A DNA stretch of 64,000 bases from Spirosoma foliorum (GTDB taxonomy: Bacteria > Bacteroidota > Bacteroidia > Cytophagales > Spirosomataceae), in NCBI RefSeq assembly GCF_014117325.1, contig NZ_CP059732.1:868001-932000 (forward strand), in the 5' to 3' direction. Positions 1-64,000 of this stretch are shown here, piece by piece; the first letter of the stretch is position 1, and every line of letters starts with the position of its first letter. The position numbers and the translations under genes were made by a program. The notes under the pieces were generated by a model. The model saw only the letters and a program-made list of their open reading frames with translations. It ran no database searches and was not told the origin of the DNA.

Positions 1-2
1 GT

Positions 3-785
3 ATTGGTGTTATTCAGGTGCTGGATGAGTTTGGCAAGCGAACCGGCAACGGTAGACCGCTCAAATTCCAGAAATATTACCTGGATGATAATACCATTTT
101 CAAGCCACTAACCGAAAAGCCGAACCAACCAGGCGACCCGGATTATATTGCCAGCTTGCCACTGCCAGGCATTACCGCTGGCTCTACGCCCTATCCGAGC
201 CAGGCCATTTCCAGAGCCACCACCTTTAAACGTACAACCTGCACAGGGGGCGATATTGGGGAGGCTGCTCTGGTGGTGATCGCTGCCGGAAAGTACGGCT
301 CTGAAATTGGCCAGGCGGAGGCCGATGCCAGAGCGGAGGCCGAATACACCAGCAAGAACACCCAGGCCTATGCCGACCAGTACGGCTCCTGTACGGTGGC
401 TCCAGAACTCTACACCCTGGCCGTTCCAGCAGGCCAGTGGCATTATCGGGTAAATGACGGTAATCGCTTTGAGGTGGAATGGTACGAGGCAGGCGGCTCC
501 TCGGTAAAGATTGGTAACACCTGGGATCTGCAAGGCCAAAGCCGACCCTATGTTTATCCACGCTATTCCAATGATTTAAACTTTCCGGTCTATTCAGCCA
601 ATTGGCGGTTTATCGTGTACGGTACGGCCACTAGCTCCGTTAATGTCAAGATCTACCAAAATGGCACAATTCGCTATAATACTAATGTGGCCATGAACTC
701 AGACGGTTACGCGTACTTAGGCCTATCCGCTTTACTCACGCTGGCCTCAATGGATAAGTTATACTTTAAAGCCACCCAACTCTAA
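3..785 (+). CDS. Phage tail-associated protein with DUF5977-like segment (5' end cut)
   Basis: The reading frame is open back to the window edge; codons before the first in-frame GTG (position 18) read I-G-V-I-Q, so the true start is upstream. The middle holds an Ala/Asp/Glu-rich helix followed by a Tyr-Ala-Asp-Gln-Tyr-Gly-Ser-Cys stretch that resembles DUF5977, a short domain found in large Bacteroidota surface and phage proteins. The C-terminal third is rich in Tyr, Asn and small residues, like a beta-sandwich or fibre tip. It ends 2 bases before the next phage gene and probably shares its transcript. A role in the tail or host recognition is inferred from position beside the tail and tape-measure genes, not from a recognised enzyme motif. 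Confidence 0.6.
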   Translation: MGVIQVLDEFGKRTGNGRPLKFQKYYLDDNTIFKPLTEKPNQPGDPDYIASLPLPGITAGSTPYPSQAISRATTFKRTTCTGGDIGEAALVVIAAGKYGSEIGQAEADARAEAEYTSKNTQAYADQYGSCTVAPELYTLAVPAGQWHYRVNDGNRFEVEWYEAGGSSVKIGNTWDLQGQSRPYVYPRYSNDLNFPVYSANWRFIVYGTATSSVNVKIYQNGTIRYNTNVAMNSDGYAYLGLSALLTLASMDKLYFKATQL

Positions 786-787
786 CC

Positions 788-2209
788 ATGAGCCTGCAAA
801 TACGAATCAATGGGGAGGAGATGGATCTGGCTCCCAACATGAGCACTGAGCTGGAGCTGCTCAATCCGTACCTGACGTTTGAGGATGTTCTGACCAGCAA
901 AGCCACCATTCCCGCGCTGCCGATTACGGGCAAAAACCGGATCATCTTAGGCTTTCCAGAGCAGCTCCAAAACGATGCCGTAGGGCTCCGCTACGAGTGC
1001 GAAAAGTACTATAATGGCCAGCTCCTCCAGCAAGGCGTGGCCATCCTAACGGAGGCCTCTGATAGTTACACGTTTCAGGTGGTGCAGGCATTGGGTGAGC
1101 TGTTTGGTGATCTGCACACCACGCCACTCTCCGAAGTGGATTTTGGTAGTATTTCCCTGCCTGCCACGCTGCTGCCGGTGGTGCAGCAGTTTGGTCCCGG
1201 CATGGAGGTGCGAAATGTGGCCGCTTTTCCTACTATTCTCAATCCAGATTATTATGGATCTAATGGGGCATCCATCTCCTACTCTGGCAAAGTGAATGAG
1301 TACACCGCTGGAGCCTACACAGCAGCGGAGCCAAAGGTGCCTATGCCGTTTTTGATGGAGGTCATTAAGCGCTTTTTCGAGTTAACAGGGGTAAGTATTT
1401 CGGGCTCTTTTCTGGCTCATACGGAGCTGCAAAAGCTGCTTTTCTACAATACTAGGGCATTAGATGGCAGCTACACGCTGATTTTGAGCCAGCACCTGCC
1501 AGCGCTCACCATGCCGGTGCTGTTGCTGGAGCTACGCAAGCTATTTGGCCTGGCCATGCTGATAGATCCAGCCGAAAAATCCATTAAGCTAGATTTTTTA
1601 GGCGACTTTTTGGGCAACACGGCCACGAAAGACTGGAGCGAAAAGGCCGTAAAGACCTACAAAAAACGACCAGAGTTAAACCGCAGGCTTTTACTCTCCA
1701 GTGTGGTCGATGGCGGTGATGGCCTGGCTAAAGACAACCCGCCAGAGCTGGCCGACTATCTAACACCCGTACTGGACGAGGAGACAGGAACCACGCCAAT
1801 AAGCTGCCAGCTTTCCACCCTGTTAACGGATGCCACCACAGGCCTGGCCATAACCAAACAGGCAGGCAGAACAGCACAGTTTAGCCAGCTCACCAGTAAT
1901 TTTAGTCCACGGCTTTTATTCTGGAATGGACTCACGGCTGGCCTGCCGGTGGCCACGGCAAAATCAGGGGGCTACTCCTTGTACTGGACGGGAGCCGATG
2001 GCCTGGCCGCTAGGTTCTGGCCAGCCGTGGAGGCTATGCGAAAACGGATGTACTACCTGGAGCGGCAGATGGATCTGAATGAGGTAGATCTGGCCACACT
2101 GGACTGGAGCCAGAAAGTGCACATCAATGGCGTGGATTATTTGGTGGCCAGGATACAGGTGGCACTGCCGATAAAACAAGCAGCGCAGGTGCTGCTGTTA
2201 AGAGCATAG
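788..2209 (+). CDS. Phage tail/baseplate-type structural protein
   Basis: A 473-residue protein without signal peptide or membrane segments. It opens with a short beta-rich segment (RINGEEMDLAP) and closes with a segment around VHINGVDYLVARIQVALP. This architecture is seen in uncharacterised tail proteins of Bacteroidota prophages. It is of portal-like length but lacks the helical stem and basic wing of a portal, so portal was rejected. It starts 2 bases after the upstream gene stop. An 18-bp hairpin follows at once, and the next plus-strand gene is 1.5 kb away because a minus-strand cargo gene intervenes. Structural role is inferred from position; the exact family is not recognised. Confidence 0.55.
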   Translation: MSLQIRINGEEMDLAPNMSTELELLNPYLTFEDVLTSKATIPALPITGKNRIILGFPEQLQNDAVGLRYECEKYYNGQLLQQGVAILTEASDSYTFQVVQALGELFGDLHTTPLSEVDFGSISLPATLLPVVQQFGPGMEVRNVAAFPTILNPDYYGSNGASISYSGKVNEYTAGAYTAAEPKVPMPFLMEVIKRFFELTGVSISGSFLAHTELQKLLFYNTRALDGSYTLILSQHLPALTMPVLLLELRKLFGLAMLIDPAEKSIKLDFLGDFLGNTATKDWSEKAVKTYKKRPELNRRLLLSSVVDGGDGLAKDNPPELADYLTPVLDEETGTTPISCQLSTLLTDATTGLAITKQAGRTAQFSQLTSNFSPRLLFWNGLTAGLPVATAKSGGYSLYWTGADGLAARFWPAVEAMRKRMYYLERQMDLNEVDLATLDWSQKVHINGVDYLVARIQVALPIKQAAQVLLLRA

Positions 2210-2216
2210 AGAATTA

Positions 2217-2259
2217 CATCTTTAATGATAACTATTATCAATAGTTATCATTAAAGATG
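2217..2259. terminator. Perfect 18-bp hairpin between convergent genes
   Basis: Arms 2217-2234 and 2242-2259 are exact reverse complements with a 7-base loop. It sits between the stop of the plus-strand tail gene and the stop of the minus-strand PIN-HEPN gene, so it can end transcripts from both sides. A clean U-run is weak on either side, so the terminator role is probable rather than certain. Confidence 0.6.
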
Positions 2260-2272
2260 ACTGTAATATTAT

Positions 2273-3553
2273 TTATTGAATTTTGGGAAATAACCCTTTT
2301 ATGATGTTAGTTAAAATATCAAGTCTCGCCAACAATTCAACAAGCCGATTCTCACTGAAACTTTCAATTACTTCTCTATTATTGTAATGGACAAGGATAT
2401 TTCTAAATTCTCGTAAAATCCCAAAGTCCCTTATTTCTTCGTATTTTATATGACCTAAATTATATAGTTGATTTAAAAGATTTAATAATGAGGTATTGTT
2501 GTATTTTTCAATTTTCAATATTGAACATAAATCTCTTACGTAATACTCAAATTGAGTATAGTTTTGAACAAATAAACGTTCATAATCAATGATCTTTTGC
2601 TTTTCATATTCTACCTCAGAAATTAGTGAGTCGAAGTGTTCATTTAATCTGTCAGCAAAAAATCTATCAGCATCTAAAAAATATAAAGTTTTGCTAGTAG
2701 CGATGAATGTAGCTTGAATATAGTGATCGTGTGGTTGTTTATTTTCTTTAAGCCAATCCCCCTTAGTATTGTCATAGGTTAAGAATATAGCATCTGTTTT
2801 TTTTTCATTAATATAATTGATGATTTCATGATAGATAATATAATCTCCATATGGATTTTCAGGTTTTTCTTTTATGTCTCCTAGACCTGGAAAAGCAGCC
2901 TGAGGTTTTTTTATTTCATTAGTTACATTTTTTGAGTCATAACCTTTTCTTAAATTTTCGTACTCTCCTTTAATAACTTTAATATCATCCTCGCTTAAAT
3001 TGTCTATTAGAGTCATTCCTAAAATTAAAGCTAATAAATCATCTTCATATTTTGCCTTATTAAGATTACTCTTTTTACTATCTACACTTTCAACTAAAGA
3101 ATCATAATTTTTATCTAATTCTTCTGACATTTTTCTTAGAAAATTATCTAAAAAACTAAAGTCATTGATTACCTTTTTATTTACCTCTCTATATGATTTA
3201 ATCTTATTAACAATATCGCTCCTAAATGATGTTTTTAATTTTTCCAATGTATCTTCAAAGAATTTCTCAATTACATCTTCTCTGTTTTTTACGAATTCCT
3301 TCTGTACTTGAGTAGTAATAATAATCCTATCTTTGAATTGAGAAAAGAAAGAAAACAGAGTTTTTCTATCTTTTTCAGAGATACTATAATATCTTAGAAA
3401 AACACTGGTATCTATAAAGATTGGTAGTTCATCTTTTAAGCTTATAGCTTGTTCTATTCCATTTCTATATCTACTAAGAGACTCAACATAAGTTTTTAGA
3501 GTAAGACTTTTAATAGATGTAGCGAAACTTATTTTACTTATACTACTAGCCAT
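2273..3553 (-). CDS. PIN_8-like / HEPN double-nuclease protein, probable phage-borne defence gene
   Basis: 426 residues, AT-rich and on the opposite strand to the surrounding late genes. N-terminal half: IFIDTSVFLRYY with Asp48, an acidic Glu86 in QVQKEF, a Gly-Asp at 236-237, and LTYDNTKGDW with Asp261 and Asp266-Trp267. These are the acidic and D-W motifs of the PIN_8 type of metal-dependent RNase. A charged helical insert (about 100-230) separates the first and last motifs. C-terminal part (about 325-420): helical, with Arg384-Asn-Ile-Leu-Val-His389, the RNxxxH active-site motif of HEPN RNases. Family knowledge: PIN and HEPN domains are both common toxin or abortive-infection effectors. 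Inferred role: a defence or superinfection-exclusion gene expressed from the prophage. No antitoxin gene is visible beside it, so autoinhibition within the protein is possible. Confidence 0.7.
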   Translation of the reverse strand: MASSISKISFATSIKSLTLKTYVESLSRYRNGIEQAISLKDELPIFIDTSVFLRYYSISEKDRKTLFSFFSQFKDRIIITTQVQKEFVKNREDVIEKFFEDTLEKLKTSFRSDIVNKIKSYREVNKKVINDFSFLDNFLRKMSEELDKNYDSLVESVDSKKSNLNKAKYEDDLLALILGMTLIDNLSEDDIKVIKGEYENLRKGYDSKNVTNEIKKPQAAFPGLGDIKEKPENPYGDYIIYHEIINYINEKKTDAIFLTYDNTKGDWLKENKQPHDHYIQATFIATSKTLYFLDADRFFADRLNEHFDSLISEVEYEKQKIIDYERLFVQNYTQFEYYVRDLCSILKIEKYNNTSLLNLLNQLYNLGHIKYEEIRDFGILREFRNILVHYNNREVIESFSENRLVELLARLDILTNIIKGLFPKIQ

Positions 3554-3661
3554 TTTGTTTCGGTCCCTGGTGAGTATTAGAAATTAAAAACAAACAAGCT
3601 ATTTATTAGATTGATAGCTTGCCTTTGGGCATAAAAATAGGTATTTCGAACTAGAAACTCT

Positions 3662-3692
3662 AAAGCCACAGCCAGCCAGCCGTGGCTTTTTT
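3662..3692 (+). terminator. Intrinsic terminator without its own upstream plus-strand gene
   Basis: Arms aaagccac (3662-3669) and gtggcttt (3682-3689), a 12-base loop rich in gccagcc, then a T-run. The nearest plus-strand gene upstream ends at 2209; the minus-strand PIN-HEPN gene lies between. It was probably the original terminator of the 788-2209 gene before the cargo inserted. Confidence 0.65.
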
Positions 3693-3760
3693 GTGCGGCA
3701 GCCGTTGCTGTCCTTTTGGCCACCTATTTACCCGTTTAGCTTTCCGAAAAAAGCTAAACA

Positions 3761-4333
3761 ATGGAAGCAACCAACGGCATACGGGGAGATGCCAGAGCCG
3801 AATGGCTCACCAATAACCGAGATGCAGCTAAGATACTAGACGGCTACACGATCCAGGCAGAGCGGGCTTTTATTCAGCGAATAGAGCAGGCAGGCCTCAA
3901 ACTTACCGGCGAAATGTTAAATTCATTTCGGGCCACAGCAGCCAAAGAGGCCGGGGTTTTCGTGGAGTCCAGACTGGAGATGGCTGGCCTGGTTCGGCTC
4001 CGAGATTTACGATCGATGAACTACAGCCGGACACCCCCACTGGTGGCAATGGAGTCCTTTGTGGAAAAGGTAGGACTCTCAAAATTTGCTTATGTACCAG
4101 GCTACCCAACCGCTCACAAAGCGAAGCCTGCCAGTGAGCTGGCCAGTGTGGAGCGCATTGCCTGGGCCATCAAAATTAACCGGCAGCGCTACCCTTCCAT
4201 AAAACGGGAATACCGAGGCATTTACTCCGATCCGCTCCTAAAGGATGTGCTCCCGTATCTGTATCGAGATCTGGCCACGGCCAGCAATTTAACCGCGCTC
4301 CGCGCCTATAAAGCTGTTTTTACTCAATCATAA
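3761..4333 (+). CDS. Phage late protein upstream of the tape measure, candidate tail protein
   Basis: A 190-residue soluble protein, rich in Arg and Ala, predicted mainly helical. It begins just after a terminator and ends 12 bases before the tape-measure start, the place where tail assembly or tail-completion proteins usually lie. A central segment (GYPTAHKAKPASELASVERIAW) followed by an Arg/Tyr-rich C-terminus recalls small virion proteins, but I do not recognise a named family. Codon use (many gcc, ggc, ctg) matches the other phage late genes. Confidence 0.5.
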   Translation: MEATNGIRGDARAEWLTNNRDAAKILDGYTIQAERAFIQRIEQAGLKLTGEMLNSFRATAAKEAGVFVESRLEMAGLVRLRDLRSMNYSRTPPLVAMESFVEKVGLSKFAYVPGYPTAHKAKPASELASVERIAWAIKINRQRYPSIKREYRGIYSDPLLKDVLPYLYRDLATASNLTALRAYKAVFTQS

Positions 4334-4345
4334 GGCCACATTCAC

Positions 4346-7300
4346 ATGGTAAATCTAAACGAGGTGGCCAGCCTTACGCTCCAACTAAATCAGGGAGATG
4401 TAGGCAAGAGTATCGACACACTCAACGCAAAGGCCAAAGAACTAAAAACCACCCTTAAAGACATTGAAAAAGACGGAGGCAAGGGCTCCGAAAACTGGCA
4501 GAAATACAAGAATGAACTAGCCGATGTACAGAAAGCAACGGCAGCACTTAAAAAGGATGTAGACGTTACCACGCTCTCCTATGGCCAGCTAGATAACCTT
4601 ATTAAGCAGCTCAATAAAGATCTTAAAACGCTCAAGCCTGGCACCGATGAATTTATTACAGCGGCCAAACGGTTAGGTGATGCCGAGAAGCAATTTAAGG
4701 GCGTAAAGGATGAGGTAAACAAGATTAAAGAGGGCGGTGATGAGCTTGGAAAGCCAACGCTCTGGAATAAAATAAGCTCTGGAGTGAGCACGATGGCCAA
4801 AGCCTTTAATGCCTTTATGGCGCTCCAGGTGATTGGCTTTATTGTCGACATTGGCAAAAGCATTTTTGAGACTACGGCCAAGTTTGAGAAGTACGGTAAA
4901 GTACTGGAAACGGCACTAGGGAGCCAGGAGGAGGCAAAGGCCGCAATGGGAGCCCTTAAGGATCTGGGAGCCAAAACAGCCTATTCCGTGGATGAGCTCA
5001 CCGAGGGCTATGTAAAAATGGTGAACCGAGGCTTACGACCCTCCCAAAAGGAAATGGTGGCCATGACGGATCTCGCTGCCAGCCAGGGTAAAACGTTCGA
5101 TCAGTTGGTGGAGGCTGCACTGGATGCACAAACCGGGGAAAACGAGCGCTTAAAGGAGTTTGGCATATCGGCTAAAAAAGCCGGGGATGAGGTCACGTTT
5201 AGCTTTAAAGGGGTAAATACCACTGTTAAGAATACACCCGAAGCCATACAGGGGGCCATTATTGCCTTTGGGCAAATGAACGGGGTGGCAGGCCAAAACG
5301 CCAAAATGATGGAAACCCTGGAGGGAAAGGCCTCCAATTTGGGCGACAACTTCGACAGCCTAAAAGTGGAAATTGGCGACAAACTAAAGCCCGTTTTCTC
5401 TGGCCTGCTTTCGCTCATGGGCGTAGGCATTACGGTGATTCGTAACCTGGTGGGCGTACTGGCTACGCTGATTACGGGCACCGTGAGCTATTACAAAACC
5501 CTGGCCGATTTTGCCGTGGGCGCTGGTGGCGTGATGAAAAATATGGCCGTGGCCATCAAAGAGTTTTTATCTGGAAACTTTGAGGCAGCAGGCAAGGCCT
5601 GGGATCAGACCAAAGCAGCCGGGGCCAAAGTGATTACCGACGTAAAAACCAACGTAAAAGCGGGAGCTGCTGCCGTGGTGGCCATCTGGAGCGATCCAGC
5701 CAACGTGCAAAAGGCTGAGTTTGCCGGAAAGAAACAGGGAGCCGCACATGGAAAAGGCCTGACCGATGAGCAGAAAAAGGCACTGGACAAACAAGCCAAA
5801 GAGGCCGAAAAAGCGAGAAAGGCCGATCTCAAAGAGCACGAAAAAGCCCTAAAGGAACGCGAAAAAGCCAACGAGAAAGCACTGGAGGAGCTGGCTAAAT
5901 TGGAGGCTGCCGCTCACGTGGCCAGCATCAAAGACGAGATGCAACGCGAGTTTGCAAAGTTAGGCTCCGAGCGGGATCTAAAGGTGGAGGCCATTATGCG
6001 GGGCATCCAGGATGAGAAAACCAAGAACCTGGAAATTGCGGCTCTGGATAAAAAGCTGGAGGAGGATGTGGCCAGGGTGGCCGGGGAGTTTGCCGAGAAG
6101 AAACGCAAGAAAGCCGAGGAAGAAGAAAAGGCCAGGTTGGAGGCTAAAAAGTTTATTCTGGAGCAGGAGCGGCTGGCCGAAAATGCCCTACTGAATTGGC
6201 GGGAACTCACGGCCAAAGGCAATGCCAACCTACTGGCCGATGTGCACAAAGACCGGCTCACCATCCAGTATAATGCCACGATTGAAAAGCTCAACGCAGA
6301 GGAAGCAGCCGAAAAAGCCAAAGCTGCCAGGGAGATAACCGATAAGGGTCAACTGGCTACCGCGCTTACGTCTATTGAGGATCGTTACCGCAATGAGCGG
6401 CAGTTATCGAGCGCGAAAAACGCGGCAGAGATTGAAAAAATTGAGAAAGAGCTCAAGGAGAAAAAGAACGCGATTTGGTCGGAAACATCGAACGCATTCG
6501 GAGCACTTCTAAAAGGCGATCTCTCTGCGTTCGTTGACCATGCCAATAAGATAGTCCAGGGAGAGCAAGAGGCCTGGCAGAAACGACTCCAGGAGAATAC
6601 GGAGAAGTATGCAGCCATTGGCCAGATGGCCAGCCAGGCGGCACAGTTTCTGGCTAACCTGGCACAGCAACGGGCAGATAAAGAGATTGCCGAAGCCAAA
6701 CGGGAGCGGGATGAGAAAGTGGCCATTTTAAACGACCAGTTAGCCACCGAAAAGCTGGCCGTGGATCAGGCAACGGAGGCCATTAAAACCACTAAAGAGC
6801 AGGCCAGCGAGAACATCAAAACCATTAAGCAAACCGAGGCCGAGAAAATCAAGACGCTGGAAACACTCTACTCTGAAATGAGTAATTCGGAAAGTAAGGC
6901 CGATATGGAGGCCGAAATTGACCGAACCAACCAGGAGGCCACCGAGAAAAAAACAGCGGCCAAAGCGGTGCATGATGATGCGGTGGACAATGCCAAAGAC
7001 GAGAAGCAGCAGAAAATTGATGCAGCCGAGGCCACCCGTGATGCCGAAATTGCCAGCATCCAAAAGCGTACCGATCTGGACTCAGCTACTCGTAAAAAAA
7101 TGATCGAGGAAAGTAAGGCCAGAGCCGAGCTGGAGATTAAGCTGGCAAAGGAGGATTTTGAGACAAAAACCAAGCTCTCTGCCGACGAATACGAAGCCAA
7201 AACCAAAGATGCCACCGACGAAGCGAAAGCTAAAATTAAGCTCCTTAAAGAGCTGGAGACGGCGGATAAGGACAAGGCGAAAGAGTTGATCCAAACCGCC

Positions 7301-8461
7301 AAAGATGAGGCAGCGGCAAAGGTCAAAACAGCCGAGGATGAGAAAGCTAAAAAGCTCAAATTGCTGGAGCAGGAGAAAGCCACTAGAATCCAAAATAAAA
7401 AGGATCTAGAGGCCGCCATTGAGGCCGAAGATAAACGCGCCAAAGCGGTGGAGGCAGCGGCCAAACTCAAGGCCTGGAAAGCCCAACAGAACGCCGATAT
7501 TGCCAGCGCTGTGATCACTGGAGCACTGGCCACCCTTAAGGCACTGGCCTCTGGTTTCTGGCCGGTGAACCTGGTGTTTGCGGCTGCTACTGCCGTAATG
7601 ACGGGTATTCAGGTGGCCATGATTAAACGCCAGCCACAGCCAAGTTTTGACAAAGGCGGATTCATTCCAGGCGGTGGACGACATGGTTCCACCTACGGCA
7701 CTGGAGGGCTGGCCATTGTGGATAGAGCCACAGGCCGGGAACAGGGCGAAATGGAGGGCGGTGAGGCCATCATTTCCAGAGAGCAAACTAGGGCAAACCT
7801 GCCGTTTATCCGTCGGATGTTTGCCAATGCCCGAACGCCAGGCAAGCGGAGCTCACCCGTTACGGATTTTAGTGGTACGGCATTCCGGGGGCCAGCTTTC
7901 CGAGAGGGTGGTTTGATGGATGGCCAAGCCTGGAGCGGCAGAATGTTCCGCTATGGGGGTTATGTCCCCAAACGCTACGAGGATGGCGGGGTGGCCGATT
8001 ACTCCAGTGATGGAGAGGGGCCGCTAGGTGGAGCCGATCAGGCCAACCAGGCACAAGCGCAGGCTGTGGAACAGGGCAAACAACAGCTCAAAGTATTGGG
8101 TGAGATCCAGGAGGCCATCAAAGCAGCCGACACCAGCCAGCAGCAGGCCATGAGCCGACTGGCCAATTCGGTGACTTACTCCCTGGATGTGTCCACCCGC
8201 TCCAACGCGCAGGCAATGGATAACCTAGCCACCACCACAAAAAACGGTTTGGAAAGCCTGGCCTTTAGCACCAAAACAGGACTAAACGGAATGGGTAGCC
8301 AGGTAGCCAGTTTAAAGGGGTCTATCAATGCCGTAGAGGGGGCAGTGTATCAGGTTCGGGATTCCGTGAATGGCACCACCAATGCCGTTTACAACACGAA
8401 CCAGGCCGGGCGTTTAGATAACCTCATAGGGGCTATTTCTGTATTTGGCAGAATAAAATAA
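4346..8461 (+). CDS. Tail tape measure protein
   Basis: 1371 residues, the longest gene of the element. N-terminal coiled coil (about 1-140), a hydrophobic segment (about 151-172), then a TP901-type tape-measure core with the SVDELTEGYVKMVNRGL stretch (about 213-230). A second hydrophobic block spans about 348-392. A very long Lys/Glu/Ala coiled coil runs about 472-1045. A third hydrophobic region (about 1054-1093) precedes a Gly-rich stretch with GGFIPGGGRHG and a GEAIISREQT motif that is common near the end of tape measures. The protein sets tail length and lies in the tail lumen; its hydrophobic segments may enter the host membrane during DNA injection. The length predicts a siphovirus-like tail of roughly 200 nm by the usual 1.5 angstrom per residue rule (inference). 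Confidence 0.92.
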   Translation: MVNLNEVASLTLQLNQGDVGKSIDTLNAKAKELKTTLKDIEKDGGKGSENWQKYKNELADVQKATAALKKDVDVTTLSYGQLDNLIKQLNKDLKTLKPGTDEFITAAKRLGDAEKQFKGVKDEVNKIKEGGDELGKPTLWNKISSGVSTMAKAFNAFMALQVIGFIVDIGKSIFETTAKFEKYGKVLETALGSQEEAKAAMGALKDLGAKTAYSVDELTEGYVKMVNRGLRPSQKEMVAMTDLAASQGKTFDQLVEAALDAQTGENERLKEFGISAKKAGDEVTFSFKGVNTTVKNTPEAIQGAIIAFGQMNGVAGQNAKMMETLEGKASNLGDNFDSLKVEIGDKLKPVFSGLLSLMGVGITVIRNLVGVLATLITGTVSYYKTLADFAVGAGGVMKNMAVAIKEFLSGNFEAAGKAWDQTKAAGAKVITDVKTNVKAGAAAVVAIWSDPANVQKAEFAGKKQGAAHGKGLTDEQKKALDKQAKEAEKARKADLKEHEKALKEREKANEKALEELAKLEAAAHVASIKDEMQREFAKLGSERDLKVEAIMRGIQDEKTKNLEIAALDKKLEEDVARVAGEFAEKKRKKAEEEEKARLEAKKFILEQERLAENALLNWRELTAKGNANLLADVHKDRLTIQYNATIEKLNAEEAAEKAKAAREITDKGQLATALTSIEDRYRNERQLSSAKNAAEIEKIEKELKEKKNAIWSETSNAFGALLKGDLSAFVDHANKIVQGEQEAWQKRLQENTEKYAAIGQMASQAAQFLANLAQQRADKEIAEAKRERDEKVAILNDQLATEKLAVDQATEAIKTTKEQASENIKTIKQTEAEKIKTLETLYSEMSNSESKADMEAEIDRTNQEATEKKTAAKAVHDDAVDNAKDEKQQKIDAAEATRDAEIASIQKRTDLDSATRKKMIEESKARAELEIKLAKEDFETKTKLSADEYEAKTKDATDEAKAKIKLLKELETADKDKAKELIQTAKDEAAAKVKTAEDEKAKKLKLLEQEKATRIQNKKDLEAAIEAEDKRAKAVEAAAKLKAWKAQQNADIASAVITGALATLKALASGFWPVNLVFAAATAVMTGIQVAMIKRQPQPSFDKGGFIPGGGRHGSTYGTGGLAIVDRATGREQGEMEGGEAIISREQTRANLPFIRRMFANARTPGKRSSPVTDFSGTAFRGPAFREGGLMDGQAWSGRMFRYGGYVPKRYEDGGVADYSSDGEGPLGGADQANQAQAQAVEQGKQQLKVLGEIQEAIKAADTSQQQAMSRLANSVTYSLDVSTRSNAQAMDNLATTTKNGLESLAFSTKTGLNGMGSQVASLKGSINAVEGAVYQVRDSVNGTTNAVYNTNQAGRLDNLIGAISVFGRIK

Positions 8462-8465
8462 AGCG

Positions 8466-8505
8466 AAACGCCCAACAGAAGAATCTTCTCTTTTGTTGGG
8501 CGTTT
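8466..8505. terminator. 12-bp perfect hairpin terminator between convergent genes
   Basis: Arms 8466-8477 (aaacgcccaaca) and 8494-8505 (tgttgggcgttt) pair perfectly. It lies 4 bases after the tape-measure stop and before the stop of the minus-strand outer-membrane protein gene, so it can serve both. A-rich and T-rich flanks fit a bidirectional intrinsic terminator. Confidence 0.75.
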
Positions 8506-8536
8506 GATATGTAATGAGAGTTTACTAGGCTGAAAA

Positions 8537-9127
8537 TCAGCTACCGAAGAAAATATTAAAACCAATCCCAAGCGTGGCAACTCGGTAGTTGTATGCTGAT
8601 GAGTCAAATATGGACGCTTTCGAGCTATAGAAGTTATAGCCCAATTGGGCATCTAATGAAATACTTCGATTGATGAAGTAAGCTAGCCCAAGAGAAGGTG
8701 TTAAACTCGCTGAGGTTGACTCGTCATTCATTATAGTAGGTATAGTCTGTGAGTTTTCTTCATGGTAATTGGAGTGCGAATAAGTATAGGCAATTCCAAC
8801 ATAAGGCTTTAGTTTAGAGGCTCCTATATAATAACGGGCGAATGGGGAGACTCCAATACTTGTTACTCTCATTCTTCGAATAACCCCAAGATTTGAATAA
8901 TCAGTGGAACTGTAGCTAATAGGAATACCAGTGCCTATCAAGAAATTACGCGCTACAAAATAGCCCGCAGTTGGACTAATTGAACCTGAAAAACCGCTCA
9001 GAAGGTCATTTTTTTGGTAACTGAACTGACCGACACTAAATCCAGCGTTCCAGCGGCCTTTTTCTGTTTGTGCTTTTGCCGAAATTTGGATAAAAACAAG
9101 CAGAACAATACAAATGAGGTTTTTCAT
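8537..9127 (-). CDS. Small outer-membrane beta-barrel protein
   Basis: 196 residues with a clear signal peptide (MKNLICIVLLVFIQISAKAQ, cleavage after AKA or AQ). The rest alternates polar and hydrophobic residues with many Tyr, Gly and Ser: SYQKNDLL..., PFARYYIGASKLKPYVGIAY, SLGLAYFINRSISLDAQLGY, and a terminal GIGFNIFFGS. This is the pattern of OMP_b-brl (PF13505-type) eight-stranded barrels. It is oriented against the late genes and is AT-richer than they are. Inferred role: a lysogenic-conversion factor that alters the host surface, for example blocking other phages at adsorption. A captured host gene without a phage role is the alternative. Confidence 0.75.
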   Translation of the reverse strand: MKNLICIVLLVFIQISAKAQTEKGRWNAGFSVGQFSYQKNDLLSGFSGSISPTAGYFVARNFLIGTGIPISYSSTDYSNLGVIRRMRVTSIGVSPFARYYIGASKLKPYVGIAYTYSHSNYHEENSQTIPTIMNDESTSASLTPSLGLAYFINRSISLDAQLGYNFYSSKASIFDSSAYNYRVATLGIGFNIFFGS

Positions 9128-9394
9128 AAGAGATGTGTTTAGAACTGTTTAACAGGTGGCAATTAAGCACTAATTAGAATTAATCGACCTACTATTTATA
9201 TTAAATGAAGTTAAAAACGGCCTATATTGAGTAAATGGGCAGCAAAAGCATAACTTAGCCTAAGCTGATAGATAGTCTCATTGAGGTCATTTTTGTATTT
9301 TGGCAACAGAAGTAAATTGTAATTTTTCAGTTATTGTGTATCTTTAACCTCCTGACGTTAACCGCTATAACTATGAAAAACCCGTATTTATTCC

Positions 9395-9877
9395 GTGAGA
9401 AAAAAGGTAGTTGTTTCAGTACCCAAGCACTTAAAAAAGTATCTTTTAAATCCTGAATTTGGCAACATCGAGCCAGATGGTGGCCTGTATGTTGGGGGGC
9501 GTTCGTTGATTCGGGCACAGATCTCCAGTATGATTGTGGCGATTCCTTACGTTTACCAACGAGTTGAACCAAGCGGCAACAATCTAACCATCTGGTATAG
9601 CTGCCGGGATAAAACCCACGAAGTGCCACCCGAAAAAATCAGCATTCTGGCCAAAGCCCTGGATGAGCTCTTTAGGCGTTCGCTGATTATCGAAGTACGG
9701 GCCTTACATGGACTTTGTGGAGGTGACTACTCCCGGTTTATTCGGAGCTTTCTGGAGCGTTACCAAATCGAGCCGGATGTGGATGTGGATTTTGAAACCA
9801 TCCGCAAAATTTATCGGGATTATCTGGAGCGAGTGGACAAGCAAACCAGAGCCGCCGAAAAAAATATTTTTGCCTAA
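9395..9877 (+). CDS. Hypothetical protein of phage late region
   Basis: 160 residues with a basic start (RKKVVVSVPKHLKKYL) and a C-terminal helix ending KQTRAAEKNIFA. The only usable in-frame start is GTG at 9395, because a TGA lies in frame at 9374-9376. A Cys in ALHGLCGGDYSRFIRSFLERY and the mixed charged helices give no known family. The gene is isolated: 268 bases of AT-rich DNA lie upstream and a 20-bp tandem repeat plus a strong terminator follow. It could be a regulatory or DNA-binding protein with its own transcript; this is a guess from isolation and basic charge only. Confidence 0.55.
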   Translation: MRKKVVVSVPKHLKKYLLNPEFGNIEPDGGLYVGGRSLIRAQISSMIVAIPYVYQRVEPSGNNLTIWYSCRDKTHEVPPEKISILAKALDELFRRSLIIEVRALHGLCGGDYSRFIRSFLERYQIEPDVDVDFETIRKIYRDYLERVDKQTRAAEKNIFA

Positions 9878-9880
9878 CCT

Positions 9881-9950
9881 GTCCGGCTGGGCGCAACATT
9901 GTCCGGCTGAGAGCAACATTGTCCGACTGAGTGCAAAAGTATCCGGGCTA
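9881..9950. repeat. Three and a half tandem copies of a 20-base repeat
   Basis: Copies at 9881-9900 (gtccggctgggcgcaacatt), 9901-9920 (gtccggctgagagcaacatt) and 9921-9940 (gtccgactgagtgcaaaagt), then a partial copy atccgggct. The period is two helical turns, so equal faces of the DNA are presented. The array starts 4 bases after a stop codon and ends 10 bases before a terminator. Confidence 0.85.
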
Positions 9951-9959
9951 AACTAGCCC

Positions 9960-9994
9960 AAAAAGAGCCCCTACGGCGCGTAGAGGCTCTTTTT
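9960..9994 (+). terminator. Strong 15-bp intrinsic terminator
   Basis: Arms 9960-9974 and 9980-9994 pair with one mismatch around the loop ggcgc. The A5 and T5 ends and the T-rich continuation fit a bidirectional terminator closing the 9395-9877 transcript. Confidence 0.85.
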
Positions 9995-10057
9995 GTTTTG
10001 GAAAGTGGCCTAAAATCCAGTCCTTTCCAGCGGCTAAGTAGGTGGCTACTTTTGGCT

Positions 10058-10630
10058 ATGCAAGTAACAGAGAGCCGGATAGGCTTAACACTCCAGCAGC
10101 CAAATGCTGGCCAGGTGGCTAGGCTCAAGCTCCTACCCATTGAGCAGGTGCTGGCCATCCTTTCACCCGATGAGCTGCCGGTGGTGGGCTCCCCCAAAAC
10201 CGTTTCTAAGAATGCGCTCAATGTGGTGGCAGGCGCTCCACTCACTGAGCTAGTATTTCCAGCGGGTGGCTGCACCATGCAGGAAACCAGCCAGGCCGAT
10301 CCAACGGGAGCGGGCACCATTTGGGAGCTGACCCTGGAGGCCGCACTACCCCGAAACCAGCCAGCGCTCACCGACTGGCTAGAGACGAACCAGGCCAGGC
10401 GATGGCTGGCCATTTGGCTGGATCGAAACGGCCAGGCCTACCTGGCCGGAGAACCCGGCAACGGCCTCCGATTGGAAATAAACCGAACTATCGGAGCGCT
10501 CAACTATGTGCAGGTAACAGCCAAAGCCAGGAGCTGGCACCCTGCCTGGTTTCTGGAAACCTTCGACAGCACCACCCTCTTTGCCGATGTCGATTTTGAT
10601 TCAGCCTTTGACATTTCTTTTAACGCTTAA
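10058..10630 (+). CDS. Phage tail-module hypothetical protein
   Basis: The open frame begins with TTG at 9998, only 4 bases after a terminator, but the ATG at 10058 (MQVTESRIGLTL...) gives a better start and has an aggtgg motif upstream. From there the protein is about 190 residues. It is rich in Leu, Ala and Trp, with ALPRNQPALTDWLETNQARRWLAIWLDRNG split between two helices and a C-terminal acidic beta segment (ADVDFDSAFDISF). It sits 21 bases before the tail-fibre gene and should be a tail or baseplate component. I do not recognise a named family. Confidence 0.55.
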   Translation: MQVTESRIGLTLQQPNAGQVARLKLLPIEQVLAILSPDELPVVGSPKTVSKNALNVVAGAPLTELVFPAGGCTMQETSQADPTGAGTIWELTLEAALPRNQPALTDWLETNQARRWLAIWLDRNGQAYLAGEPGNGLRLEINRTIGALNYVQVTAKARSWHPAWFLETFDSTTLFADVDFDSAFDISFNA

Positions 10631-10651
10631 TAACCACTTATAAACAAGCCG

Positions 10652-11788
10652 ATGGCAGCACCCGACGACAGCGCTTTAAAGGCGCTCATTGATTCAAACA
10701 TTCCAGATGCCACTCCGACCCAACAGCGGAGAGGTAAAGCCTCATTTGTACGCTATGTACTGTATCAACTCATTGATTGGGTAAAGACCGCTATCAATGG
10801 CAACCTATCCACCTGGCTACGTACAAGTGATAGCACACCAGGCGGTGCCAATAATGAGGGCGTATTTAGGACAGGAGCCGTTACCTTATTTGGTGGCCTA
10901 ACAACAAGAGGAATAAGCAATGCAACGAACATGGTTGATAGTATTGCTGGTCAGGTAGCGCTCCAAGTTCAGGGCCAGGGTAACGGCAAGGCGGCTATTA
11001 TCGAGTTTCACATACCAGGCATAGCGATTCCCCAATTAGGCGTAGATCCTGATTTGGTGTTAAAATGGCGACCTTATCAGGGGGTGTTGGCGTATCCCTT
11101 GATTATAAACGAACTATCGCCATTGTTAAAACTGTCATCGACTTTTGGCAACAAACGAATATCACTCTGGGATACCTACAATAACGACCATCAATTTTTT
11201 GGATTCGGCGTGAACAGCGCTACACTCCGTTACCAAGTAGGAGAAGCGGGCTCTAACCACATTTTTTATGCTGGCACATCGCCCGCAACGAGTCAAGAAC
11301 TCATGCGGATACAGGGAGATGGCAAAATAGGTATTGGTACGCCAGCGGGACAAACGCCATCCTATCCAGTAGACATAAATATGTCAAACCCAGCAAGCGG
11401 GGTTTTCCTGAATCTTTACAATCGGTCAACCAGTGCCCAGAACGGGGCGCTAATGCAGTTCGGCCAAAAGGATGTTACTACCTGGACAATCGGTTGTTTA
11501 GGCACCGAAAGCACCTTTGTCATATCGGGCTGGAGTGGAGCCGGACAGTCTGAATGGGTTAGAATATTAGGAGCCAGTGGATTTATGGGACTAGGCACTA
11601 GTGCACCCACATCTAAAATGCACTTAAAAGGAACCACCGGCCACCAGCAGCTCCGACTGGAAACCAGCTACACACCAACCAGCACCAGCGACGCAAACGG
11701 CCAGGTAGGGCAAATCTGCTGGAGTGATACCTATTTCTACGTAAAAACCACGGCTGGCTGGAAACGGGCAGCACTCACCACGTTTTAA
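10652..11788 (+). CDS. Phage tail fibre protein
   Basis: 378 residues. A short helical N-terminus (about 1-50, including KASFVRYVLYQLIDWVKTAI), which probably attaches to the tail, is followed by beta-rich, Gly/Ser/Thr-rich segments. Repeated GIGT/GLGT turns (GKIGIGTPAG, GFMGLGTSAPTSKMHLKG) are typical of Bacteroidota tail fibres. The C-terminus is a compact head (QVGQICWSDTYFYVKTTAGWKRAAL) seen at the tips of many such fibres, where receptor contact is expected. Next to the structural genes 10058-10630 and 11802-12254. Host-range role inferred from family. Confidence 0.75.
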   Translation: MAAPDDSALKALIDSNIPDATPTQQRRGKASFVRYVLYQLIDWVKTAINGNLSTWLRTSDSTPGGANNEGVFRTGAVTLFGGLTTRGISNATNMVDSIAGQVALQVQGQGNGKAAIIEFHIPGIAIPQLGVDPDLVLKWRPYQGVLAYPLIINELSPLLKLSSTFGNKRISLWDTYNNDHQFFGFGVNSATLRYQVGEAGSNHIFYAGTSPATSQELMRIQGDGKIGIGTPAGQTPSYPVDINMSNPASGVFLNLYNRSTSAQNGALMQFGQKDVTTWTIGCLGTESTFVISGWSGAGQSEWVRILGASGFMGLGTSAPTSKMHLKGTTGHQQLRLETSYTPTSTSDANGQVGQICWSDTYFYVKTTAGWKRAALTTF

Positions 11789-11801
11789 TCTTTTTTGACC
11801 A

Positions 11802-12254
11802 ATGAATGCAATACATAACCACATTTCCAGTGAGGCCATCACTGGCTTAAGCCGGATAGGCGAACATGAGAATTTCGTGATTACGCGGGATCTCAATATG
11901 GTGCAACAGGTACGAATAATTACCCTAGATGCCTCTAGTGGCCTACCGATTACGGAGCAGATCCTGGCCGACGAATCATTAACATCCGATCAGAAAAAGG
12001 CGGCTCTCCAGCGGTATGCCGATCAGATTGTTACGCGGCAAACGGATGGCTCTTATGTGGACTTTCAAGGCCGAGTCGTACCAGCCGACTACGAAGGCGA
12101 GTCGATAAGCCAGCGGGATTTTTTCCAATCCATTACGCTTGGATCGCTCAAACAAATGGGTGTAGCCATCAACGATTCCACCAGTGTGGCCAGCCTCATT
12201 TACCTACTCATTCAGCGGGAAATTGCCAACATTGACAGCAGAGGAGGCCTGTAA
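11802..12254 (+). CDS. Small phage late protein after the tail fibre
   Basis: 150 residues, 13 bases after the tail-fibre stop. Its stop codon TAA and the ATG of the next gene share a base (TAATG at 12252-12256), so the two are translationally coupled. The middle carries LDASSGLPITEQILADESLTSDQKKAALQRYADQIVTRQTDG, a helical unit, and the C-terminus is hydrophobic-helical (SLIYLLIQREIANI). It could be a fibre chaperone or trimerisation helper, judged only by its position after the fibre. No named family recognised. Confidence 0.55.
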   Translation: MNAIHNHISSEAITGLSRIGEHENFVITRDLNMVQQVRIITLDASSGLPITEQILADESLTSDQKKAALQRYADQIVTRQTDGSYVDFQGRVVPADYEGESISQRDFFQSITLGSLKQMGVAINDSTSVASLIYLLIQREIANIDSRGGL

Positions 12255-12763
12255 TGGAGCAACAGAAACCGATGGCTTTTTTACATCACCTACCAGACTT
12301 CGACTTAGACCGCGCTTTATTAATTGCGCTTTCTGATTCGTTTTACTGCCTGCCGGTGGTCATTGATAGCCGACTGGAGAAGCCGGATCAAATGACGGTT
12401 TTGCAGGATGTGCTGGTGGAGCTGGCCGATCACAAACTATTGCTCATTCCTGCCGATTTTATTACCGATTGCCACAGCACTCCACCCTGGAGCCAGAGCC
12501 TGCTGCCTGCATACGATAACCTTACCAACCTGGCAGCAGTGGCTCACGATAGGCTGTATATGGATTGGGAAAAGTTCGCAGATCTCTACGTTGAAATAAA
12601 GGCGCTTGGCGATAGCGCTGACAGGGCTTATGCCGATGGGGTTTACTTTGAACTGATGGAACGCTTTAAGCCTGGTAGTTTCCGAAATAAGCTCTATTAC
12701 GCGGCTGTACGGCTTTTTGGCTGGTGGCGTTGGCGAAAGTTTCGCCGTAAGGCTCCCTCTTAA
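12254..12763 (+). CDS. DUF1353-family phage protein
   Basis: 169 residues. The segment LLIPADFITDCHSTPPW (about 73-89) followed by LAAVAHDRLY (about 95-104) matches the DUF1353 signature (I-P-x-x-F-x-T-D-x-x-S-x-P ... H-D-x-L-Y). DUF1353 proteins occur in phage and prophage lysis/tail-end neighbourhoods; their function is not established. The C-terminus is amphipathic and very basic (RLFGWWRWRKFRRK), suggesting membrane contact. It is translationally coupled to the gene before it. The C-terminal membrane-active look raises a lysis role as a possibility, but there is no direct evidence. Confidence 0.75.
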   Translation: MEQQKPMAFLHHLPDFDLDRALLIALSDSFYCLPVVIDSRLEKPDQMTVLQDVLVELADHKLLLIPADFITDCHSTPPWSQSLLPAYDNLTNLAAVAHDRLYMDWEKFADLYVEIKALGDSADRAYADGVYFELMERFKPGSFRNKLYYAAVRLFGWWRWRKFRRKAPS

Positions 12764-12841
12764 TCTGTAACCAAACTTTATTTATTAACTAATAGCCAAA
12801 CGTTGTGTTGTACTAGATAATACTACTCAACTTTATGTAAA

Positions 12842-13276
12842 ATGGGAAATCATGGCCCGATTATTATTATCGACGAAGATGAAGACGACAGAGAACTAGT
12901 TTCCACAATTTTAAATCAGATTGCTCCTGACACTCAAATTATTTTCCTTGAAAATGGTCAGCAGTTATTGGACTATTTAGAAAAAACGGATCAGTTACCT
13001 TTTCTAATTATTTCTGAAATCTTCACCCCCATACTTAATGGACTGGAGGTAATGGAGCGCTTAAACCAACTCTCAGCTTTAAAGTCAAAAGCAATTCCAT
13101 TTATTCTCTTGACCTCTCCAGTTGATAAACATTTGGTTGAAGAAGCGTATAAAGTTCACGTTCAAGGTATTTTTGAAAAGAAGCCTAGTCTTGAGGAAAT
13201 GAAAGTTCAACTCCAGGCAATTCTGGATTATTGGACCTTAAGCTTAGAGCCAAATCAATTTGAGGGGAAAAAGTAG
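12842..13276 (+). CDS. Single-domain receiver protein with Glu at the phosphorylation site
   Basis: 144 residues, a lone REC domain. The acidic pocket is present (IIIIDEDEDDREL, residues 7-19), as is the switch Thr in FILLTSP and the Lys in FEKKPSL. The phosphoacceptor Asp is replaced by Glu59 (LIISEIFTPILNG). In known response regulators Asp-to-Glu often mimics the phosphorylated state. No output domain or kinase is nearby. It faces a second REC gene across 17 bases. It lies in a host-like, AT-richer stretch between phage genes and is probably cargo. Which process it acts on cannot be told. Confidence 0.8.
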   Translation: MGNHGPIIIIDEDEDDRELVSTILNQIAPDTQIIFLENGQQLLDYLEKTDQLPFLIISEIFTPILNGLEVMERLNQLSALKSKAIPFILLTSPVDKHLVEEAYKVHVQGIFEKKPSLEEMKVQLQAILDYWTLSLEPNQFEGKK

Positions 13277-13293
13277 AGAGGAAGCTAACTTAG

Positions 13294-13695
13294 TTATGCT
13301 GCAAGGCTCCAGGTATCTATAAAGGATTTAACTGTTTTTATAAGATCTATATGATTTGACGATTTTGTGACAAATCCACTCGCTCCTAATTGCATTGACT
13401 TTACGAGATCATTCTGGTCGGTTGACGTTGTAAAAATGACAATCGGCAAATCTTGAAATGTAGCGGTAGCCCGAACTTCCTGTAAGGTCTCAAAGCCATT
13501 TTGGCGCTGCATATTTAAGTCAAGGAGAATGAGCTGAGGTAAAACAGTGGCCTGTTGTAAATTAGGTAGTAACTGATCCCCATCACTTAACAGTTTAACG
13601 TCAATGGGTGGCTTAATGGACTCGAAAGCTAGCTTGATGAAATATTGATCATCTTCATCATCTTCCACAACCCATACAGGTAGTTTATGATTCAT
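13294..13695 (-). CDS. Single-domain receiver (REC) response regulator
   Basis: 133 residues. Canonical REC residues: acidic pair in VVEDDEDD (10-16), phosphoacceptor Asp59 in LILLDLNMQRQNG, Thr in VIFTTST, and Lys in GFVTKSS. It resembles Rcp1-type lone receivers that usually pair with a phytochrome or hybrid kinase; none is in this window. Its phosphoacceptor is at the same residue number as Glu59 of the convergent gene at 12842, so the two are likely paralogues that diverged in phosphorylation. It is transcribed against the late genes. Confidence 0.85.
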   Translation of the reverse strand: MNHKLPVWVVEDDEDDQYFIKLAFESIKPPIDVKLLSDGDQLLPNLQQATVLPQLILLDLNMQRQNGFETLQEVRATATFQDLPIVIFTTSTDQNDLVKSMQLGASGFVTKSSNHIDLIKTVKSFIDTWSLAA

Positions 13696-13863
13696 GGTAA
13701 ATACAGTCTGGTTACGGAGATTATGCTTAATTCGAATAGCTAATGTACGAATTATTAGGCATTTAAGATTGGCTAAATGTATGAATATATTTAATTTAAT
13801 ACATTAAAATTCCTTAAAATACTTGAGCAATTGTACTTAGTTAGATTTAATGTAAAATATATA

Positions 13864-13890
13864 AGCCCCTAGTTACTAGAGGCTTTTTTT
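13864..13890 (+). terminator. Intrinsic terminator with T7 tail and no clear upstream gene
   Basis: Agcc-c-ctag and ctag-a-ggct pair around tta, followed by seven T. The nearest plus-strand gene upstream ends at 13276, and a minus-strand gene lies between. It precedes the head-protease gene at 13960. It is either the displaced terminator of the late gene 12254-12763 or the end of a small RNA from the AT-rich 13696-13863 interval. Confidence 0.7.
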
Positions 13891-13959
13891 ATGTCCTTTT
13901 GAGTAGGTAAAAAGAGCCTCACTTTCGTGGCAGATAGTTAATACCAATCTGTATAACGA

Positions 13960-14829
13960 ATGAGAGGAGTCAATTTTTCGGGCCTCTGGAGCCTTGACAC
14001 AACCTTTGCCATGCAAATGCAGGGCATTATCCAGCCACGGCTGGCTAATGGCAAAGACCCTTTACCTTTCTCCTATATCTCCACTCATCCATCTGCCCAA
14101 CTGCCAGCCGATATGCCAAAAGTAATGGCAGGTTCCTCCTCCTATTACAGTTATGTGGCCGATGTGTACACCAGCTCTGGTGTATGTGTAATCCCGATCC
14201 AGGGAGCACTCTCACGGTATGGCTTATGCTCTTGGGGGTATGAGGATTTAGCGGGTATTCTGCAAGCGGCAGAACTCTCCGACACCGTACAGGCGGTACT
14301 GCTTAAGATGGACACGCCAGGCGGGGCCGTGGATGGCTTAAAGGCGGCAGCGGAGGCCATACGGGCCATGACTAAAACCGTAAACGTCTGGACGAACTTT
14401 TGTGCATCGGCAGGCTACTTTCTGGCCAGCCAGGCAGGCCAGATATGGCTGGAAGATCAGACGCTGCCAACCATCGGCAGCATTGGCACCATGATGGTGT
14501 ACGAGAACCGCAGCAAGGCGCTGGAGATGCAAGGGCTGGACATTCGGATTTTCAGAGCCAGCGGCTCCACAGAGAAAAACCTGGCTAATGGTATAGAGCC
14601 ACTCGCTCCAGAAGTGGAGGCCGAAATGCAGGCCATGCTGGATAGCGCCCAAAAGGAATTTGTGGGCTATGTCCGACGCGGCAGGGCTGGCCTACTGACT
14701 TCCGATGAGTGGAGCACAGGCAAAATGTACGGGGTTCGGGAGGGCATTAAGTTAGGTCTGGCCGATAAGGTGGGATCATTTCAACAGGCTTTTAAAGCCA
14801 CAGTTCAAGCGTTTAAACAATCCAAATAA
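13960..14829 (+). CDS. S49-family (SppA/ClpP-like) phage head maturation protease
   Basis: 289 residues. LLKMDTPGGAVDG (about 114-126) is the oxyanion-site loop, and NFCASAGYFLAS places the nucleophile at Ser150. TLPTIGSIGTMMVYENRSKALEMQG (169-193) holds the lysine expected as general base (Lys186). This is the arrangement of lambda gpC-type S49 proteases, which cleave the scaffold during head assembly. The stop TAA is followed directly by the ATG of the scaffold candidate, so the two are co-expressed. The preceding gap (13696-13959) is AT-rich and contains a terminator. Confidence 0.85.
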   Translation: MRGVNFSGLWSLDTTFAMQMQGIIQPRLANGKDPLPFSYISTHPSAQLPADMPKVMAGSSSYYSYVADVYTSSGVCVIPIQGALSRYGLCSWGYEDLAGILQAAELSDTVQAVLLKMDTPGGAVDGLKAAAEAIRAMTKTVNVWTNFCASAGYFLASQAGQIWLEDQTLPTIGSIGTMMVYENRSKALEMQGLDIRIFRASGSTEKNLANGIEPLAPEVEAEMQAMLDSAQKEFVGYVRRGRAGLLTSDEWSTGKMYGVREGIKLGLADKVGSFQQAFKATVQAFKQSK

Positions 14830-15279
14830 ATGGCAGCAGTAAAGCAGACGGTGGCCACGTTTATGGCCTCCTTTTTCGGAAAATCCGAGAAGGTAATTTC
14901 TGAGAAGCTCTCCACCGATGAGCACAACGATTTCACGAGTGAGGTGTTAGGCCTTACGCAAAAACTGGAGGAGATCCAGGGCGAAAAAACCACTCTGGAG
15001 GGCAAGGTCACTGGCCTAGAGAGTCAGATCACAGAAAAGGCCGGAAAGATTACCGAGCTAGAGGGCAAGGTTACTGGCCTGGAGGGTAAAGTTACCGAGC
15101 TGGAGGGCCAAAAGACCGCAGCCGAAACCGAGGGCGGCAAATACAAAGCCTGGTTTGAGAAACAAGCCGGGATAGGCGCTCAACTGCCAGAGGCAGATGC
15201 CAGCAACGCAGACGGAGCTCAAGCGCTCACCAGCTACAATGCCACCGCGCTGGAGACGTACCGACGAGCACAGAAATAG
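14830..15279 (+). CDS. Coiled-coil capsid scaffolding protein candidate
   Basis: 149 residues. A heptad block (about 35-105) is made of near-identical units such as LEGKVTGLE, repeated about five times, which predicts a rod-like coiled coil. The C-terminus is compact (YKAWFEKQAG...). The gene lies directly between the protease (zero gap) and the major capsid gene, the usual place of a scaffold. The tandem repeats may have arisen by slippage. Assignment rests on position and coiled coil, since scaffolds are poorly conserved. Confidence 0.7.
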   Translation: MAAVKQTVATFMASFFGKSEKVISEKLSTDEHNDFTSEVLGLTQKLEEIQGEKTTLEGKVTGLESQITEKAGKITELEGKVTGLEGKVTELEGQKTAAETEGGKYKAWFEKQAGIGAQLPEADASNADGAQALTSYNATALETYRRAQK

Positions 15280-15345
15280 CGCCCTGAGACGGACAGTCAT
15301 CTAATAAGTAACAACTTTTCAACTATTTTTTTTCAATCACTTTAC

Positions 15346-16320
15346 ATGGCACAAACACAAGGCTACGATTTTAGTAAGTTGCCATCGGCCTTAATGCAGG
15401 TTTTCGATGGACGAAAAGAGATTATTACGGACGTTCTGACCGATGGAGAGGCCAAGATCCGGGAGCTCTATCAAATGTTAGTCACCGACAATAAGAGCCC
15501 GCTCATCAATCTCCAGATCATGGATATTTTACGGGCGGCATCGGATGACTTTAACCCATCCGCCAATGCACTCCAGTTCGGTGCCCGTATTCCCACCTTT
15601 GAGGATGTCGATATTGATTTGCAATTCACGACCGGCGAAATTCAAACGCTTTTCCGTTCGTATCTCCAGTACGTTAAAGGATTAACCTCCGAGAAGGAAG
15701 TGCTGGCCAATCCGTTCGAGGTGTTCTTTTTGTCGCAAATCTTGCGTACTGCCAGAGCTAATTTGATTGAAAAAGCGAGCTGGAAAGCGGTTAAAAACGC
15801 CAGCAATACGGGTTCAGTCTATGCCATTACGGGCTTACTCTCCAAGCTCACGGCAGCTCGCACCGCCCTGGAAATTCCAGCGGCTCAAGTCATGACCGCA
15901 GCCGCTACGATTGACGACACCAACAGCTATGAGCAGGCTATTGCGTTGTGTGCCGTTGTAGAAGCTCAAAACCAGGCCATGCTGGAGATCCCGGTGCAAT
16001 TCCGTTGTTCGCCAGGTATGGCGCGAAGCATCAACCGACGACGACAAGCCAAATTCCCCAACACGGTACGGCCTAACGAGGTGATGCGAGTAATGGATAA
16101 CTATGAGAATATTACCCTTACTCCCGATGTGGGCTTAACGGGCAAATCGACTATGCTTATCACACCAGGCTCAAACATGAATTTCGTGTGCAACGAGGAT
16201 GTAGCGGCCTACACCTTAACAGTGGTGAAGGATGTAAAAGCCATCAAAATTAACATTCGGATGAGTGTTGGCTTTGATTTCGGCTTTGGCAAATTCGTTT
16301 TCCAGAACGACAAAGTGTAA
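15346..16320 (+). CDS. Major capsid protein
   Basis: 324 residues. It follows protease and scaffold genes, the standard head order. The sequence is rich in a balanced mix of helix and strand with conserved-looking segments FEVFFLSQILRTARANLIEKASWKAV and a C-terminal KAIKINIRMSVGFDFGFGKFVFQNDKV, as in HK97-fold capsids of Bacteroidota prophages. Codon use (GGTCCC-type ggc/gaa pattern with fewer tgg-cc runs) is smoother than the neighbours, consistent with high expression. There is a 66-base leader after the scaffold stop containing a poly-T stretch. Confidence 0.8.
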   Translation: MAQTQGYDFSKLPSALMQVFDGRKEIITDVLTDGEAKIRELYQMLVTDNKSPLINLQIMDILRAASDDFNPSANALQFGARIPTFEDVDIDLQFTTGEIQTLFRSYLQYVKGLTSEKEVLANPFEVFFLSQILRTARANLIEKASWKAVKNASNTGSVYAITGLLSKLTAARTALEIPAAQVMTAAATIDDTNSYEQAIALCAVVEAQNQAMLEIPVQFRCSPGMARSINRRRQAKFPNTVRPNEVMRVMDNYENITLTPDVGLTGKSTMLITPGSNMNFVCNEDVAAYTLTVVKDVKAIKINIRMSVGFDFGFGKFVFQNDKV

Positions 16321-16407
16321 TGGTTCGGCCTGGCTACTGCCAGTAGCCAGGCCGAAAGTTGTAGACAGATCCCCCAAATTTTTCTAATTAATCAATCTCG
16401 TTTTTCT

Positions 16408-17115
16408 ATGAAGTTTACCAAGTTTTTAATGGCTTCGGCTATGCTCATTTTTGCGACTGTTATCATTGCGACCACGGATAACGTACTGGCGGGCCTGATT
16501 TCGATGCCGGTTACGTCTTACGCGTTCTGGAGCGTTACAGGCGTTCGTTTGTTCGATAGCCACGGCCTGGCAATGGCCACCCTGGCCGCCATTCCCCGAA
16601 CGCCACAGCAAACCGTCAACCCAGGCGGTGCGCGGAGACTGTTCTTATGTCCTACCGATCAATTTACGGGCGAATGGCCTAAACGGGCGGATATTACGGC
16701 TGGAGAGGTAACGGTGGTTCCTGTTCTGGTAACAGGGCCACCCGCTGGCACCTTTATCGAGGTGGCCATTTCCGACAACAGTTTAAAGCTGGATGAGGGA
16801 TTAAAAGGCGCTACTGGATACCAGTCCTGGGAGCAAGGCCTGGAGCTTAAAGTGGCCGGTTATACAAAGGAGCAAGTGGCTGCAATCGAAAAGCTGTTAA
16901 ACGTGGAGGTGGTGGCGGTGGCCATCCTAACCGATGGGTTGCGGGTGGTCATGGGCACATCGTTAATGGGCTTACAGTTTGAAATTGTTCACACCACTGG
17001 AGCCAAAGGCAGCGACCGCCGAGAGTGGACGCTTAAAGCCAAAAACGATGGCTATCAGTTTGGCTACATTCCATTAGGAGCAGCGCTGGCCATTCCAGGT
17101 GTAACGCTGGTATAA
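16408..17115 (+). CDS. Phage head-associated protein with hydrophobic N-terminal extension
   Basis: 235 residues. Residues 56-235 start with MATLAAIPRTPQQTVNPGG and look like the complete soluble head protein family found beside capsid genes in Bacteroidota phages. Residues 1-55 are an unusual addition: MKFTKFLMASAMLIFATVII followed by a second hydrophobic stretch. The internal ATG at 16573 is a good alternative start that would remove the extension. Either the extension is a fused small membrane gene or the annotated start is too early. Possible roles are head decoration or head-tail connection. Confidence 0.6.
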   Translation: MKFTKFLMASAMLIFATVIIATTDNVLAGLISMPVTSYAFWSVTGVRLFDSHGLAMATLAAIPRTPQQTVNPGGARRLFLCPTDQFTGEWPKRADITAGEVTVVPVLVTGPPAGTFIEVAISDNSLKLDEGLKGATGYQSWEQGLELKVAGYTKEQVAAIEKLLNVEVVAVAILTDGLRVVMGTSLMGLQFEIVHTTGAKGSDRREWTLKAKNDGYQFGYIPLGAALAIPGVTLV

Positions 17116-17183
17116 TCACAAACTCAATTAGCTAAACCACGGCCTCCTTTGCTGGCATTGGAGGCCGTACTTTTTACATCTCA

Positions 17184-17387
17184 ATGAAAGTAGTACGAGT
17201 ATTGAATCAGGCCGAGGGTATAAAATTTGGCTTTGGTGAGCGGGATGTGGTGGTAAGTGAATCAATGGCCATTGCCGATGCCGAACGAATCCAGGGCGAT
17301 TATCCAGGGGTTTACGTGGCCGTAGTGGAGGTAGTCGATGAGCCAGCCGGAGCAGCCGCCAAAGCCGCAACACGCGGAAAGCAATAA
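17184..17387 (+). CDS. Small phage late protein
   Basis: 67 residues, between the head-associated protein and the acidic coiled-coil protein. Beta-rich N-terminal half (MKVVRVLNQAEGIKFGFGERDVVV, quoted in two parts here as VVRVLNQAEG and FGFGERDVVV) and an Ala-rich basic tail ending TRGKQ. Short proteins of this kind lie next to capsid genes as decoration or connector factors, but no family was recognised. Codon use and spacing support a real gene. Confidence 0.5.
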   Translation: MKVVRVLNQAEGIKFGFGERDVVVSESMAIADAERIQGDYPGVYVAVVEVVDEPAGAAAKAATRGKQ

Positions 17388-17448
17388 TCTGATTTACTCA
17401 ACCAACGAAAAGCATTTTAACCGACAAATCATCTTATCATAATTCCCA

Positions 17449-17925
17449 ATGAACGATAAATTAAAACAACTTAAGGCCGCTTGCCAATTGGCCGAAATGG
17501 AGCACAATGCCGATCCAGAGCATCCCGTAAAAAAAGGCAAATTCGAGAAAGCACAGGCCGATTTTGAGCAGGCGCTGGCCGAAGAAGAACCAGCGGAGGA
17601 GCCAGCAGCCGATGGCCAGGCAACCGTAAAAAGTGAACTGGATACATTGGTAGCTATCATTGACGAGCTGGATAGTAAAAATCAGGAGCTGGCTGGCAAA
17701 AACGAGGAGCAGTTTAATGAAATTACTTTACTCAAAGAGCAGCTTAATGAGAAAAGCCAAAAATTAGAGGAGGCTCAAAAATCGGCAGCTTCAGCAGAAA
17801 CCGCTTTAGAAAAAGCCCTCAAAACAGCGGCATCTCCCAAAGCAACCACGGCCAAGCCAGCAGCAAATAAACCAGCCGAAATTCCAGCGGCCACGACTCC
17901 CGCAGCCGACGAAAAAAAAAATTAG
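17449..17925 (+). CDS. Acidic Ala-rich coiled-coil phage protein
   Basis: 158 residues. An N-terminal helix (LKQLKAACQLAEMEHNADPE) leads to an acidic Glu/Ala/Pro linker (EEEPAEEPAADGQ). Then comes a coiled coil (about 65-120) and a low-complexity Ala/Pro/Lys tail (120-158). The organisation is like a flexible structural or scaffolding protein. It lies between capsid and terminase genes. No domain family was identified. Confidence 0.5.
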   Translation: MNDKLKQLKAACQLAEMEHNADPEHPVKKGKFEKAQADFEQALAEEEPAEEPAADGQATVKSELDTLVAIIDELDSKNQELAGKNEEQFNEITLLKEQLNEKSQKLEEAQKSAASAETALEKALKTAASPKATTAKPAANKPAEIPAATTPAADEKKN

Positions 17926-17978
17926 TAAACAACGGCCTGCCCGTTGATAACGGCAGCAACCCGATAAAAGAGCAGCTC

Positions 17979-18386
17979 ATGCTGGAGGCCGAAGCGCTCC
18001 ATCGTGAGGCTGCTCTTTTGTCTAATAAGCTGGCCGATTTTGCGGATAACGATGTGGAGTGCCGGAGGCCATTCGTGGATCAGATCCTGGCCATTCGTGA
18101 GCAGTGGAAAGATGTACGGTACGAAATCCAAACGGGCCAAAAACGGAGGGAAGAACCAACCCCCAAACCCACCACGGCCAGCCAGGGACTCCAGGCCGCT
18201 GAGATTAAGCTGGAGCTGCAAAAAACGCGGGTCAATATTTCCAAAAACGAGAAAAAGCTACGGGAACAACCCGACCACGCCAAAGCCAGTGTTTGGGCCA
18301 CGGAGCTGGCCAGGCTACTGGCCATCAAAGACGAGTATGAGGATCAACTACGACTACTGAGCTATGAAACCGCTAAAAGGGAATAA
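17979..18386 (+). CDS. Helical phage protein upstream of small terminase candidate
   Basis: 135 residues, almost wholly helical and charged, with many Arg, Glu and Lys. It overlaps the next gene by 23 bases, which suggests translational coupling, so the start and frame are credible. Position between head genes and terminase suggests a packaging or connector accessory. No named family was recognised. The ATG at 17979 is the first usable start after the preceding stop. Confidence 0.5.
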   Translation: MLEAEALHREAALLSNKLADFADNDVECRRPFVDQILAIREQWKDVRYEIQTGQKRREEPTPKPTTASQGLQAAEIKLELQKTRVNISKNEKKLREQPDHAKASVWATELARLLAIKDEYEDQLRLLSYETAKRE

Positions 18387-18909
18387 CAAGTATTTAGAAA
18401 AGGTACGGGATGAGATTACAGTTTACCAGCGCTATCTGCTGGAGGATGGCCATGTGCTTACACCGATCCAAGCCGAAACCTTTAAGCACATTAATGATAC
18501 CCGCGATTGGTTAAAGCAGGGCTTTAGTGATGGCCAGGTGTTGGCCATGATTAAAAAAACTACGTCGCTCCAGGATCGACGGGCCAGAGAGATCCTGACC
18601 ATGAGTTACGTGGTATTTGCCGAGCTCCGCAGCTCCAGAGATAAAGAGGGTGTAAAATATCTCTATTCGGAGATGTTCCGGGAAGCCGCTAAAAAGGCGC
18701 TGGAGGCCGATGATTTTTACAATTATTCGCTCCTGCTGAAAGAAGCGGCCAAAATCGACGGGGCTTACGATAACCAGAAAGTAGTGGATGCCGAAGCCTA
18801 CAAAAAGCCCTCGAAAGTCACCTTTAAAGTGCGTCAATTAACGATTAACAACAACACGAGCCAGGAGCCTAAACCAGTCGAAAATACCACCTATGAAATC
18901 GGAGAATGA
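18364..18909 (+). CDS. Terminase small subunit candidate
   Basis: 181 residues, directly upstream of and overlapping the large terminase by 17 bases. The N-terminal third has a helix-turn-helix-like arrangement (GFSDGQVLAMIKKTTSLQDRRAREIL), suited to recognising packaging DNA. The middle is helical, with oligomer-like repeats (EMFREAAKKALEADDFYNYSLLLKEAAKI), and the tail is flexible. Small terminases are poorly conserved, so this rests on position, size and the HTH look. Confidence 0.65.
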   Translation: MKPLKGNNKYLEKVRDEITVYQRYLLEDGHVLTPIQAETFKHINDTRDWLKQGFSDGQVLAMIKKTTSLQDRRAREILTMSYVVFAELRSSRDKEGVKYLYSEMFREAAKKALEADDFYNYSLLLKEAAKIDGAYDNQKVVDAEAYKKPSKVTFKVRQLTINNNTSQEPKPVENTTYEIGE

Positions 18910-20389
18910 AACGCTGGGCACTGACCATGTCGAAGTGGAAGTAAACGAAAAACAAGCCATTTTCCTGGAGGCTGTTTGTACCAATCGCTATAAAATGGCG
19001 GGGATGATTGGCGGGCGGGGCTCTGGCAAGTCCATTACGCTCTCCGATTTTCTGTTATTGGCATCGGATGAATTACCCAAAGCCAAATGTGGTTGGGGCG
19101 TTCCAACCATCAAAAAAGCCAAGAGTAAATTAACCTCCGGTTTAAAAGCGGGCTGGAAACGACACGGCATTACGGAGTATGATTTTAAAACGGGCAACGG
19201 GTTAATGGTAATGTGGCGGGAGCCACCTGCTCATTTTGACCGACCCCACGAATCGCCCGACATCTGGGAAAACTGCATTAGTTTCCCGAACGGCTTTGTC
19301 ATTGAATTTGAGAGCTTTAAAATGGCCGCTGCCGAAAACCGGGGATCTAACTATGATTTATACGTCATTGACGAAGGGTTGAATTTTAAAAAAGAGTGGC
19401 TCAAAGTAGTCGTACCGACCTTACGAGCTAATGAGGGCAAGTACGATTCGACGTTCCACCAGATGCTGGCCGTTTTTAGCTCCCCTCCCTGGGATATTGG
19501 GGGGCAATGGATGTACGAAATTGAGGAGCTGGCCAAGTCCGAGCCAGAAAAGTACTTTTTCCTGGAAGTTAAGACCCGTGATAATTTGGCGTTTCTACCA
19601 AAAGACTATTTAGAGACGCTCAAAAAAAGCCTGACAAAATTGGAGTATGAGGTGGAGGTGGAAGGCAAGCGGCTTTCCAAAATGCCCCATAATTTTTACC
19701 CGTCTTTCCAGCATCACATCCACGTAATCAAGGAGGAAAGTGATGAGCACGAAACCAGAGCGACATGGCAAGATGAGCTCCTCTACAATACCACCACTGG
19801 CCTGGAAATAAGCCTAGATTTTAACGCTCATTTTACCAGTTGCACCATCTGGCAGAGTGATATAGTGCAGGCCAGGCTGATAGATAACCTATACTGTAAG
19901 GAGCCAGCAGTGGATGCCAACGGGGTGGCCATGACAATGGCACAAACCCTGGCCACGCTAATAGCCACTGAATATGCAGACCATAAAAAAAAGGTGGCTG
20001 TTTTAACCGGCGATAGAAACGGGCGCAATAAATCGGCAGGCTCTACAAAAAGCATGTTTGAGCAGGTCGCTGAGATTTTGGAGCTCTCTGGATGGCACGT
20101 CTCTACAGCACCGCTCAACTACAACCCTCCCCATATAGAGAAGTTTAAAGACATAAACAACGTGTTCGCCGAGCGTAATGAGCAGCTCATTCGGGTACGC
20201 ATAGACGGGATCAGGTGTAAGGCTACGGTGATCAGTATGGACAACAGCCCACTCAATATCGACTACACTAAGAGTAAGGCAAGTGAGAGCAGCAACATAG
20301 ACCAGGAGCGAGCTACCCACTTAAGTGATACGGTTGACTATTATATATTTTGGAAATTGAAGGGGGGGGCGGATCAGATCCGAAATTGA
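18893..20389 (+). CDS. Terminase large subunit (packaging ATPase-nuclease)
   Basis: 498 residues. Walker A GGRGSGKS at about 40-47 and Walker B YVIDE with Asp160-Glu161. The C-terminal RNase H-fold nuclease shows LEISLDFNAHF with the first metal Asp (about 307), VAVLTGDRNGRNK with the second (about 363), and HLSDTVDYYIFW with the third (about 478). All motor and nuclease residues appear present, so packaging activity is likely intact. It packages phage DNA into the head through the portal, which is not in this window. It is the last plus-strand phage gene; hairpins and minus-strand cargo follow. Confidence 0.92.
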   Translation: MKSENETLGTDHVEVEVNEKQAIFLEAVCTNRYKMAGMIGGRGSGKSITLSDFLLLASDELPKAKCGWGVPTIKKAKSKLTSGLKAGWKRHGITEYDFKTGNGLMVMWREPPAHFDRPHESPDIWENCISFPNGFVIEFESFKMAAAENRGSNYDLYVIDEGLNFKKEWLKVVVPTLRANEGKYDSTFHQMLAVFSSPPWDIGGQWMYEIEELAKSEPEKYFFLEVKTRDNLAFLPKDYLETLKKSLTKLEYEVEVEGKRLSKMPHNFYPSFQHHIHVIKEESDEHETRATWQDELLYNTTTGLEISLDFNAHFTSCTIWQSDIVQARLIDNLYCKEPAVDANGVAMTMAQTLATLIATEYADHKKKVAVLTGDRNGRNKSAGSTKSMFEQVAEILELSGWHVSTAPLNYNPPHIEKFKDINNVFAERNEQLIRVRIDGIRCKATVISMDNSPLNIDYTKSKASESSNIDQERATHLSDTVDYYIFWKLKGGADQIRN

Positions 20390-20457
20390 TTTCGACGTGG
20401 AGTATTTCTAATACCAAACTTTCCAATAACCTGCTTTCAGATATTCGCGCTGTGAAA

Positions 20458-20475
20458 TTTTGGAAAGTTCCAAAA
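20458..20475. repeat. 8-bp arm palindrome downstream of terminase
   Basis: Arms ttttggaa and ttccaaaa around ag, 69 bases after the terminase stop. It could act as a weak transcription stop. Part of the 213-base gap 20390-20602, which otherwise shows no gene. Confidence 0.6.
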
Positions 20476-20531
20476 TGCTAAAGGGCGGGGTCAAGAAAGA
20501 AAAAAATGGCCAAAAGTGGGGGGTAATTTTA

Positions 20532-20560
20532 CGGAATGAACTCATTTTGAGTTCATTCCG
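20532..20560. repeat. Perfect 13-bp arm hairpin before the cargo module
   Basis: Arms cggaatgaactca (20532-20544) and tgagttcattccg (20548-20560) with a ttt loop. It lies between the terminase stop and the stop of the minus-strand sce7725-like gene. It lacks a long T-run, so it may stop convergent transcription or be a protein-binding site. Confidence 0.75.
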
Positions 20561-20602
20561 CATTTGTAGGGGTGCAATTATTTTAGATCGACTTTAATTC
20601 TA

Positions 20603-21532
20603 CTATATCAAGTTCATAATGAACTCAATATGGTGTTTCATCGATGCTTTTTTTACTTGTCCTAGACCAGGGTAGTGGCCTCTGATATGCAGATCCTCAA
20701 ATTCTTGAATTCCTAGAGTCTGAGCAGCCATTCCGTTGTGATTAACAAAACTTATCAAATTACTTAATGCTTCACTAAATTTTCCCGCAGTATCTGCACG
20801 TGATTTTGATGTTGCATCAGACAAAAAATGTCCTACATAAACATCGCCATCGAGATAGGTCAAATGTATTGCGACTACAAAGGGCGACATACCTCCTTCT
20901 TTGAATTCATCGCCTATAGTCAGAAAGTCTCCAAATCCCTGAAATCCTAAACTACTATAAGTAGTATGGATGTCACAAAATAAGTCACTGTCTTCATATG
21001 TGGCGTTGCTAGCAGATTTTACAAAACCATCTTTTAACAGAATTCTTTGATATGAGATAAACTTATTTTGATAAGCAGTACTAGTCCTATTGTCAATGAA
21101 TACTTGGTATTCAATATTTTTATACCCGGATAATAGACTTAGCAAGCCAATTGTGTCACTGTAAATTGCCTTATGGATAATTACTTTTGGATGATCTGGA
21201 TATGTCCGTAAAAAATAGTCTATCTGTGCTAAAGATGTATTAGCCGTAATAATAATTCCAAGATAATAACTAGTAGATCCGCTCAATGAGCCATTAATTA
21301 GTTTATTCTCTATAACAGCTTGGCCACTTGCACCTTGCAGATCTCCAACCGTTGGATTTACTATTAAAACGAATGGAACCTTGTTTCTTGCGAGTGATCT
21401 AAAAGCATTATAATTCTGAGCTTTAACGGGCTCAATAATTGGGAGAACTTTCAGAGTACCAGATAGAACACTGGACAATTGATTCAAAGCCAAAAGTTCG
21501 TTTTGGCGACCACGTAGATAAGGAAAGTACAT
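20603..21532 (-). CDS. sce7725 / Beta-protein (PF14350-type) family protein
   Basis: 309 residues with the family's opening YFPYLRGRQNELLAL (about 2-16). The rest is a beta/alpha pattern with VLPIIEP, FVLIVNP, SYYLGIIITA, PKVIIHKA and EYQVFIDNR spaced like strands of a TIM-barrel-like fold. Family knowledge: such proteins recur in phages and mobile elements, commonly next to an sce7726 gene, and their function is unknown. Here it is the second gene of a minus-strand pair with a 3-base gap, so the two are co-transcribed. It is AT-rich compared with the phage late genes. It lies in the cargo slot between packaging genes and integrase, where prophages often keep defence genes. Role in defence is inference. 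Confidence 0.75.
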   Translation of the reverse strand: MYFPYLRGRQNELLALNQLSSVLSGTLKVLPIIEPVKAQNYNAFRSLARNKVPFVLIVNPTVGDLQGASGQAVIENKLINGSLSGSTSYYLGIIITANTSLAQIDYFLRTYPDHPKVIIHKAIYSDTIGLLSLLSGYKNIEYQVFIDNRTSTAYQNKFISYQRILLKDGFVKSASNATYEDSDLFCDIHTTYSSLGFQGFGDFLTIGDEFKEGGMSPFVVAIHLTYLDGDVYVGHFLSDATSKSRADTAGKFSEALSNLISFVNHNGMAAQTLGIQEFEDLHIRGHYPGLGQVKKASMKHHIEFIMNLI

Positions 21533-21535
21533 TTA

Positions 21536-22408
21536 TTATAATGGTTTGGATTGTAAATGATGCGTTAGGTTAGAGCAATCATTCTTAGAAAGATTTCTTT
21601 CCAAAAATAACATTTTCAAGCTGTAGCTAACACTTTCAATAAATTGTATTTGGTGCTTGAGGAGTGCTCTACTCCTAAGAACTTCTACAAAACAATCATG
21701 AACCTCATATCTACTTAATTCCTTAAAAAGCTTTAAACATTCACCGAATATTTTGGTGTTTGGAACTTGGGGTATGTACCCGTATTTTCCCTTTATAAGC
21801 CTTAAATACTCATCTTTTCGAAGTGCGAAAAATATATTATCAGTAATAAAATCTTCTTTATTTGAAATAGGCTCTCTTTCTAGGTCAATTTTATTGTTAG
21901 AATTTAAAACTTGTATGCCAATTTTCTCATCAACAATCTTTTTTATTTTAGCTACGTTTTGCTCACAGGTTACTACATAAACCTTATCGAACATTGATTG
22001 ATATGACTTAAGTTGACTAGGTAAACGATCTAGTGTATCTAATTCTGTTTTTATTTCATAAGCAGTTGTTGTACCGTTTACAATTAGAACGTCTAGCAAA
22101 CTTTGTTCAGCTATAAACTCAGTAAATAGCTTTGCATCATATAAACTATGATTAGCTAATAATAGCTCATTAGCAACTGCATTCTTATAAACATACTCTG
22201 ATCTATAGAATATGGATAAGTGTTGATATATTTCGGCTAGTATTACTTCAAGGGTACAATCTGTAGAGAAGTAATCTAATAATTTTGATACTTTGAGTAA
22301 TTCATATAACCTATCACTAAAAGAATTATTTAGATAGCTCTTTACGAAGGATGAGCTGTAAAGAGTAGAAAGATGATAGTTATAACGAGAGTCAACAGTT
22401 AAACTCAT
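21536..22408 (-). CDS. sce7726-family protein with PD-(D/E)xK-like nuclease motif
   Basis: 290 residues. The first half is helical; the centre reads SLLDVLIVNG then TAYEIKTELDTLDRLPSQ. Asp106 and Glu118-x-Lys120 give the D...ExK signature of a restriction-endonuclease-fold nuclease, and the following DTLDRLxxQ is characteristic of sce7726 proteins. The C-terminal 120 residues are helical without a known domain. It is translated first in the pair with the Beta-like protein. Its transcript has no detectable own terminator against the integrase behind it. The likely biochemical role is nucleic-acid cleavage; target unknown. Confidence 0.78.
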   Translation of the reverse strand: MSLTVDSRYNYHLSTLYSSSFVKSYLNNSFSDRLYELLKVSKLLDYFSTDCTLEVILAEIYQHLSIFYRSEYVYKNAVANELLLANHSLYDAKLFTEFIAEQSLLDVLIVNGTTTAYEIKTELDTLDRLPSQLKSYQSMFDKVYVVTCEQNVAKIKKIVDEKIGIQVLNSNNKIDLEREPISNKEDFITDNIFFALRKDEYLRLIKGKYGYIPQVPNTKIFGECLKLFKELSRYEVHDCFVEVLRSRALLKHQIQFIESVSYSLKMLFLERNLSKNDCSNLTHHLQSKPL

Positions 22409-22602
22409 AATGTTGTAACTAACTGAAAAATTGAAAAAATACTGGCATTTAGTATAATAGTACTAATTATAGCTGCATTATAATACCTTAAGCGCGAAAT
22501 AATTACAATTACACGGTATAAACAATTTTAAAAGGCAATAAGGTTATTAGGCTACTATAATACAAGGGAAATATTTTTAGTATGTGTCTTGTATGGTATT
22601 AC

Positions 22603-22654
22603 AGCACATAAATAGTAAACGACTAATTACTAAGTCGTTTACTATTTATGTGCT
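22603..22654. terminator. Perfect 22-bp arm hairpin between cargo pair and integrase
   Basis: Arms 22603-22624 and 22633-22654, loop of 8 bases, followed on the plus strand by T5. It separates the promoter side of the sce7726 gene from the integrase stop, so it can stop integrase read-through. Other sequence in 22409-22703 is AT-rich and likely contains the promoter of the sce7726 pair. Confidence 0.7.
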
Positions 22655-22703
22655 TTTTACTTTGTATCGGTAGGGTACAGATTTAAATAAAGTACTATGT
22701 GAG

Positions 22704-23879
22704 TTACTTATAAACTACTTCCCTGGCCACCCGTTCCTCATTAGCCTTGCCATAATAGCGAACATGCTTAGTGCTGCTATGGCCCAACATAGCCGCCACC
22801 GACTCCTCAGAAACACCCAATTCGTTTAGCATGACATTGGTAAACGTCTTTCGGGCGATCTTCACCGTAAGATTTAGTTTGATTCCTGCCATATGCTGGA
22901 TCTGTTTGAGCCAATCATTGTATCCAGAGTTCGAGATCTTGGGTAAGAGCTCCACACTACCATATTTTTCTATCAGTGCCAGCGCTTCATCTGATAGCGG
23001 AACGATCTGGACAGACTCACCAGCAAAGAACTCCGATTCAGCATATTTACCACGTGGCTTAAACAACCATTTGCGGCCATCTATGCCTGTTCGTATTTCG
23101 TCGGAGGTAAGAGTTTGGGCATCCTCATAATGGAGACCGCTGTAAACGGAAAATAAGAACAGATCCACAATTCTACGGAGTTCTGGCCTCCAGTCAAATC
23201 TATCCAGGTGGATGAGCTGGGCGCGAGTTAAATGGTCGGTGTTTACTTTCTCCTTTTTCTTGAGAACAAACGCGGCTAGCTTGTCAATTTTAAGGATTTC
23301 ACTCCTAACAGCACTCTCTGTGATGTTCTTTAAAACCTGTGTATGCCTAACGATGTAATTGTTATCCAGGCCTCGAACTCTAGCCCAACGCACAAACTCA
23401 TCTGCACACCCTAACGTAAAGCGTTCAGCCTGCAAATTTGTCCACTTCTGTTCCTCCAGAAATAGTCTGATATTTTCAATACGGGTGTTGTAGTTTCGGC
23501 GGGTGCCTTCATTGGAATAGGTTGCCAGTACGTGTTTCTCAAAAAGATCTACTAATTGAGAAAAGGTGTAAGTGATCTGGTGTTTTTTCGTGAAAATATC
23601 GACCAGGTGCTGGGCAGAAATGAACTCCTCATTAATCTGGAAGTGGAGATGGAGTTTTGTTAAATCGGAGTGGATCTGTTTAAGTGTGTTATTGTCGTCA
23701 CGGGCGCGAAGGCTACCACCTTTAATTAACTGTTTTTCTGCATCCCAGCTTTCGGGCATCACTTGGATAAAAGTAGAAAAGTCATTTGCTGTAATTCCGT
23801 CAATTCTTACACGACAATAAATAACGGCTTTAGCTGATGGGTTACGTTTGTTTAAGCGGATCTTAAACAGGATTCTCAT
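22704..23879 (-). CDS. Tyrosine recombinase (phage integrase) of Bacteroidetes type
   Basis: 391 residues with three parts: an arm-binding N-terminus (about 1-90), a SAM-like core-binding domain (about 100-205) and the catalytic domain (about 215-385). Catalytic set: Arg-I position is His250 (VYSGLHYEDAQ), Lys in KPRGKYAESEF, Arg343 in KIARKTF where the first box residue is Lys340 instead of His, His367 in LGHSST, and nucleophile Tyr376 (VRYYGK). The Arg-I substitution is known in Bacteroidetes integrases. The gene lies next to tRNA-Arg and would integrate and excise the element. A 10-bp inverted repeat lies just upstream of its start. Confidence 0.93.
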   Translation of the reverse strand: MRILFKIRLNKRNPSAKAVIYCRVRIDGITANDFSTFIQVMPESWDAEKQLIKGGSLRARDDNNTLKQIHSDLTKLHLHFQINEEFISAQHLVDIFTKKHQITYTFSQLVDLFEKHVLATYSNEGTRRNYNTRIENIRLFLEEQKWTNLQAERFTLGCADEFVRWARVRGLDNNYIVRHTQVLKNITESAVRSEILKIDKLAAFVLKKKEKVNTDHLTRAQLIHLDRFDWRPELRRIVDLFLFSVYSGLHYEDAQTLTSDEIRTGIDGRKWLFKPRGKYAESEFFAGESVQIVPLSDEALALIEKYGSVELLPKISNSGYNDWLKQIQHMAGIKLNLTVKIARKTFTNVMLNELGVSEESVAAMLGHSSTKHVRYYGKANEERVAREVVYK

Positions 23880-23896
23880 TTTTTACGGAACATAAT

Positions 23897-23956
23897 GTTA
23901 CTAACAGTTACAAAACAAAATGCCATATCACACAAGAATGTTACCATGTTAGTAAC
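23897..23956. promoter_or_regulatory. Inverted repeat upstream of integrase, candidate operator or arm site
   Basis: Gttactaaca (23897-23906) and tgttagtaac (23947-23956) form a 10-bp inverted repeat with 40 bases between. Extra gttac words occur at 23907 and 23940. It is 17 bases upstream of the integrase ATG. Confidence 0.45.
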
Positions 23957-24093
23957 TAAATGGATGATTAAAGTCATGTTGACTTTGCCGTCAGTATAAC
24001 AGTTGTCTTAATTAGGATTTAATCCTTTCTTAAGTTTCTATTAATCAATGTTATACTATTTCTAAAATAATTTAGACTTATTGGCCCTAAAAA

Positions 24094-24136
24094 TGTGTAC
24101 CCACGGATTTTAGAGGTGTACCCGGAAAAGTACCCA
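24094..24136. promoter_or_regulatory. Three gtaccc repeats between integrase and tRNA, candidate integrase arm sites
   Basis: Tgtgtaccca (24094-24103), ggtgtaccc (24115-24123) and agtaccca (24129-24136) share gtaccc at spacings of 20 and 14 bases. Arrays of short direct repeats beside the att core are typical of tyrosine-recombinase arm sites. The rest of 23880-24228 is AT-rich and shows no gene. Confidence 0.4.
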
Positions 24137-24179
24137 TTTGTATCATTTTGAGCAGTAGAGAGATAGGGGGTAATAACGC

Positions 24180-24205
24180 AAAAACCCGCTTTAAAGCGGG
24201 TTTTT
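24180..24205. terminator. Intrinsic terminator downstream of tRNA-Arg
   Basis: Arms acccgct and agcgggt extended by A/T tracts (aaaacccgct ttaa agcgggtttt). It lies 24 bases beyond the 3' end of the minus-strand tRNA and ends its transcript; the A and T runs make it work in both directions. Confidence 0.85.
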
Positions 24206-24228
24206 GACCTAATAGAGAAGTATTCAAG

Positions 24229-24302
24229 TGCACTCGTAGGGATTCGAACCCCAAACCTCCTGATCCGTAGTCAGGTGCTCTATCCAATTGAGCTACGAAT
24301 GC
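24229..24302 (-). tRNA. tRNA-Arg (anticodon ACG)
   Basis: The 74-base minus-strand sequence folds into a full cloverleaf: acceptor GCATTCG with CGAGTGC, D arm GCTC/GAGC, anticodon stem CCTGA/TCAGG with loop CTACGGA (anticodon ACG), T arm with loop TTCGAAT, discriminator A. CCA is not encoded. ACG in a bacterial tRNA-Arg is usually modified to ICG by TadA. Its 3' end faces the integrase and is the probable attB. Confidence 0.95.
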
Positions 24303-24368
24303 ATTGCTGTGAAGCATTTCCCGTTGATTGGGAGTGCAAAAGTAGAGAGAAAAAAATTAGTTGTCAAT

Positions 24369-25166
24369 CTATTTTCCTGAAAAATTTGCTTTACGCTTCA
24401 TCAAAAAGGCACTAATACCCTCCATCGCATCAGCCGAACGACCCAGTTGATCCTGACTATCAGCCTCCTGGTCGAGTTGGTGGTCAAGGTCGGAATATAA
24501 GGATTGATTCAAAACTTTTTTCATAGCACCAATGGCGAGGGTAGGGGCAACGGCATAATAAGCTACGATTTCATCAACAGCAGCATCCAAACCCGCAGCC
24601 GGAACTGAACGGCCAACCAGCCCTAATCGGGCCGCTTCCGGGCCATACACCCGCCGACCAGTGCTACAAAGCTCGAACGCTCGTTGTGGGCCAATAAGAC
24701 GAGGGAGGAAAAATGTTGACCCCGCATCTGGCATCAAACCAATGTTAACAAATATCTGGCTAAAATACGCGTCGTCGGCACAAATGATCACGTCGCAAGC
24801 CAGAGCCAGTGAACAGCCTGCTCCGGCTGCTACGCCATTGACACGGGCGATTACAGGTTTCGGCAGGTTTCGAATGGCGCGAATCATAGGGTGATAGGTA
24901 CTCCGTAGAGAGTCGCCAAGGGCAAGCTGACCACCCGATGATGCAGCCTGAGTAACGCCTTCTTTAAGATCGGCACCCGATGAAAATGCTTTATCTCCTG
25001 CACCTGTAATTACGACAACCCGCACCTGTTCGTCAACCCCGGCGGCTTCAATGGCTGCCGTGATATCACGAATCAACCCCGGACTAAGGGCATTGTAGAC
25101 TTGTGGACGATTGAGCGTAATTCGGCAAATCGAATCAGACAACTCGTAAAGAAGGTTTTCGTACAT
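24369..25166 (-). CDS. Enoyl-CoA hydratase/isomerase family protein (PaaG-like)
   Basis: 265 residues, the usual length for crotonase enzymes. Oxyanion-hole segments AFSSGADLKEG (about 59-69) and AGAGCSLALACDVI (about 111-124) are clear. GLMPDAGSTFFLPRLIGPQRA (about 143-163) has Asp at the PaaG-type catalytic position instead of the Glu of classical hydratases. Such enzymes act on acyl-CoA thioesters in fatty-acid, phenylacetate or polyhydroxyalkanoate metabolism; the substrate cannot be told. First gene right of the prophage and 67 bases beyond the tRNA 5' end. Transcribed in the direction of the tRNA. Confidence 0.88.
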   Translation of the reverse strand: MYENLLYELSDSICRITLNRPQVYNALSPGLIRDITAAIEAAGVDEQVRVVVITGAGDKAFSSGADLKEGVTQAASSGGQLALGDSLRSTYHPMIRAIRNLPKPVIARVNGVAAGAGCSLALACDVIICADDAYFSQIFVNIGLMPDAGSTFFLPRLIGPQRAFELCSTGRRVYGPEAARLGLVGRSVPAAGLDAAVDEIVAYYAVAPTLAIGAMKKVLNQSLYSDLDHQLDQEADSQDQLGRSADAMEGISAFLMKRKANFSGK

Positions 25167-25197
25167 GGTTTTAGGATTTACTAGGTTAACCGATTTT

Positions 25198-25836
25198 TTA
25201 TAGAAGCCAGAGAACCGTTAGCCAGCTAACAACTACACCCAAAGCCAGACCAGCACCAATTTGGGCTGGTGTATGGGCATTGAGTTTTAGCCGGGCGCTA
25301 GCAACAAAACCCGTCAGGATTACCAGAATAAGTAGTGGGAAAAACAGATCGGTTATGCTGAATTTGAGCATTAGGCTGGCAATAGCCCCTACAGTACCCC
25401 CAATACCAACGCTGTGGGCACTAATTTGCCAGGATAGGCTAATTAGGCCAACGAGAAGAATAGAGACCGCAATACTTCCTACTAAAATCCCAATTTCGGG
25501 AGCAATCGTTGACACGAGCTGCATCCGAAACAGGAATAGATAGGCAAGAGATAGATAGACACAGGCCGTTAAGAAATACGGTAAACGACGATCAGCTAAC
25601 GTGTCCAACTGGAGGCTCTGAACATAGCCACTGCGGAAGAGGTAATAAATCAGCAGCGCAGGCACAGCAAATGTGCCGACAGAAATGAGCACTAGCAGAC
25701 TAAGTCGTAAGGAGATGGAGAAGGCATCCATCCCCAAAACACCAGGTGCCTGAAACAGCAACACGCCGAACAGTAATGTCGGCATGAGCAGCGGATGGAG
25801 AACGACCGAAAGGAAGCGGGCAAAGCGCGTACTCAA
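25198..25836 (-). CDS. PAP2-like integral membrane protein
   Basis: 212 residues with about six hydrophobic segments. WQISAHSVGIGGTVG and ASARLKLNAHTPAQIGAG are degenerate forms of the PAP2 phosphatase motifs (SxHS...G and SR...H...D): both His residues are present. Family members dephosphorylate lipid phosphates such as undecaprenyl pyrophosphate. Activity is uncertain because the final Asp and the first motif (KxxxxxxRP) are not clear, although DRRLPYF may be its remnant. It ends 31 bases before the enoyl-CoA hydratase start and may share a transcript. Confidence 0.65.
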   Translation of the reverse strand: MSTRFARFLSVVLHPLLMPTLLFGVLLFQAPGVLGMDAFSISLRLSLLVLISVGTFAVPALLIYYLFRSGYVQSLQLDTLADRRLPYFLTACVYLSLAYLFLFRMQLVSTIAPEIGILVGSIAVSILLVGLISLSWQISAHSVGIGGTVGAIASLMLKFSITDLFFPLLILVILTGFVASARLKLNAHTPAQIGAGLALGVVVSWLTVLWLL

Positions 25837-25837
25837 T

Positions 25838-25915
25838 GTAGAATGGATAATGTAGAATGAATAATGCTGTAAAAATAAGCTCTAGGTCTGTAGCATTTTA
25901 CATTATCCATTTTAC
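25838..25915. repeat. 22-base inverted repeat of aatggataatg words
   Basis: Arms 25838-25859 and 25894-25915 pair with two mismatches across a 34-base loop. The arms consist of repeats of gtaRaatgRataat. The repeat fills the gap between the start of the PAP2-like gene and the stop of rpoN. Confidence 0.75.
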
Positions 25916-25926
25916 ATTATTCATTT

Positions 25927-27372
25927 TTAAAGTTGTTTCCTCAACCGAGCTACGGGGATATTAAGCTGTTCCCGGTATTTGGCCACTGTTCGGCGGGCAA
26001 TGTTGTAACCCCGATCGTTCAGGATTTTTTCGAGTTTGTCGTCCGATAAGGGATGAAGCTTCGGCTCGGCGTCGATCAGATCTTTTAAAATATTCTTCAC
26101 TTCACGGCTACTGACATCTTCGCCCGTATCCGTCGAGATCCCCTCCGAGAAGAAATATTTAAGCGGATAAATACCAAATTCAGTCTGGACGGCTTTACTG
26201 TTCGCTACGCGTGATACGGTAGAAACGTCCATGTCGATCAGCGTTGCAATGTCTTTCAAAATCATGGGCCGGAGCCGCGATTCGTCGCCAGTGAGAAAGA
26301 AATCGTACTGGAAACGGACAATGGCATTCATGGTGCGCAGCAAGGTTTGCTGGCGTTGCTTGATGGCGTCGATGAACCACTTGGCCGCGTCCAATTTCTG
26401 CTTGACAAACGACACAGTTTCTTTCAGATTCTTATTCTGCTTTTTGCTCTTGTCGTAGGTATCGAGCATGTCGGCAAAGGAGCGGCTGATACGCAGCTCT
26501 GGGGCATTTTTTGAATTCAGCGTTAATTCAAGTTTGCCCCCGTTGTTAGTCAGAATGAAATCGGGAACCAGGTATTGGGCTGTGCCCGATTCGCCTTCAA
26601 CAGAGCCCGGCTTAGGGTTCAATTTGATAATAATGTCAATGACCCGCTTGAGGGCATCGTCACTGATATTCAATCGGCGCTGAATCTTGTCGTAATGTTT
26701 CTTGGAGAATTCATCGAAGAATTCGTCGATAATCCGGATTGCTAAGCCAATGCAGGGATCGCTCTGATCTTTACGCTGGAGTTGCAGAATCAGGCACTCC
26801 TGAAGCGTACGGGCCCCAATGCCCGGCGGATCGAACGATTGGATTTTGTGCAGGATACGTTCAATTTCATCGATATCCGTAAACACATTTTGGGCAAAGG
26901 CGAGGTCGTTGACAATGGCCTGCAACGAGCGCCGGATATACCCATCGGCTTCAATACTGCCAATGAGTTGTAAGCCAACAATGCGCTGTTGTTCGGTCAG
27001 GTTTAAATAACCAAACTGTTGAAGAAGTGAGTCGGTCAGGCTCGAGCTGGTGGCCAGCGGCATGTCGCGGTCATCTTCGGCATAATTGCCATCGCCCTGC
27101 ATTTTATACCCGGCATAATCTTCGTCCTTAATGTAACTATCTATATCCAGATCATCATCCCGTTCTTTATAGTCATCAGCATCATCGTATGAGTCGTCAT
27201 CTTTTTGATCATACTCTTCATCCATGCCTTCTTCTAAAGCTGGATTAATTTCCAGCTCTTCTTCAATTCGTGTGTCTAATTCAGCAGTAGGAATCTGCAG
27301 CAGTTTAATAAATTGGATCTGCTGCGGAGATAACTTCTGCTGAAGGGATTGCGATAGGCTTAGCTTCTGCAT
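25927..27372 (-). CDS. rpoN: RNA polymerase sigma-54 factor RpoN
   Basis: 481 residues. N-terminal Gln/Leu-rich activator-interacting region (LSQSLQQKLSPQQIQFIKLLQIP), an Asp-rich acidic linker (about 45-100) and the core-binding domain. The C-terminal part has the HTH (TLIDMDVSTVSRVANSKAV) and the RpoN box ARRTVAKYREQLNIP, which contacts the -24 element. It lets RNA polymerase start only with enhancer-binding AAA activators. The long acidic linker is typical of Bacteroidota RpoN. Placed downstream of no other gene in the same direction; divergent from nicotinate phosphoribosyltransferase across 153 bases. Confidence 0.96.
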   Translation of the reverse strand: MQKLSLSQSLQQKLSPQQIQFIKLLQIPTAELDTRIEEELEINPALEEGMDEEYDQKDDDSYDDADDYKERDDDLDIDSYIKDEDYAGYKMQGDGNYAEDDRDMPLATSSSLTDSLLQQFGYLNLTEQQRIVGLQLIGSIEADGYIRRSLQAIVNDLAFAQNVFTDIDEIERILHKIQSFDPPGIGARTLQECLILQLQRKDQSDPCIGLAIRIIDEFFDEFSKKHYDKIQRRLNISDDALKRVIDIIIKLNPKPGSVEGESGTAQYLVPDFILTNNGGKLELTLNSKNAPELRISRSFADMLDTYDKSKKQNKNLKETVSFVKQKLDAAKWFIDAIKQRQQTLLRTMNAIVRFQYDFFLTGDESRLRPMILKDIATLIDMDVSTVSRVANSKAVQTEFGIYPLKYFFSEGISTDTGEDVSSREVKNILKDLIDAEPKLHPLSDDKLEKILNDRGYNIARRTVAKYREQLNIPVARLRKQL

Positions 27373-27525
27373 GGTTGTCCTATAGGCGGTAAAATGTATC
27401 CGTTATGTTGAGCGTCTAAGTTGGATGTAAAACTGCCCCTCACAATTATCAGACCAAATTAACCAGTTTTTTGTTTTTGTGACGATAAATTTTCTGTGAA
27501 GTTCTGACATACTACCTTCGCGTTC

Positions 27526-29016
27526 ATGACGAATAAGCTTTATGACACGTCGCTGAGCCTACTGACGGACCTGTATCAGGTAACAATGGCTTATGGGTAC
27601 TGGAAATCGAAAACCGCTGAGAAAGAGGCTGTTTTTAATCTGTACTTCCGAAAGAACCCCTTTAATGGCGGTTTTACGATTGCTTGTGGACTAGCCAATG
27701 TGATCGGTTACATCGATCATTTCGGCTTCTCAAAAAAAGATTTACGGTACCTCCGAACCCTAAAAGGGAATGACAATAAGCCGATGTTTGAGGAGGCTTT
27801 TCTGGATTATCTGGCCAATTTGACGCTTACCTGTAGTATTGAAGCCATTCCCGAAGGCACCGTTGTGTTCCCGAATGAGCCTTTGATACGGGTGCGAGGG
27901 CCTATTTTACAGTGTCAGCTACTTGAAACTCCGCTACTGAACCTCATTAATTTTGAGTCGCTGATTGCTACCAAAGCAGCCCGATTGCGGTTGGTTGCCG
28001 ATACCGATACGTTGCTGGAGTTTGGACTACGTCGGGCACAGGGCGTCGACGGTGGTATGACGGCGAGCCGGGCCGCTTACATTGGGGGCTGCGATGCTAC
28101 GTCGAACGTGCTGGCTGGAAAACTTTACGATATTCCCGTGAAGGGAACCCACGCGCATAGTTGGGTTATGTCGTTCGATGATGAGCAACAGGCGTTTGAT
28201 ACGTATGCGGAGGTATTGCCAAATAATGTGACGCTACTGGTCGATACCTACGATACCTTGCAGGGTGTACGCCATGCGATCGAAACCGGGCGAAAACTCG
28301 AACAACAGGGCCACAAACTGGCGGCCATACGACTCGATTCGGGCGATTTAGCGTATTTGAGTATCGAAGCCCGAAAGTTGCTGGACGAAGCTGGCTTTGA
28401 GAAAACATCGATTGTGGCCAGTAACGATCTCGACGAAACAATCATCACCAGCCTGAAACAGCAGGGCGCAAAAATTGATATCTGGGGCGTAGGTACTAAA
28501 CTCGTTACCGCCTTCGATCAGCCCGCTCTGGGTGGCGTTTACAAACTGGCTGCGCTTCAGAACGAAACCGCAGAGGATTCCGCCAGCCGATGGTCTTACA
28601 AGATGAAGTTATCGGAACAGGCCATTAAAGTGTCGACACCGGGTATTCAGCAGGTGCGTCGGTTTCGGGATGAGCGCGGTTTTCTGGCCGATATGATCTT
28701 TAATACGGAGGAAATGAGCGACGAGAAGCAACCGGCTACCATGATTGACCCGATGGATTTTACGAAGCGACGACGGTTTACCGTAAGTCAACAATATGAG
28801 GATTTATTAGTGCCCATTTTTCAGGAAGGGAAGCGGGTTTATGAACTACCCGATATCCATGCCGTACGGGCGCGTGTACAAACGCAATTGGCTGGCTTGC
28901 ATCCAGGCGTAAAGCGGTTCGTTAACCCACATACGTATCCGGTTGGATTGGAACAAAGTCTGCACCAGTTGAAAACAGAGCTTATCCTTAAGCTGCGAGA
29001 AAGTGCCTCTCACTAG
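27526..29016 (+). CDS. pncB: Nicotinate phosphoribosyltransferase
   Basis: 496 residues, family length. LLTDLYQVTMAYGYWK (about 12-27) is the typical start, and KGTHAHSWVMSF (about 205-216) carries the active-site His that is phosphorylated during ATP-driven catalysis. LLVDTYDTLQG and AIRLDSGDLAYLS follow the phosphoribosyl-binding loops, and VASNDLDE precedes the substrate loop (VGTKLVTAFDQPALGGVYKL). It makes nicotinate mononucleotide for NAD salvage; NAD synthetase lies at 47346 in this window. Divergent from rpoN. A 151-base gap to the next gene contains no clear terminator. Confidence 0.95.
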   Translation: MTNKLYDTSLSLLTDLYQVTMAYGYWKSKTAEKEAVFNLYFRKNPFNGGFTIACGLANVIGYIDHFGFSKKDLRYLRTLKGNDNKPMFEEAFLDYLANLTLTCSIEAIPEGTVVFPNEPLIRVRGPILQCQLLETPLLNLINFESLIATKAARLRLVADTDTLLEFGLRRAQGVDGGMTASRAAYIGGCDATSNVLAGKLYDIPVKGTHAHSWVMSFDDEQQAFDTYAEVLPNNVTLLVDTYDTLQGVRHAIETGRKLEQQGHKLAAIRLDSGDLAYLSIEARKLLDEAGFEKTSIVASNDLDETIITSLKQQGAKIDIWGVGTKLVTAFDQPALGGVYKLAALQNETAEDSASRWSYKMKLSEQAIKVSTPGIQQVRRFRDERGFLADMIFNTEEMSDEKQPATMIDPMDFTKRRRFTVSQQYEDLLVPIFQEGKRVYELPDIHAVRARVQTQLAGLHPGVKRFVNPHTYPVGLEQSLHQLKTELILKLRESASH

Positions 29017-29167
29017 TGGCGAGAGAACCTTCTGTGGATCAACGAATTGCTAGGCTTAATCGATAAACATTCTTATTTTCTTAACACCAGACTGGCCAAG
29101 AGTTTAACTTTTTTCTGTTGTTTTACTGCCCCGCTCTGGTGAGCCGGTTTTCCAGATAACTCAATAC

Positions 29168-29902
29168 ATGCAACCGATTGAATTAGTGGTTTTTGACATG
29201 GCGGGCACGACCGTGACCGACCACCACGAGGTAGAACGGTGTTTTGCGGAAGCAGCCGCCGAAACGGGCCTATTTGTTACCGATGAGCGCATTCTGGCGA
29301 TGCAGGGTCTTGCCAAGCGCTATGTCTTCGAAACGCTCTGGAAAGAGCAACTGGGTGAGGACAACCCGACGATACAGCAGCAGGTGGATGTATCGTATGC
29401 CAGTTTCCGCCGGATTCTCGAAAATCACTACCTGACGCAAGGCGCAACACCTACCGATGGCTGTCTGGAAACCTTTGCTTACCTGCATGAACGCGGGATC
29501 GCCATTGCGCTGACAACTGGATTTTATCGGGTTGTTACCGATATTATTCTGGAAAAACTCGGCTGGCTCAATGGCCTTGACGGTCGACGGGTAGGTACCG
29601 CCGAAAGTCTGATTCAGGTGTCGATTGCCAGCGATGAAGTCGAGCGCGGGCGGCCTTACCCGCACATGATTGAGCAGGCAATGGACTTGCTGGGTGTAAG
29701 CAATCCAAAAGCAGTCGTGAATATCGGCGATACACCGTCTGATTTATTATCAGGGCGGGCTGCCGGAGTGGCGCTTAATCTGGGCGTTACCAACGGAACA
29801 CACTCCCGCGAACAGCTGGAAGCGTACCCTCACGATTTATTGATTAACTCCCTACGCGATTTACCAGCGTTGCTGGATGTGCGCGAGGTTCCTGTTGTAT
29901 AA
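29168..29902 (+). CDS. Phosphonatase-like HAD hydrolase (TIGR03351-type)
   Basis: 244 residues. FDMAGTTVTDHHEVE (about 9-23) is the HAD motif I with nucleophile Asp9 and Thr after MAG, as in phosphonoacetaldehyde hydrolase. ALTTGFYR carries motif II Thr, Lys/Arg residues in DEVERGRPYPHMIEQAM fill motif III, and NIGDTPSDLLSGRAAGVAL is motif IV. PhnX itself uses a cap Lys for a Schiff base; here the cap reads LAKRYVFETLWKEQ, so the substrate may be close to phosphonoacetaldehyde but not proven. Directly followed by a FAD oxidoreductase of a family linked to phosphonate genes. Cytoplasmic. Confidence 0.85.
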   Translation: MQPIELVVFDMAGTTVTDHHEVERCFAEAAAETGLFVTDERILAMQGLAKRYVFETLWKEQLGEDNPTIQQQVDVSYASFRRILENHYLTQGATPTDGCLETFAYLHERGIAIALTTGFYRVVTDIILEKLGWLNGLDGRRVGTAESLIQVSIASDEVERGRPYPHMIEQAMDLLGVSNPKAVVNIGDTPSDLLSGRAAGVALNLGVTNGTHSREQLEAYPHDLLINSLRDLPALLDVREVPVV

Positions 29903-29907
29903 AAATG

Positions 29908-29988
29908 TCAGGTGTGGCCAGGTCTTGTCAAGAGTAGTCAAAAGTTGTTTTCTACAATTCCTGACTATTCTTGACAAGACCTGACTGC
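29908..29988. repeat. Large inverted repeat between phosphonate genes
   Basis: The inner arms 29919-29940 and 29962-29983 pair over 22 bases with one mismatch. An outer gtcag/ctgac pair (29908-29912 and about 29990) lengthens the stem with an internal loop. It fills the gap between the HAD hydrolase and the FAD oxidoreductase and could attenuate or stabilise the shared transcript. Confidence 0.85.
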
Positions 29989-30006
29989 TTCTGACCCTTT
30001 CTAATT

Positions 30007-31155
30007 ATGACCTCTTACGATTTAATTATTGTCGGTGCGGGCGCTCTTGGTACGTTTCATGCCTATCATGCTGCTCGGGCCGGGAAACGTGTTTTATTGC
30101 TCGAAAAAGATCGGTATCCAATTGGGGCCACCGTGCGTAATTTCGGGCAGGTAGTACCGTCTGGGCTGGCTGGGCGGTGGTTCGATTATGGACGGCGAAG
30201 CTTGGAAATCTATCGGGCTATTCAACAGGAAACAGATCTGACGGTTCGGGAAAACGGCACGATTTATATTGCGTCGGATGCCGATGAATGGACCCTGGCT
30301 AACGAACTCTACGATCGGTATCAACAGATCGGTTACCCATGTGAATTATTGACCAAAGCGCAGTGTCTGGCAAAATACCCGTCGCTTCAGCCCAACTATG
30401 TACTGGGTGGCATTTTCTTTCCACAGGAAATGAGTGTAGAGCCGGAGCAGATGATTCACCGGCTAATTGCCTATAGCCAGCAAAAATACACTGTCGATTA
30501 TCGGCCTGGTTCGGTTGTGATCGACTGTCAGTCAACGGGTTCTGAAGCTACGGTTACGCTGAGTAATCGGGAGCAGTTTCAGGCTGGGCGAGTGCTTATT
30601 TGCGGTGGTCACGAAGTACGATTACTATTTCCTGATGTGCTTGCCAAGGCGGGACTGGTAGTTAGCAAGCTGCAAATGCTGCTGGCAGAGCCCGTCGCGG
30701 GTCTAAACCTTCCTGGCAATATCCTGACGGGATTGACCATACGTCGGTATGAAGCCTTTCAGGAATGCCCATCGTATGCTACACTGTCTAACCAACTTCC
30801 AGAACATCTGGTCGAACTGAAAAAGTGGGGCATTCATATTCTGTTTAAGCAGGCGGTGGATGGCTCCATTATCGTGGGCGATTCGCACGAATATGCTGAG
30901 GCTACTCAGGCCGAAGATTTAGGCTACCATACGCAGGATTTCATTAACAATCTGATGATAACCGAAGCGCAGCGAATTGTTACCTTTCCGCTAACGATTC
31001 GAAAAACATGGGCTGGTTTTTACAGCCAGACACCCGACGAGATTTTTGAGTATGATGTCGATAAAACAATCCGAATCGTAACTGGAATTGGTGGAAAAGG
31101 TATGAGCTCAGGTGCTGGCTATGCCGAACAGAGCATAGCCAGCTTATGGTATTAA
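30007..31155 (+). CDS. FAD-dependent oxidoreductase, TIGR03364-type (phosphonate-associated)
   Basis: 382 residues. Rossmann FAD motif IIVGAGALGTFHAYHAARAGKRVLLLE (VGAGALG and LLLE, residues 8-34) followed by RNFGQVVPSGL, a feature of this subgroup of the glycine-oxidase-like DAO fold. C-terminal GIGGKGMSSGAGYAEQ holds the second FAD contact. Family knowledge: these oxidases lie beside phosphonatase-like hydrolases and probably deaminate or demethylate an aminophosphonate. Starts 104 bases after the HAD gene with a large hairpin between. Substrate not proven; a sarcosine- or glycine-oxidase-like activity on another amine remains possible. Confidence 0.82.
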   Translation: MTSYDLIIVGAGALGTFHAYHAARAGKRVLLLEKDRYPIGATVRNFGQVVPSGLAGRWFDYGRRSLEIYRAIQQETDLTVRENGTIYIASDADEWTLANELYDRYQQIGYPCELLTKAQCLAKYPSLQPNYVLGGIFFPQEMSVEPEQMIHRLIAYSQQKYTVDYRPGSVVIDCQSTGSEATVTLSNREQFQAGRVLICGGHEVRLLFPDVLAKAGLVVSKLQMLLAEPVAGLNLPGNILTGLTIRRYEAFQECPSYATLSNQLPEHLVELKKWGIHILFKQAVDGSIIVGDSHEYAEATQAEDLGYHTQDFINNLMITEAQRIVTFPLTIRKTWAGFYSQTPDEIFEYDVDKTIRIVTGIGGKGMSSGAGYAEQSIASLWY

Positions 31156-31170
31156 AGGGTACAGTACAAA

Positions 31171-34100
31171 TTACTGCCCCAGTTGTAATCTGGCGTACTG
31201 TCCAAACGTGAGCTGTTGTCCCGGATCGAAACCCACCCTAAGCGCATTGGCTGTGTAATAAGATGGAACAGTTACAGCATGTTTAATCTGAACGATATCA
31301 GTTGAAGTTGGTATGCGGTTACATGACCAGATTGTATTATCATACCAATTACCTGCCCGAATGGTATAAAAAGCACTACAGGTCTGGAATAAGAAGGAGT
31401 ACGAAAAGTCAGAGCTTGAGGTAGGGGAGCATATAGTCCTAACCTGCCATTCATACTGCATATCAGGAGTTAAATTCGTAATTGCAAGGCTGATAGAGTT
31501 AAGATTACTGACAACCGTCCAGTTGGTTGTTCCAACAATACGGTAGCGAACTTCATAGGATGAACTAGCATCTGTATAATAGTTATACCAGCTCAATTTT
31601 GCTGAGGTGGGCGTATAGTTGCTAGTAGATAAATTATAGGGTGTAATGCAAGCGTAAGTAGTAAATGAATTCGTAGAAGAATAGGCAGACATAACCCCAT
31701 CACTACATCGGGTGCTGACTTGCCACTCGTAACTGGTACTGGGTAGTAAGCCCATTATCGTAATGTTGTTGCTTTTAAGCCCAGCGATAGGTATCCAGGT
31801 GGTTGTTCCCACACGTCGGTAGAGTACATCGTAGGTGACATCGAAACCCATCGATGTCCAGCCTAGGTATGCACTGTTGCTCAGTGGATTTGCATATCGA
31901 TTTTCTGGAATTCGGCAGGAAGTAGTAAAGCTCTGTCCATTAATAAAAGTTGAATTGTCTGTTGCCGAGCAAACGGTTCTCACTTGCCACTCGTAGAAAG
32001 TATTATTCGACAGACTAGTCAAACTATAAGAAAATACATTGGAGCTACCTGTAATGGTCAGATTACTAAGTGTGATCCAATCGGCTGCTCCAATCGGGCG
32101 GTAACGTATATCGAAGCGCGAAGTCGGCTCACTAGAAGCGTTCCAAAAGAGACTCACTGAGGAACTAGATAGAGAACCCCAGTAACCATAGTTAGGCGCT
32201 AAGCAACTAGTGGTGAAGTTGTTACCAATTGTATGAGTTGCCTGAGTGTTTGTAGGACAAATTGTTCTGACACGCCACTCGTAAGTCGTGTTAGGTGTCA
32301 GGCCGGTGAGCGAATAGGTTGTGGTCCAGTAACTTGGTGTAACAGGAATAGAATTTATAGTGCTCCAGTCGGTGGTCCCCAATAGCCGGTATTGCAGGTC
32401 GAAGGTGGTGCCTGGTTCAGGTTGATAATTCGTGGACCATTGTAAGCTGGCCGTAGAATAGTTGGCTGAACTATATGTATATGTAACAGCCTGACAACTC
32501 GGCGTAAAATTAAGCGAGGGAGAAAATCCCGAATGGTCGGTTGGTGAACAAACACTTTCCACCTGTGCTTCGTAGGTGGTGTTTGTTGTCAGGCCATTAA
32601 TTGAATAATATGAGTATTCCTGTACAGTTAATCCATTCAGAGTTGTCCAATCAGTTGTTCCAACGGGCCTATAGCGTAACGAAAAGGTACGACCCGATTC
32701 ATAGAAACTCGTGTACCAGTAGACCGAAACAGAGGTTGAACTGGTGGAATACAGTCTTAATGCGGGTATTGGACAGGCTTGGGTTGTAAACGATTGTGGA
32801 CTGCTATAGTCGGTCGTGACGGTTGTAGAACCTGGGCAAGTACCTTGTACGCGCCATTCATAAGCTGTAGATGCTGTTAGACCTGTAAGTGAATAGTAGC
32901 TGCTGGTGACTGCTTCTATGGTATTCCAGGTCAGTGTGTTTTGCACGCGCCATTGTAGGGTATATGTCTCAGGAAAAGCGTATAGCCAACTAAGTGAAGT
33001 TGAGGTTCTGGTAGGGTATGTCGTGTAAAGAGAGGGTACAGGACAAGGAATTGAAAAAGTCAGTGGACCACTATACGTACTAGCACCAGTTGCTTTTACC
33101 TGCCATTCATAAGTCGTATTAACCTGTAAATTGTATAATTGATAATAATTGGTCGATACACCTGAAAGCGTGTACCAATCTATAGTTCCTGTAGGTCGAT
33201 ACTGCACGATATAGGTAATACCAGTGCCCAGGCTGTTCCAGTTTAGCTGTACTGCATTTACGCTGAGAGTTGATGAGTAAAGGCCTGTTACAGAGGGGTC
33301 TGTCAGAAAAGGTATGACAGGGCTAAGACTCCCCGTTGTGCTATTAGAGGGGCGAATTCGGTAATAATATTGCGTATAAGGAACTGTTTTATCATCTGTA
33401 AAGGTCGTTACATCAGGAGCCACGCCCCCAATGGGTACAAAACCTGAACTGGCCGAAGTAGAACGCTCAATAAAATAGCCCATCTCATTGCTACTGTTAT
33501 CCCGCCAGGTCAGAACGATAGACGTCCCGTTCAAGCTAGCAGAAAGATTGCTGGGAGCGGTTACGTTGGTAGGTGGAGCATCTAGTGTATAGGCTGTATG
33601 GCTTTGCCGAAGCGCTAGTGCAGCTTGCATTCGGTCGTACTGACCGGGTGTAAAATCGTGCGTACAAGGAAAATAGTACGACATGATATTGGTCACTGAT
33701 GGCGAGAACGAATAGCCATTCGCGTCCCGGGCTGTACTGTTGGGGTCATACTGGGGGCAACCGTTGTAATAGGTAAGATAAGCCCCTGGCATGCCGTAGG
33801 GGTCTGCGGGTGTATCACAAATCAGGTCACCATCACTAGTGCAGTTGGCTCCAGCCCCCCGGGTTACCAGTTCTGTAGAATTACCAGTTCCATTATTGTT
33901 ATCGAACGTATGAATCAGGTTAAAGCTGTGGCCCAGTTCGTGGGGTATGAGCCGGTTACCCATATCATCTATATTCCAGTATTCATTCAAAATGAACGAA
34001 CGGGTGGAATAAATAGCATTGTCTGGATAATAAGCAAACCCGCCTAGCCCCGACTGTGCGAACTGATTGACATAATACTGATTCATGGCATTACGAGCAT

Positions 34101-34521
34101 CATAAGCATCAACCGACTGATAGTTATATGAGTTATACATATCATCGTTATCGATATAATCGGGAGATGAGCCCGCGAAATAAAATTGAATTCCGAGTCC
34201 ATTAGACAAGTAATAGCTGTTAGTCATAGCCATTACTTTATTTAAGTTAGCCAAACTGAATCCCCCACTGCCATTGCTTTGCCGTATGATATGTGGGCGA
34301 ATTGGCACATAGGTAACTGATTGAAATGCATTGCCAGAAGCTATTTTTTTCTGACGAGCCTGTTCGGCTTCTTTCACTAAAGATTGAGCTTTCTCCAGGG
34401 TGATGTTCTCGATACCACAAAAAGGAGCAGTGGATGGAGCTGTTGTCTGTGCTCTCGCGATTGGGCAAAGGAAAGTTCTGAAAAGACAATACACTAGAAT
34501 AAGGTAGATGGTTTTTGGCAT
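31171..34521 (-). CDS. Secreted M43-like metalloprotease with fibronectin type III repeats
   Basis: 1116 residues with a signal peptide ending in ARAQ. The catalytic domain (about 60-300) has the zinc motif HELGHSFNLIH at 194-204 and a NIMSYY Met-turn (about 282), as in pappalysin-type M43 peptidases. Then come about eight or nine repeats of 85-90 residues. Each has W..(V/L)..TSYYSLTGLTAST.YEWRVQ-like strands, and Cys-Pro starts, which match FN3 domains. The C-terminus (GNWYDNTIWSCNRIPTSTDIV) is a G8-like carbohydrate-binding cap. It is exported and probably digests extracellular protein. It interrupts the phosphonate locus on the opposite strand and may be unrelated to it. A separate T9SS domain is not obvious. 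Confidence 0.82.
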   Translation of the reverse strand: MPKTIYLILVYCLFRTFLCPIARAQTTAPSTAPFCGIENITLEKAQSLVKEAEQARQKKIASGNAFQSVTYVPIRPHIIRQSNGSGGFSLANLNKVMAMTNSYYLSNGLGIQFYFAGSSPDYIDNDDMYNSYNYQSVDAYDARNAMNQYYVNQFAQSGLGGFAYYPDNAIYSTRSFILNEYWNIDDMGNRLIPHELGHSFNLIHTFDNNNGTGNSTELVTRGAGANCTSDGDLICDTPADPYGMPGAYLTYYNGCPQYDPNSTARDANGYSFSPSVTNIMSYYFPCTHDFTPGQYDRMQAALALRQSHTAYTLDAPPTNVTAPSNLSASLNGTSIVLTWRDNSSNEMGYFIERSTSASSGFVPIGGVAPDVTTFTDDKTVPYTQYYYRIRPSNSTTGSLSPVIPFLTDPSVTGLYSSTLSVNAVQLNWNSLGTGITYIVQYRPTGTIDWYTLSGVSTNYYQLYNLQVNTTYEWQVKATGASTYSGPLTFSIPCPVPSLYTTYPTRTSTSLSWLYAFPETYTLQWRVQNTLTWNTIEAVTSSYYSLTGLTASTAYEWRVQGTCPGSTTVTTDYSSPQSFTTQACPIPALRLYSTSSTSVSVYWYTSFYESGRTFSLRYRPVGTTDWTTLNGLTVQEYSYYSINGLTTNTTYEAQVESVCSPTDHSGFSPSLNFTPSCQAVTYTYSSANYSTASLQWSTNYQPEPGTTFDLQYRLLGTTDWSTINSIPVTPSYWTTTYSLTGLTPNTTYEWRVRTICPTNTQATHTIGNNFTTSCLAPNYGYWGSLSSSSVSLFWNASSEPTSRFDIRYRPIGAADWITLSNLTITGSSNVFSYSLTSLSNNTFYEWQVRTVCSATDNSTFINGQSFTTSCRIPENRYANPLSNSAYLGWTSMGFDVTYDVLYRRVGTTTWIPIAGLKSNNITIMGLLPSTSYEWQVSTRCSDGVMSAYSSTNSFTTYACITPYNLSTSNYTPTSAKLSWYNYYTDASSSYEVRYRIVGTTNWTVVSNLNSISLAITNLTPDMQYEWQVRTICSPTSSSDFSYSFLFQTCSAFYTIRAGNWYDNTIWSCNRIPTSTDIVQIKHAVTVPSYYTANALRVGFDPGQQLTFGQYARLQLGQ

Positions 34522-34842
34522 AGAGAGAGGGTAATTGTAGCTATTACTTGAAAAATGGTCAAATGGAGTTGCTATAAAACAAATGTTCTTAGCTAGGAAG
34601 TCGCATCAAAAAATACGCCATATGTTATAGTATGTTCAGCTTTAGAGAGATGTTTTTTAATTGAGGTTGTGGATAGCTATACTACTCATCAAGATCAGGG
34701 TTAGTCGATACCGGATGCGTAAAAGGCGGACAGAGCCATACTAAAACAATCATTAAAAACCTATTAAATTCATGTGAAATATCTGACTTTCTGTTTAATA
34801 AAAGCTTGATAGTCAGTGTGTATGAGCCTTAGGATAGACATA

Positions 34843-34850
34843 TACTTTTG
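34843..34850 (+). promoter_or_regulatory. Candidate Bacteroidetes -7 box before SusC
   Basis: Tacttttg fits the TAnnTTTG consensus; a -33 TTTG is not clear at the right distance. The start of susC is 94 bases away. The 34522-34943 gap (421 bases) is otherwise AT-rich with no gene seen; it also contains the promoter of the divergent metalloprotease. Confidence 0.4.
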
Positions 34851-34943
34851 TGAGTAATTACTTAAGTAATACTAACCTGATGCTATATGCAACTTACTTT
34901 ACCCAAGTTCATGCTGGAGTATTGGTCTCCACAAAAGGCTATA

Positions 34944-37900
34944 ATGCCTGCGCTATACCGAAGCATTCGGTGGACCATTGCCACAACGCTTTTGTTGTGC
35001 TTATTACCGGGTCTGTCGGCCCTGGCGCAAACCATCACCGGGCGGATTGTTTCCAGCGATGATAACCAACCGCTGCCGGGCGTATCGATTGTTGTAAAAG
35101 GCACCAATGCCGGAACCACCTCTCGCGCTGATGGTACCTATTCGATTAACACTTCCTCAAAAAGCACACTGACTTTTTCGTTTATCGGCTATACTACACA
35201 GGAAATTGCAGTCGGTAATTGCACTACTTTAGATGTGACAATGCTGGCTGGCGATCGGACACTGAATGAAGTTGTCGTAACGGCGCTGGGTATTAAAAAA
35301 GACATTCGGCAAACGGGGGTGGCCATCCAGACGGTCGATGGAGCTCAACTTATTAAGGCGCGCGAACCGAACCCGGTGAACTCCTTAGTAGGTAAAGTAG
35401 CTGGTTTGACCATCGGCGCTTCTGCCGAACTACTGCGTCGGCCCAACGTAATCTTGCGGGGAAATACCGACGTGCTGTTTGTGGTGGATGGCGTGCCTGT
35501 CAACTCTGATACCTGGAACATCAGTGCCGACGACATCGATACCTACTCTGTTCTGAAAGGGGCTTCGGCATCGGCTTTATACGGATTTCGGGGTAAAAAC
35601 GGGGCTATCCTGATCACGACCAAACGCGGTACGAAAGATAAGCGCGGGTTTGCGGTGGATGTGAATACCAGCCAGATGGTAGATAATGGTTTTCTGGCCA
35701 TTCCAAAGGTTCAGGATGAATATGGCCCTGGCGATCACGGCGTTTATGAATTCGTTGATGGTAAAGGCGGTGGTAAAAACGATGGTGACTATGACATTTG
35801 GGGACCTCGTTTTGAAGGCCAGTTGATTCCACAATACGATAGCCCGGTCGATCCGGCTACTGGCAAACGGCAGGGAACTCCCTGGGTTGCTCGGGGGAAA
35901 GATAACCTGAAGCGGTTTTTGCAGGCCGGGATTCTCTCGACTAATAATATCGCTGTATCGGCATCGGGTGAGAAGTACGACCTGCGATTCTCGGTTTCGC
36001 ACAACTACCAGCGAGGTCTGGTTCCCAACACCAAACTAAACAGCACAACCTTTAAAATCAATACGGGCTATAATTTCACCAACCGACTTCGATTTGAGGG
36101 TGATCTGCAAGTGAATCGCCAGTATACACCAAACATTCCTGATGTTGATTACGGCCCTAACTCGCTGATTTATAACGTAGTTATTTGGGGTGGAGCCGAC
36201 TGGAGTATCGATGATATGAAGAATTACTGGCAGCCTGGTAAAGAGGGCGTTCAACAGATATATGCTGAATATCAACGTTATAACAACCCGTGGTTTATTA
36301 CAAAAGAATGGTTGCGTGGGCATTATAAAACAGACATTATCGGGCAGACATCGCTGAAATATAACATTGCCGATGGTCTGGACCTGCAACTACGCACGCA
36401 GGTGTCGATGTGGAACCTGCTTCGTACGGAGAAATTTCCGTATTCGGCAACCGTATATGGTCGGGAAGAGGCTAAAGGTGATTACCGTGAAGACCGTCGA
36501 AACCTCCTGGACAACAACACCGATCTGTTGCTCAAATACAACAAGCGCGTTAGCCCCAACCTGAATGTAAATGCCATTGCGGGGGGCAACATGCGTATTT
36601 ATAACTTCAATTCAAATTACACATCGACCAACTACCTGAATGTGCCGGGGGTATATAACTTCTCGAACTCGCTCAATGCAGGTCTTGCTTCGAACTTCAT
36701 GGCCGATATGCGTGTATTATCGGCCTATTATTCGGCTGACTTCACGCTGAAGGATTTTGTAACACTGTCGACCACGGGCCGGATGGATAAACTGTCGACG
36801 CTTCCCAAAGGCAACAATACCTTCTTTTATCCGTCGGTAGCGTTGAGTACCGTTTTGTCAGACTATCTACATTTGCCACAGGCTATTTCTTTCCTGAAAG
36901 TACGGGCTTCGTATGCCAACGTAAAAGATGGTCTTACACAGTCGACGATTGGGGTACCCTCGTTCCCATTAAGCTATGGTCAGCAGTATTTTTCATCCTA
37001 TGACGGGCCAACCTATCAGAACTCGGCTGTATATAGTACGCCTTTAACGGTCAACAATACCTCGACGGCTTATTTCACCAATACGCTGAATAATCCCAAC
37101 ATCAAGCCGAATAGTACATCGCAGACTGAAGTTGGGTTAGATGTCCGCTTCCTGAACAATCGTCTGGCTTTCGATGCGGCCTATTACATCAGCGAGGATG
37201 GCCCACGTATTTTTAGTCTGCCTATCTCCGAAACAACCGGCTATTCGGCGGCTTTGGTGAATGGGATCAAAACACAAAAGAAAGGGGTTGAACTCTCCCT
37301 GACGGGCAAAGTGATCCGTAGTGCGAACGGCTTTAACTGGGATGTGCTGGCCAACTGGTCGACCTACAAAGAGATTTACAAGGATTTTTATCCGGGTGTA
37401 ACGGCTCTGAATACGTTCTTCAAAATTGGCGATCGTACCGATAAATACTACACTAAAACGTTTGTTTACTCGCCCGATGGCCAGATTATCAACGACGCTG
37501 GTGGTCGCCCACTTCAAACGACAGTTGCGCAGTACGTAGGCAACATCAATCCCGATTGGGTATGGGGTCTGAACAACCGCTTCAGTTACAAGAACTTCAC
37601 GTTTAGCTTCCAGTTCGATGGTCGCGTAGGGGGTGTTATTTCTGACTATGTACAACAGAAAACCTATGCGGGTGGCCGTCATATTAATACAGTTTTGGGC
37701 GATATGGGCGTATCTCGTCTGAACGATACAAAAGGAATAAAATCGTACTTAGGCGAAGGTGTTCAGGTGAGTAACGGGGCGAACATCAACTACGACGCCG
37801 ATGGTAAGGTGACCAACTATAGTGAATTGAAGTTTGCGCCGAATACCACGAAAGCATACTTGCAGGATTACATTGCCAAACGGTATGGGTTCGATGGCGG

Positions 37901-38141
37901 TAATATCATCAGCCGCACATTTACCAAACTTCGCGAAGTCGTCATTGGCTACAACCTGCCCCAAACCTTCACCAACCGCCTGGGTATCAAGCAGGCATCT
38001 ATCTCGTTCGTTGGCCGAAACCTGCTCTATTTTGCCGAGAAGAAAGACATCGATATCGACCAGTTTACGGGCAATGGCCGTTCGGATCTGCAAACGCCAA
38101 CCACCCGCCGGTACGGGTTTAACTTGAATCTGACATTCTAA
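34944..38141 (+). CDS. SusC-like TonB-dependent outer-membrane transporter
   Basis: About 1065 residues from ATG 34944; an ATG at 34887 is in frame but would lengthen the signal peptide unusually. MPALYRSIRWTIATTLLLCL...LAQ is the signal peptide. A carboxypeptidase-regulatory-like domain follows (TGRIVSSDDNQPLPGVSIVVKGT). TonB box region LNEVVVTALGI leads to the plug (NVILRGNTDVLFVVDGVPV), and the rest is a barrel ending with ...RYGFNLNLTF, the aromatic end needed for insertion. It imports a substrate with its SusD partner and ExbBD-TonB energy. Neighbours suggest organophosphonates or phosphorylated compounds rather than glycans; this is inference. Confidence 0.9.
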   Translation: MPALYRSIRWTIATTLLLCLLPGLSALAQTITGRIVSSDDNQPLPGVSIVVKGTNAGTTSRADGTYSINTSSKSTLTFSFIGYTTQEIAVGNCTTLDVTMLAGDRTLNEVVVTALGIKKDIRQTGVAIQTVDGAQLIKAREPNPVNSLVGKVAGLTIGASAELLRRPNVILRGNTDVLFVVDGVPVNSDTWNISADDIDTYSVLKGASASALYGFRGKNGAILITTKRGTKDKRGFAVDVNTSQMVDNGFLAIPKVQDEYGPGDHGVYEFVDGKGGGKNDGDYDIWGPRFEGQLIPQYDSPVDPATGKRQGTPWVARGKDNLKRFLQAGILSTNNIAVSASGEKYDLRFSVSHNYQRGLVPNTKLNSTTFKINTGYNFTNRLRFEGDLQVNRQYTPNIPDVDYGPNSLIYNVVIWGGADWSIDDMKNYWQPGKEGVQQIYAEYQRYNNPWFITKEWLRGHYKTDIIGQTSLKYNIADGLDLQLRTQVSMWNLLRTEKFPYSATVYGREEAKGDYREDRRNLLDNNTDLLLKYNKRVSPNLNVNAIAGGNMRIYNFNSNYTSTNYLNVPGVYNFSNSLNAGLASNFMADMRVLSAYYSADFTLKDFVTLSTTGRMDKLSTLPKGNNTFFYPSVALSTVLSDYLHLPQAISFLKVRASYANVKDGLTQSTIGVPSFPLSYGQQYFSSYDGPTYQNSAVYSTPLTVNNTSTAYFTNTLNNPNIKPNSTSQTEVGLDVRFLNNRLAFDAAYYISEDGPRIFSLPISETTGYSAALVNGIKTQKKGVELSLTGKVIRSANGFNWDVLANWSTYKEIYKDFYPGVTALNTFFKIGDRTDKYYTKTFVYSPDGQIINDAGGRPLQTTVAQYVGNINPDWVWGLNNRFSYKNFTFSFQFDGRVGGVISDYVQQKTYAGGRHINTVLGDMGVSRLNDTKGIKSYLGEGVQVSNGANINYDADGKVTNYSELKFAPNTTKAYLQDYIAKRYGFDGGNIISRTFTKLREVVIGYNLPQTFTNRLGIKQASISFVGRNLLYFAEKKDIDIDQFTGNGRSDLQTPTTRRYGFNLNLTF

Positions 38142-38151
38142 TCTTAGTCTA

Positions 38152-38247
38152 CCCTCCCCCCCGGCCCCTCTCCCAAACAGGAGAGGGGAGCATAACTGCC
38201 CTGCTTTTCACCCCTCTCCCGTTCTGGGAGAGGGGCCGGGGGGAGGG
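38152..38247. repeat. GC-rich nested inverted repeat between susC and susD
   Basis: Outer arms 38152-38174 and 38226-38247 (ccctcccc...ggggaggg) pair with a one-base bulge. Each contains a smaller cccctctccc/gggagagggg hairpin, allowing a cruciform. Such hairpins between SusC and SusD genes often limit read-through so that SusD and SusC levels differ. Confidence 0.85.
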
Positions 38248-38264
38248 AGAAATCACTAAAACTC

Positions 38265-39860
38265 ATGAAACTTCATAACTATATTCTTCCCATCCTTGCT
38301 CTCCTGCTGGCCCTATCCAGTTGCGAAAAGCCCTTCGATGAACTCGAAAAAGACCCGAACCGGGCCGTCAATGCGCCTGCTTCGTTGGTGCTGAAAGGTA
38401 TTCTGAACGATATGTATGATAGTCAGAATAGTCCTTCTGGTTTTGCAGGTGTGACCTATGCACCCTGGGGAGCGGAGCAGCGGTACAATCAGTTTTTCGA
38501 TAGTAACTACAATTACTACGCTACCAACGAATACACCTGGACAACGACAAGCCTGAATTTCTATACGCTGAAAGATGTGTTGAAAATGGAGGCCGAAGCC
38601 AAACGGGCAGGGGCTGCTGATGTGAACCCATATTCGGCGCTAGGAAAATTTTTTCGGGCTTATTTCTACGAGAACATGACTCGGCGGGTGGGCGATATTC
38701 CGTTAACCGATGCGTTGAAAGATCAGGCCAATCTGACGCCCAAATACGATACGCAGAAGGCGGTATACATTCAGATTCTGAAATGGCTCGACGACGCCAA
38801 CACCGATATGGCAGCCATCATTGCGAAAGGCGACAATACATTGAGTGGCGATTTTTATTTCGCGAACAACCTGCGTCAGTGGCAGAAAGCTGTAAATACG
38901 TATCGGTTGCGGGTGCTCATTAGTTTGAGCAAGAAAGAAAGCGATGCCGATCTGGGTATTAAACAAAAGTTTGCCGATATGATTGGGAATCCGACGAAGT
39001 ACCCGATTCTGACGGGAATGAGCGATAACTTACAGTACATCCACAACGGTGTTCAAAATAAATACCCGCGTAACCAGGATAACTTTGGCCAGAACGCTAC
39101 GCGTGAGAATATGGCTAAAACGTACATAGATTTGCTGGTAGAACGTAAAGATCCCCGCGTTTTTGTTGTGGCAGAGCCTGCTTCGGCAAAGATTGCGGCT
39201 GGTTTGAAACCAACTGATTATACTGCGTTTGTGGGTGCTTCGTCGGGAGAAGATCAGCAGGATATGGCCACCAAAGTACTGAAAGGGGAGTACTCATTCC
39301 AGAACCGGAAGCATTACTACTCATCCTATATTGGCGAACCCGTCTTCATCATTGGCTACCCTGAACTGATGTTCAACATTGCCGAAGGGATCAACCGGGG
39401 ATGGGTTTCGGGTAATGCCGACGATTATTACCAGAAAGGGATTGCTGCATCGATGGGTTTCTACGGGTTGAAAGACGGCGATAACACGGTAACATTCTCA
39501 CGAGATGGCGGTAATGCCAACTTCGATAATTACACGGTTAATGTGAGCATGAGTAACTATCTGGCCCAGGCATCGGTAAAATATGCGGGCAACAATGCCA
39601 CCGGACTGACTCAGATCTTGACCCAGAAATACATTGCCTTCTTTCAAAACTCAGGTCTGGAAGCGTTTTACAACCAACGCCGGACTGGCGTACCTACCTT
39701 CCTCACGGGCGTAGGTACAGGCAACAGCGCCCGGATTCCGAAACGCTGGCAGTACCCAACCAACGAACGGACAACCAACGCCGACAATCTGAAAGCAGCT
39801 TTGACCAACCAGTATGGTGGCAATGATGATATCAATGCTACGATGTGGATTTTGCAATAA
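38265..39860 (+). CDS. SusD/RagB-family outer-membrane lipoprotein
   Basis: 531 residues. The signal peptide MKLHNYILPILALLLALSSC ends with the lipobox Cys20. RagB/SusD helices appear in the middle (EAEAKRAGAADVNPYSALGK, FFRAYFYENMTRRVGDIP) and the C-terminal PTNERTTNADNLKAALTNQYGGNDD is typical of SusD-like_2. It caps the SusC barrel and binds the substrate. It follows SusC by 123 bases with a strong hairpin between. Confidence 0.9.
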   Translation: MKLHNYILPILALLLALSSCEKPFDELEKDPNRAVNAPASLVLKGILNDMYDSQNSPSGFAGVTYAPWGAEQRYNQFFDSNYNYYATNEYTWTTTSLNFYTLKDVLKMEAEAKRAGAADVNPYSALGKFFRAYFYENMTRRVGDIPLTDALKDQANLTPKYDTQKAVYIQILKWLDDANTDMAAIIAKGDNTLSGDFYFANNLRQWQKAVNTYRLRVLISLSKKESDADLGIKQKFADMIGNPTKYPILTGMSDNLQYIHNGVQNKYPRNQDNFGQNATRENMAKTYIDLLVERKDPRVFVVAEPASAKIAAGLKPTDYTAFVGASSGEDQQDMATKVLKGEYSFQNRKHYYSSYIGEPVFIIGYPELMFNIAEGINRGWVSGNADDYYQKGIAASMGFYGLKDGDNTVTFSRDGGNANFDNYTVNVSMSNYLAQASVKYAGNNATGLTQILTQKYIAFFQNSGLEAFYNQRRTGVPTFLTGVGTGNSARIPKRWQYPTNERTTNADNLKAALTNQYGGNDDINATMWILQ

Positions 39861-39886
39861 TTGTCCAGACTTATTAATAATTTCCC

Positions 39887-39925
39887 AGACCTATAAGGTT
39901 TCAAAAACCTTATAGGTCTTTTTTA
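39887..39925 (+). terminator. 14-bp intrinsic terminator after susD
   Basis: Arms 39887-39900 and 39906-39919 (agacctataaggtt) pair perfectly around tcaaa and T6 follows. The sequence recurs in many Bacteroidota genomes as a REP-like hairpin (recognition from memory). The phosphatase gene starts 10 bases later, so read-through or its own promoter is needed. Confidence 0.85.
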
Positions 39926-39935
39926 AGCCTAAACT

Positions 39936-41018
39936 ATGCGACTAATCTATTTACTGTGTTCGCTGTTTATAAGCAGTTTCGCACTGGCTCAACCAGCGCA
40001 GAATATTATTCTGGTAACTCTCGATGGGGTGCGCTGGCAGGAGATTTTTAACGGGGCAGACTCAACGCTCCTGTTCGATCCGGTGTTTAGCCGCGATACT
40101 GCTGGTGCTCATAAGCAATTCTGGGCATCTACCCCAACCGAACGTCGGAAGCGGCTTACACCTTTTCTCTGGAATACCATTGGGCAGCAGGGGCAACTCT
40201 ATGGGAATCGCCAGCAAGGGAGTCGCATGAATGTGTCAAATCCGCACTGGTTTAGCTATCCTGGGTATAATGAAATTCTGAGTGGCTATGCCGATGATCG
40301 AATCAAGTCGAAAGACAAAATTGATAACCCCAATGTTACGGTGCTGGAGTTCCTGAACAAGCAACCTGGTTTCGCCGGAAAAGTGGGCGTGTTTTCGTCC
40401 TGGGATGTAATTGAAGCGGCTGTCAACGAAAAGAAAACCGGTATCTACGCCAGCTCGGCCAATGAACCCAGCCAGCCACGCACGGCTGCCGATTCGTTGT
40501 TGAGCGACATAACCACCTTGTACCCCCGAGAAAATGGCGATGGCGTTCGGGCCGATTTTCTGACGTATTTCGCGGCTCGTCAGTACGTAAAACAAAACCA
40601 GCCACGCGTGCTCTTTTTATCATTCGATGAAACGGACGATCTGGCTCATGCCGGGCGTTATCTGGATCATTTGCGAATGCTTCAGTCGATTGATGGGTAT
40701 TTAGCGAATTTATGGCAACTTGTGCAGACAATGCCGCAGTATGCCGGAAAAACGGCCATAGTCATTACGACCGATCATGGACGTGGTCACACGCCAAAAG
40801 CACGCTGGAAAGATCACGGCACCAAAACCGCCGACTCATATCAGATCTGGCTGGCGGCAATGGGAGAAGGAATTTCAGCTACGGGTGAGCAGAAAAATGG
40901 GCCAGTGCTCTTTCAGAATCAGATAGCCGCTACCTTAGCTCAGTTGCTGGGCTTCGAGTTTAAGACGGATCATCCAGTTGGTAAAGCGATTGACACTATT
41001 TCGGGCGCAAATCGGTGA
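39936..41018 (+). CDS. Exported alkaline-phosphatase-superfamily phosphohydrolase
   Basis: 360 residues with a signal peptide ending SFALAQ (MRLIYLLCSLFISSFALAQ). Metal ligands: LVTLDGVRWQEIF (Asp29 area), a probable nucleophile in HWFSYPGYNEILSG (Ser near 109), SFDETDDLAHAGRYLDHL, TTDHGRGHTPKARWKDHG. The set of Asp/His residues fits a two-metal phosphatase or phosphodiesterase of the NPP/phosphonoacetate-hydrolase group. The substrate is not known. Next to SusC/SusD and a metallophosphoesterase, it probably cleaves phosphoesters or phosphonates outside the inner membrane before import. Final 32 bases before the next gene hold no hairpin. Confidence 0.75.
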   Translation: MRLIYLLCSLFISSFALAQPAQNIILVTLDGVRWQEIFNGADSTLLFDPVFSRDTAGAHKQFWASTPTERRKRLTPFLWNTIGQQGQLYGNRQQGSRMNVSNPHWFSYPGYNEILSGYADDRIKSKDKIDNPNVTVLEFLNKQPGFAGKVGVFSSWDVIEAAVNEKKTGIYASSANEPSQPRTAADSLLSDITTLYPRENGDGVRADFLTYFAARQYVKQNQPRVLFLSFDETDDLAHAGRYLDHLRMLQSIDGYLANLWQLVQTMPQYAGKTAIVITTDHGRGHTPKARWKDHGTKTADSYQIWLAAMGEGISATGEQKNGPVLFQNQIAATLAQLLGFEFKTDHPVGKAIDTISGANR

Positions 41019-41049
41019 TAGATTTGTACTCAGACAGACTAACCTGGTT

Positions 41050-41973
41050 ATGATGAATCGTAGAACACTCCTTAAATCAGCGACCCTGCTGCCCTTGGCG
41101 TCGGCTACTGACGGCCTGATCACATCGGCACCTTCAGCCCGTAAGCGCAGCCTACGCTTTGCGTACCTCGGCGATACGCACATTACGCCCGACAGTAAGC
41201 CGATGGAGTCGGTTGCGAAGTGTTTTCAACATGCGCAGAGTCATGCCGATAAACCAGCCTTCATTCTGCACGGGGGCGATGTGATCATGGATGCGCTGGC
41301 GAAGGATCGGGCCGATGTACAGAAACAGTGGGATGCCTGGAATTCGGTCGTAAAAGCGAACAACTCGCTGCCGATCGAATACTGCATCGGTAACCACGAC
41401 ATCTGGGGTTTTGAAGAGGCAAAATCAGATCCTAGCTACGGCAAAAAATGGGCAGTCGATCAGATGAAGATTGGCAATCGGTATCGCTCATTTGATCGGA
41501 ACGGTTGGCATTTTATTATTCTCGACAGCGTACAACCTAAGCCAGACGGGAAGTGGTACACTGGCTACATTGATCAGGAGCAGTTAGACTGGCTGAAACA
41601 GGATTTAGCTAAAACAGGGACAAAAACGCCGGTTTTAATTCTGTCGCATATCCCGATTTTTAGCCCGACTGGCTTCTTCAGTGAGAAGAATGTTAAAGAC
41701 GGAGCCTGGACCATTCCAGCAGCTTTAGTACTATCGAACACTCCTGAATTGCTGAAGCTGTTTTATCAATATCCAAACGTAAAAACCGCCCTGAGTGGCC
41801 ATATGCACCTGCTTGATCGGGTGGATTATAATGGCGTTATGTACCTGTGTAACGGAGCTGTTTGTGGCGATTGGTGGCGCAATGACACCTATCAGCAAAC
41901 AAAAGCAGGGTATGCCCTTATTGATCTGTACGATGACGGGACACTTGAACGGACCTATTTACATTACCAATAA
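41050..41973 (+). CDS. Exported metallophosphoesterase with Tat-like signal
   Basis: About 307 residues from ATG 41050; the longer frame begins inside the upstream gene and has no signal peptide. NRRTLLKSATLLPLASA carries twin Arg and a hydrophobic stretch, so Tat export is likely. Metal motifs: YLGDTHIT (Asp and His), HGGDVI, GNHDIWG, LSHIPIF and SGHMHLLDRV, which make a complete calcineurin-like active site. It hydrolyses phosphoesters, probably liberating phosphate in the periplasm. Ends 4 bases before the PhnZ-like gene, so it is co-transcribed with it. Confidence 0.85.
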   Translation: MMNRRTLLKSATLLPLASATDGLITSAPSARKRSLRFAYLGDTHITPDSKPMESVAKCFQHAQSHADKPAFILHGGDVIMDALAKDRADVQKQWDAWNSVVKANNSLPIEYCIGNHDIWGFEEAKSDPSYGKKWAVDQMKIGNRYRSFDRNGWHFIILDSVQPKPDGKWYTGYIDQEQLDWLKQDLAKTGTKTPVLILSHIPIFSPTGFFSEKNVKDGAWTIPAALVLSNTPELLKLFYQYPNVKTALSGHMHLLDRVDYNGVMYLCNGAVCGDWWRNDTYQQTKAGYALIDLYDDGTLERTYLHYQ

Positions 41974-41977
41974 TACG

Positions 41978-42529
41978 ATGCAAGTCATTGCCGATTTATT
42001 CATCCAGAGTGGGGACGACGCCTATTATGGTGAGCCTGTAACCCAGCTTGAACACGCCCTTCAATGCGCCCAGTTGGCCGAAAAAGCGGGTGCAGATGAG
42101 GAAACTATTGCCGCTGCTTTTCTGCACGATATTGGCCATTTGCTACCACCCGAATTGGCTGGCGGCTATATGGATGGCTACGGTACCATCGATCACGAGA
42201 AACTCGGAGCCGATTATCTGCGTGAGATGGGGTTTTCGGAGAAAGTTGCTCAACTGATTGAGCATCACGTAAATGCTAAGCGGTACCTGGTTTATAAAAA
42301 ACCGGAATACTTTGCCCGATTGTCAGAAGCGAGTGTAAAAACGCTTGAATTTCAGGGCGGCCCTATGAAAGCGGGAGAGGCTCTGGCGTTTGAAACCAAC
42401 CCATACTTCCGGGAAATTCTGCAAGTTCGGGGGTGGGATGAACAGGCTAAAATACCCGGTTTGTCAACGCCAGATATGGCCTATTATCTGACGATCTGTC
42501 GGCAATGTCTTGAATACGCCCAGAATTAG
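41978..42529 (+). CDS. PhnZ-like HD-domain oxygenase, phosphonate degradation
   Basis: 183 residues from ATG 41978; an earlier in-frame start at 41795 lies inside the metallophosphoesterase gene and was rejected. YYGEPVTQLEHALQ (16-29) has the Tyr/Glu/His set that closes the PhnZ site, AFLHDIGHL gives His50-Asp51, IDHEKLGADYL gives His73, and IEHHVNAKRYL gives His96/His97. These match the mixed-valent di-iron HD oxygenases that cleave 1-hydroxy-2-aminoethylphosphonate to glycine and phosphate. PhnY, the usual hydroxylase, is not in the window, so the substrate must come from elsewhere or differ. Cytoplasmic. Confidence 0.85.
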   Translation: MQVIADLFIQSGDDAYYGEPVTQLEHALQCAQLAEKAGADEETIAAAFLHDIGHLLPPELAGGYMDGYGTIDHEKLGADYLREMGFSEKVAQLIEHHVNAKRYLVYKKPEYFARLSEASVKTLEFQGGPMKAGEALAFETNPYFREILQVRGWDEQAKIPGLSTPDMAYYLTICRQCLEYAQN

Positions 42530-42618
42530 TGTACACGCTGTAGCTTGCGCATTCGGACTTATTCGCTATTTTGTGATGCTTCGTCAATAATACCTTCCTG
42601 CTAGCATACCAACTACCT

Positions 42619-43911
42619 ATGCGTTCTCCCGCTTTTCTGCGCAATCCAACGACCTTTGTTATTTTCGGGGCGACAGCCGCTTTTTGTACCTACGCCTGCA
42701 TGTATGCCTTCCGGAGAGGTATTACCGCAACGACCTTCGAGGGCATGTTCTTTGCCGGAATCAGCTATAAAATCTGGCTCGTTACGGCGCAGGTATTTGG
42801 CTATGCCGTCTCGAAAGGGATTGGTGTGAAGGTTGTTTCGGAGATGTCGCCGGGACGTCGGGCCATCAATATTCTCATCTACGTAACCGTAGCCCTCTCA
42901 GCCTTGCTAGGGTTTGCGTTGGTTCCGGCTCCCTATAACATCGTTTTTCTCTTTCTGAATGGCTTACCATTGGGTCTGGTTTACGGCACCATGTTGGGTT
43001 TTCTGGAAGGTCGCCGTCAGACCGATGCTTTGGTAGCTGGATTGACGGCTTCCTTCATCTTTGCGTCGGGTTTTGTGAAAACGGTTGCCTTGACGATCAA
43101 AAGTGCCTGGGGAGTATCCGAGTTCTGGTTGCCGTTTGTAACGGGAAGTCTGTTTGTGCTGCCCATGCTGGCGTCGATTTACGCCATGACCCTGCTACCG
43201 CCACCGACCGACGAAGACCGAGCCCTCCGTACCGAACGTAAACCGATGGATGCCGACGAGCGCCGGGCATTTGTCCGCAATTTTCGACCGGGCCTGATTC
43301 TGCTAATTTTGTCTTATGTGCTGTTATCGGCATTCCGGGATTTCCGGGACAACTTCGGGCCCGAAATCCTGAAAGATGCGGGTGTCGAAAACCCGGCTAT
43401 TTTCGCCAAAACCGAAACTCTGGTGGCCGTTGGTATTCTAATTGTGATGGCGCTGCTTCAGCGAGTTACCGATAACTTTCGGGCGTTCACTCTCCTTAAT
43501 GGCCTGATGCTGGCAGGTGGGGCAATGGTTGGCTTAAGCACCTATGCCTATGTAACAGACTCCCTCTCGGCGGGTAACTGGTTTTTGCTGACGGGCTTAG
43601 GATTATACATGGCTTATGTGCCCTGTAATGGCCTGTATTTCGAGCGATTGATTGCTTCATTCCGGTACGTTAGTACGGTTGGTTTCATTGTAACGCTGGC
43701 CGATTGGTACGGTTACCTGGGCAGCGTTTCGGTGCTTTTGTATAAGAACTTCGGGCATGCCAATATCAGTTACCGTGAGTTTTTTATATATGGAGCCTAC
43801 ATTATGGCAGGTCTGTACAGCATGCTGGTAGTTGCTTCTTATACCTATTTCAAGCGACGTTTTCAGACGGCAGAGAAAACAACGCAGGAAATGAGCTATT
43901 TGCCGAACTGA
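42619..43911 (+). CDS. DUF5690-family polytopic membrane protein (MFS-like)
   Basis: 430 residues with about 12 hydrophobic segments. CTYACMYAFRRGITATTF and SGFVKTVALTIKSAW belong to the DUF5690 family of Bacteroidota transporter-like proteins. Basic loops (FLEGRRQTDAL, RTERKPMDADERRAF) face the cytoplasm. The arrangement in two halves with a central charged loop (about 195-215) resembles the major facilitator superfamily. It may bring the SusC-imported compound across the inner membrane or export a product; this is inferred from the phosphonate-type neighbours. Confidence 0.75.
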   Translation: MRSPAFLRNPTTFVIFGATAAFCTYACMYAFRRGITATTFEGMFFAGISYKIWLVTAQVFGYAVSKGIGVKVVSEMSPGRRAINILIYVTVALSALLGFALVPAPYNIVFLFLNGLPLGLVYGTMLGFLEGRRQTDALVAGLTASFIFASGFVKTVALTIKSAWGVSEFWLPFVTGSLFVLPMLASIYAMTLLPPPTDEDRALRTERKPMDADERRAFVRNFRPGLILLILSYVLLSAFRDFRDNFGPEILKDAGVENPAIFAKTETLVAVGILIVMALLQRVTDNFRAFTLLNGLMLAGGAMVGLSTYAYVTDSLSAGNWFLLTGLGLYMAYVPCNGLYFERLIASFRYVSTVGFIVTLADWYGYLGSVSVLLYKNFGHANISYREFFIYGAYIMAGLYSMLVVASYTYFKRRFQTAEKTTQEMSYLPN

Positions 43912-43963
43912 GACGTGGATATCCCCTCAATATTGCGCTAAGGCTTTTTAAAAGAGACCGCTT

Positions 43964-44021
43964 ACATCCCGGTATCGTGCATTCGTACACAGCTGTGTAC
44001 GAATGCACGATACCGGGATGT
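43964..44021. repeat. 58-base perfect palindrome, no spacer
   Basis: Bases 43964-43992 and 43993-44021 are exact reverse complements, centred at 43992/43993. It lies 53 bases after the DUF5690 gene. It has no extended T-run on the plus strand beyond gttttag, so it may stop transcription or be a site of palindrome formation. The interval 43912-44155 holds no gene. Confidence 0.95.
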
Positions 44022-44155
44022 GTGTTTTAGAACTAGTATATGAGCAATAAAATGATAATCTATATCAAAATAAAAGATTATAATTAAATATATATAAAAA
44101 TAAAAAATGGTACTTTTGATTTTATTTATACCCTATATCTTGTATTTGACATTTT

Positions 44156-45335
44156 ATGAAATATGTATATCTATTGCTGAATTTGCTAACTGTAATAGCG
44201 GCTATAGCACAACCGGATTTAGACTTTCAAACCACACAAGGGGGGGTGGACTACTACTTCCTTATCAAAATCATATACTGCTGTCGGTACACCTGCTACT
44301 AACGTAACAGTATCAGTAGGCGGAACCACTAGCGGTTTACAAACTAATTCTCCTCAAGCCTTTAGTCGAGGGCTCCAACTGGCTGTTAACCATACGTCTA
44401 ACTCGGCTTGCGTTGCTGTAACGATCACCTTTAACCCCGGCTTACAAGATGTACGATTTAGAGTGTTGAACATCGATCGGGGAGCTGCCAATGGTGCTAA
44501 TTATGATTTTATCGATCAGGTTACCGTAAGCGGAATGAATGGGGCTGGAAGCGTCAGCCCAACTATTAGTGCTTCTGGTTCAGCCGGGACATATTCCAGT
44601 ATTTCGGGTAATACAATTACTGGCACTGGTGATGCACCTGCCTCTGCTTCCGACCCTGGAAATCTGGTTGTTTTTTCAGGGGCAGTTACTCAAATCACGA
44701 TTAATTACTGCAATAATGCAGCGCAGACCATTGCTAACCCTGGTGCGCAGACCATCACTATTGAGGACTTATCCTGGAGTGGCCCTTTACCCGTTCATCT
44801 TATTTCGTTTGATGGAAAAACAGTTGGTAACCAGGTCGCATTGACTTGGGAAACCGCTTGGGAGCAGAATAGTGATTACTTCGAGGTTCAGCGCAGTCAG
44901 GACGCGCGGGAGTTTTCGACGCTGGCGCGTGTACCGGCTATGGGGCAGTCAGACCGCAAAGAATTATATTCAGTGCTGGATACGGAGCCATTAAATGGCA
45001 TAAATTATTATCGACTAAAACAGGCTGATTTTGGGGCAGATCAGGGGGTGACCTATTCTCAAATCATTTCAGTTACGCTCGATGATATAACCCCTGATCT
45101 AAAAATTACTGAAAACCCGTTGAAGGGCGATCAGATTCAGGTTAGGTTTCGAAATATGGAATCCCAGACGCTATCTTTACAAACAAGTTTTGGCTTATCA
45201 ATTCCCATTCATATTAGCAAAGAATCGGAGACAAGTGCCGTTCTGACACCAACTCAACGGCTAGCTCCCGGTTTATACTTGGTCAGTGGCTATCAAGGGG
45301 CGCATCGATTGACTGCCAAAGTTTTAGTTTTATAA
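44156..45335 (+). pseudogene. T9SS surface protein broken by a frameshift at a G7 tract (possibly phase-variable)
   Basis: ATG 44156 opens with a signal peptide (MKYVYLLLNLLTVIAAIAQ) and then reads QPDLDFQTTQGG up to G7 at 44240-44246. In this frame translation stops about 20 codons after the tract. Shifting +1 (equivalent to G6) gives TTTSLSKSYTAVG... and runs without a stop through 44463 to 45335. The restored protein has a beta-sandwich module, then LPVHLISFDGKTVGNQ with LTWETAWEQNSDYFEVQRS, a segment common in T9SS cargo, and ends with PGLYLVSGYQGAHRLTAKVLVL, a type A-like sorting domain. It is exported and surface-bound when in frame. The break may be real (a switch), a recent mutation, or a base-count error. 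Confidence 0.75.
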
Positions 45336-45415
45336 AGACATTTAGTACACTCCCGTGTTCAACTAGCGAGCTTCAGGTTGTATACTGATGTAATATAAGT
45401 GTCCTTTGAGATGGA

Positions 45416-46357
45416 ATGAAACAAGTCCTCATCTTAACCGGTCTGAGCGGGAGCGGTAAAACAACCTTTGCCCGGCAATTCTGCGCCGAAAATCCAAACT
45501 GGCTGCGTGTCAATCGCGATGATCTCCGACGCAGTCTATTGTCGGTATCCCTTCAGGAGTATTGGACTACCTGGCCCGACCGGGAAAAAGATCGTCTTGA
45601 AAGTCTGGTCAGTGAAATGCAGAAAACAGCTATTCTGGATGGTTTAACACGGGGTTGGTATATTGTAATCGATAACACAACGCTAAAACTGAAGTACATC
45701 AACGAATACCGGAATCTACTTGCTAGCCATTTTGATGAGGTTAAAATCCAATACAAACTGATTGAAACCCCTACTGACGAATGCATTCGTCGCGACCAGA
45801 ATCGACCTGATTCGGTAGGAGAGGCCGTGATTCGGATGCAAGCAGAAAAGCTTACTGTCCTGAAGAAGATTTTCAAATTCCGCCCTGAAACGCTAACACG
45901 AAACCCTGTTTTTCAGCGACTCCAGGACGAGACATTACCCCATTGCGTGTTGGTTGACATTGACGGAACAGTGGCAAAACGAGGAGATCGCTCTCCGTTT
46001 GATTGGCGTCGAGTGGGTATCGATACACCCAAGTGGCCGATTATTAATCTGGTGAAATCATTACAAATATCAGGCTACACCATTATATTTCTTTCGGGCC
46101 GCGACGCTGTTTGCCGCTCCGAAACGATAAGCTGGCTTAATCATTATTTTGGCTGGAAAGCAGAAGACTATCAGTTGTTTATGCGCCCGCAACAGGACAA
46201 TCGGAAGGATGTCGACATCAAATATGAACTGTTCGAACAGCATATTCTTGGCCATTACTACGTCGAGCTCGTAGTTGACGACCGCCAGCAAGTCGTAGAT
46301 ATGTGGCGACGACAGCTTGGCCTAACCTGCGTGCAGGTGAATTATGGGGATTTTTGA
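45416..46357 (+). CDS. T4-type polynucleotide kinase/3'-phosphatase
   Basis: 313 residues. The N-terminal kinase has the P-loop GLSGSGKTT (9-17) and NRDDLRRSL, the 5'-OH acceptor site. The C-terminal HAD phosphatase has VDIDGTVAKRGDRSPFD (Asp near 181), FLSGRDAVCRSE and ELVVDDRQQVVDMWRR. The order kinase-then-phosphatase and the ending CVQVNYGDF match phage T4 Pnkp, a repair enzyme that restores 5'-phosphate and 3'-OH to broken tRNA or DNA. No ligase partner is nearby. The next genes downstream, on the other strand, include a nucleotidyltransferase with a toxin-like look, which suggests a nucleic-acid damage/repair setting. Confidence 0.9.
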   Translation: MKQVLILTGLSGSGKTTFARQFCAENPNWLRVNRDDLRRSLLSVSLQEYWTTWPDREKDRLESLVSEMQKTAILDGLTRGWYIVIDNTTLKLKYINEYRNLLASHFDEVKIQYKLIETPTDECIRRDQNRPDSVGEAVIRMQAEKLTVLKKIFKFRPETLTRNPVFQRLQDETLPHCVLVDIDGTVAKRGDRSPFDWRRVGIDTPKWPIINLVKSLQISGYTIIFLSGRDAVCRSETISWLNHYFGWKAEDYQLFMRPQQDNRKDVDIKYELFEQHILGHYYVELVVDDRQQVVDMWRRQLGLTCVQVNYGDF

Positions 46358-46405
46358 GGGAAGATTTTTAAGGTGTTAGAAAATTCTACTCTTATCAATA
46401 GAGTA

Positions 46406-46648
46406 TCAAGCGGCTTGTTCGGTAAAGTGTAATTCTGCTCGAATTGTGCCTTTGGCTTCAAGAAGGCGGGATAAGGTAGCTAAATTAGCTTCGCGCAAAT
46501 CAATATATTGTTGCACATAAGATCCTGCATCTCCAATTGAGCGATGACGATTAATGATATCGCTGTCTCGTTCAATCAGTGTCAACAGCCGTGCTATAGC
46601 TCCCGCCCGTAATTCAGTGTCCTCCAGAATTTGCTCTAATTCATTCAT
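46406..46648 (-). CDS. Small helical partner protein of the nucleotidyltransferase
   Basis: 80 residues, all helix, acidic at the N-terminus (MNELEQILEDTELRAGAIARLL) and with a C-terminal HFTEQAA. It begins 4 bases after the nucleotidyltransferase stop, so both lie in one operon. Two-gene units of a DUF6932-like nucleotidyltransferase and a small helical protein behave like toxin-antitoxin or regulator pairs in other genomes. No family name for this protein is recognised. Confidence 0.55.
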   Translation of the reverse strand: MNELEQILEDTELRAGAIARLLTLIERDSDIINRHRSIGDAGSYVQQYIDLREANLATLSRLLEAKGTIRAELHFTEQAA

Positions 46649-46652
46649 GAGT

Positions 46653-47123
46653 TTAAAAATTAAGTTGAACTATTCCTTTTTTCCGTCCTGCCAAACTAAT
46701 GCCAAAATCCTGTAGCCAACGCAGTCGATCAGATTCGTACCAATTACGCTGTCGATGATCTTCTGGATAAACCTGCACAAAATAACCATCTATAAGTTTA
46801 TTGGGCAGAAAGCGCTGCTGCCGAAAAAAAGCAGCTTGTTCTTCATGACGTGTGTAACAATCAGCATCTAGAAAAATAACGAAATCAATATCGGATGGGT
46901 TTGTTTTTCGGGTTATAAAACTACCGTCAACCCAGACAAAAAACTCTTCATTTGCGGTTATTCTGAAATTGGTTACATGCATTAAAAATGTGTCAAACAA
47001 CAGACTTCTTCTCTCCGAATCAGGAAACGCTGTTACAAACGCTTGTTTAAACTCTTCGATGGTGAGCGTAATAACAGTGTAAGGTTGCAGATTTCCATGA
47101 ACATCAAATTCGATAGAGGGCAT
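46653..47123 (-). CDS. DUF6932-like nucleotidyltransferase
   Basis: 156 residues. WVDGSFITRKTNPSDIDFVIFLD (64-86, given here as pieces) has Gly67-Ser68 and Asp78-x-Asp80, the metal and nucleotide site of Pol-beta-type nucleotidyltransferases. The size and the preceding helix (IEEFKQAFVTAFPDSERR) fit DUF6932 proteins. Members of this group can modify tRNA or protein by transferring nucleotides, in toxin-antitoxin or antiphage settings; here the target is unknown. It overlaps nothing and is followed by the small helical protein. Convergent with the Pnkp gene. Confidence 0.7.
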   Translation of the reverse strand: MPSIEFDVHGNLQPYTVITLTIEEFKQAFVTAFPDSERRSLLFDTFLMHVTNFRITANEEFFVWVDGSFITRKTNPSDIDFVIFLDADCYTRHEEQAAFFRQQRFLPNKLIDGYFVQVYPEDHRQRNWYESDRLRWLQDFGISLAGRKKGIVQLNF

Positions 47124-47307
47124 AAAAATAGTTTAAAACGCAACAATCAAGTATATATCCAAATATAGTAAAACTTGTGGGCGATACGTCCATAAGCCAT
47201 CTTCAGTTCCATTCACCTAGTTTCTAGCAAACTAAACCTATTTTCGCCCCATCTTTGTTATCCTAATAGAAGAATATGTAATACGGCGTTGAGTTCTGAG
47301 TTTATTC

Positions 47308-47339
47308 ACTCATTCACTCATTCGCTCAATCACTCATTG
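47308..47339. repeat. Imperfect tandem repeat of cactcatt before NAD synthetase
   Basis: The unit cactcatt is repeated four times with small changes (cactcattcactcattcgctcaatcactcatt). It lies 6 bases before the nadE start and could change length by slippage. The 223-base gap 47124-47345 holds no other feature. Confidence 0.7.
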
Positions 47340-47345
47340 TACTAC

Positions 47346-49430
47346 ATGAAACTCCTTAAAGTAGCCGCTGGTGTTCTGAATCAAATCCCACTTGCCTGGG
47401 AGCACAATAAAAAAAATATTATCAATGCCATCGAGGAAGCCCAGAAGCAGAATATTAGTCTGCTGTGTCTGACCGAATTGTGTATTTCGGGCTATGGCTG
47501 TGAGGATGCGTTTTTTGCCCAGAATACCATCGACCAGTCGATTGCGTCGCTGCTGGATATCGTTCAATATACCAATGACATTGCCGTGGCCGTTGGTCTG
47601 CCGCTTCGCCATAACAACCGAACATACGACACGGCCTGCCTGATTGCCAATAAGCGAATTCTGGGCTTTGCGGTAAAGCAAAATATGGCCAATAATGGCG
47701 TTCATTACGAAACCCGCTGGTTCCAGCCCTGGAATCCCTACGTTCGGGATGAGATCAAAATTGGCGATTTTACCTATCCATTTGGCGATCTGGTCTTCGA
47801 TTTGTCGGGCATTCGGGTTGGGTTCGAGATTTGCGAAGATGCCTGGGTCGCCAATCGGCCGGGGCGGATGTTGTACGAACGTGGGATTGATATTATCCTG
47901 AATCCGACGGCCAGCCACTTTGCATTCCTGAAATCGCAGGTGCGTGAGCGTTTCGTGGTCGATGCGTCGCGGGCATTTGGAGTAAGCTATGTGTACGCGA
48001 ATATGCTGGGCAATGAAGCCGGTCGAATGATTTACGATGGCGACGCTATGGTAGCCTCCAATGGTGAGCTGCTGGTGTCGGGACCGCGCTTGAGTTACGA
48101 AGATTTTCTGATCGTTCCGGCAGTGGTCGATGTTGAACTTACTCGCCTAAATCAGACACAAAGCCGTGGGAATATCGCCCTGGCGTACCCAAACCTCCGT
48201 GTATCGGATCGGTTCGACTGGCCCGACATTGCGCCCGTTATCCAGAAAGCCGAACTCGAAGCCTGGGAGCGGGGTGGTTATCTGAAAGAAGAAGAATTTG
48301 CTCGGGCCGTTGCCTTAGGCCTTTTCGATTATCTGCGAAAGAGTCGCTCGCAAGGGTATGTATTGTCGTTGAGTGGCGGAGCTGATTCGTCGGCTATTGC
48401 TGCGCTTGTATCTCTGATGATTCGGATGGCAGTGCAGAATCTTGGTCTGGATGGCGTCAAGAAAAAGCTTGGGTACATCAAAGCCATTCAGGATTGCGAA
48501 TCGCCCGAAGAGATGGTTGGTAAGTTACTCACGGTCATGTATCAGGGCACCGAAAACTCGTCGGACGATACGTTCAATTCGGCTAAAGAACTGGCTGATG
48601 ATATCGGAGCGACCTTCATGAATATCAACATCAATGGCCTGGTCGAAACATATCGGGGGCTAATTGAGGAGCAGTTAGGCCGAAAACTTTCCTGGGATAC
48701 CGATGATCTGGCGCTACAAAATATTCAGGCTCGGGTTCGTGCCCCAAGTATCTGGATGCTGGCCAATCTGAATAATGCGTTGCTGCTCACGACCTCGAAC
48801 CGCTCCGAAGCGGCCGTTGGCTATGCGACGATGGATGGTGACACAGCAGGTAGTATTTCGCCCATCACGGGAATCGATAAGCATTTTCTGCGGGGCTGGT
48901 TGCGCTGGCTCGAAACGGTTGGCCTGAACGTAAAAAACGAATCAACCCCCGCTGACCGTACTGGCTCGGTGATGGACGCAGCGGCATCCGATGATTTAAT
49001 CAAAGTGAAGGGACTACATGCGGTCAATAACCTGCAACCCACCGCCGAACTCCGTCCGTTAGACAAAAAGCAAACTGACGAAGATGATCTGATGGCCTAC
49101 GATGTGCTCAACTCCATCGAAGAGGCCGCTATTCGGGATAAGCAACCACCTGTTGAGGTGTTGAAACTGGTTGAGGTTCGGTACGCAGGTCGTTATGATC
49201 GGGAGAAGTTGCTGGTTTGGGTTGAGCGCTTTTTCAAACTCTGGAGCCGCAACCAGTGGAAACGTGAGCGTTACGCGCCTTCTTTCCACCTCGACGATCA
49301 TAACCTGGATCCGCGTTCGTGGTGCCGCTTCCCAATTCTATCGGGCGGCTTCGAAAAAGAACTCGCCGACATGCGCGACTGGGCTAATGAGCAGAAGCCA
49401 AGCGGGCGGAAAGGCAAGATTGGGTTTTAG
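47346..49430 (+). CDS. nadE: Glutamine-dependent NAD+ synthetase
   Basis: About 694 residues from ATG 47346 (MKLLKVAAGVLNQIP), the start used by homologues; an upstream ATG at 47289 would add a repeat-encoded tail. The nitrilase-like glutaminase domain (about 1-290) has the E-K-C triad in LCLTELCISGYG, FAVKQNMANNGV and VGFEICEDAW. The synthetase domain has the ATP loop SLSGGADSSAIAAL and later TSNRSEAAVGYAT. It turns nicotinate adenine dinucleotide into NAD+ using ATP and ammonia tunnelled from glutamine. Works in the same pathway as pncB at 27526. Confidence 0.95.
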   Translation: MKLLKVAAGVLNQIPLAWEHNKKNIINAIEEAQKQNISLLCLTELCISGYGCEDAFFAQNTIDQSIASLLDIVQYTNDIAVAVGLPLRHNNRTYDTACLIANKRILGFAVKQNMANNGVHYETRWFQPWNPYVRDEIKIGDFTYPFGDLVFDLSGIRVGFEICEDAWVANRPGRMLYERGIDIILNPTASHFAFLKSQVRERFVVDASRAFGVSYVYANMLGNEAGRMIYDGDAMVASNGELLVSGPRLSYEDFLIVPAVVDVELTRLNQTQSRGNIALAYPNLRVSDRFDWPDIAPVIQKAELEAWERGGYLKEEEFARAVALGLFDYLRKSRSQGYVLSLSGGADSSAIAALVSLMIRMAVQNLGLDGVKKKLGYIKAIQDCESPEEMVGKLLTVMYQGTENSSDDTFNSAKELADDIGATFMNININGLVETYRGLIEEQLGRKLSWDTDDLALQNIQARVRAPSIWMLANLNNALLLTTSNRSEAAVGYATMDGDTAGSISPITGIDKHFLRGWLRWLETVGLNVKNESTPADRTGSVMDAAASDDLIKVKGLHAVNNLQPTAELRPLDKKQTDEDDLMAYDVLNSIEEAAIRDKQPPVEVLKLVEVRYAGRYDREKLLVWVERFFKLWSRNQWKRERYAPSFHLDDHNLDPRSWCRFPILSGGFEKELADMRDWANEQKPSGRKGKIGF

Positions 49431-49480
49431 GTACACCCGTGTAACTTTGTAGAAAGCTAGTTTGTGAAAAAACGCTGATT

Positions 49481-50188
49481 ATGATCACGCCAGAAGAATT
49501 TCCCTATATCAAATCCTTGTACGTGAACGACTGTTACGCGTACAAGGATTTTAATATTGAACTACACGACTATGAACCGTTTAGCCATCTGATTCTGACG
49601 GGGAAAAATGGGTCTGGGAAGAGTACGATTCTGTTGAGCCTGAATTACTATTTATCTGGATGGCGAACTGGAGAAAATAGATGGTATAATGCCAGTTCTC
49701 TTTCTGAATATTTTGATATTCTACAAAGAGAAATAGATATGAATTTTAACTCATTTGGCCGTACAGATAGATATGTAAATTTGAGTAATGAGTTATTTAA
49801 GTATAAACGTATACTCCCATCAACTGCTTTACATGCAGAAAATTTTTGGCAGAAAAATAAACAACTTATCGTATATTCTTATTTCAAAGCTAAGCGAAAA
49901 GGCGATGCATTACCGGTAGAAGCTCCATCAAAAGAAACTGAGTTTACTAATAAGTTTAATTCGCTTGATTCGACGGAATTTTTTATTAGCAAATTCAAAC
50001 AGTATTTAGTCAACAGGAAGGTAGAGCAAGCGTTTAGTCAAATTGAATCACAGATTCAACAAGTTCATAATGTGCAGCTATTTTTTGATTCGCTTAAAGA
50101 TACGTTAAACAAGATTTTTGGAGGAGAATTAAAAGAGATCGAATTTGACCGCTCTACGTATGAGTTTTTTTTTGAATCTTACAGATAA
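49481..50188 (+). pseudogene. AAA ATPase of Septu-like system, N-terminal part (frameshifted at T9)
   Basis: Residues 1-235 of an AAA/OLD-like ATPase. Walker A GKNGSGKST at 41-49 in ILTGKNGSGKSTILLSLNYYL. From about 60 the sequence is AT-rich and helical, as in the coiled arm of PtuA-like ATPases. The frame ends after TYEFFFESYR because of T9 at 50165-50173. Removing one T joins this frame to the next part (EFFLNLTDNRR...). The rest of the ATPase is in 50145-50756. Role (Septu family knowledge): nucleotide sensing that controls the HNH partner. Whether the gene is off, slips at the T-run, or contains a sequencing error is not known. Confidence 0.7.
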
Positions 50189-50756
50189 TCGTAGACTTAC
50201 GTTTAATACACTTTCAGAGGGCTTTTCGGCCTTTATAAGCATCTTTATGGACTTGTTCATGCGTGTTGACCTAATCCGTAAACAAGTCAATGACTATACC
50301 TACAATCCCTGTGGTATTGTTCTAATAGATGAGCCTGAAACGCATTTACATCTTCAATTACAAGAACAGGTTCTACCGCTGTTAACGAGCCTGTTTCCTA
50401 ATATTCAATTTATTGCGGCTACGCATTCACCAGCCGTTATTGCCAGCATTAAAAACGCTACAATTTTTGATCTGACGACAAAGGAATCGCGTGGTAGTGA
50501 AGAAACTGTGGGGCGGAGTTATTCAGATTTGATGGTGTCGCATTTTGGTTTAGGGAATGAGTATTCGGAGACTGCCGATCTCATTATAAAGCAGGTTAAT
50601 GAGACGTTAAATAACCTCGCCGATAAACCTGCGGAAAGGAAAGCGGCTTTACAGAAAATCTATGATGAGAATAGCGCATATCTTTCTCCGACGCTGAAGG
50701 TAGAGCTGGAACTATTAACTATTCAACAGGAAGTACAGCAAGAAGCCGCCCGATGA
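50145..50756 (+). pseudogene. AAA ATPase of Septu-like system, C-terminal part
   Basis: The continuation of the ATPase in the +1 frame from the T9 tract. NTLSEGFSAF is the ABC-type signature region, GIVLIDEPETHLHLQLQEQ the Walker B with D-loop, and IQFIAATHSPAVIAS the H-loop, all typical of OLD/PtuA-like ATPases. The C-terminus is helical and charged. The stop overlaps the start of the HNH gene (ATGA at 50753-50756), so they form one transcript. As a separate ORF it would begin at 50145 or 50160, but it lacks a Walker A, so it is better read as the second half of one protein of about 425 residues. Confidence 0.7.
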
Positions 50757-51367
50757 TTAACGTAATTCGGGATGTTCCAGTCCCGCCTTCATTAGCTGCC
50801 AAGAAAGAGTACCGCAATCAGGAAGTACTTGAAGCTTTATTTAAAGTCTTTAGAGAAAAATGTTACCTGACAGAGAGAAAATTTGACAGTATGAATGAAA
50901 TGGAAATTGACCATTTTATTCCACAAAACGACCCTGCCAAGCCAATTTATGTTTGGGAAAACCTGTATGCAATCCATGAGAAAGCCAATAAGCAGAAACC
51001 TAAATCCATACCTGCTGGCGGTTATCTTGACCCATGTGATGCCAACGACGATGTTGAGTATGAGATTATCTATAAAGTTGAGTTTGGCGGAAATGCTTTG
51101 TTCAAGGCACGACATGAAGACAATATAAAGGCTGTTAATACTGCTAATTTATTAAACCATGTACACCGTGACTTGAAGCAGGCTATCAGTAATCGCCATC
51201 ATGAAGTGGTCAATGCTGTAGCTAAGTGGTATCATGCTAAACTTTCTGGAGACAGAGATAAAGAGTTTGAACAAGAATTGTTGCTTCGAAAATTTCTTTC
51301 CCGCGATAGCCAGTATACCATGCTTATGCGGGCAATTGAGGTAGTTCCCTCCGAATTCTTCGACTAA
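50753..51367 (+). CDS. HNH endonuclease of Septu-like system (PtuB-like)
   Basis: 204 residues. The HNH core reads MEIDHFIPQN (Asp-His), then WENLYAIHEKANKQKP with the Asn and Lys of the second half, separated by about 15 residues. The upstream FREKCYLTERKF fits the strand before the core. The remainder is helical. Family knowledge: in Septu, PtuA (ATPase) and PtuB (HNH nuclease) act together against phages by cutting nucleic acid. The gene is coupled to the ATPase by an ATGA overlap. It is 11 bases before an EamA transporter gene. The protein itself is intact, so a leaky or slipped ATPase could still supply a complex. Confidence 0.75.
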   Translation: MINVIRDVPVPPSLAAKKEYRNQEVLEALFKVFREKCYLTERKFDSMNEMEIDHFIPQNDPAKPIYVWENLYAIHEKANKQKPKSIPAGGYLDPCDANDDVEYEIIYKVEFGGNALFKARHEDNIKAVNTANLLNHVHRDLKQAISNRHHEVVNAVAKWYHAKLSGDRDKEFEQELLLRKFLSRDSQYTMLMRAIEVVPSEFFD

Positions 51368-51378
51368 GCCGGGTATTT

Positions 51379-52248
51379 ATGAAACAACTTATTCCCGGCC
51401 TTCTCTTTGCGGCACTTTGGGCTTCGGCTTCGGTTGCAACCAAATTTGGTGTGCAATCGGTGCATCCGTTGATTCTGGCTAACGTACGTTTTTTCATCGC
51501 TGGTGGCGGGATGCTCCTGTTTGCGTATGGCATCCAGCGAACGAAAAACGCCTGGCCTACGCGTGTAGAATTTCGTCAGTTAGCGATCTTTTCATTGCTC
51601 AATACAACAATTTACCTCGGCGCGTTTGTGCTGGCGCTGAAACAGGTATCGGCGGGTATTGGGAGCTTATCAACGGCCACCAATCCTTTATTTATTGCCT
51701 TATTATCAGCAATCTGGTTGCGTCGGCGACCGCAATTGAATGAATTAGGAGGATTGTTTCTGGGAATTTTAGGCGTCGGGATTGCGACGTATCCGCTGCT
51801 GCAAACTAGTTATGCCACCGTTGAGGGCTTATTAATTCTGCTGTTTGGTATGATCTCCGTATCGGCAGCAACGGTTTATTATGCCAGCATCCAGTGGCGA
51901 TTGCCTAACTTGGTCATCAATGGTTGGCAGGTATTGTTGGGTGGCTTTCAACTGCTCCCGTTTACTGTGCTACTGGGCGTGCTTGAGCCTACGACATTCA
52001 GCAACTCCCATTATGATCTACGTTTTTGGGGAGCGGTACTCTGGCTGATTTTACCCGTCTCGGTAGCAGCCCTGCAACTATGGTTCTATCTCGTTCGGCA
52101 AGACGCCATCCGGGCTTCGCTGTGGCTATTCCTTTGCCCGATATTCGGTTTTGCGTATTCGTATCTGCTCATGAACGAACCCATCACTCTGTATACTGTT
52201 GCAGGGACAGGGCTGGTTATTTGTGGGCTTTGGTTGGGAAGGAAATAG
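51379..52248 (+). CDS. EamA/DMT-family transporter
   Basis: 289 residues with ten hydrophobic segments in two similar halves (EamA domains at about 1-135 and 145-285). N-terminal ASASVATKFGVQSVHPLILANVRF is typical. It exports or imports small metabolites such as amino acids; the substrate is unknown. It follows the HNH gene by 11 bases but has different composition, so it need not belong to the same system. A perfect 29-bp arm hairpin begins at its stop codon. Confidence 0.88.
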   Translation: MKQLIPGLLFAALWASASVATKFGVQSVHPLILANVRFFIAGGGMLLFAYGIQRTKNAWPTRVEFRQLAIFSLLNTTIYLGAFVLALKQVSAGIGSLSTATNPLFIALLSAIWLRRRPQLNELGGLFLGILGVGIATYPLLQTSYATVEGLLILLFGMISVSAATVYYASIQWRLPNLVINGWQVLLGGFQLLPFTVLLGVLEPTTFSNSHYDLRFWGAVLWLILPVSVAALQLWFYLVRQDAIRASLWLFLCPIFGFAYSYLLMNEPITLYTVAGTGLVICGLWLGRK

Positions 52249-52324
52249 GTTTATGGTATTTTGTTTACGGTGGCTGACGCATGAGTTGCTTTCGCCAGCC
52301 ACCGTAAACAAAATACCATAAACC
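52248..52324. repeat. Perfect 29-bp arm hairpin between convergent genes
   Basis: Arms 52248-52276 and 52296-52324 are exact reverse complements with a 19-base loop. The left arm begins in the last base of the EamA stop codon, and the right arm ends 10 bases before the OmpA gene stop. An ataaacc word is duplicated at the right end. It can act as bidirectional terminator without a U-run, or as a repeat of other origin. Confidence 0.95.
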
Positions 52325-52334
52325 ATAAACCTCC

Positions 52335-53276
52335 CTACTCTTTCAACACCGTCATTTCAACCCGTCGGTTAAGTCTCCGGGTGTTTTCTGAATTATTGCT
52401 TGCTATAGGGCGGGTTGGCCCATAACCACGTGTAGCAACCCGATTTGCGGTAACACCATTCTTTACCAAATAATCTTTCACAAGCTCTACGCGCTGTTTC
52501 GAGAGCTTAAGATTCTCATCAAAATCGCCCTGGTTATCGGTATGCCCTGCTAACTCAATGACAGCGGTTGGATGATCGCGCATAAAGCCCAGGAGTTGCT
52601 CTAAAGCGGGTTGAGCATCGGGTAGTAGTTCCGCTTTGCTTTGAACAAACTGGAGAGCCTGTAACTGGGTTGTTGTGCCAGCCGCTGCCACAATAGGCGG
52701 TGGTGTATAAATCACTTTTGCATCGAGTGTCTTGGGTGGCGCTATGCGAGACGTTTGAACAACCGATGTGTTACTAGCCGCTGGTTGCTCAGATACCGGT
52801 GGCGTTGTAGCAGGACGCGTAATCGGAGGAGAGACTACCGTTGTTGCTGCCGTATGAACCGGGGAAGGGGCTGTCTTTGCGCTGGGTGGTTTTATGCCAC
52901 TGCGATACAACAGGGTTGGTATTGTCTTATGCAGCGTAGTAACATTTGGATCTGAGAATACCTGCTGTTCATCAACATCAGCATAACCTTCTGCTTTTAT
53001 TGTGACAATATAAGATTGCTTTGGGTCGAGGAGGAGTTGGTAGACGCCAGCTGTATTGGTGACTTGTTGAGTTCGAACAATGCCTTCCTGACTTTTCGCC
53101 AGAACAGTGGCCCCCACAATGGGTTGTTTGGTCTGTCCATCCAGTATTGTTCCATTAACAAGCGCCGTTCTGCCGGTTGGGGCAACTTGGTGTTGTGGTT
53201 GTGCCCAGCTTATGGATGGCGCTACATTACTCAGGCACAGGCCTCCGAAAACTACTATATACTTTGTCCAATTCAT
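52335..53276 (-). CDS. OmpA-family outer-membrane protein with carboxypeptidase-regulatory-like domain
   Basis: 313 residues: signal peptide (ending SWAQ), CarboxypepD_reg-like beta-sandwich at about 40-115 (VNGTILDGQTKQPIVGATV), a Pro/Thr-rich linker (about 130-200) and a C-terminal OmpA domain (about 205-311). That domain has IELAGHTDNQGDFDENLKLSKQR and the peptidoglycan-binding ATRGYGPTRP. It anchors to peptidoglycan from the outer membrane side and supports the envelope. It has no beta-barrel. Convergent with the EamA gene. Confidence 0.85.
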   Translation of the reverse strand: MNWTKYIVVFGGLCLSNVAPSISWAQPQHQVAPTGRTALVNGTILDGQTKQPIVGATVLAKSQEGIVRTQQVTNTAGVYQLLLDPKQSYIVTIKAEGYADVDEQQVFSDPNVTTLHKTIPTLLYRSGIKPPSAKTAPSPVHTAATTVVSPPITRPATTPPVSEQPAASNTSVVQTSRIAPPKTLDAKVIYTPPPIVAAAGTTTQLQALQFVQSKAELLPDAQPALEQLLGFMRDHPTAVIELAGHTDNQGDFDENLKLSKQRVELVKDYLVKNGVTANRVATRGYGPTRPIASNNSENTRRLNRRVEMTVLKE

Positions 53277-53480
53277 ACTTTAGAAGCAACGTTGAAACGT
53301 GTATCAAAAGTACGTCTAAATACCCGAAAGTTACTTATCGGCCCTGCCTGGTATGACTTGATTTTTGCTAACTTTTTAGGCCTCAAAAATGATACGTATT
53401 AATCTGATTTTCAGTTAGTTGTGTAGTGAAAATTACGACTCAAAAATGAACGCAAAAATGCTTATTTTCGTTAGTATTGT

Positions 53481-54563
53481 ATGACAAGGAAAACCAACGC
53501 AACGATGCATTCCCCGAACGCTCAGGCACCTCTTGCGCAAGCTTCAGCGGGCAATTTGCCGCTCGACGATAACTGGCGGAAATCTATTCCGGCGCAGGTG
53601 TTTCTGAACCATTTCTTTGCGATGGATTACCATATCCATCATCAAAACGACTTATTCGATCTCGCTAAGTTTCCCATATTTCAGCAGTTTTATGGGCGTG
53701 CGACCGACGAAAATCGTAAGGCACTGGAGAAACTATTACTGAATAGCTGGAGTGCCGAATATGCGCTGCGGATTACCCCTGTTGTCAATGACGAACAGTA
53801 TTTACAGAGTTCATTGCATTGGACGTTTCCGCAGGCATATTACAGCGCTTTATTTAGTGCACGGGCCTTTTTGGCTGTTCAGGGTATTAATGTGAGTAAC
53901 GAGGAGCTGATTCGGAAACGGATTGGCAATATGGTTGTGCGAGGCTATTATCCAGCTTCTATTGGCTATTACGCGCTTGGCCCAATTAATAGCTATCGCA
54001 TTCAGCGATTACCGATGGCGAAACGGTTTACTGTGGCAGCCAAGACTGATTTATTGCTGCCCTCGCGTGAAGGTTCGGTGCAGGTCGAACTGGCTCAGTT
54101 TCTGAAAACCACCCGCGATCAACGCGTACGAGCTTTACGTAATGCGATTCAGACGAATCCGAAAACGGCGTTGCGAAGTCCCAAAACAGGGGAGATTCTG
54201 CAAAAATTCAGTGTAGAACAATACAAGCAATTGGCTAAGCAAATTGGCTACACAACCTATTTCGATATGCTGAGTCGCCTGCGGATTTCGTCAACTAACC
54301 GCGAAATAGAGCGATTTGTCGATTCGGAAATCGATGTGAAACTGTTTCACCAGAGTTTAGTGACTATTGTTGCTCATGTGAATTCTGTACACGAAGCCTA
54401 CATTGCCAAAGCCCTTGGTATGCAGGCGTACCGCCAACTGGTTGCCAAATTGCCGTCTTACTTACAAGAGAGTTTCGTGCGCGATCGTATGAACACAGTC
54501 ATTGCACCAATGCTTGAGGAGCCACAATCAAATCAAGAGCCTTATTTACGAATGGCGGCTTAA
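53481..54563 (+). CDS. Helical hypothetical protein
   Basis: 360 residues, soluble, mainly helical, without signal peptide or membrane segments. The first 40 residues are low-complexity (Ala/Pro/Ser). WTFPQAYYSALFSARAFLAVQ resembles a HEPN-like helix pair, but no Rx4-6H motif is found, so HEPN activity is not supported. A second start ATG at 53505 is possible. It is followed by a strong terminator, is not coupled to neighbours and has its own promoter region in 53277-53480. Function unknown. Confidence 0.6.
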   Translation: MTRKTNATMHSPNAQAPLAQASAGNLPLDDNWRKSIPAQVFLNHFFAMDYHIHHQNDLFDLAKFPIFQQFYGRATDENRKALEKLLLNSWSAEYALRITPVVNDEQYLQSSLHWTFPQAYYSALFSARAFLAVQGINVSNEELIRKRIGNMVVRGYYPASIGYYALGPINSYRIQRLPMAKRFTVAAKTDLLLPSREGSVQVELAQFLKTTRDQRVRALRNAIQTNPKTALRSPKTGEILQKFSVEQYKQLAKQIGYTTYFDMLSRLRISSTNREIERFVDSEIDVKLFHQSLVTIVAHVNSVHEAYIAKALGMQAYRQLVAKLPSYLQESFVRDRMNTVIAPMLEEPQSNQEPYLRMAA

Positions 54564-54619
54564 CAGTATATTACGTTTAGAGCCGTGCCACGGTTCAGAG
54601 CGAAAGTCCTGACAAGTTG

Positions 54620-54652
54620 AAAGCCCGATGCAGTAATACATCGGGCTTTTTT
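54620..54652 (+). terminator. Intrinsic terminator after the 53481 gene
   Basis: Aaagcccgatg (54620-54630) and catcgggcttt (54639-54649) pair around an 8-base loop, then T6. The gap 54564-54891 contains this, then AT-rich DNA with the ahpC promoter; no further gene was seen. Confidence 0.88.
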
Positions 54653-54785
54653 GTGTGTATTGGTAAAATCATAATTTGGATGATTTTGATCAATTGCATT
54701 ATTCTTTAAAGAATATAGAAGTCAGGGCTTATTAGCTTAAGATCGTAGTGGACTGAATATCACTATAATTCCTGGAAATTGATAG

Positions 54786-54813
54786 TTTTTATCTATAAGC
54801 TCATTGATAAAAA
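54786..54813. promoter_or_regulatory. Inverted repeat upstream of ahpC, candidate OxyR or operator site
   Basis: Tttttatc (54786-54793) and gataaaaa (54806-54813) form an 8-bp inverted repeat with a 12-base spacer, 78 bases before the ahpC start. OxyR and other LysR factors bind T-N11-A type dyads. No in vitro or motif scan was done. Confidence 0.35.
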
Positions 54814-54891
54814 TCATATCTTCTATGCGTATTGCTTCCGTAATTTGCACTCAATCAAGATTGGTTCTCATATACAACCTCAATACATTCC

Positions 54892-55446
54892 ATGAAAAAT
54901 CATATCGTTTCTGTTGGTTCAGAATTCCCAGAGTTTAAAAAGCTGGCTGTTGTTTCGCTCGATAAAGACAAAGAGTTCTACGAAATCTCTTCGGAAGATC
55001 ACAAAAATGCGGGTCAGTGGCTGGTCATGTTCTGGTGGCCTAAAGATTTCACCTTCGTTTGCCCAACTGAAATCGCTGAGTTCAACAACAAGTTTGAAGA
55101 TTTCCAGGATCGCGATACAATGGTGATCGGTGCTTCGACCGATAGCGAATTTGTTCATCTGGCATGGCGCAAAAACCACGACGATCTGCGTGGTCTGAAA
55201 TTCCCAATGCTGGCTGATACCTCGAAGTCGCTTGCTGAAGAACTAGGTATCCTGGAAGCCAACGAGAAAGTGGCTTATCGTGTAACGTACATCGTTGATC
55301 CACAAGGTATTGTTCGTTGGGTTGCTGTTAACGATCTGTCTGTTGGCCGGAACGTGAATGAGGTAATTCGCGTGTTGGACGCCCTGCAAACCGATGAACT
55401 TTGCCCATGCAACTGGGTAAAAGGCGAAGCTACGCTAACGGCTTAA
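54892..55446 (+). CDS. ahpC: Peroxiredoxin AhpC
   Basis: 184 residues. FTFVCPTEIAEF has the peroxidatic Cys57, and the C-terminus LCPCNWVKG has the resolving Cys at 171 or 173. YGAST-type segment reads MVIGASTDSEFVHLAWRK. It reduces hydrogen peroxide and organic peroxides to water or alcohols. The CPC ending is typical of AhpC proteins reduced by AhpD or a thioredoxin-like system rather than AhpF. An AhpD-like gene follows, and OxyR lies at 58604, so this is the peroxide response group. Confidence 0.93.
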   Translation: MKNHIVSVGSEFPEFKKLAVVSLDKDKEFYEISSEDHKNAGQWLVMFWWPKDFTFVCPTEIAEFNNKFEDFQDRDTMVIGASTDSEFVHLAWRKNHDDLRGLKFPMLADTSKSLAEELGILEANEKVAYRVTYIVDPQGIVRWVAVNDLSVGRNVNEVIRVLDALQTDELCPCNWVKGEATLTA

Positions 55447-55453
55447 TTTAATG

Positions 55454-55527
55454 TTGAATGATTGAGTGATAGAATGAGTGAATAAGCCACTGAGTTTAGT
55501 CAACCATTCAATCACTCAATCATTCTA
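55454..55527. repeat. 23-base inverted repeat of gaatgattgagtg words between ahpC and ahpD-like gene
   Basis: Arms 55454-55476 and 55505-55527 pair with two mismatches; a longer but poorer pairing covers 33 bases each. The arms are made of atga/gagtg words. It fills the gap between the two genes of the operon. Confidence 0.75.
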
Positions 55528-55543
55528 TCATTCAATATTAATC

Positions 55544-56131
55544 ATGACAACCACACAAAACGAAACCGTTCTGTCGCTTCTGAAACTGGTAGGACTGGGT
55601 GCAGAAGCTGAATACCCTGCTTTGGATGCGTTGGCAAAAGCCGATCATCGGTACCTGCGCGATCTGAAAATCAATGTGGGCAATGTGCTTAACAGCAGTC
55701 AAACGCTGACAAAGAAAGAAGCTTTATTATTGGCTTTGTCGGTAGCGGTCAATGAAAAGCTTCAGCCACTGGTTGATTCATTGACAAGTGCTGCTCAGCA
55801 GGAAGGGGCAACCGATGCCGAAGTTGCCGAAACGATTGCCTGTACTTCTTTACTGAGTACCAACAACATATTCTATCGGTTCCGTCACTTTGTTGGTAAG
55901 GATTATTACCAGCAGACTCAACCCGGCATTCGCATGAGTATCATGATGAATCCGGTGCTGGGAAAAGAGTTTTTCGAACTGATGAGCCTTGCCGTATCGG
56001 CAGTTAATGGTTGTGAACTCTGCGTTCGGTCGCACGAAGAAAGTGTGCTGAAACATGGCGCTACCGAAGCTCGGGTTTTTGAAGCTATCCGATTGGCTTC
56101 GGTTATCAAAGGTTTTATTACGTTACTGTAA
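55544..56131 (+). CDS. AhpD-like alkylhydroperoxidase (carboxymuconolactone decarboxylase family)
   Basis: About 195 residues from ATG 55544; the ORF open at 55478 only adds repeat-encoded residues. NGCELCVRSHEESVLKHG is the CxxC...His catalytic site of AhpD. Helical bundle otherwise. It can pass electrons to AhpC via the CELC disulfide, replacing AhpF. Forms an operon with ahpC, with an inverted repeat in the gap. Confidence 0.88.
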   Translation: MTTTQNETVLSLLKLVGLGAEAEYPALDALAKADHRYLRDLKINVGNVLNSSQTLTKKEALLLALSVAVNEKLQPLVDSLTSAAQQEGATDAEVAETIACTSLLSTNNIFYRFRHFVGKDYYQQTQPGIRMSIMMNPVLGKEFFELMSLAVSAVNGCELCVRSHEESVLKHGATEARVFEAIRLASVIKGFITLL

Positions 56132-56327
56132 GAGGATACAGGCTTCTGTTTGGGAGAGCAATTAAAATGAGAGTCCAGGAAACATTACTAGATGAAGATG
56201 CGTTAAAGGATAGTAACGCATATATAGTCTGGTACCAGATATAAGAAATATAGTATGTTGCTACTGTCATGACTGTTGCAATAAATTGCCTCTTATAGTC
56301 TTCAGTACTGTATCTGCCGTAATGTAA

Positions 56328-56364
56328 AGCCCGCTTTCTTTAATAAGAAGCGGGCTCTTTTTTT
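56328..56364 (+). terminator. Intrinsic terminator after the ahpC-ahpD operon
   Basis: Agcccgctt and aagcgggct pair across tcttaataag, then c-t7. It ends the peroxidase operon 200 bases downstream of the stop. The interval 56132-56327 before it is AT-rich, with no gene seen. Confidence 0.85.
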
Positions 56365-56370
56365 ATTAGA

Positions 56371-56453
56371 TTTTTGTCATTTCGACGTAGGAGAAATCTT
56401 AAAGGTCATTATAAGTCAAGCCTGAGATTCCTCCTGCGTCGGAATGACAAAAA
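56371..56453. repeat. 29-base inverted repeat of the GTCATTCCGACG type
   Basis: Arms 56371-56399 and 56425-56453 pair with three mismatches, all C/T or G/A so that G-U pairs would keep the RNA stem. The core gtcattccgacgcaggagga is one of the dispersed repeats common in Bacteroidota (recognition from memory). It lies 29 bases before the stop of hemH. Confidence 0.85.
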
Positions 56454-56481
56454 ATCATCCAGTTTAAATAAAACCTTCACC

Positions 56482-57543
56482 TTATGCTGTTTTCACCAAG
56501 TCGATCAGGGCTTCAATCCAGATGGGGCTATCGTTCAGGCTTTCAACCAATTGCCAGTGCTTACCGCCCGCCTGTTCAAATAATTCTTTGTACTCTACAC
56601 CAACTTCAATAGTCGTCTCTAAACAATCGGCGACAAAAGCGGGCGAAAAGGCCAGTACGCTCTTAATCCCTTTTGCGGGCAATTCCTTAATAATATCGTC
56701 GGTATACGGTTTAATCCAGGGATCGCTACCTAGCCGCGACTGAAAACAGGTTGTGTATTTACCTTCGGGGATACCCAATGCCTGCACAAGCAGACGGGTT
56801 GTCTCGAAACACTGTGCCCGGTAGCAATGCTGATTTAGCGCATGGAATGTATTGCAGCACTCGCCAAACTGACAAACTGTTTTTGTAACATCACCCTTCC
56901 GAATCTGACTTTCGGGTAAGCCGTGATAGCTAAACAGGAAATGGTCGTAATCGTAAGTTGTCATGTACTTACGGGCGATTTGCGCAAAACCTTCGATGAA
57001 TTTTGGATGCTCCAGAAAGCGATTGACGAACCGAATAGCTGGGATTACGTCCCAACTTTTGACGAGTTCCATTACCTTCTGGTAAACAGAGCCGGTCGAC
57101 GCTGACGCATATTGTGGGAAAAATGGGACGACCACAATATCCGTTAAGCCTAATTTTTGAAACTCATTCAACCCCGCTTCTATACTAGGGCTCTGGTACC
57201 GCATAGCCAGTTTTACTACGTACTCATCGCCGAGTTGTTGCTGGAGTTCCTTCTCCACAATATGGCCGTAATACTTTAAAGGCGAGCCCGTTTCGGTCCA
57301 GAGTTGCTTGTAAATTTTAGCCGATTTCGGTGCCCGAAATGGAGCAATGATGCCATTGACAAGAAAAAAACGCGACACATAAGAGATGTCGATTACCCGA
57401 CCATCCATCAGAAATTCGCGCAGATATTTACGGACATCCGGAACCGAAGGGCTGTCGGGTGTACCTAGATTAACGATCAATACGCCCGTTTTTCCTACCG
57501 ATTTTGGAGCGGAAACGCGAGGTTGAAAAGCAGAAACTTCCAT
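56482..57543 (-). CDS. hemH: Ferrochelatase
   Basis: 353 residues. VLIVNLGTPDSPS (about 22-34) is the typical start, FLFSYHGLPESQ has the catalytic His (about 205), and LAFSPAFVADCLETTIE carries the metal-site Glu. It inserts iron into protoporphyrin IX to form haem. Lies between the peroxidase operon and oxyR, an arrangement that links haem supply with peroxide defence. Convergent with ahpD-like gene. Confidence 0.93.
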   Translation of the reverse strand: MEVSAFQPRVSAPKSVGKTGVLIVNLGTPDSPSVPDVRKYLREFLMDGRVIDISYVSRFFLVNGIIAPFRAPKSAKIYKQLWTETGSPLKYYGHIVEKELQQQLGDEYVVKLAMRYQSPSIEAGLNEFQKLGLTDIVVVPFFPQYASASTGSVYQKVMELVKSWDVIPAIRFVNRFLEHPKFIEGFAQIARKYMTTYDYDHFLFSYHGLPESQIRKGDVTKTVCQFGECCNTFHALNQHCYRAQCFETTRLLVQALGIPEGKYTTCFQSRLGSDPWIKPYTDDIIKELPAKGIKSVLAFSPAFVADCLETTIEVGVEYKELFEQAGGKHWQLVESLNDSPIWIEALIDLVKTA

Positions 57544-57652
57544 GTACAGGAAAATAGAGATTTAACTGGGTTGGTTTAGTCCCAGGCTCAAGGCTACAAA
57601 TTTACGACATCGAAGCCTGAATCGCATCGGCAACCTGCCTGAAACGTTGAAC

Positions 57653-58441
57653 TTACTTTGCTCCGGGATATCGACTTAAGTCTGTACGGGTAAAGTCACT
57701 AAACACTTCGCCGGGTAAGCCCGAAAAGATCATAATATCACTTAATTCATAGTCACCCCGGTCGCTGGCAAGCAGAATGTCACCATGTTGCTGATAGTCT
57801 TCCCAAGGAAGTGTGAATGTGGGTTGATTATCAGTGGTTTTTTGGAAATGAGCCCATTGCGATACCAGGTGCGTTTTTTTGTCTACCCACACTTTATACC
57901 GGGCACCGGGCGTGTTGCTGCCAGGTTTAAAGGTCACTTGTAGCACATCCGAAGCTTTTCCCGTTTGGGTAGGTTCTGCTCCAAGATACTTAAGCGTTAC
58001 GCCTGCGTCTTTAAGTTTAAAGGGCATGAACAGCCAATAGGAATCGTTAATCCAGTTTCGTTTGCCTTGCTTGACATACTTCGTTACCGAATCGACGACC
58101 GTTAATTCTTCACCACGTCGGAAAACCCGGCCCATGTCATTGTTGATATTTAGTAACACCGTCTGATCGTCGTGCAGATTATCGACCCGAACATCCCCCG
58201 ACCATTTATCCCAGATGAGTTTTCGAACACCATCAAAATTCCAGGTGATGAGTTGTGTTTCGTCCCAGGCTGCCCGCCCACCCATAGCTGCCATCACTTC
58301 GTCGGCGATTTGTACCGCCCGTGGGTCCGAACCGGCTATGTCGAAACCTGGTGCGGGTGGATTCGGTGTTTTTTTTGATTGAGCGTTACAAAACGGCCCA
58401 GCAAGCAAAAGAAAGAGCAGGAAAAGTCGATGTTTATTCAT
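57653..58441 (-). CDS. Exported protein of LolA-like fold
   Basis: 262 residues with signal peptide MNKHRLFLLFLLLAGPFCNA followed by QSKKTP. The body is beta-rich with a single-sheet pattern (TWNFDGVRKLIWDKWSGDVRV, VLQVTFKPGSNTPGARYKVWVDKKTHLVSQWAHF) as in outer-membrane lipoprotein-sorting and related proteins. Cys18 is inside the signal peptide but no standard lipobox is seen. Lies 109 bases from hemH on the same strand and may share its promoter region. Function not known. Confidence 0.65.
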   Translation of the reverse strand: MNKHRLFLLFLLLAGPFCNAQSKKTPNPPAPGFDIAGSDPRAVQIADEVMAAMGGRAAWDETQLITWNFDGVRKLIWDKWSGDVRVDNLHDDQTVLLNINNDMGRVFRRGEELTVVDSVTKYVKQGKRNWINDSYWLFMPFKLKDAGVTLKYLGAEPTQTGKASDVLQVTFKPGSNTPGARYKVWVDKKTHLVSQWAHFQKTTDNQPTFTLPWEDYQQHGDILLASDRGDYELSDIMIFSGLPGEVFSDFTRTDLSRYPGAK

Positions 58442-58520
58442 GAGTAGTGAGGATTAGCTTAACAAAAATAGAACACGGAGTCTTTCATTTGGTTCGATGG
58501 GTTTTAGATTTGTTTGGATA

Positions 58521-58587
58521 TATGATGTAGGGTGTATGATATAGGATATGCGCTGCGAAAAGAATACATCATATACCCTACATCATA
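58521..58587. repeat. 20-base inverted repeat before oxyR
   Basis: Arms tatgatgtagggtgtatgat (58521-58540) and its complement at 58568-58587 pair with one mismatch across a 27-base loop. The right arm ends 16 bases before the oxyR ATG, so it overlaps the likely promoter or leader. Confidence 0.75.
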
Positions 58588-58603
58588 CATCCTACATTTT
58601 TCA

Positions 58604-59545
58604 ATGACGCTTTCTCAACTCGATTATATTGTTGCTGTTGATACCTATCGACACTTTGCTACTGCTGCCGAAGCTTGCCATGTAACTCAGCCAACACTGA
58701 GCATGCAGATTCAGAAACTGGAAGACGAACTGGGTATTCTGGTATTTGACCGATCAAAACAGCCCGTCGTACCAACCGAAACCGGGCAGGCTATTCTGGC
58801 CCAGGCCCGCGATGTGCTACGGGCTGCCCGACGTATTCCCGAAATTGTAAGTGAATCGAAAGATGATTTTCGGGGTGATTTCAGGATTGGTATTATCCCA
58901 ACCCTGGCACCGTATCTACTGCCGTATTTCATTGGCGAGTTTATTGCCAAATACCCTGCCGTAACCGTGCAGATTCAGGAATTGGTGACCGAGCAGGTAA
59001 TCGAACGGCTTCGGAATGGATTGATCGACGTGGGCCTGGTTGTCACGCCACTTGCCGAAAACGGGATTACTGAAATTCCGCTCTTTCAGGAGCCTTTTGT
59101 GGTGTATGCTGCTGAATCAAACCCACTATTGAACAAGTCGGTAATTACCCCGGTTGATTTGCAGACGGATGGGCTTTGGTTATTAACGGAGGGCCATTGC
59201 TTTCGTAGTCAGGTCATGAATTTGTGCGGGGCCGACCGGCAGGCGAATAGCACAACGGCCTTACGGTATGAAACGGGTTCGCTCGAAACGCTGATCAAGT
59301 TAATCGACAAGCAGGGCGGGTTTACGCTACTGCCTTACCTGGCCACGCTTGACATGGATACTGCCCGCCAGAGACGACTTCGTCCGTTTGCTATGCCCCA
59401 GCCTGTTCGGGAAGTGAGTATTGTTATGCACCGGAGTTTTCTGAAGCGTAAACTCATCAACACGTTCAAAACCGAAATTCTGGCGCATTTACCTAAGGAA
59501 TTGGCAAGTGAAGAAAAACGCCATCAATTAGTGCGGTTGAAATAA
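58604..59545 (+). CDS. oxyR: Hydrogen-peroxide sensor OxyR (LysR family)
   Basis: About 313 residues from ATG 58604; an upstream GTG at 58532 would add repeat-encoded residues. N-terminal LysR HTH (MTLSQLDYIVAV..., with QPTLSMQIQKLEDELG). EGHCFRSQVMNLC places Cys199 and Cys208, the same residue numbers as the redox switch of E. coli OxyR. On oxidation a disulfide forms and it activates peroxide genes. Targets here are probably ahpC-ahpD and hemH. Divergent from the LolA-like gene. Confidence 0.93.
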   Translation: MTLSQLDYIVAVDTYRHFATAAEACHVTQPTLSMQIQKLEDELGILVFDRSKQPVVPTETGQAILAQARDVLRAARRIPEIVSESKDDFRGDFRIGIIPTLAPYLLPYFIGEFIAKYPAVTVQIQELVTEQVIERLRNGLIDVGLVVTPLAENGITEIPLFQEPFVVYAAESNPLLNKSVITPVDLQTDGLWLLTEGHCFRSQVMNLCGADRQANSTTALRYETGSLETLIKLIDKQGGFTLLPYLATLDMDTARQRRLRPFAMPQPVREVSIVMHRSFLKRKLINTFKTEILAHLPKELASEEKRHQLVRLK

Positions 59546-59696
59546 AGATACCGTCTTGATTTACAGCCAGAAATAATAGGTGTCTTGGTAAGGGTTGATC
59601 GAAAATCTGCTAGCGATAAATTGTAATTGCCATTTTTGTAAACAGTTTATTATTAGTAGAGTTATGCCGTTAAGTATAAATACTTGGGGATATATA

Positions 59697-59704
59697 TATA
59701 TTTG
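59697..59704 (+). promoter_or_regulatory. Candidate Bacteroidetes -7 box before the T9SS Ig-repeat gene
   Basis: Tatatttg matches TAnnTTTG and lies 47 bases before ATG 59752; a -33 TTG is not clear. The 206-base gap 59546-59751 holds no gene. Confidence 0.4.
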
Positions 59705-59751
59705 CCCACCTGTATAGTTATAGCAGCTTACCCGTAAGATAACCGATACCT

Positions 59752-62220
59752 ATGGCCCACCATTTACATTCCCCTAAACTGTGCGAACGATATAGGGAAC
59801 GTCTGTTTATCACTGTAATTTTCTTTATTTCATTCGTATATCATCAGGTTTCGGCGCAAACGCTCGATACCGAACCCCTTGCCGTGACTTCCGTTTGTGC
59901 GGGATCACAGATTGATGTAACGGGCCTCAGAACAGCCGCTTCCAGCGATTTTACCATACAACTCTCCAACGGAGGAACTACCTATACCGACATTCCTTCA
60001 TTTCTTTTGTCGGCATCAGGGCGTTATGAAATTACCTATCGGGCTACGATTCCGGCCAATACACCCGGTGGAACAAATTATCGGATTCGGATTGTATCAA
60101 AAAGTCCCGATATGACTGGTACGCCCAGCCCGACGATTCTGACCGTGAAGGCCAAACCGAATTTGCCGACGGTTTCCATCAGTTCTCTTTCGTTTTGCCA
60201 GGGACAGGCAAGCGGGGCGCTGAGTGCCACGGCTACAGATGCTGCTGCAACGCTACTTTGGTACGGAACTAGTGCAACAGGTGGTACGGGCACACTAACC
60301 CCAGCCCAACTGTCGACGACTAATTCTGGTGTGGTCAACTATTACGTTACCCAGCGCTTGAATGAATGTGAAAGCGACCGTGCAAGTATAGTGGTAGAAG
60401 TCAAGCCACCATCGGATGCGCCAACTGTTCAGTCGTTGGTAGTTTGCCAGAATAACCCCACACCAGTAATACAACCGACAGGGCAAAATCTGCTGTGGTA
60501 TACCAGCAATAATGGTGGAACCGGATCATCTACCGCGCCCGTAGTGAATACATCACAAACGGGCCAGACAACTTATTACATCAGCCAGACGACAAATGGT
60601 TGTGAAAGTCCACGAGCAGCGCTGACTGTAACCGTAGCGCCCACACCGTCTGCTCCGGGGGTGAGCGCTAAGATTCTCTGTCAGTTTGCGGCTTCTGAGC
60701 CAGTAACGGCAGTAGGTGAGGGGTTACGATGGTATAATATCGATGGAAATAAATTTGAGTCGGCTCCAGTTATCACTACCGACAAGGGGGCCTCGTTTTC
60801 GTTGCTGGTTAGCCAAACTGTAGGCGGCTGCGAAAGCCCAAAGGCAACGCTGAGTGTTATGGTTCTAACAACGCCTATGCCAGCGGTTACGAAAGCAACA
60901 GTTGAGATTTGTCAGGGTACGAGCGCGCAACCGCTTGAGGCTACGGGAACCAACCTGAAATGGACTGATCCAAATGGAAACGTAACCACAACAGCTCCAA
61001 CGCCACCAACGTCGGCCGCTTCTGCCAATCCGAATGGAGATGTGTATTATGTGACCCAAACAGCCAACGGCTGCGAAAGCCCTAAAGTAGCCATCACGGT
61101 ATTTGTTCAGGCATTGCCAACGATGTCTATTGTCGGCAGTACAACAACCAATGTGGGTGTAGAAGTCCCGCTGAAATTATCCTTTACGGGCATAGGTTCC
61201 TATACGTACAAACTGTCGACTGGGTTGGTCGGTGCTGCCTTAAAAGATACCACCATCTTGGTGCTCCCAACGCAAACGACGGAGTACAAGGTTACTGAAG
61301 TTAGTAATAAATGTGGCACGGGATTACCTGCCAACGGATCGTCGGCGACGGTTACGGTGCTTGTTCCCGCCATCCAAACATTGGCATTAATATCGGCAAC
61401 GGTGTGTGCCGGGGCAAGCCTGACAACCAGTTTTTCAACTTCCGGGAATTTCAATTCGGGCAATGTATTTAAACTTCAACTGGCTAAGGTTGAAACCGAT
61501 ACCACGAAGATTGTGTACGTAGATATGCCCAATAGTCTGGCTGTCAATGGGCAGATCAGTGGTAACATTCCTACTAATACGGCTGCTGGGTCTTACTGGG
61601 TGCGGGTTGTGGCGACAAATCCAAAGATTCCTATTAATGGGAAAAACAGCCCCACCTTGCTCACTGTTCGGGCGTTACCCGCAGCAACGCTTACGGGTAA
61701 TCAAACGATTTATGAGGGGCAGCCGTCCAGCTTAACCGTCCTATTTTCGGGTGAGGCTCCGTTTGCGATTGCCTACCGCGATAGTACGTCCAGCGGCCTG
61801 GGGACAATCCAGTCGTTAACGGCAACAACAAGCCCATACGCGTTTGCCATTACGCCTAAGAAAACAACATACTATTATCTTACATCGGTTAGCAATGGTT
61901 GTGGGATGGGCTCTTTAACCAATCGAGTGGTTATTGTAAGCGTAAACCCGGTGCTGGGTGTTGAGGATCAACCCTTAGCCGATGCCGTTGAGGTCTATCC
62001 GGTGCCCGCAACAACAAATGTGACGGTTCGCATCAATGGATTATCTACCGCGCAAACAGCCGTTCTTGAACTAACGGATTTGACCGGACATACGACGAAT
62101 CGGCAGGAAACCCGACAAGCTACATCGTCATTGTCCCTTGATCAGCATCCGGCGGGCACCTACATTCTAAACATTCAGGTGGGTGATCGAAGAGCTTCCC
62201 GGCGGATTGTGAAGTTGTAG
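59752..62220 (+). CDS. T9SS-secreted surface protein with Ig-like repeats
   Basis: 822 residues. Signal peptide (HLHSPKLCERYRERLFITVIFFISFVYHQVSAQ), a beta-domain with Cys in SVCAGSQIDV, then four Ig-like repeats of about 75-85 residues, each with a CQ/C-x start and the ending (Y)YVTQT.NGCES. Further beta modules follow. The C-terminus has the type A T9SS sorting domain (VEVYPVPATTNVTVRI ... SRRIVKL). It is exported through the type IX system and attached to the cell surface. The following gene is a paralogue, so this is a tandem family. Adhesion or gliding role is inferred. Confidence 0.85.
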   Translation: MAHHLHSPKLCERYRERLFITVIFFISFVYHQVSAQTLDTEPLAVTSVCAGSQIDVTGLRTAASSDFTIQLSNGGTTYTDIPSFLLSASGRYEITYRATIPANTPGGTNYRIRIVSKSPDMTGTPSPTILTVKAKPNLPTVSISSLSFCQGQASGALSATATDAAATLLWYGTSATGGTGTLTPAQLSTTNSGVVNYYVTQRLNECESDRASIVVEVKPPSDAPTVQSLVVCQNNPTPVIQPTGQNLLWYTSNNGGTGSSTAPVVNTSQTGQTTYYISQTTNGCESPRAALTVTVAPTPSAPGVSAKILCQFAASEPVTAVGEGLRWYNIDGNKFESAPVITTDKGASFSLLVSQTVGGCESPKATLSVMVLTTPMPAVTKATVEICQGTSAQPLEATGTNLKWTDPNGNVTTTAPTPPTSAASANPNGDVYYVTQTANGCESPKVAITVFVQALPTMSIVGSTTTNVGVEVPLKLSFTGIGSYTYKLSTGLVGAALKDTTILVLPTQTTEYKVTEVSNKCGTGLPANGSSATVTVLVPAIQTLALISATVCAGASLTTSFSTSGNFNSGNVFKLQLAKVETDTTKIVYVDMPNSLAVNGQISGNIPTNTAAGSYWVRVVATNPKIPINGKNSPTLLTVRALPAATLTGNQTIYEGQPSSLTVLFSGEAPFAIAYRDSTSSGLGTIQSLTATTSPYAFAITPKKTTYYYLTSVSNGCGMGSLTNRVVIVSVNPVLGVEDQPLADAVEVYPVPATTNVTVRINGLSTAQTAVLELTDLTGHTTNRQETRQATSSLSLDQHPAGTYILNIQVGDRRASRRIVKL

Positions 62221-62321
62221 GAAAAATTGGCCGTTAGGTATTTGGCGACTCACCTTTTAGGAGTGTCTCCTATTAATGGCTGATCAGTTGGTGTTCAATT
62301 AACCCCCAACTTACTGCTACA

Positions 62322-64000
62322 ATGCTTTCCCCTTTGTGTTGGCTAACGAGAGGTTTTACATTTTTCATCTCGCTATTGTTTAGTACGACAGTGGCTCAAT
62401 CTGTTGATACACAGCCTTTATCTGTAACCTCAATATGTGCTGGCTCACAGCTTGATGTAAGCGCTAATCGAGCAGGTGTCACAAGTGATTTTTCGGTAGA
62501 GTTGTCTTCTGATGGTGCCATTTATTCTGCTATACCCTCAACTCCGGTGTCAACATCAGGGAGTACAGAGGTAACGTATAGAGCGACCATTCCAGCGAAT
62601 ATAGCTGCGGGAAGTAATTATCGGATTCGGGTGGTATCGAGTAATTCGACGGTTTTTAGTACGCCTAGTGCAACCGTGCTGACAATTAGGGCCAAACCAG
62701 CTATACCAAAGGTCGACAGTCTTATTTTAGATTGCCAGTATATCTCGCCCAGTGCGTCGGTTTACTCCTTTATTTACACCGAGGTTATGCCTAATGCCAC
62801 TAGTACGCTCTACAATGAAAATCTGAGCGTTCAACAAGTAATTCAGGGAACGGCTATGGTTGGCTCCACCTCCTATACAACCTTTCAGATTTCAAAGACG
62901 GGCTATTTTTCGGCGAAGTACGTATACCCGGTTAAGGACTTGACGTTTTATCTGACACAGTCAGTGAATGATTGCGAGAGCGATAGAGCAAAAACTGTTG
63001 TGCGACTCCTCTACCGGCCAGTTACTGGCCCAGTGCCTGTAAATGCCAAATCGGTAGAAGTGCCCTTCCATCTGCCGAACACTTATTACGGTTCGCTTGC
63101 GTATTGTCAGGGCGAGAAAGCAAGTCCGTTGTCGGTAAATGGCTATGCGGCACCACCCGAAAACTATATAGTTTCTTCTCGGCTACTTCCTGACAATCAA
63201 TTTTCTACAAGCGCTGTAACGCCCAACACAAACAGCCCATCGTCCCAGGTGTATGAGTTCGCATTGCAGCCTATCGACTCAAAAAAGGGATGCGCAAATT
63301 ATGGTCAGTTAAATACTCAGTTGACTGTACGTGTAAAGGCCAAGCCTGAACCGGTGCTAGCTCCTGCCGAAATTGTTGTGTGCGAAAAGCCAAATGGCTC
63401 AAGTAGTCCGTTTATGGGTGTTTCTTTAACGGTAACCTCGCCAATAGCAGTCTCTAAATTGTATAATAAGGATGGTAGTATACCCTATAACGATAGTTCA
63501 GTTCAAGACTATTACATAATTGTTAAAGGTAGTCCGGGTACGACGTTTTATTATGCTACCCAACTGGTTGATGGCTGTGAAAGTGATAAGCAGGAAATTA
63601 AGGTGATCGTTAAGCCACACGCTCCAGAGGTATCTCCTATAAACATTTATAGTACTGGTGGCGAAAAGTGGGGAGCCATTAGTTATAATCAGGGCGATAA
63701 AGCCGTTTCATTAAGAGAATATGGCCTCCAGCCTTTGCCTGATAATGTTGTTGTTTATTACCTTAGAGAATCCGGTGATTTGGCATTTACGGGGCTTACA
63801 GATGTTATCAACGCTAACTCTTCAGGTGGCACTACTGATCCGGTTATTCCAAAGACTGATAAACCGGGTAAAGCTGTAGTGACATTCAGAACGTCTTTAG
63901 AGGGCTGCTCGGGGTCAATCTATAATCAGGGCCATCTTGTTGTTACCGTAAACCCAGCCTTGGGTATTGAGGATCAATCGCTGGCTAATTCGGTCGATAT
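62322..64000 (+). CDS. Second T9SS surface protein, paralogue, cut by the window end
   Basis: ATG 62322 with signal peptide MLSPLCWLTRGFTFFISLLF ending VAQ. The frame stays open through 64000. SVTSICAGSQLDVSAN parallels the gene at 59752, and the tail VNPALGIEDQSLANSVDI matches its VNPVLGVEDQPLADAVEV, just before the sorting domain. The middle has Cys-containing repeats with NDCESDRAK and DGCESDKQE motifs, but they are longer and more divergent. Only the last part of the sorting domain lies beyond the edge. Starts 101 bases after the first gene. Same inferred surface role. Confidence 0.8.
   Translation, partial: MLSPLCWLTRGFTFFISLLFSTTVAQSVDTQPLSVTSICAGSQLDVSANRAGVTSDFSVELSSDGAIYSAIPSTPVSTSGSTEVTYRATIPANIAAGSNYRIRVVSSNSTVFSTPSATVLTIRAKPAIPKVDSLILDCQYISPSASVYSFIYTEVMPNATSTLYNENLSVQQVIQGTAMVGSTSYTTFQISKTGYFSAKYVYPVKDLTFYLTQSVNDCESDRAKTVVRLLYRPVTGPVPVNAKSVEVPFHLPNTYYGSLAYCQGEKASPLSVNGYAAPPENYIVSSRLLPDNQFSTSAVTPNTNSPSSQVYEFALQPIDSKKGCANYGQLNTQLTVRVKAKPEPVLAPAEIVVCEKPNGSSSPFMGVSLTVTSPIAVSKLYNKDGSIPYNDSSVQDYYIIVKGSPGTTFYYATQLVDGCESDKQEIKVIVKPHAPEVSPINIYSTGGEKWGAISYNQGDKAVSLREYGLQPLPDNVVVYYLRESGDLAFTGLTDVINANSSGGTTDPVIPKTDKPGKAVVTFRTSLEGCSGSIYNQGHLVVTVNPALGIEDQSLANSVD

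Follow-up and report, generated by a model that had tools for sequence, protein, structure and literature searches.

A Septu (PtuA-PtuB) pair of Spirosoma foliorum with a frame break at a T9 run, most likely a homopolymer-length error of the nanopore assembly

The systems closest to the locus described here are those of the Septu family, in which the genes for an ABC-type ATPase, PtuA, and an HNH nuclease, PtuB, lie adjacent and overlap. PMC13096335 describes an E. coli Septu system, EcB88, whose anti-phage activity needs both proteins, PtuA with its ATPase motifs and PtuB with its HNH residues, and reports cleavage of host tRNA-Tyr in the course of phage infection; according to PMC11555353, another E. 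coli Septu system reportedly acts on nicked DNA. PtuAB pairs also occur as effectors of the retrons Ec78 and Eco7. In addition, genes have been described whose frame is broken at a 9-base T run with the remainder lying in another frame; according to PMC1088944, 9A/9T runs form a recognised class of slippage sites, and a gene broken at one may not be dead.

In the window, by which we mean the whole 64-kb stretch of the S. foliorum genome that was analysed, a ptuA gene and a ptuB gene lie side by side on the forward strand. The first frame of ptuA (49481..50188, 235 aa) runs from an ATG at 49481 to a TAA ending at 50188 and contains a T9 tract at 50165..50173. The +1 frame has a stop at 50130, is open from just 3' of it to a TGA ending at 50756, holds a TTG at 50145 and carries the second piece of the gene (50172..50756). 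What we take to be the Walker A motif of the first piece begins at 49601, and presumed signature, Walker B and H-loop motifs lie at 50211, 50313 and 50415 in the second. When searched separately against the PADLOC PtuA1 model (PDLC00268), the two pieces matched consecutive parts, namely model positions 4-226 (2.6e-23) and 230-402 (3.5e-44), and they align end to end with nine intact orthologues, from which we conclude that both belong to one gene. Pfam places AAA_23 in the first piece and both AAA_21 and AAA_15 in the second, and the NCBIfam PtuA model matches with 6.3e-25, well under its 500-bit cut-off. Downstream, ptuB (50753..51367, 204 aa) has its best match among the PtuB models of PADLOC in PtuB1 (PDLC00331, 6.1e-25); in the alignment H54, N70 and N79 lie within its conserved HNH region, and Pfam gives HNH as a sub-threshold match only. 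The sequence-only reading had described an ATPase frame that ends at T9 and resumes in the +1 frame with signature, Walker B and H-loop, followed by an HNH gene overlapping the ATPase stop. The open reading frames and motif positions confirm the former, and the ATG of ptuB at 50753, which overlaps the TGA of ptuA as ATGA, confirms the latter.

The same reading had called the locus a Septu-like ATPase/HNH pair, and the PtuA and PtuB profile matches in PADLOC, together with PDB matches of the ATPase, bear this out. A gene for a PtuA-family ATPase adjoins one for a PtuB-family HNH protein, the gene order is the same in relatives, and the four ATPase motifs and the HNH residues are all present. 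The locus differs from characterised Septu systems in that the deposited ptuA lies in two frames, with its motifs spread across both, and in that activity and target are here predicted from the genes alone. The continuous PtuA frame expected of a Septu system is interrupted at T9 in the deposited sequence and present in 9/9 full-length orthologues; as deposited, the sequence would thus encode no working PtuA, and the locus is classed as Septu by homology. By sequence, the best PDB matches of PtuA are the retron Ec78 ATPases (8.2e-17 for the second half), with the PtuA structure 8ee4 ranking lower, and PtuB gave no PDB match of note. The likeness to the retron-Ec78/Eco7 effectors lies in this second half of PtuA, whereas the retron parts are missing: an Rfam search of 49000-52500 found no retron RNA, its five hits (E up to 0.1) being microRNA families below their gathering scores, and the list of open reading frames in 44000-58000, read by eye, contains no reverse transcriptase. 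Assignment to retron type I-A was rejected because there is neither a reverse transcriptase nor an msr-msd RNA and the neighbours encode an NAD synthetase and an EamA protein. From the PADLOC matches, the missing retron RNA and these neighbours, we classify the locus as a standalone PtuA-PtuB pair, a known kind of system.

Close PtuA proteins were found in 10/36 Spirosoma genomes searched, including S. foliorum itself with its two pieces. The nine other full-length orthologues are single frames of 399-431 codons; a second, partial copy in the metagenome bin G026 (residues 1-168, ended by the contig end) is not among the nine that were judged. At the position of the break these orthologues read EF(F/Y)(L/I) in mixed codons and none has a long T run, so the T9 tract is no conserved slippage site, and the conservation in relatives that marks contingency loci and slippage decoding is found in 0/9. 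Long T runs do exist in Spirosoma ptuA genes, since the intact ptuA of S. profusum has a T9 elsewhere in the gene. The motif as such is not rare in S. foliorum: there are 195 genome-wide T9 matches (both strands, overlapping ones included), and the window holds two T runs of at least 9 where a first-order model expects about 0.9. The window's ptuA has two private changes at the 162 columns in which all nine orthologues agree, compared with 0-12 for the other orthologues in the same leave-one-out count, and by this measure the pieces appear free of decay. Among wider relatives, 34 of the 35 checked loci (80 were fetched from named genomes) read through the aligned part without an internal frame break, four of the 35 having a stop in the aligned stretch that is merely the gene end; the one frame-split ptuA lies in a Taibaiella metagenome bin (L078). 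The same two-frame arrangement in close relatives, which, with separate conserved functions, the sequence-only reading had named as evidence against its own proposal, occurs in none of them. Taken together, the intact orthologues, the private tract and the undecayed pieces indicate that ptuA was ancestrally one frame and that the break, if it is real at all, is very young.

The alignments brought out some further features. In Spirosoma PtuA, unlike the characterised proteins, a variable stretch of about residues 52-130 (window 49634-49870), hardly alignable across species, lies between almost invariant flanks and is a possible sensor or specificity region. In a Rudanella bin (L079) the reading of ptuB stops early, yet the protein match continues. 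A contig titled Flavobacterium sp. SUN052 (NZ_JAPQNS010000016.1) carries the genes in the same order with PtuA, nadE and eamA 61, 75 and 68 percent identical to Spirosoma, and its label or the contig may belong to another family.

The published genome of S. foliorum PL0132T (8,853,064 bp) was obtained by nanopore sequencing with Guppy 3.2.10, Canu 2.0 and Medaka at 76x, with a BUSCO value of 94.4 (PMC10482864). Illumina and PacBio are absent from the main text of that paper, and as far as it tells the assembly is nanopore-only. It counts 7,408 genes, with 7,126 protein-coding genes, 9 rRNAs and 44 tRNAs, which by subtraction leaves 229 others, perhaps mostly pseudogenes. The pore version is uncertain, since the flow cell FLO-MIN106 is termed R10.3 in PMC10482864 whereas R10.3 corresponds to FLO-MIN111 in PMC9973852. 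For Flye assemblies of R10.3 data polished with Medaka, the latter gives a rate of 0.44 indels per 100 kb, which amounts to about 39 indels in a genome of this size, a figure that may differ here because Canu and an older basecaller were used.

Frame breaks at long A/T runs are in excess in this assembly. We sampled part of the S. foliorum genome (G000), taking first 80 A/T runs of at least 9 from 60 stretches and the window, for which the first 100 T9 places, reaching to 3.25 Mb, were used, and then 22 such runs from 20 further stretches, a second sample that drew 21/33 T9-then-G places past 3.25 Mb; runs less than 450 bases from a stretch end were left out. Together these comprised 82 noncoding runs, 12 in long open frames and eight with broken-frame geometry, two of which were not counted after their translations had been read and searched with Pfam. 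One of these (L161) is an integrase-core transposase with an upstream orfA-like frame, a pair of the kind in which IS3-type elements use a programmed frameshift; the other, at window position 17912, reads as a boundary between two genes. This leaves 6/18 coding runs frame-broken, all six shifted in one direction. The same script found 0/15 in G007, whose 54 runs come from the full set of 59 listed places, and 0/6 in G015, for which places up to 2.58 Mb were covered (34 runs) and the end of a gene for a pterin-binding enzyme, identified by Pfam (L256), was set aside; both are other Spirosoma genomes, which may or may not be nanopore assemblies. The difference between 6/18 and 0/21 has p = 0.006.

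Apart from the break in ptuA, the five breaks lie at A/T runs of 9-11 in a glycosyltransferase gene (L137:6513), a gene for a DUF11-type protein (L149:2012), a DnaD-like gene (L173:1984), a gene for a ThuA/GSDH/cytochrome c protein with an A11 run (L308:1964) and a gene for a dynamin-like protein (L316:1998). The DUF11-type and DnaD-like cases were judged by reading of the translations only, and without them the comparison becomes 4/16 versus 0/21 (p = 0.028). For the ThuA/GSDH/cytochrome c gene, a query spanning the break matches without an internal stop in 34/35 other genomes (E 7e-79 or better, 61-96 percent identity), the weakest of which could be paralogues, since the genus has several related genes; G026 has weaker matches only, and in G032 the surrounding open frame, at 596 codons, is shorter. 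Since nearly the whole genus keeps the gene, its break here is more easily a miscall than a switch. The dynamin-like gene has no match in the 35 other genomes, and its status as one original gene rests on a single Pfam family that spans both pieces. Twelve coding long runs are intact, and thus the assembly is often right at such places.

As for the background of this count, break-like geometry was present at 15, 28 and 18 of 3000 random positions in G000, G007 and G015, which, uninspected, puts the background from geometry alone at about 1-2 percent for coding positions. Among 264 coding runs of 6-8 from the S. foliorum sample, two were break-like, and neither reads as a single split protein. 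Break-like cases at runs of 6-7 or at G/C runs numbered one in G000, six in G007 and two in G015, with one more (L309) in the second S. foliorum sample; their translations, read by eye, suggest gene boundaries in most cases and a single split protein in none. Separately, the nadE-eamA region of G032 (L292) has frame changes in the nadE end, in an SNF2 helicase gene and in the gene of its partner, and this genome may be another error-rich assembly.

We consider it most likely, with a probability of about 0.75, that the break in ptuA is a homopolymer-length error of the nanopore-only assembly. This reading rests on the nanopore and Medaka origin of the sequence, the six same-direction breaks among 18 coding runs against none of 21, the unbroken ThuA/GSDH/cytochrome c gene, the lack of decay, the nine open orthologues and the published indel rate. 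A genome with one T fewer, which would give a single protein of about 425 residues and which the sequence-only reading had listed as an observation that would count against it, thus becomes the most likely state; the living strain probably has an intact ptuA, its real tract being, we infer, in frame. The idea of a system switched or tuned by slippage is not upheld, because the tract is private, the nine orthologues are intact without it, five similar breaks occur elsewhere and the assembly is nanopore-only as far as we are told. Slippage does occur at genuine T runs, and its typical targets are genes for glycosyltransferases, surface proteins and defence, so that a part of the six breaks may be genuine. 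We find nothing in the sequence that favours either of the two slippage explanations considered below.

The first of these, which we regard as unlikely although clearly the best of the alternatives, is that T9 is real and that a recent replication slip broke ptuA, leaving the system in an accidental off state that a later slip could restore, or else as a young pseudogene. A T9 run is prone to slippage, and the undecayed pieces would fit a young event. If so, PtuB alone would probably be harmless and the system off: PtuA or PtuB singly gave no growth arrest in retron-Eco7, according to PMC11555353, which suggests that a broken ptuA would be tolerated. Against this stand the excess of like breaks in a nanopore-only assembly, including the one in the ThuA/GSDH/cytochrome c gene, which 34/35 other genomes have without a break, and the lack of the tract in all nine orthologues.

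Far less probable is a real T9 on which RNA polymerase slips, in which case part of the transcripts would encode full-length PtuA and the dose of a toxic system would be tuned. Base skipping by the E. coli enzyme on T8 has an efficiency of about 10 percent (PMC6260861), and the break resembles the 9A/9T class (PMC1088944) in its 9-base T run and in the remainder lying in another frame. Unlike slippage sites of that class, however, the run here is conserved in 0/9 orthologues, and a sequencing error is the simpler and likelier explanation. We give equally little credence to T9 as a dose setter with most transcripts encoding dead PtuA, slipped ones encoding a working protein and slips in the DNA giving rise to fully switched-on cells, a state in which a clone would be a mixture of defended and undefended cells. 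A genuine split ATPase made of two cooperating polypeptides is very improbable: both pieces are open and undecayed and the second frame has its TTG at 50145, but the break falls within one domain and close relatives lack the arrangement, and among the 35 checked loci L078 is the one that is frame-split.

The surroundings of the pair are informative in their own right. Upstream lies nadE, encoding a glutamine-dependent NAD synthetase (47289..49430, forward strand, with a mechanical TTG start; Pfam NAD_synthase 7.2e-30, CN_hydrolase 1.4e-22), and downstream a gene for an EamA-family transporter (51379..52248, forward strand; Pfam EamA 1.9e-29). We read the region 3' of nadE in 34 genomes, that of S. 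foliorum included; G028 has no nadE match, G026 was seen through L048 only, and L293 and L294, which lie beside second nadE copies, were set aside. In 30/34 genomes eamA follows within 10 kb, and the gap (window 49331-52248; L266-L300) is a variable slot in Spirosoma. Its contents fall into overlapping classes: PtuAB in nine genomes, a DUF433/DUF5615 pair in eight (two of them also with PtuAB), a PIN-domain pair in four, an SNF2 helicase with a partner of unknown kind in three, no gene in 11, and in G029 a small reverse ORF only. Two or more cassettes are present in six genomes, if a fragment in G018 is included, and three of the six (G007, G034 and G022) carry a copied nadE 3' end at a cassette border. 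These copies are clearly nearest to the nadE of their own genome in G007 and G034, and only slightly so in G022 (92.1 percent, versus 91.4 percent to the window's nadE). Recombination at the nadE end may be the route by which cassettes are gained and lost. A literature search for a defence hotspot at nadE found no relevant report. Further downstream, between eamA and an OmpA-like gene on the opposite strand, a hairpin at 52235-52334 gives sub-threshold Rfam microRNA matches and is probably a terminator.

A promoter-like motif, TTG-N19-TAACTTTG, overlaps the nadE stop (49420..49449, forward strand) and, with spacers of 19-22, occurs in 9/9 PtuAB slots compared with 0/27 other regions, the first 330 bases having been scanned. 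We take this motif to fit the consensus of Bacteroidetes promoters. Given an intact ptuA, the pair would be transcribed from this putative promoter of its own, and PtuA would assemble with PtuB as in the studied relatives. Upon phage infection the complex would be expected to cut nucleic acid, either phage DNA or host tRNA-Tyr depending on the family member, and phage multiplication would then stop.

Finally, where a reference genome rests on nanopore reads only, genes that contain long A/T runs can be mistaken for pseudogenes or phase-variable genes, and the type-strain genome of S. foliorum is probably misread at further places. The slot may be the more useful result: depending on the species it holds Septu, toxin-antitoxin-like pairs, several cassettes or none, and it offers a simple natural system for the gain and loss of small defence modules that lack an integrase of their own.
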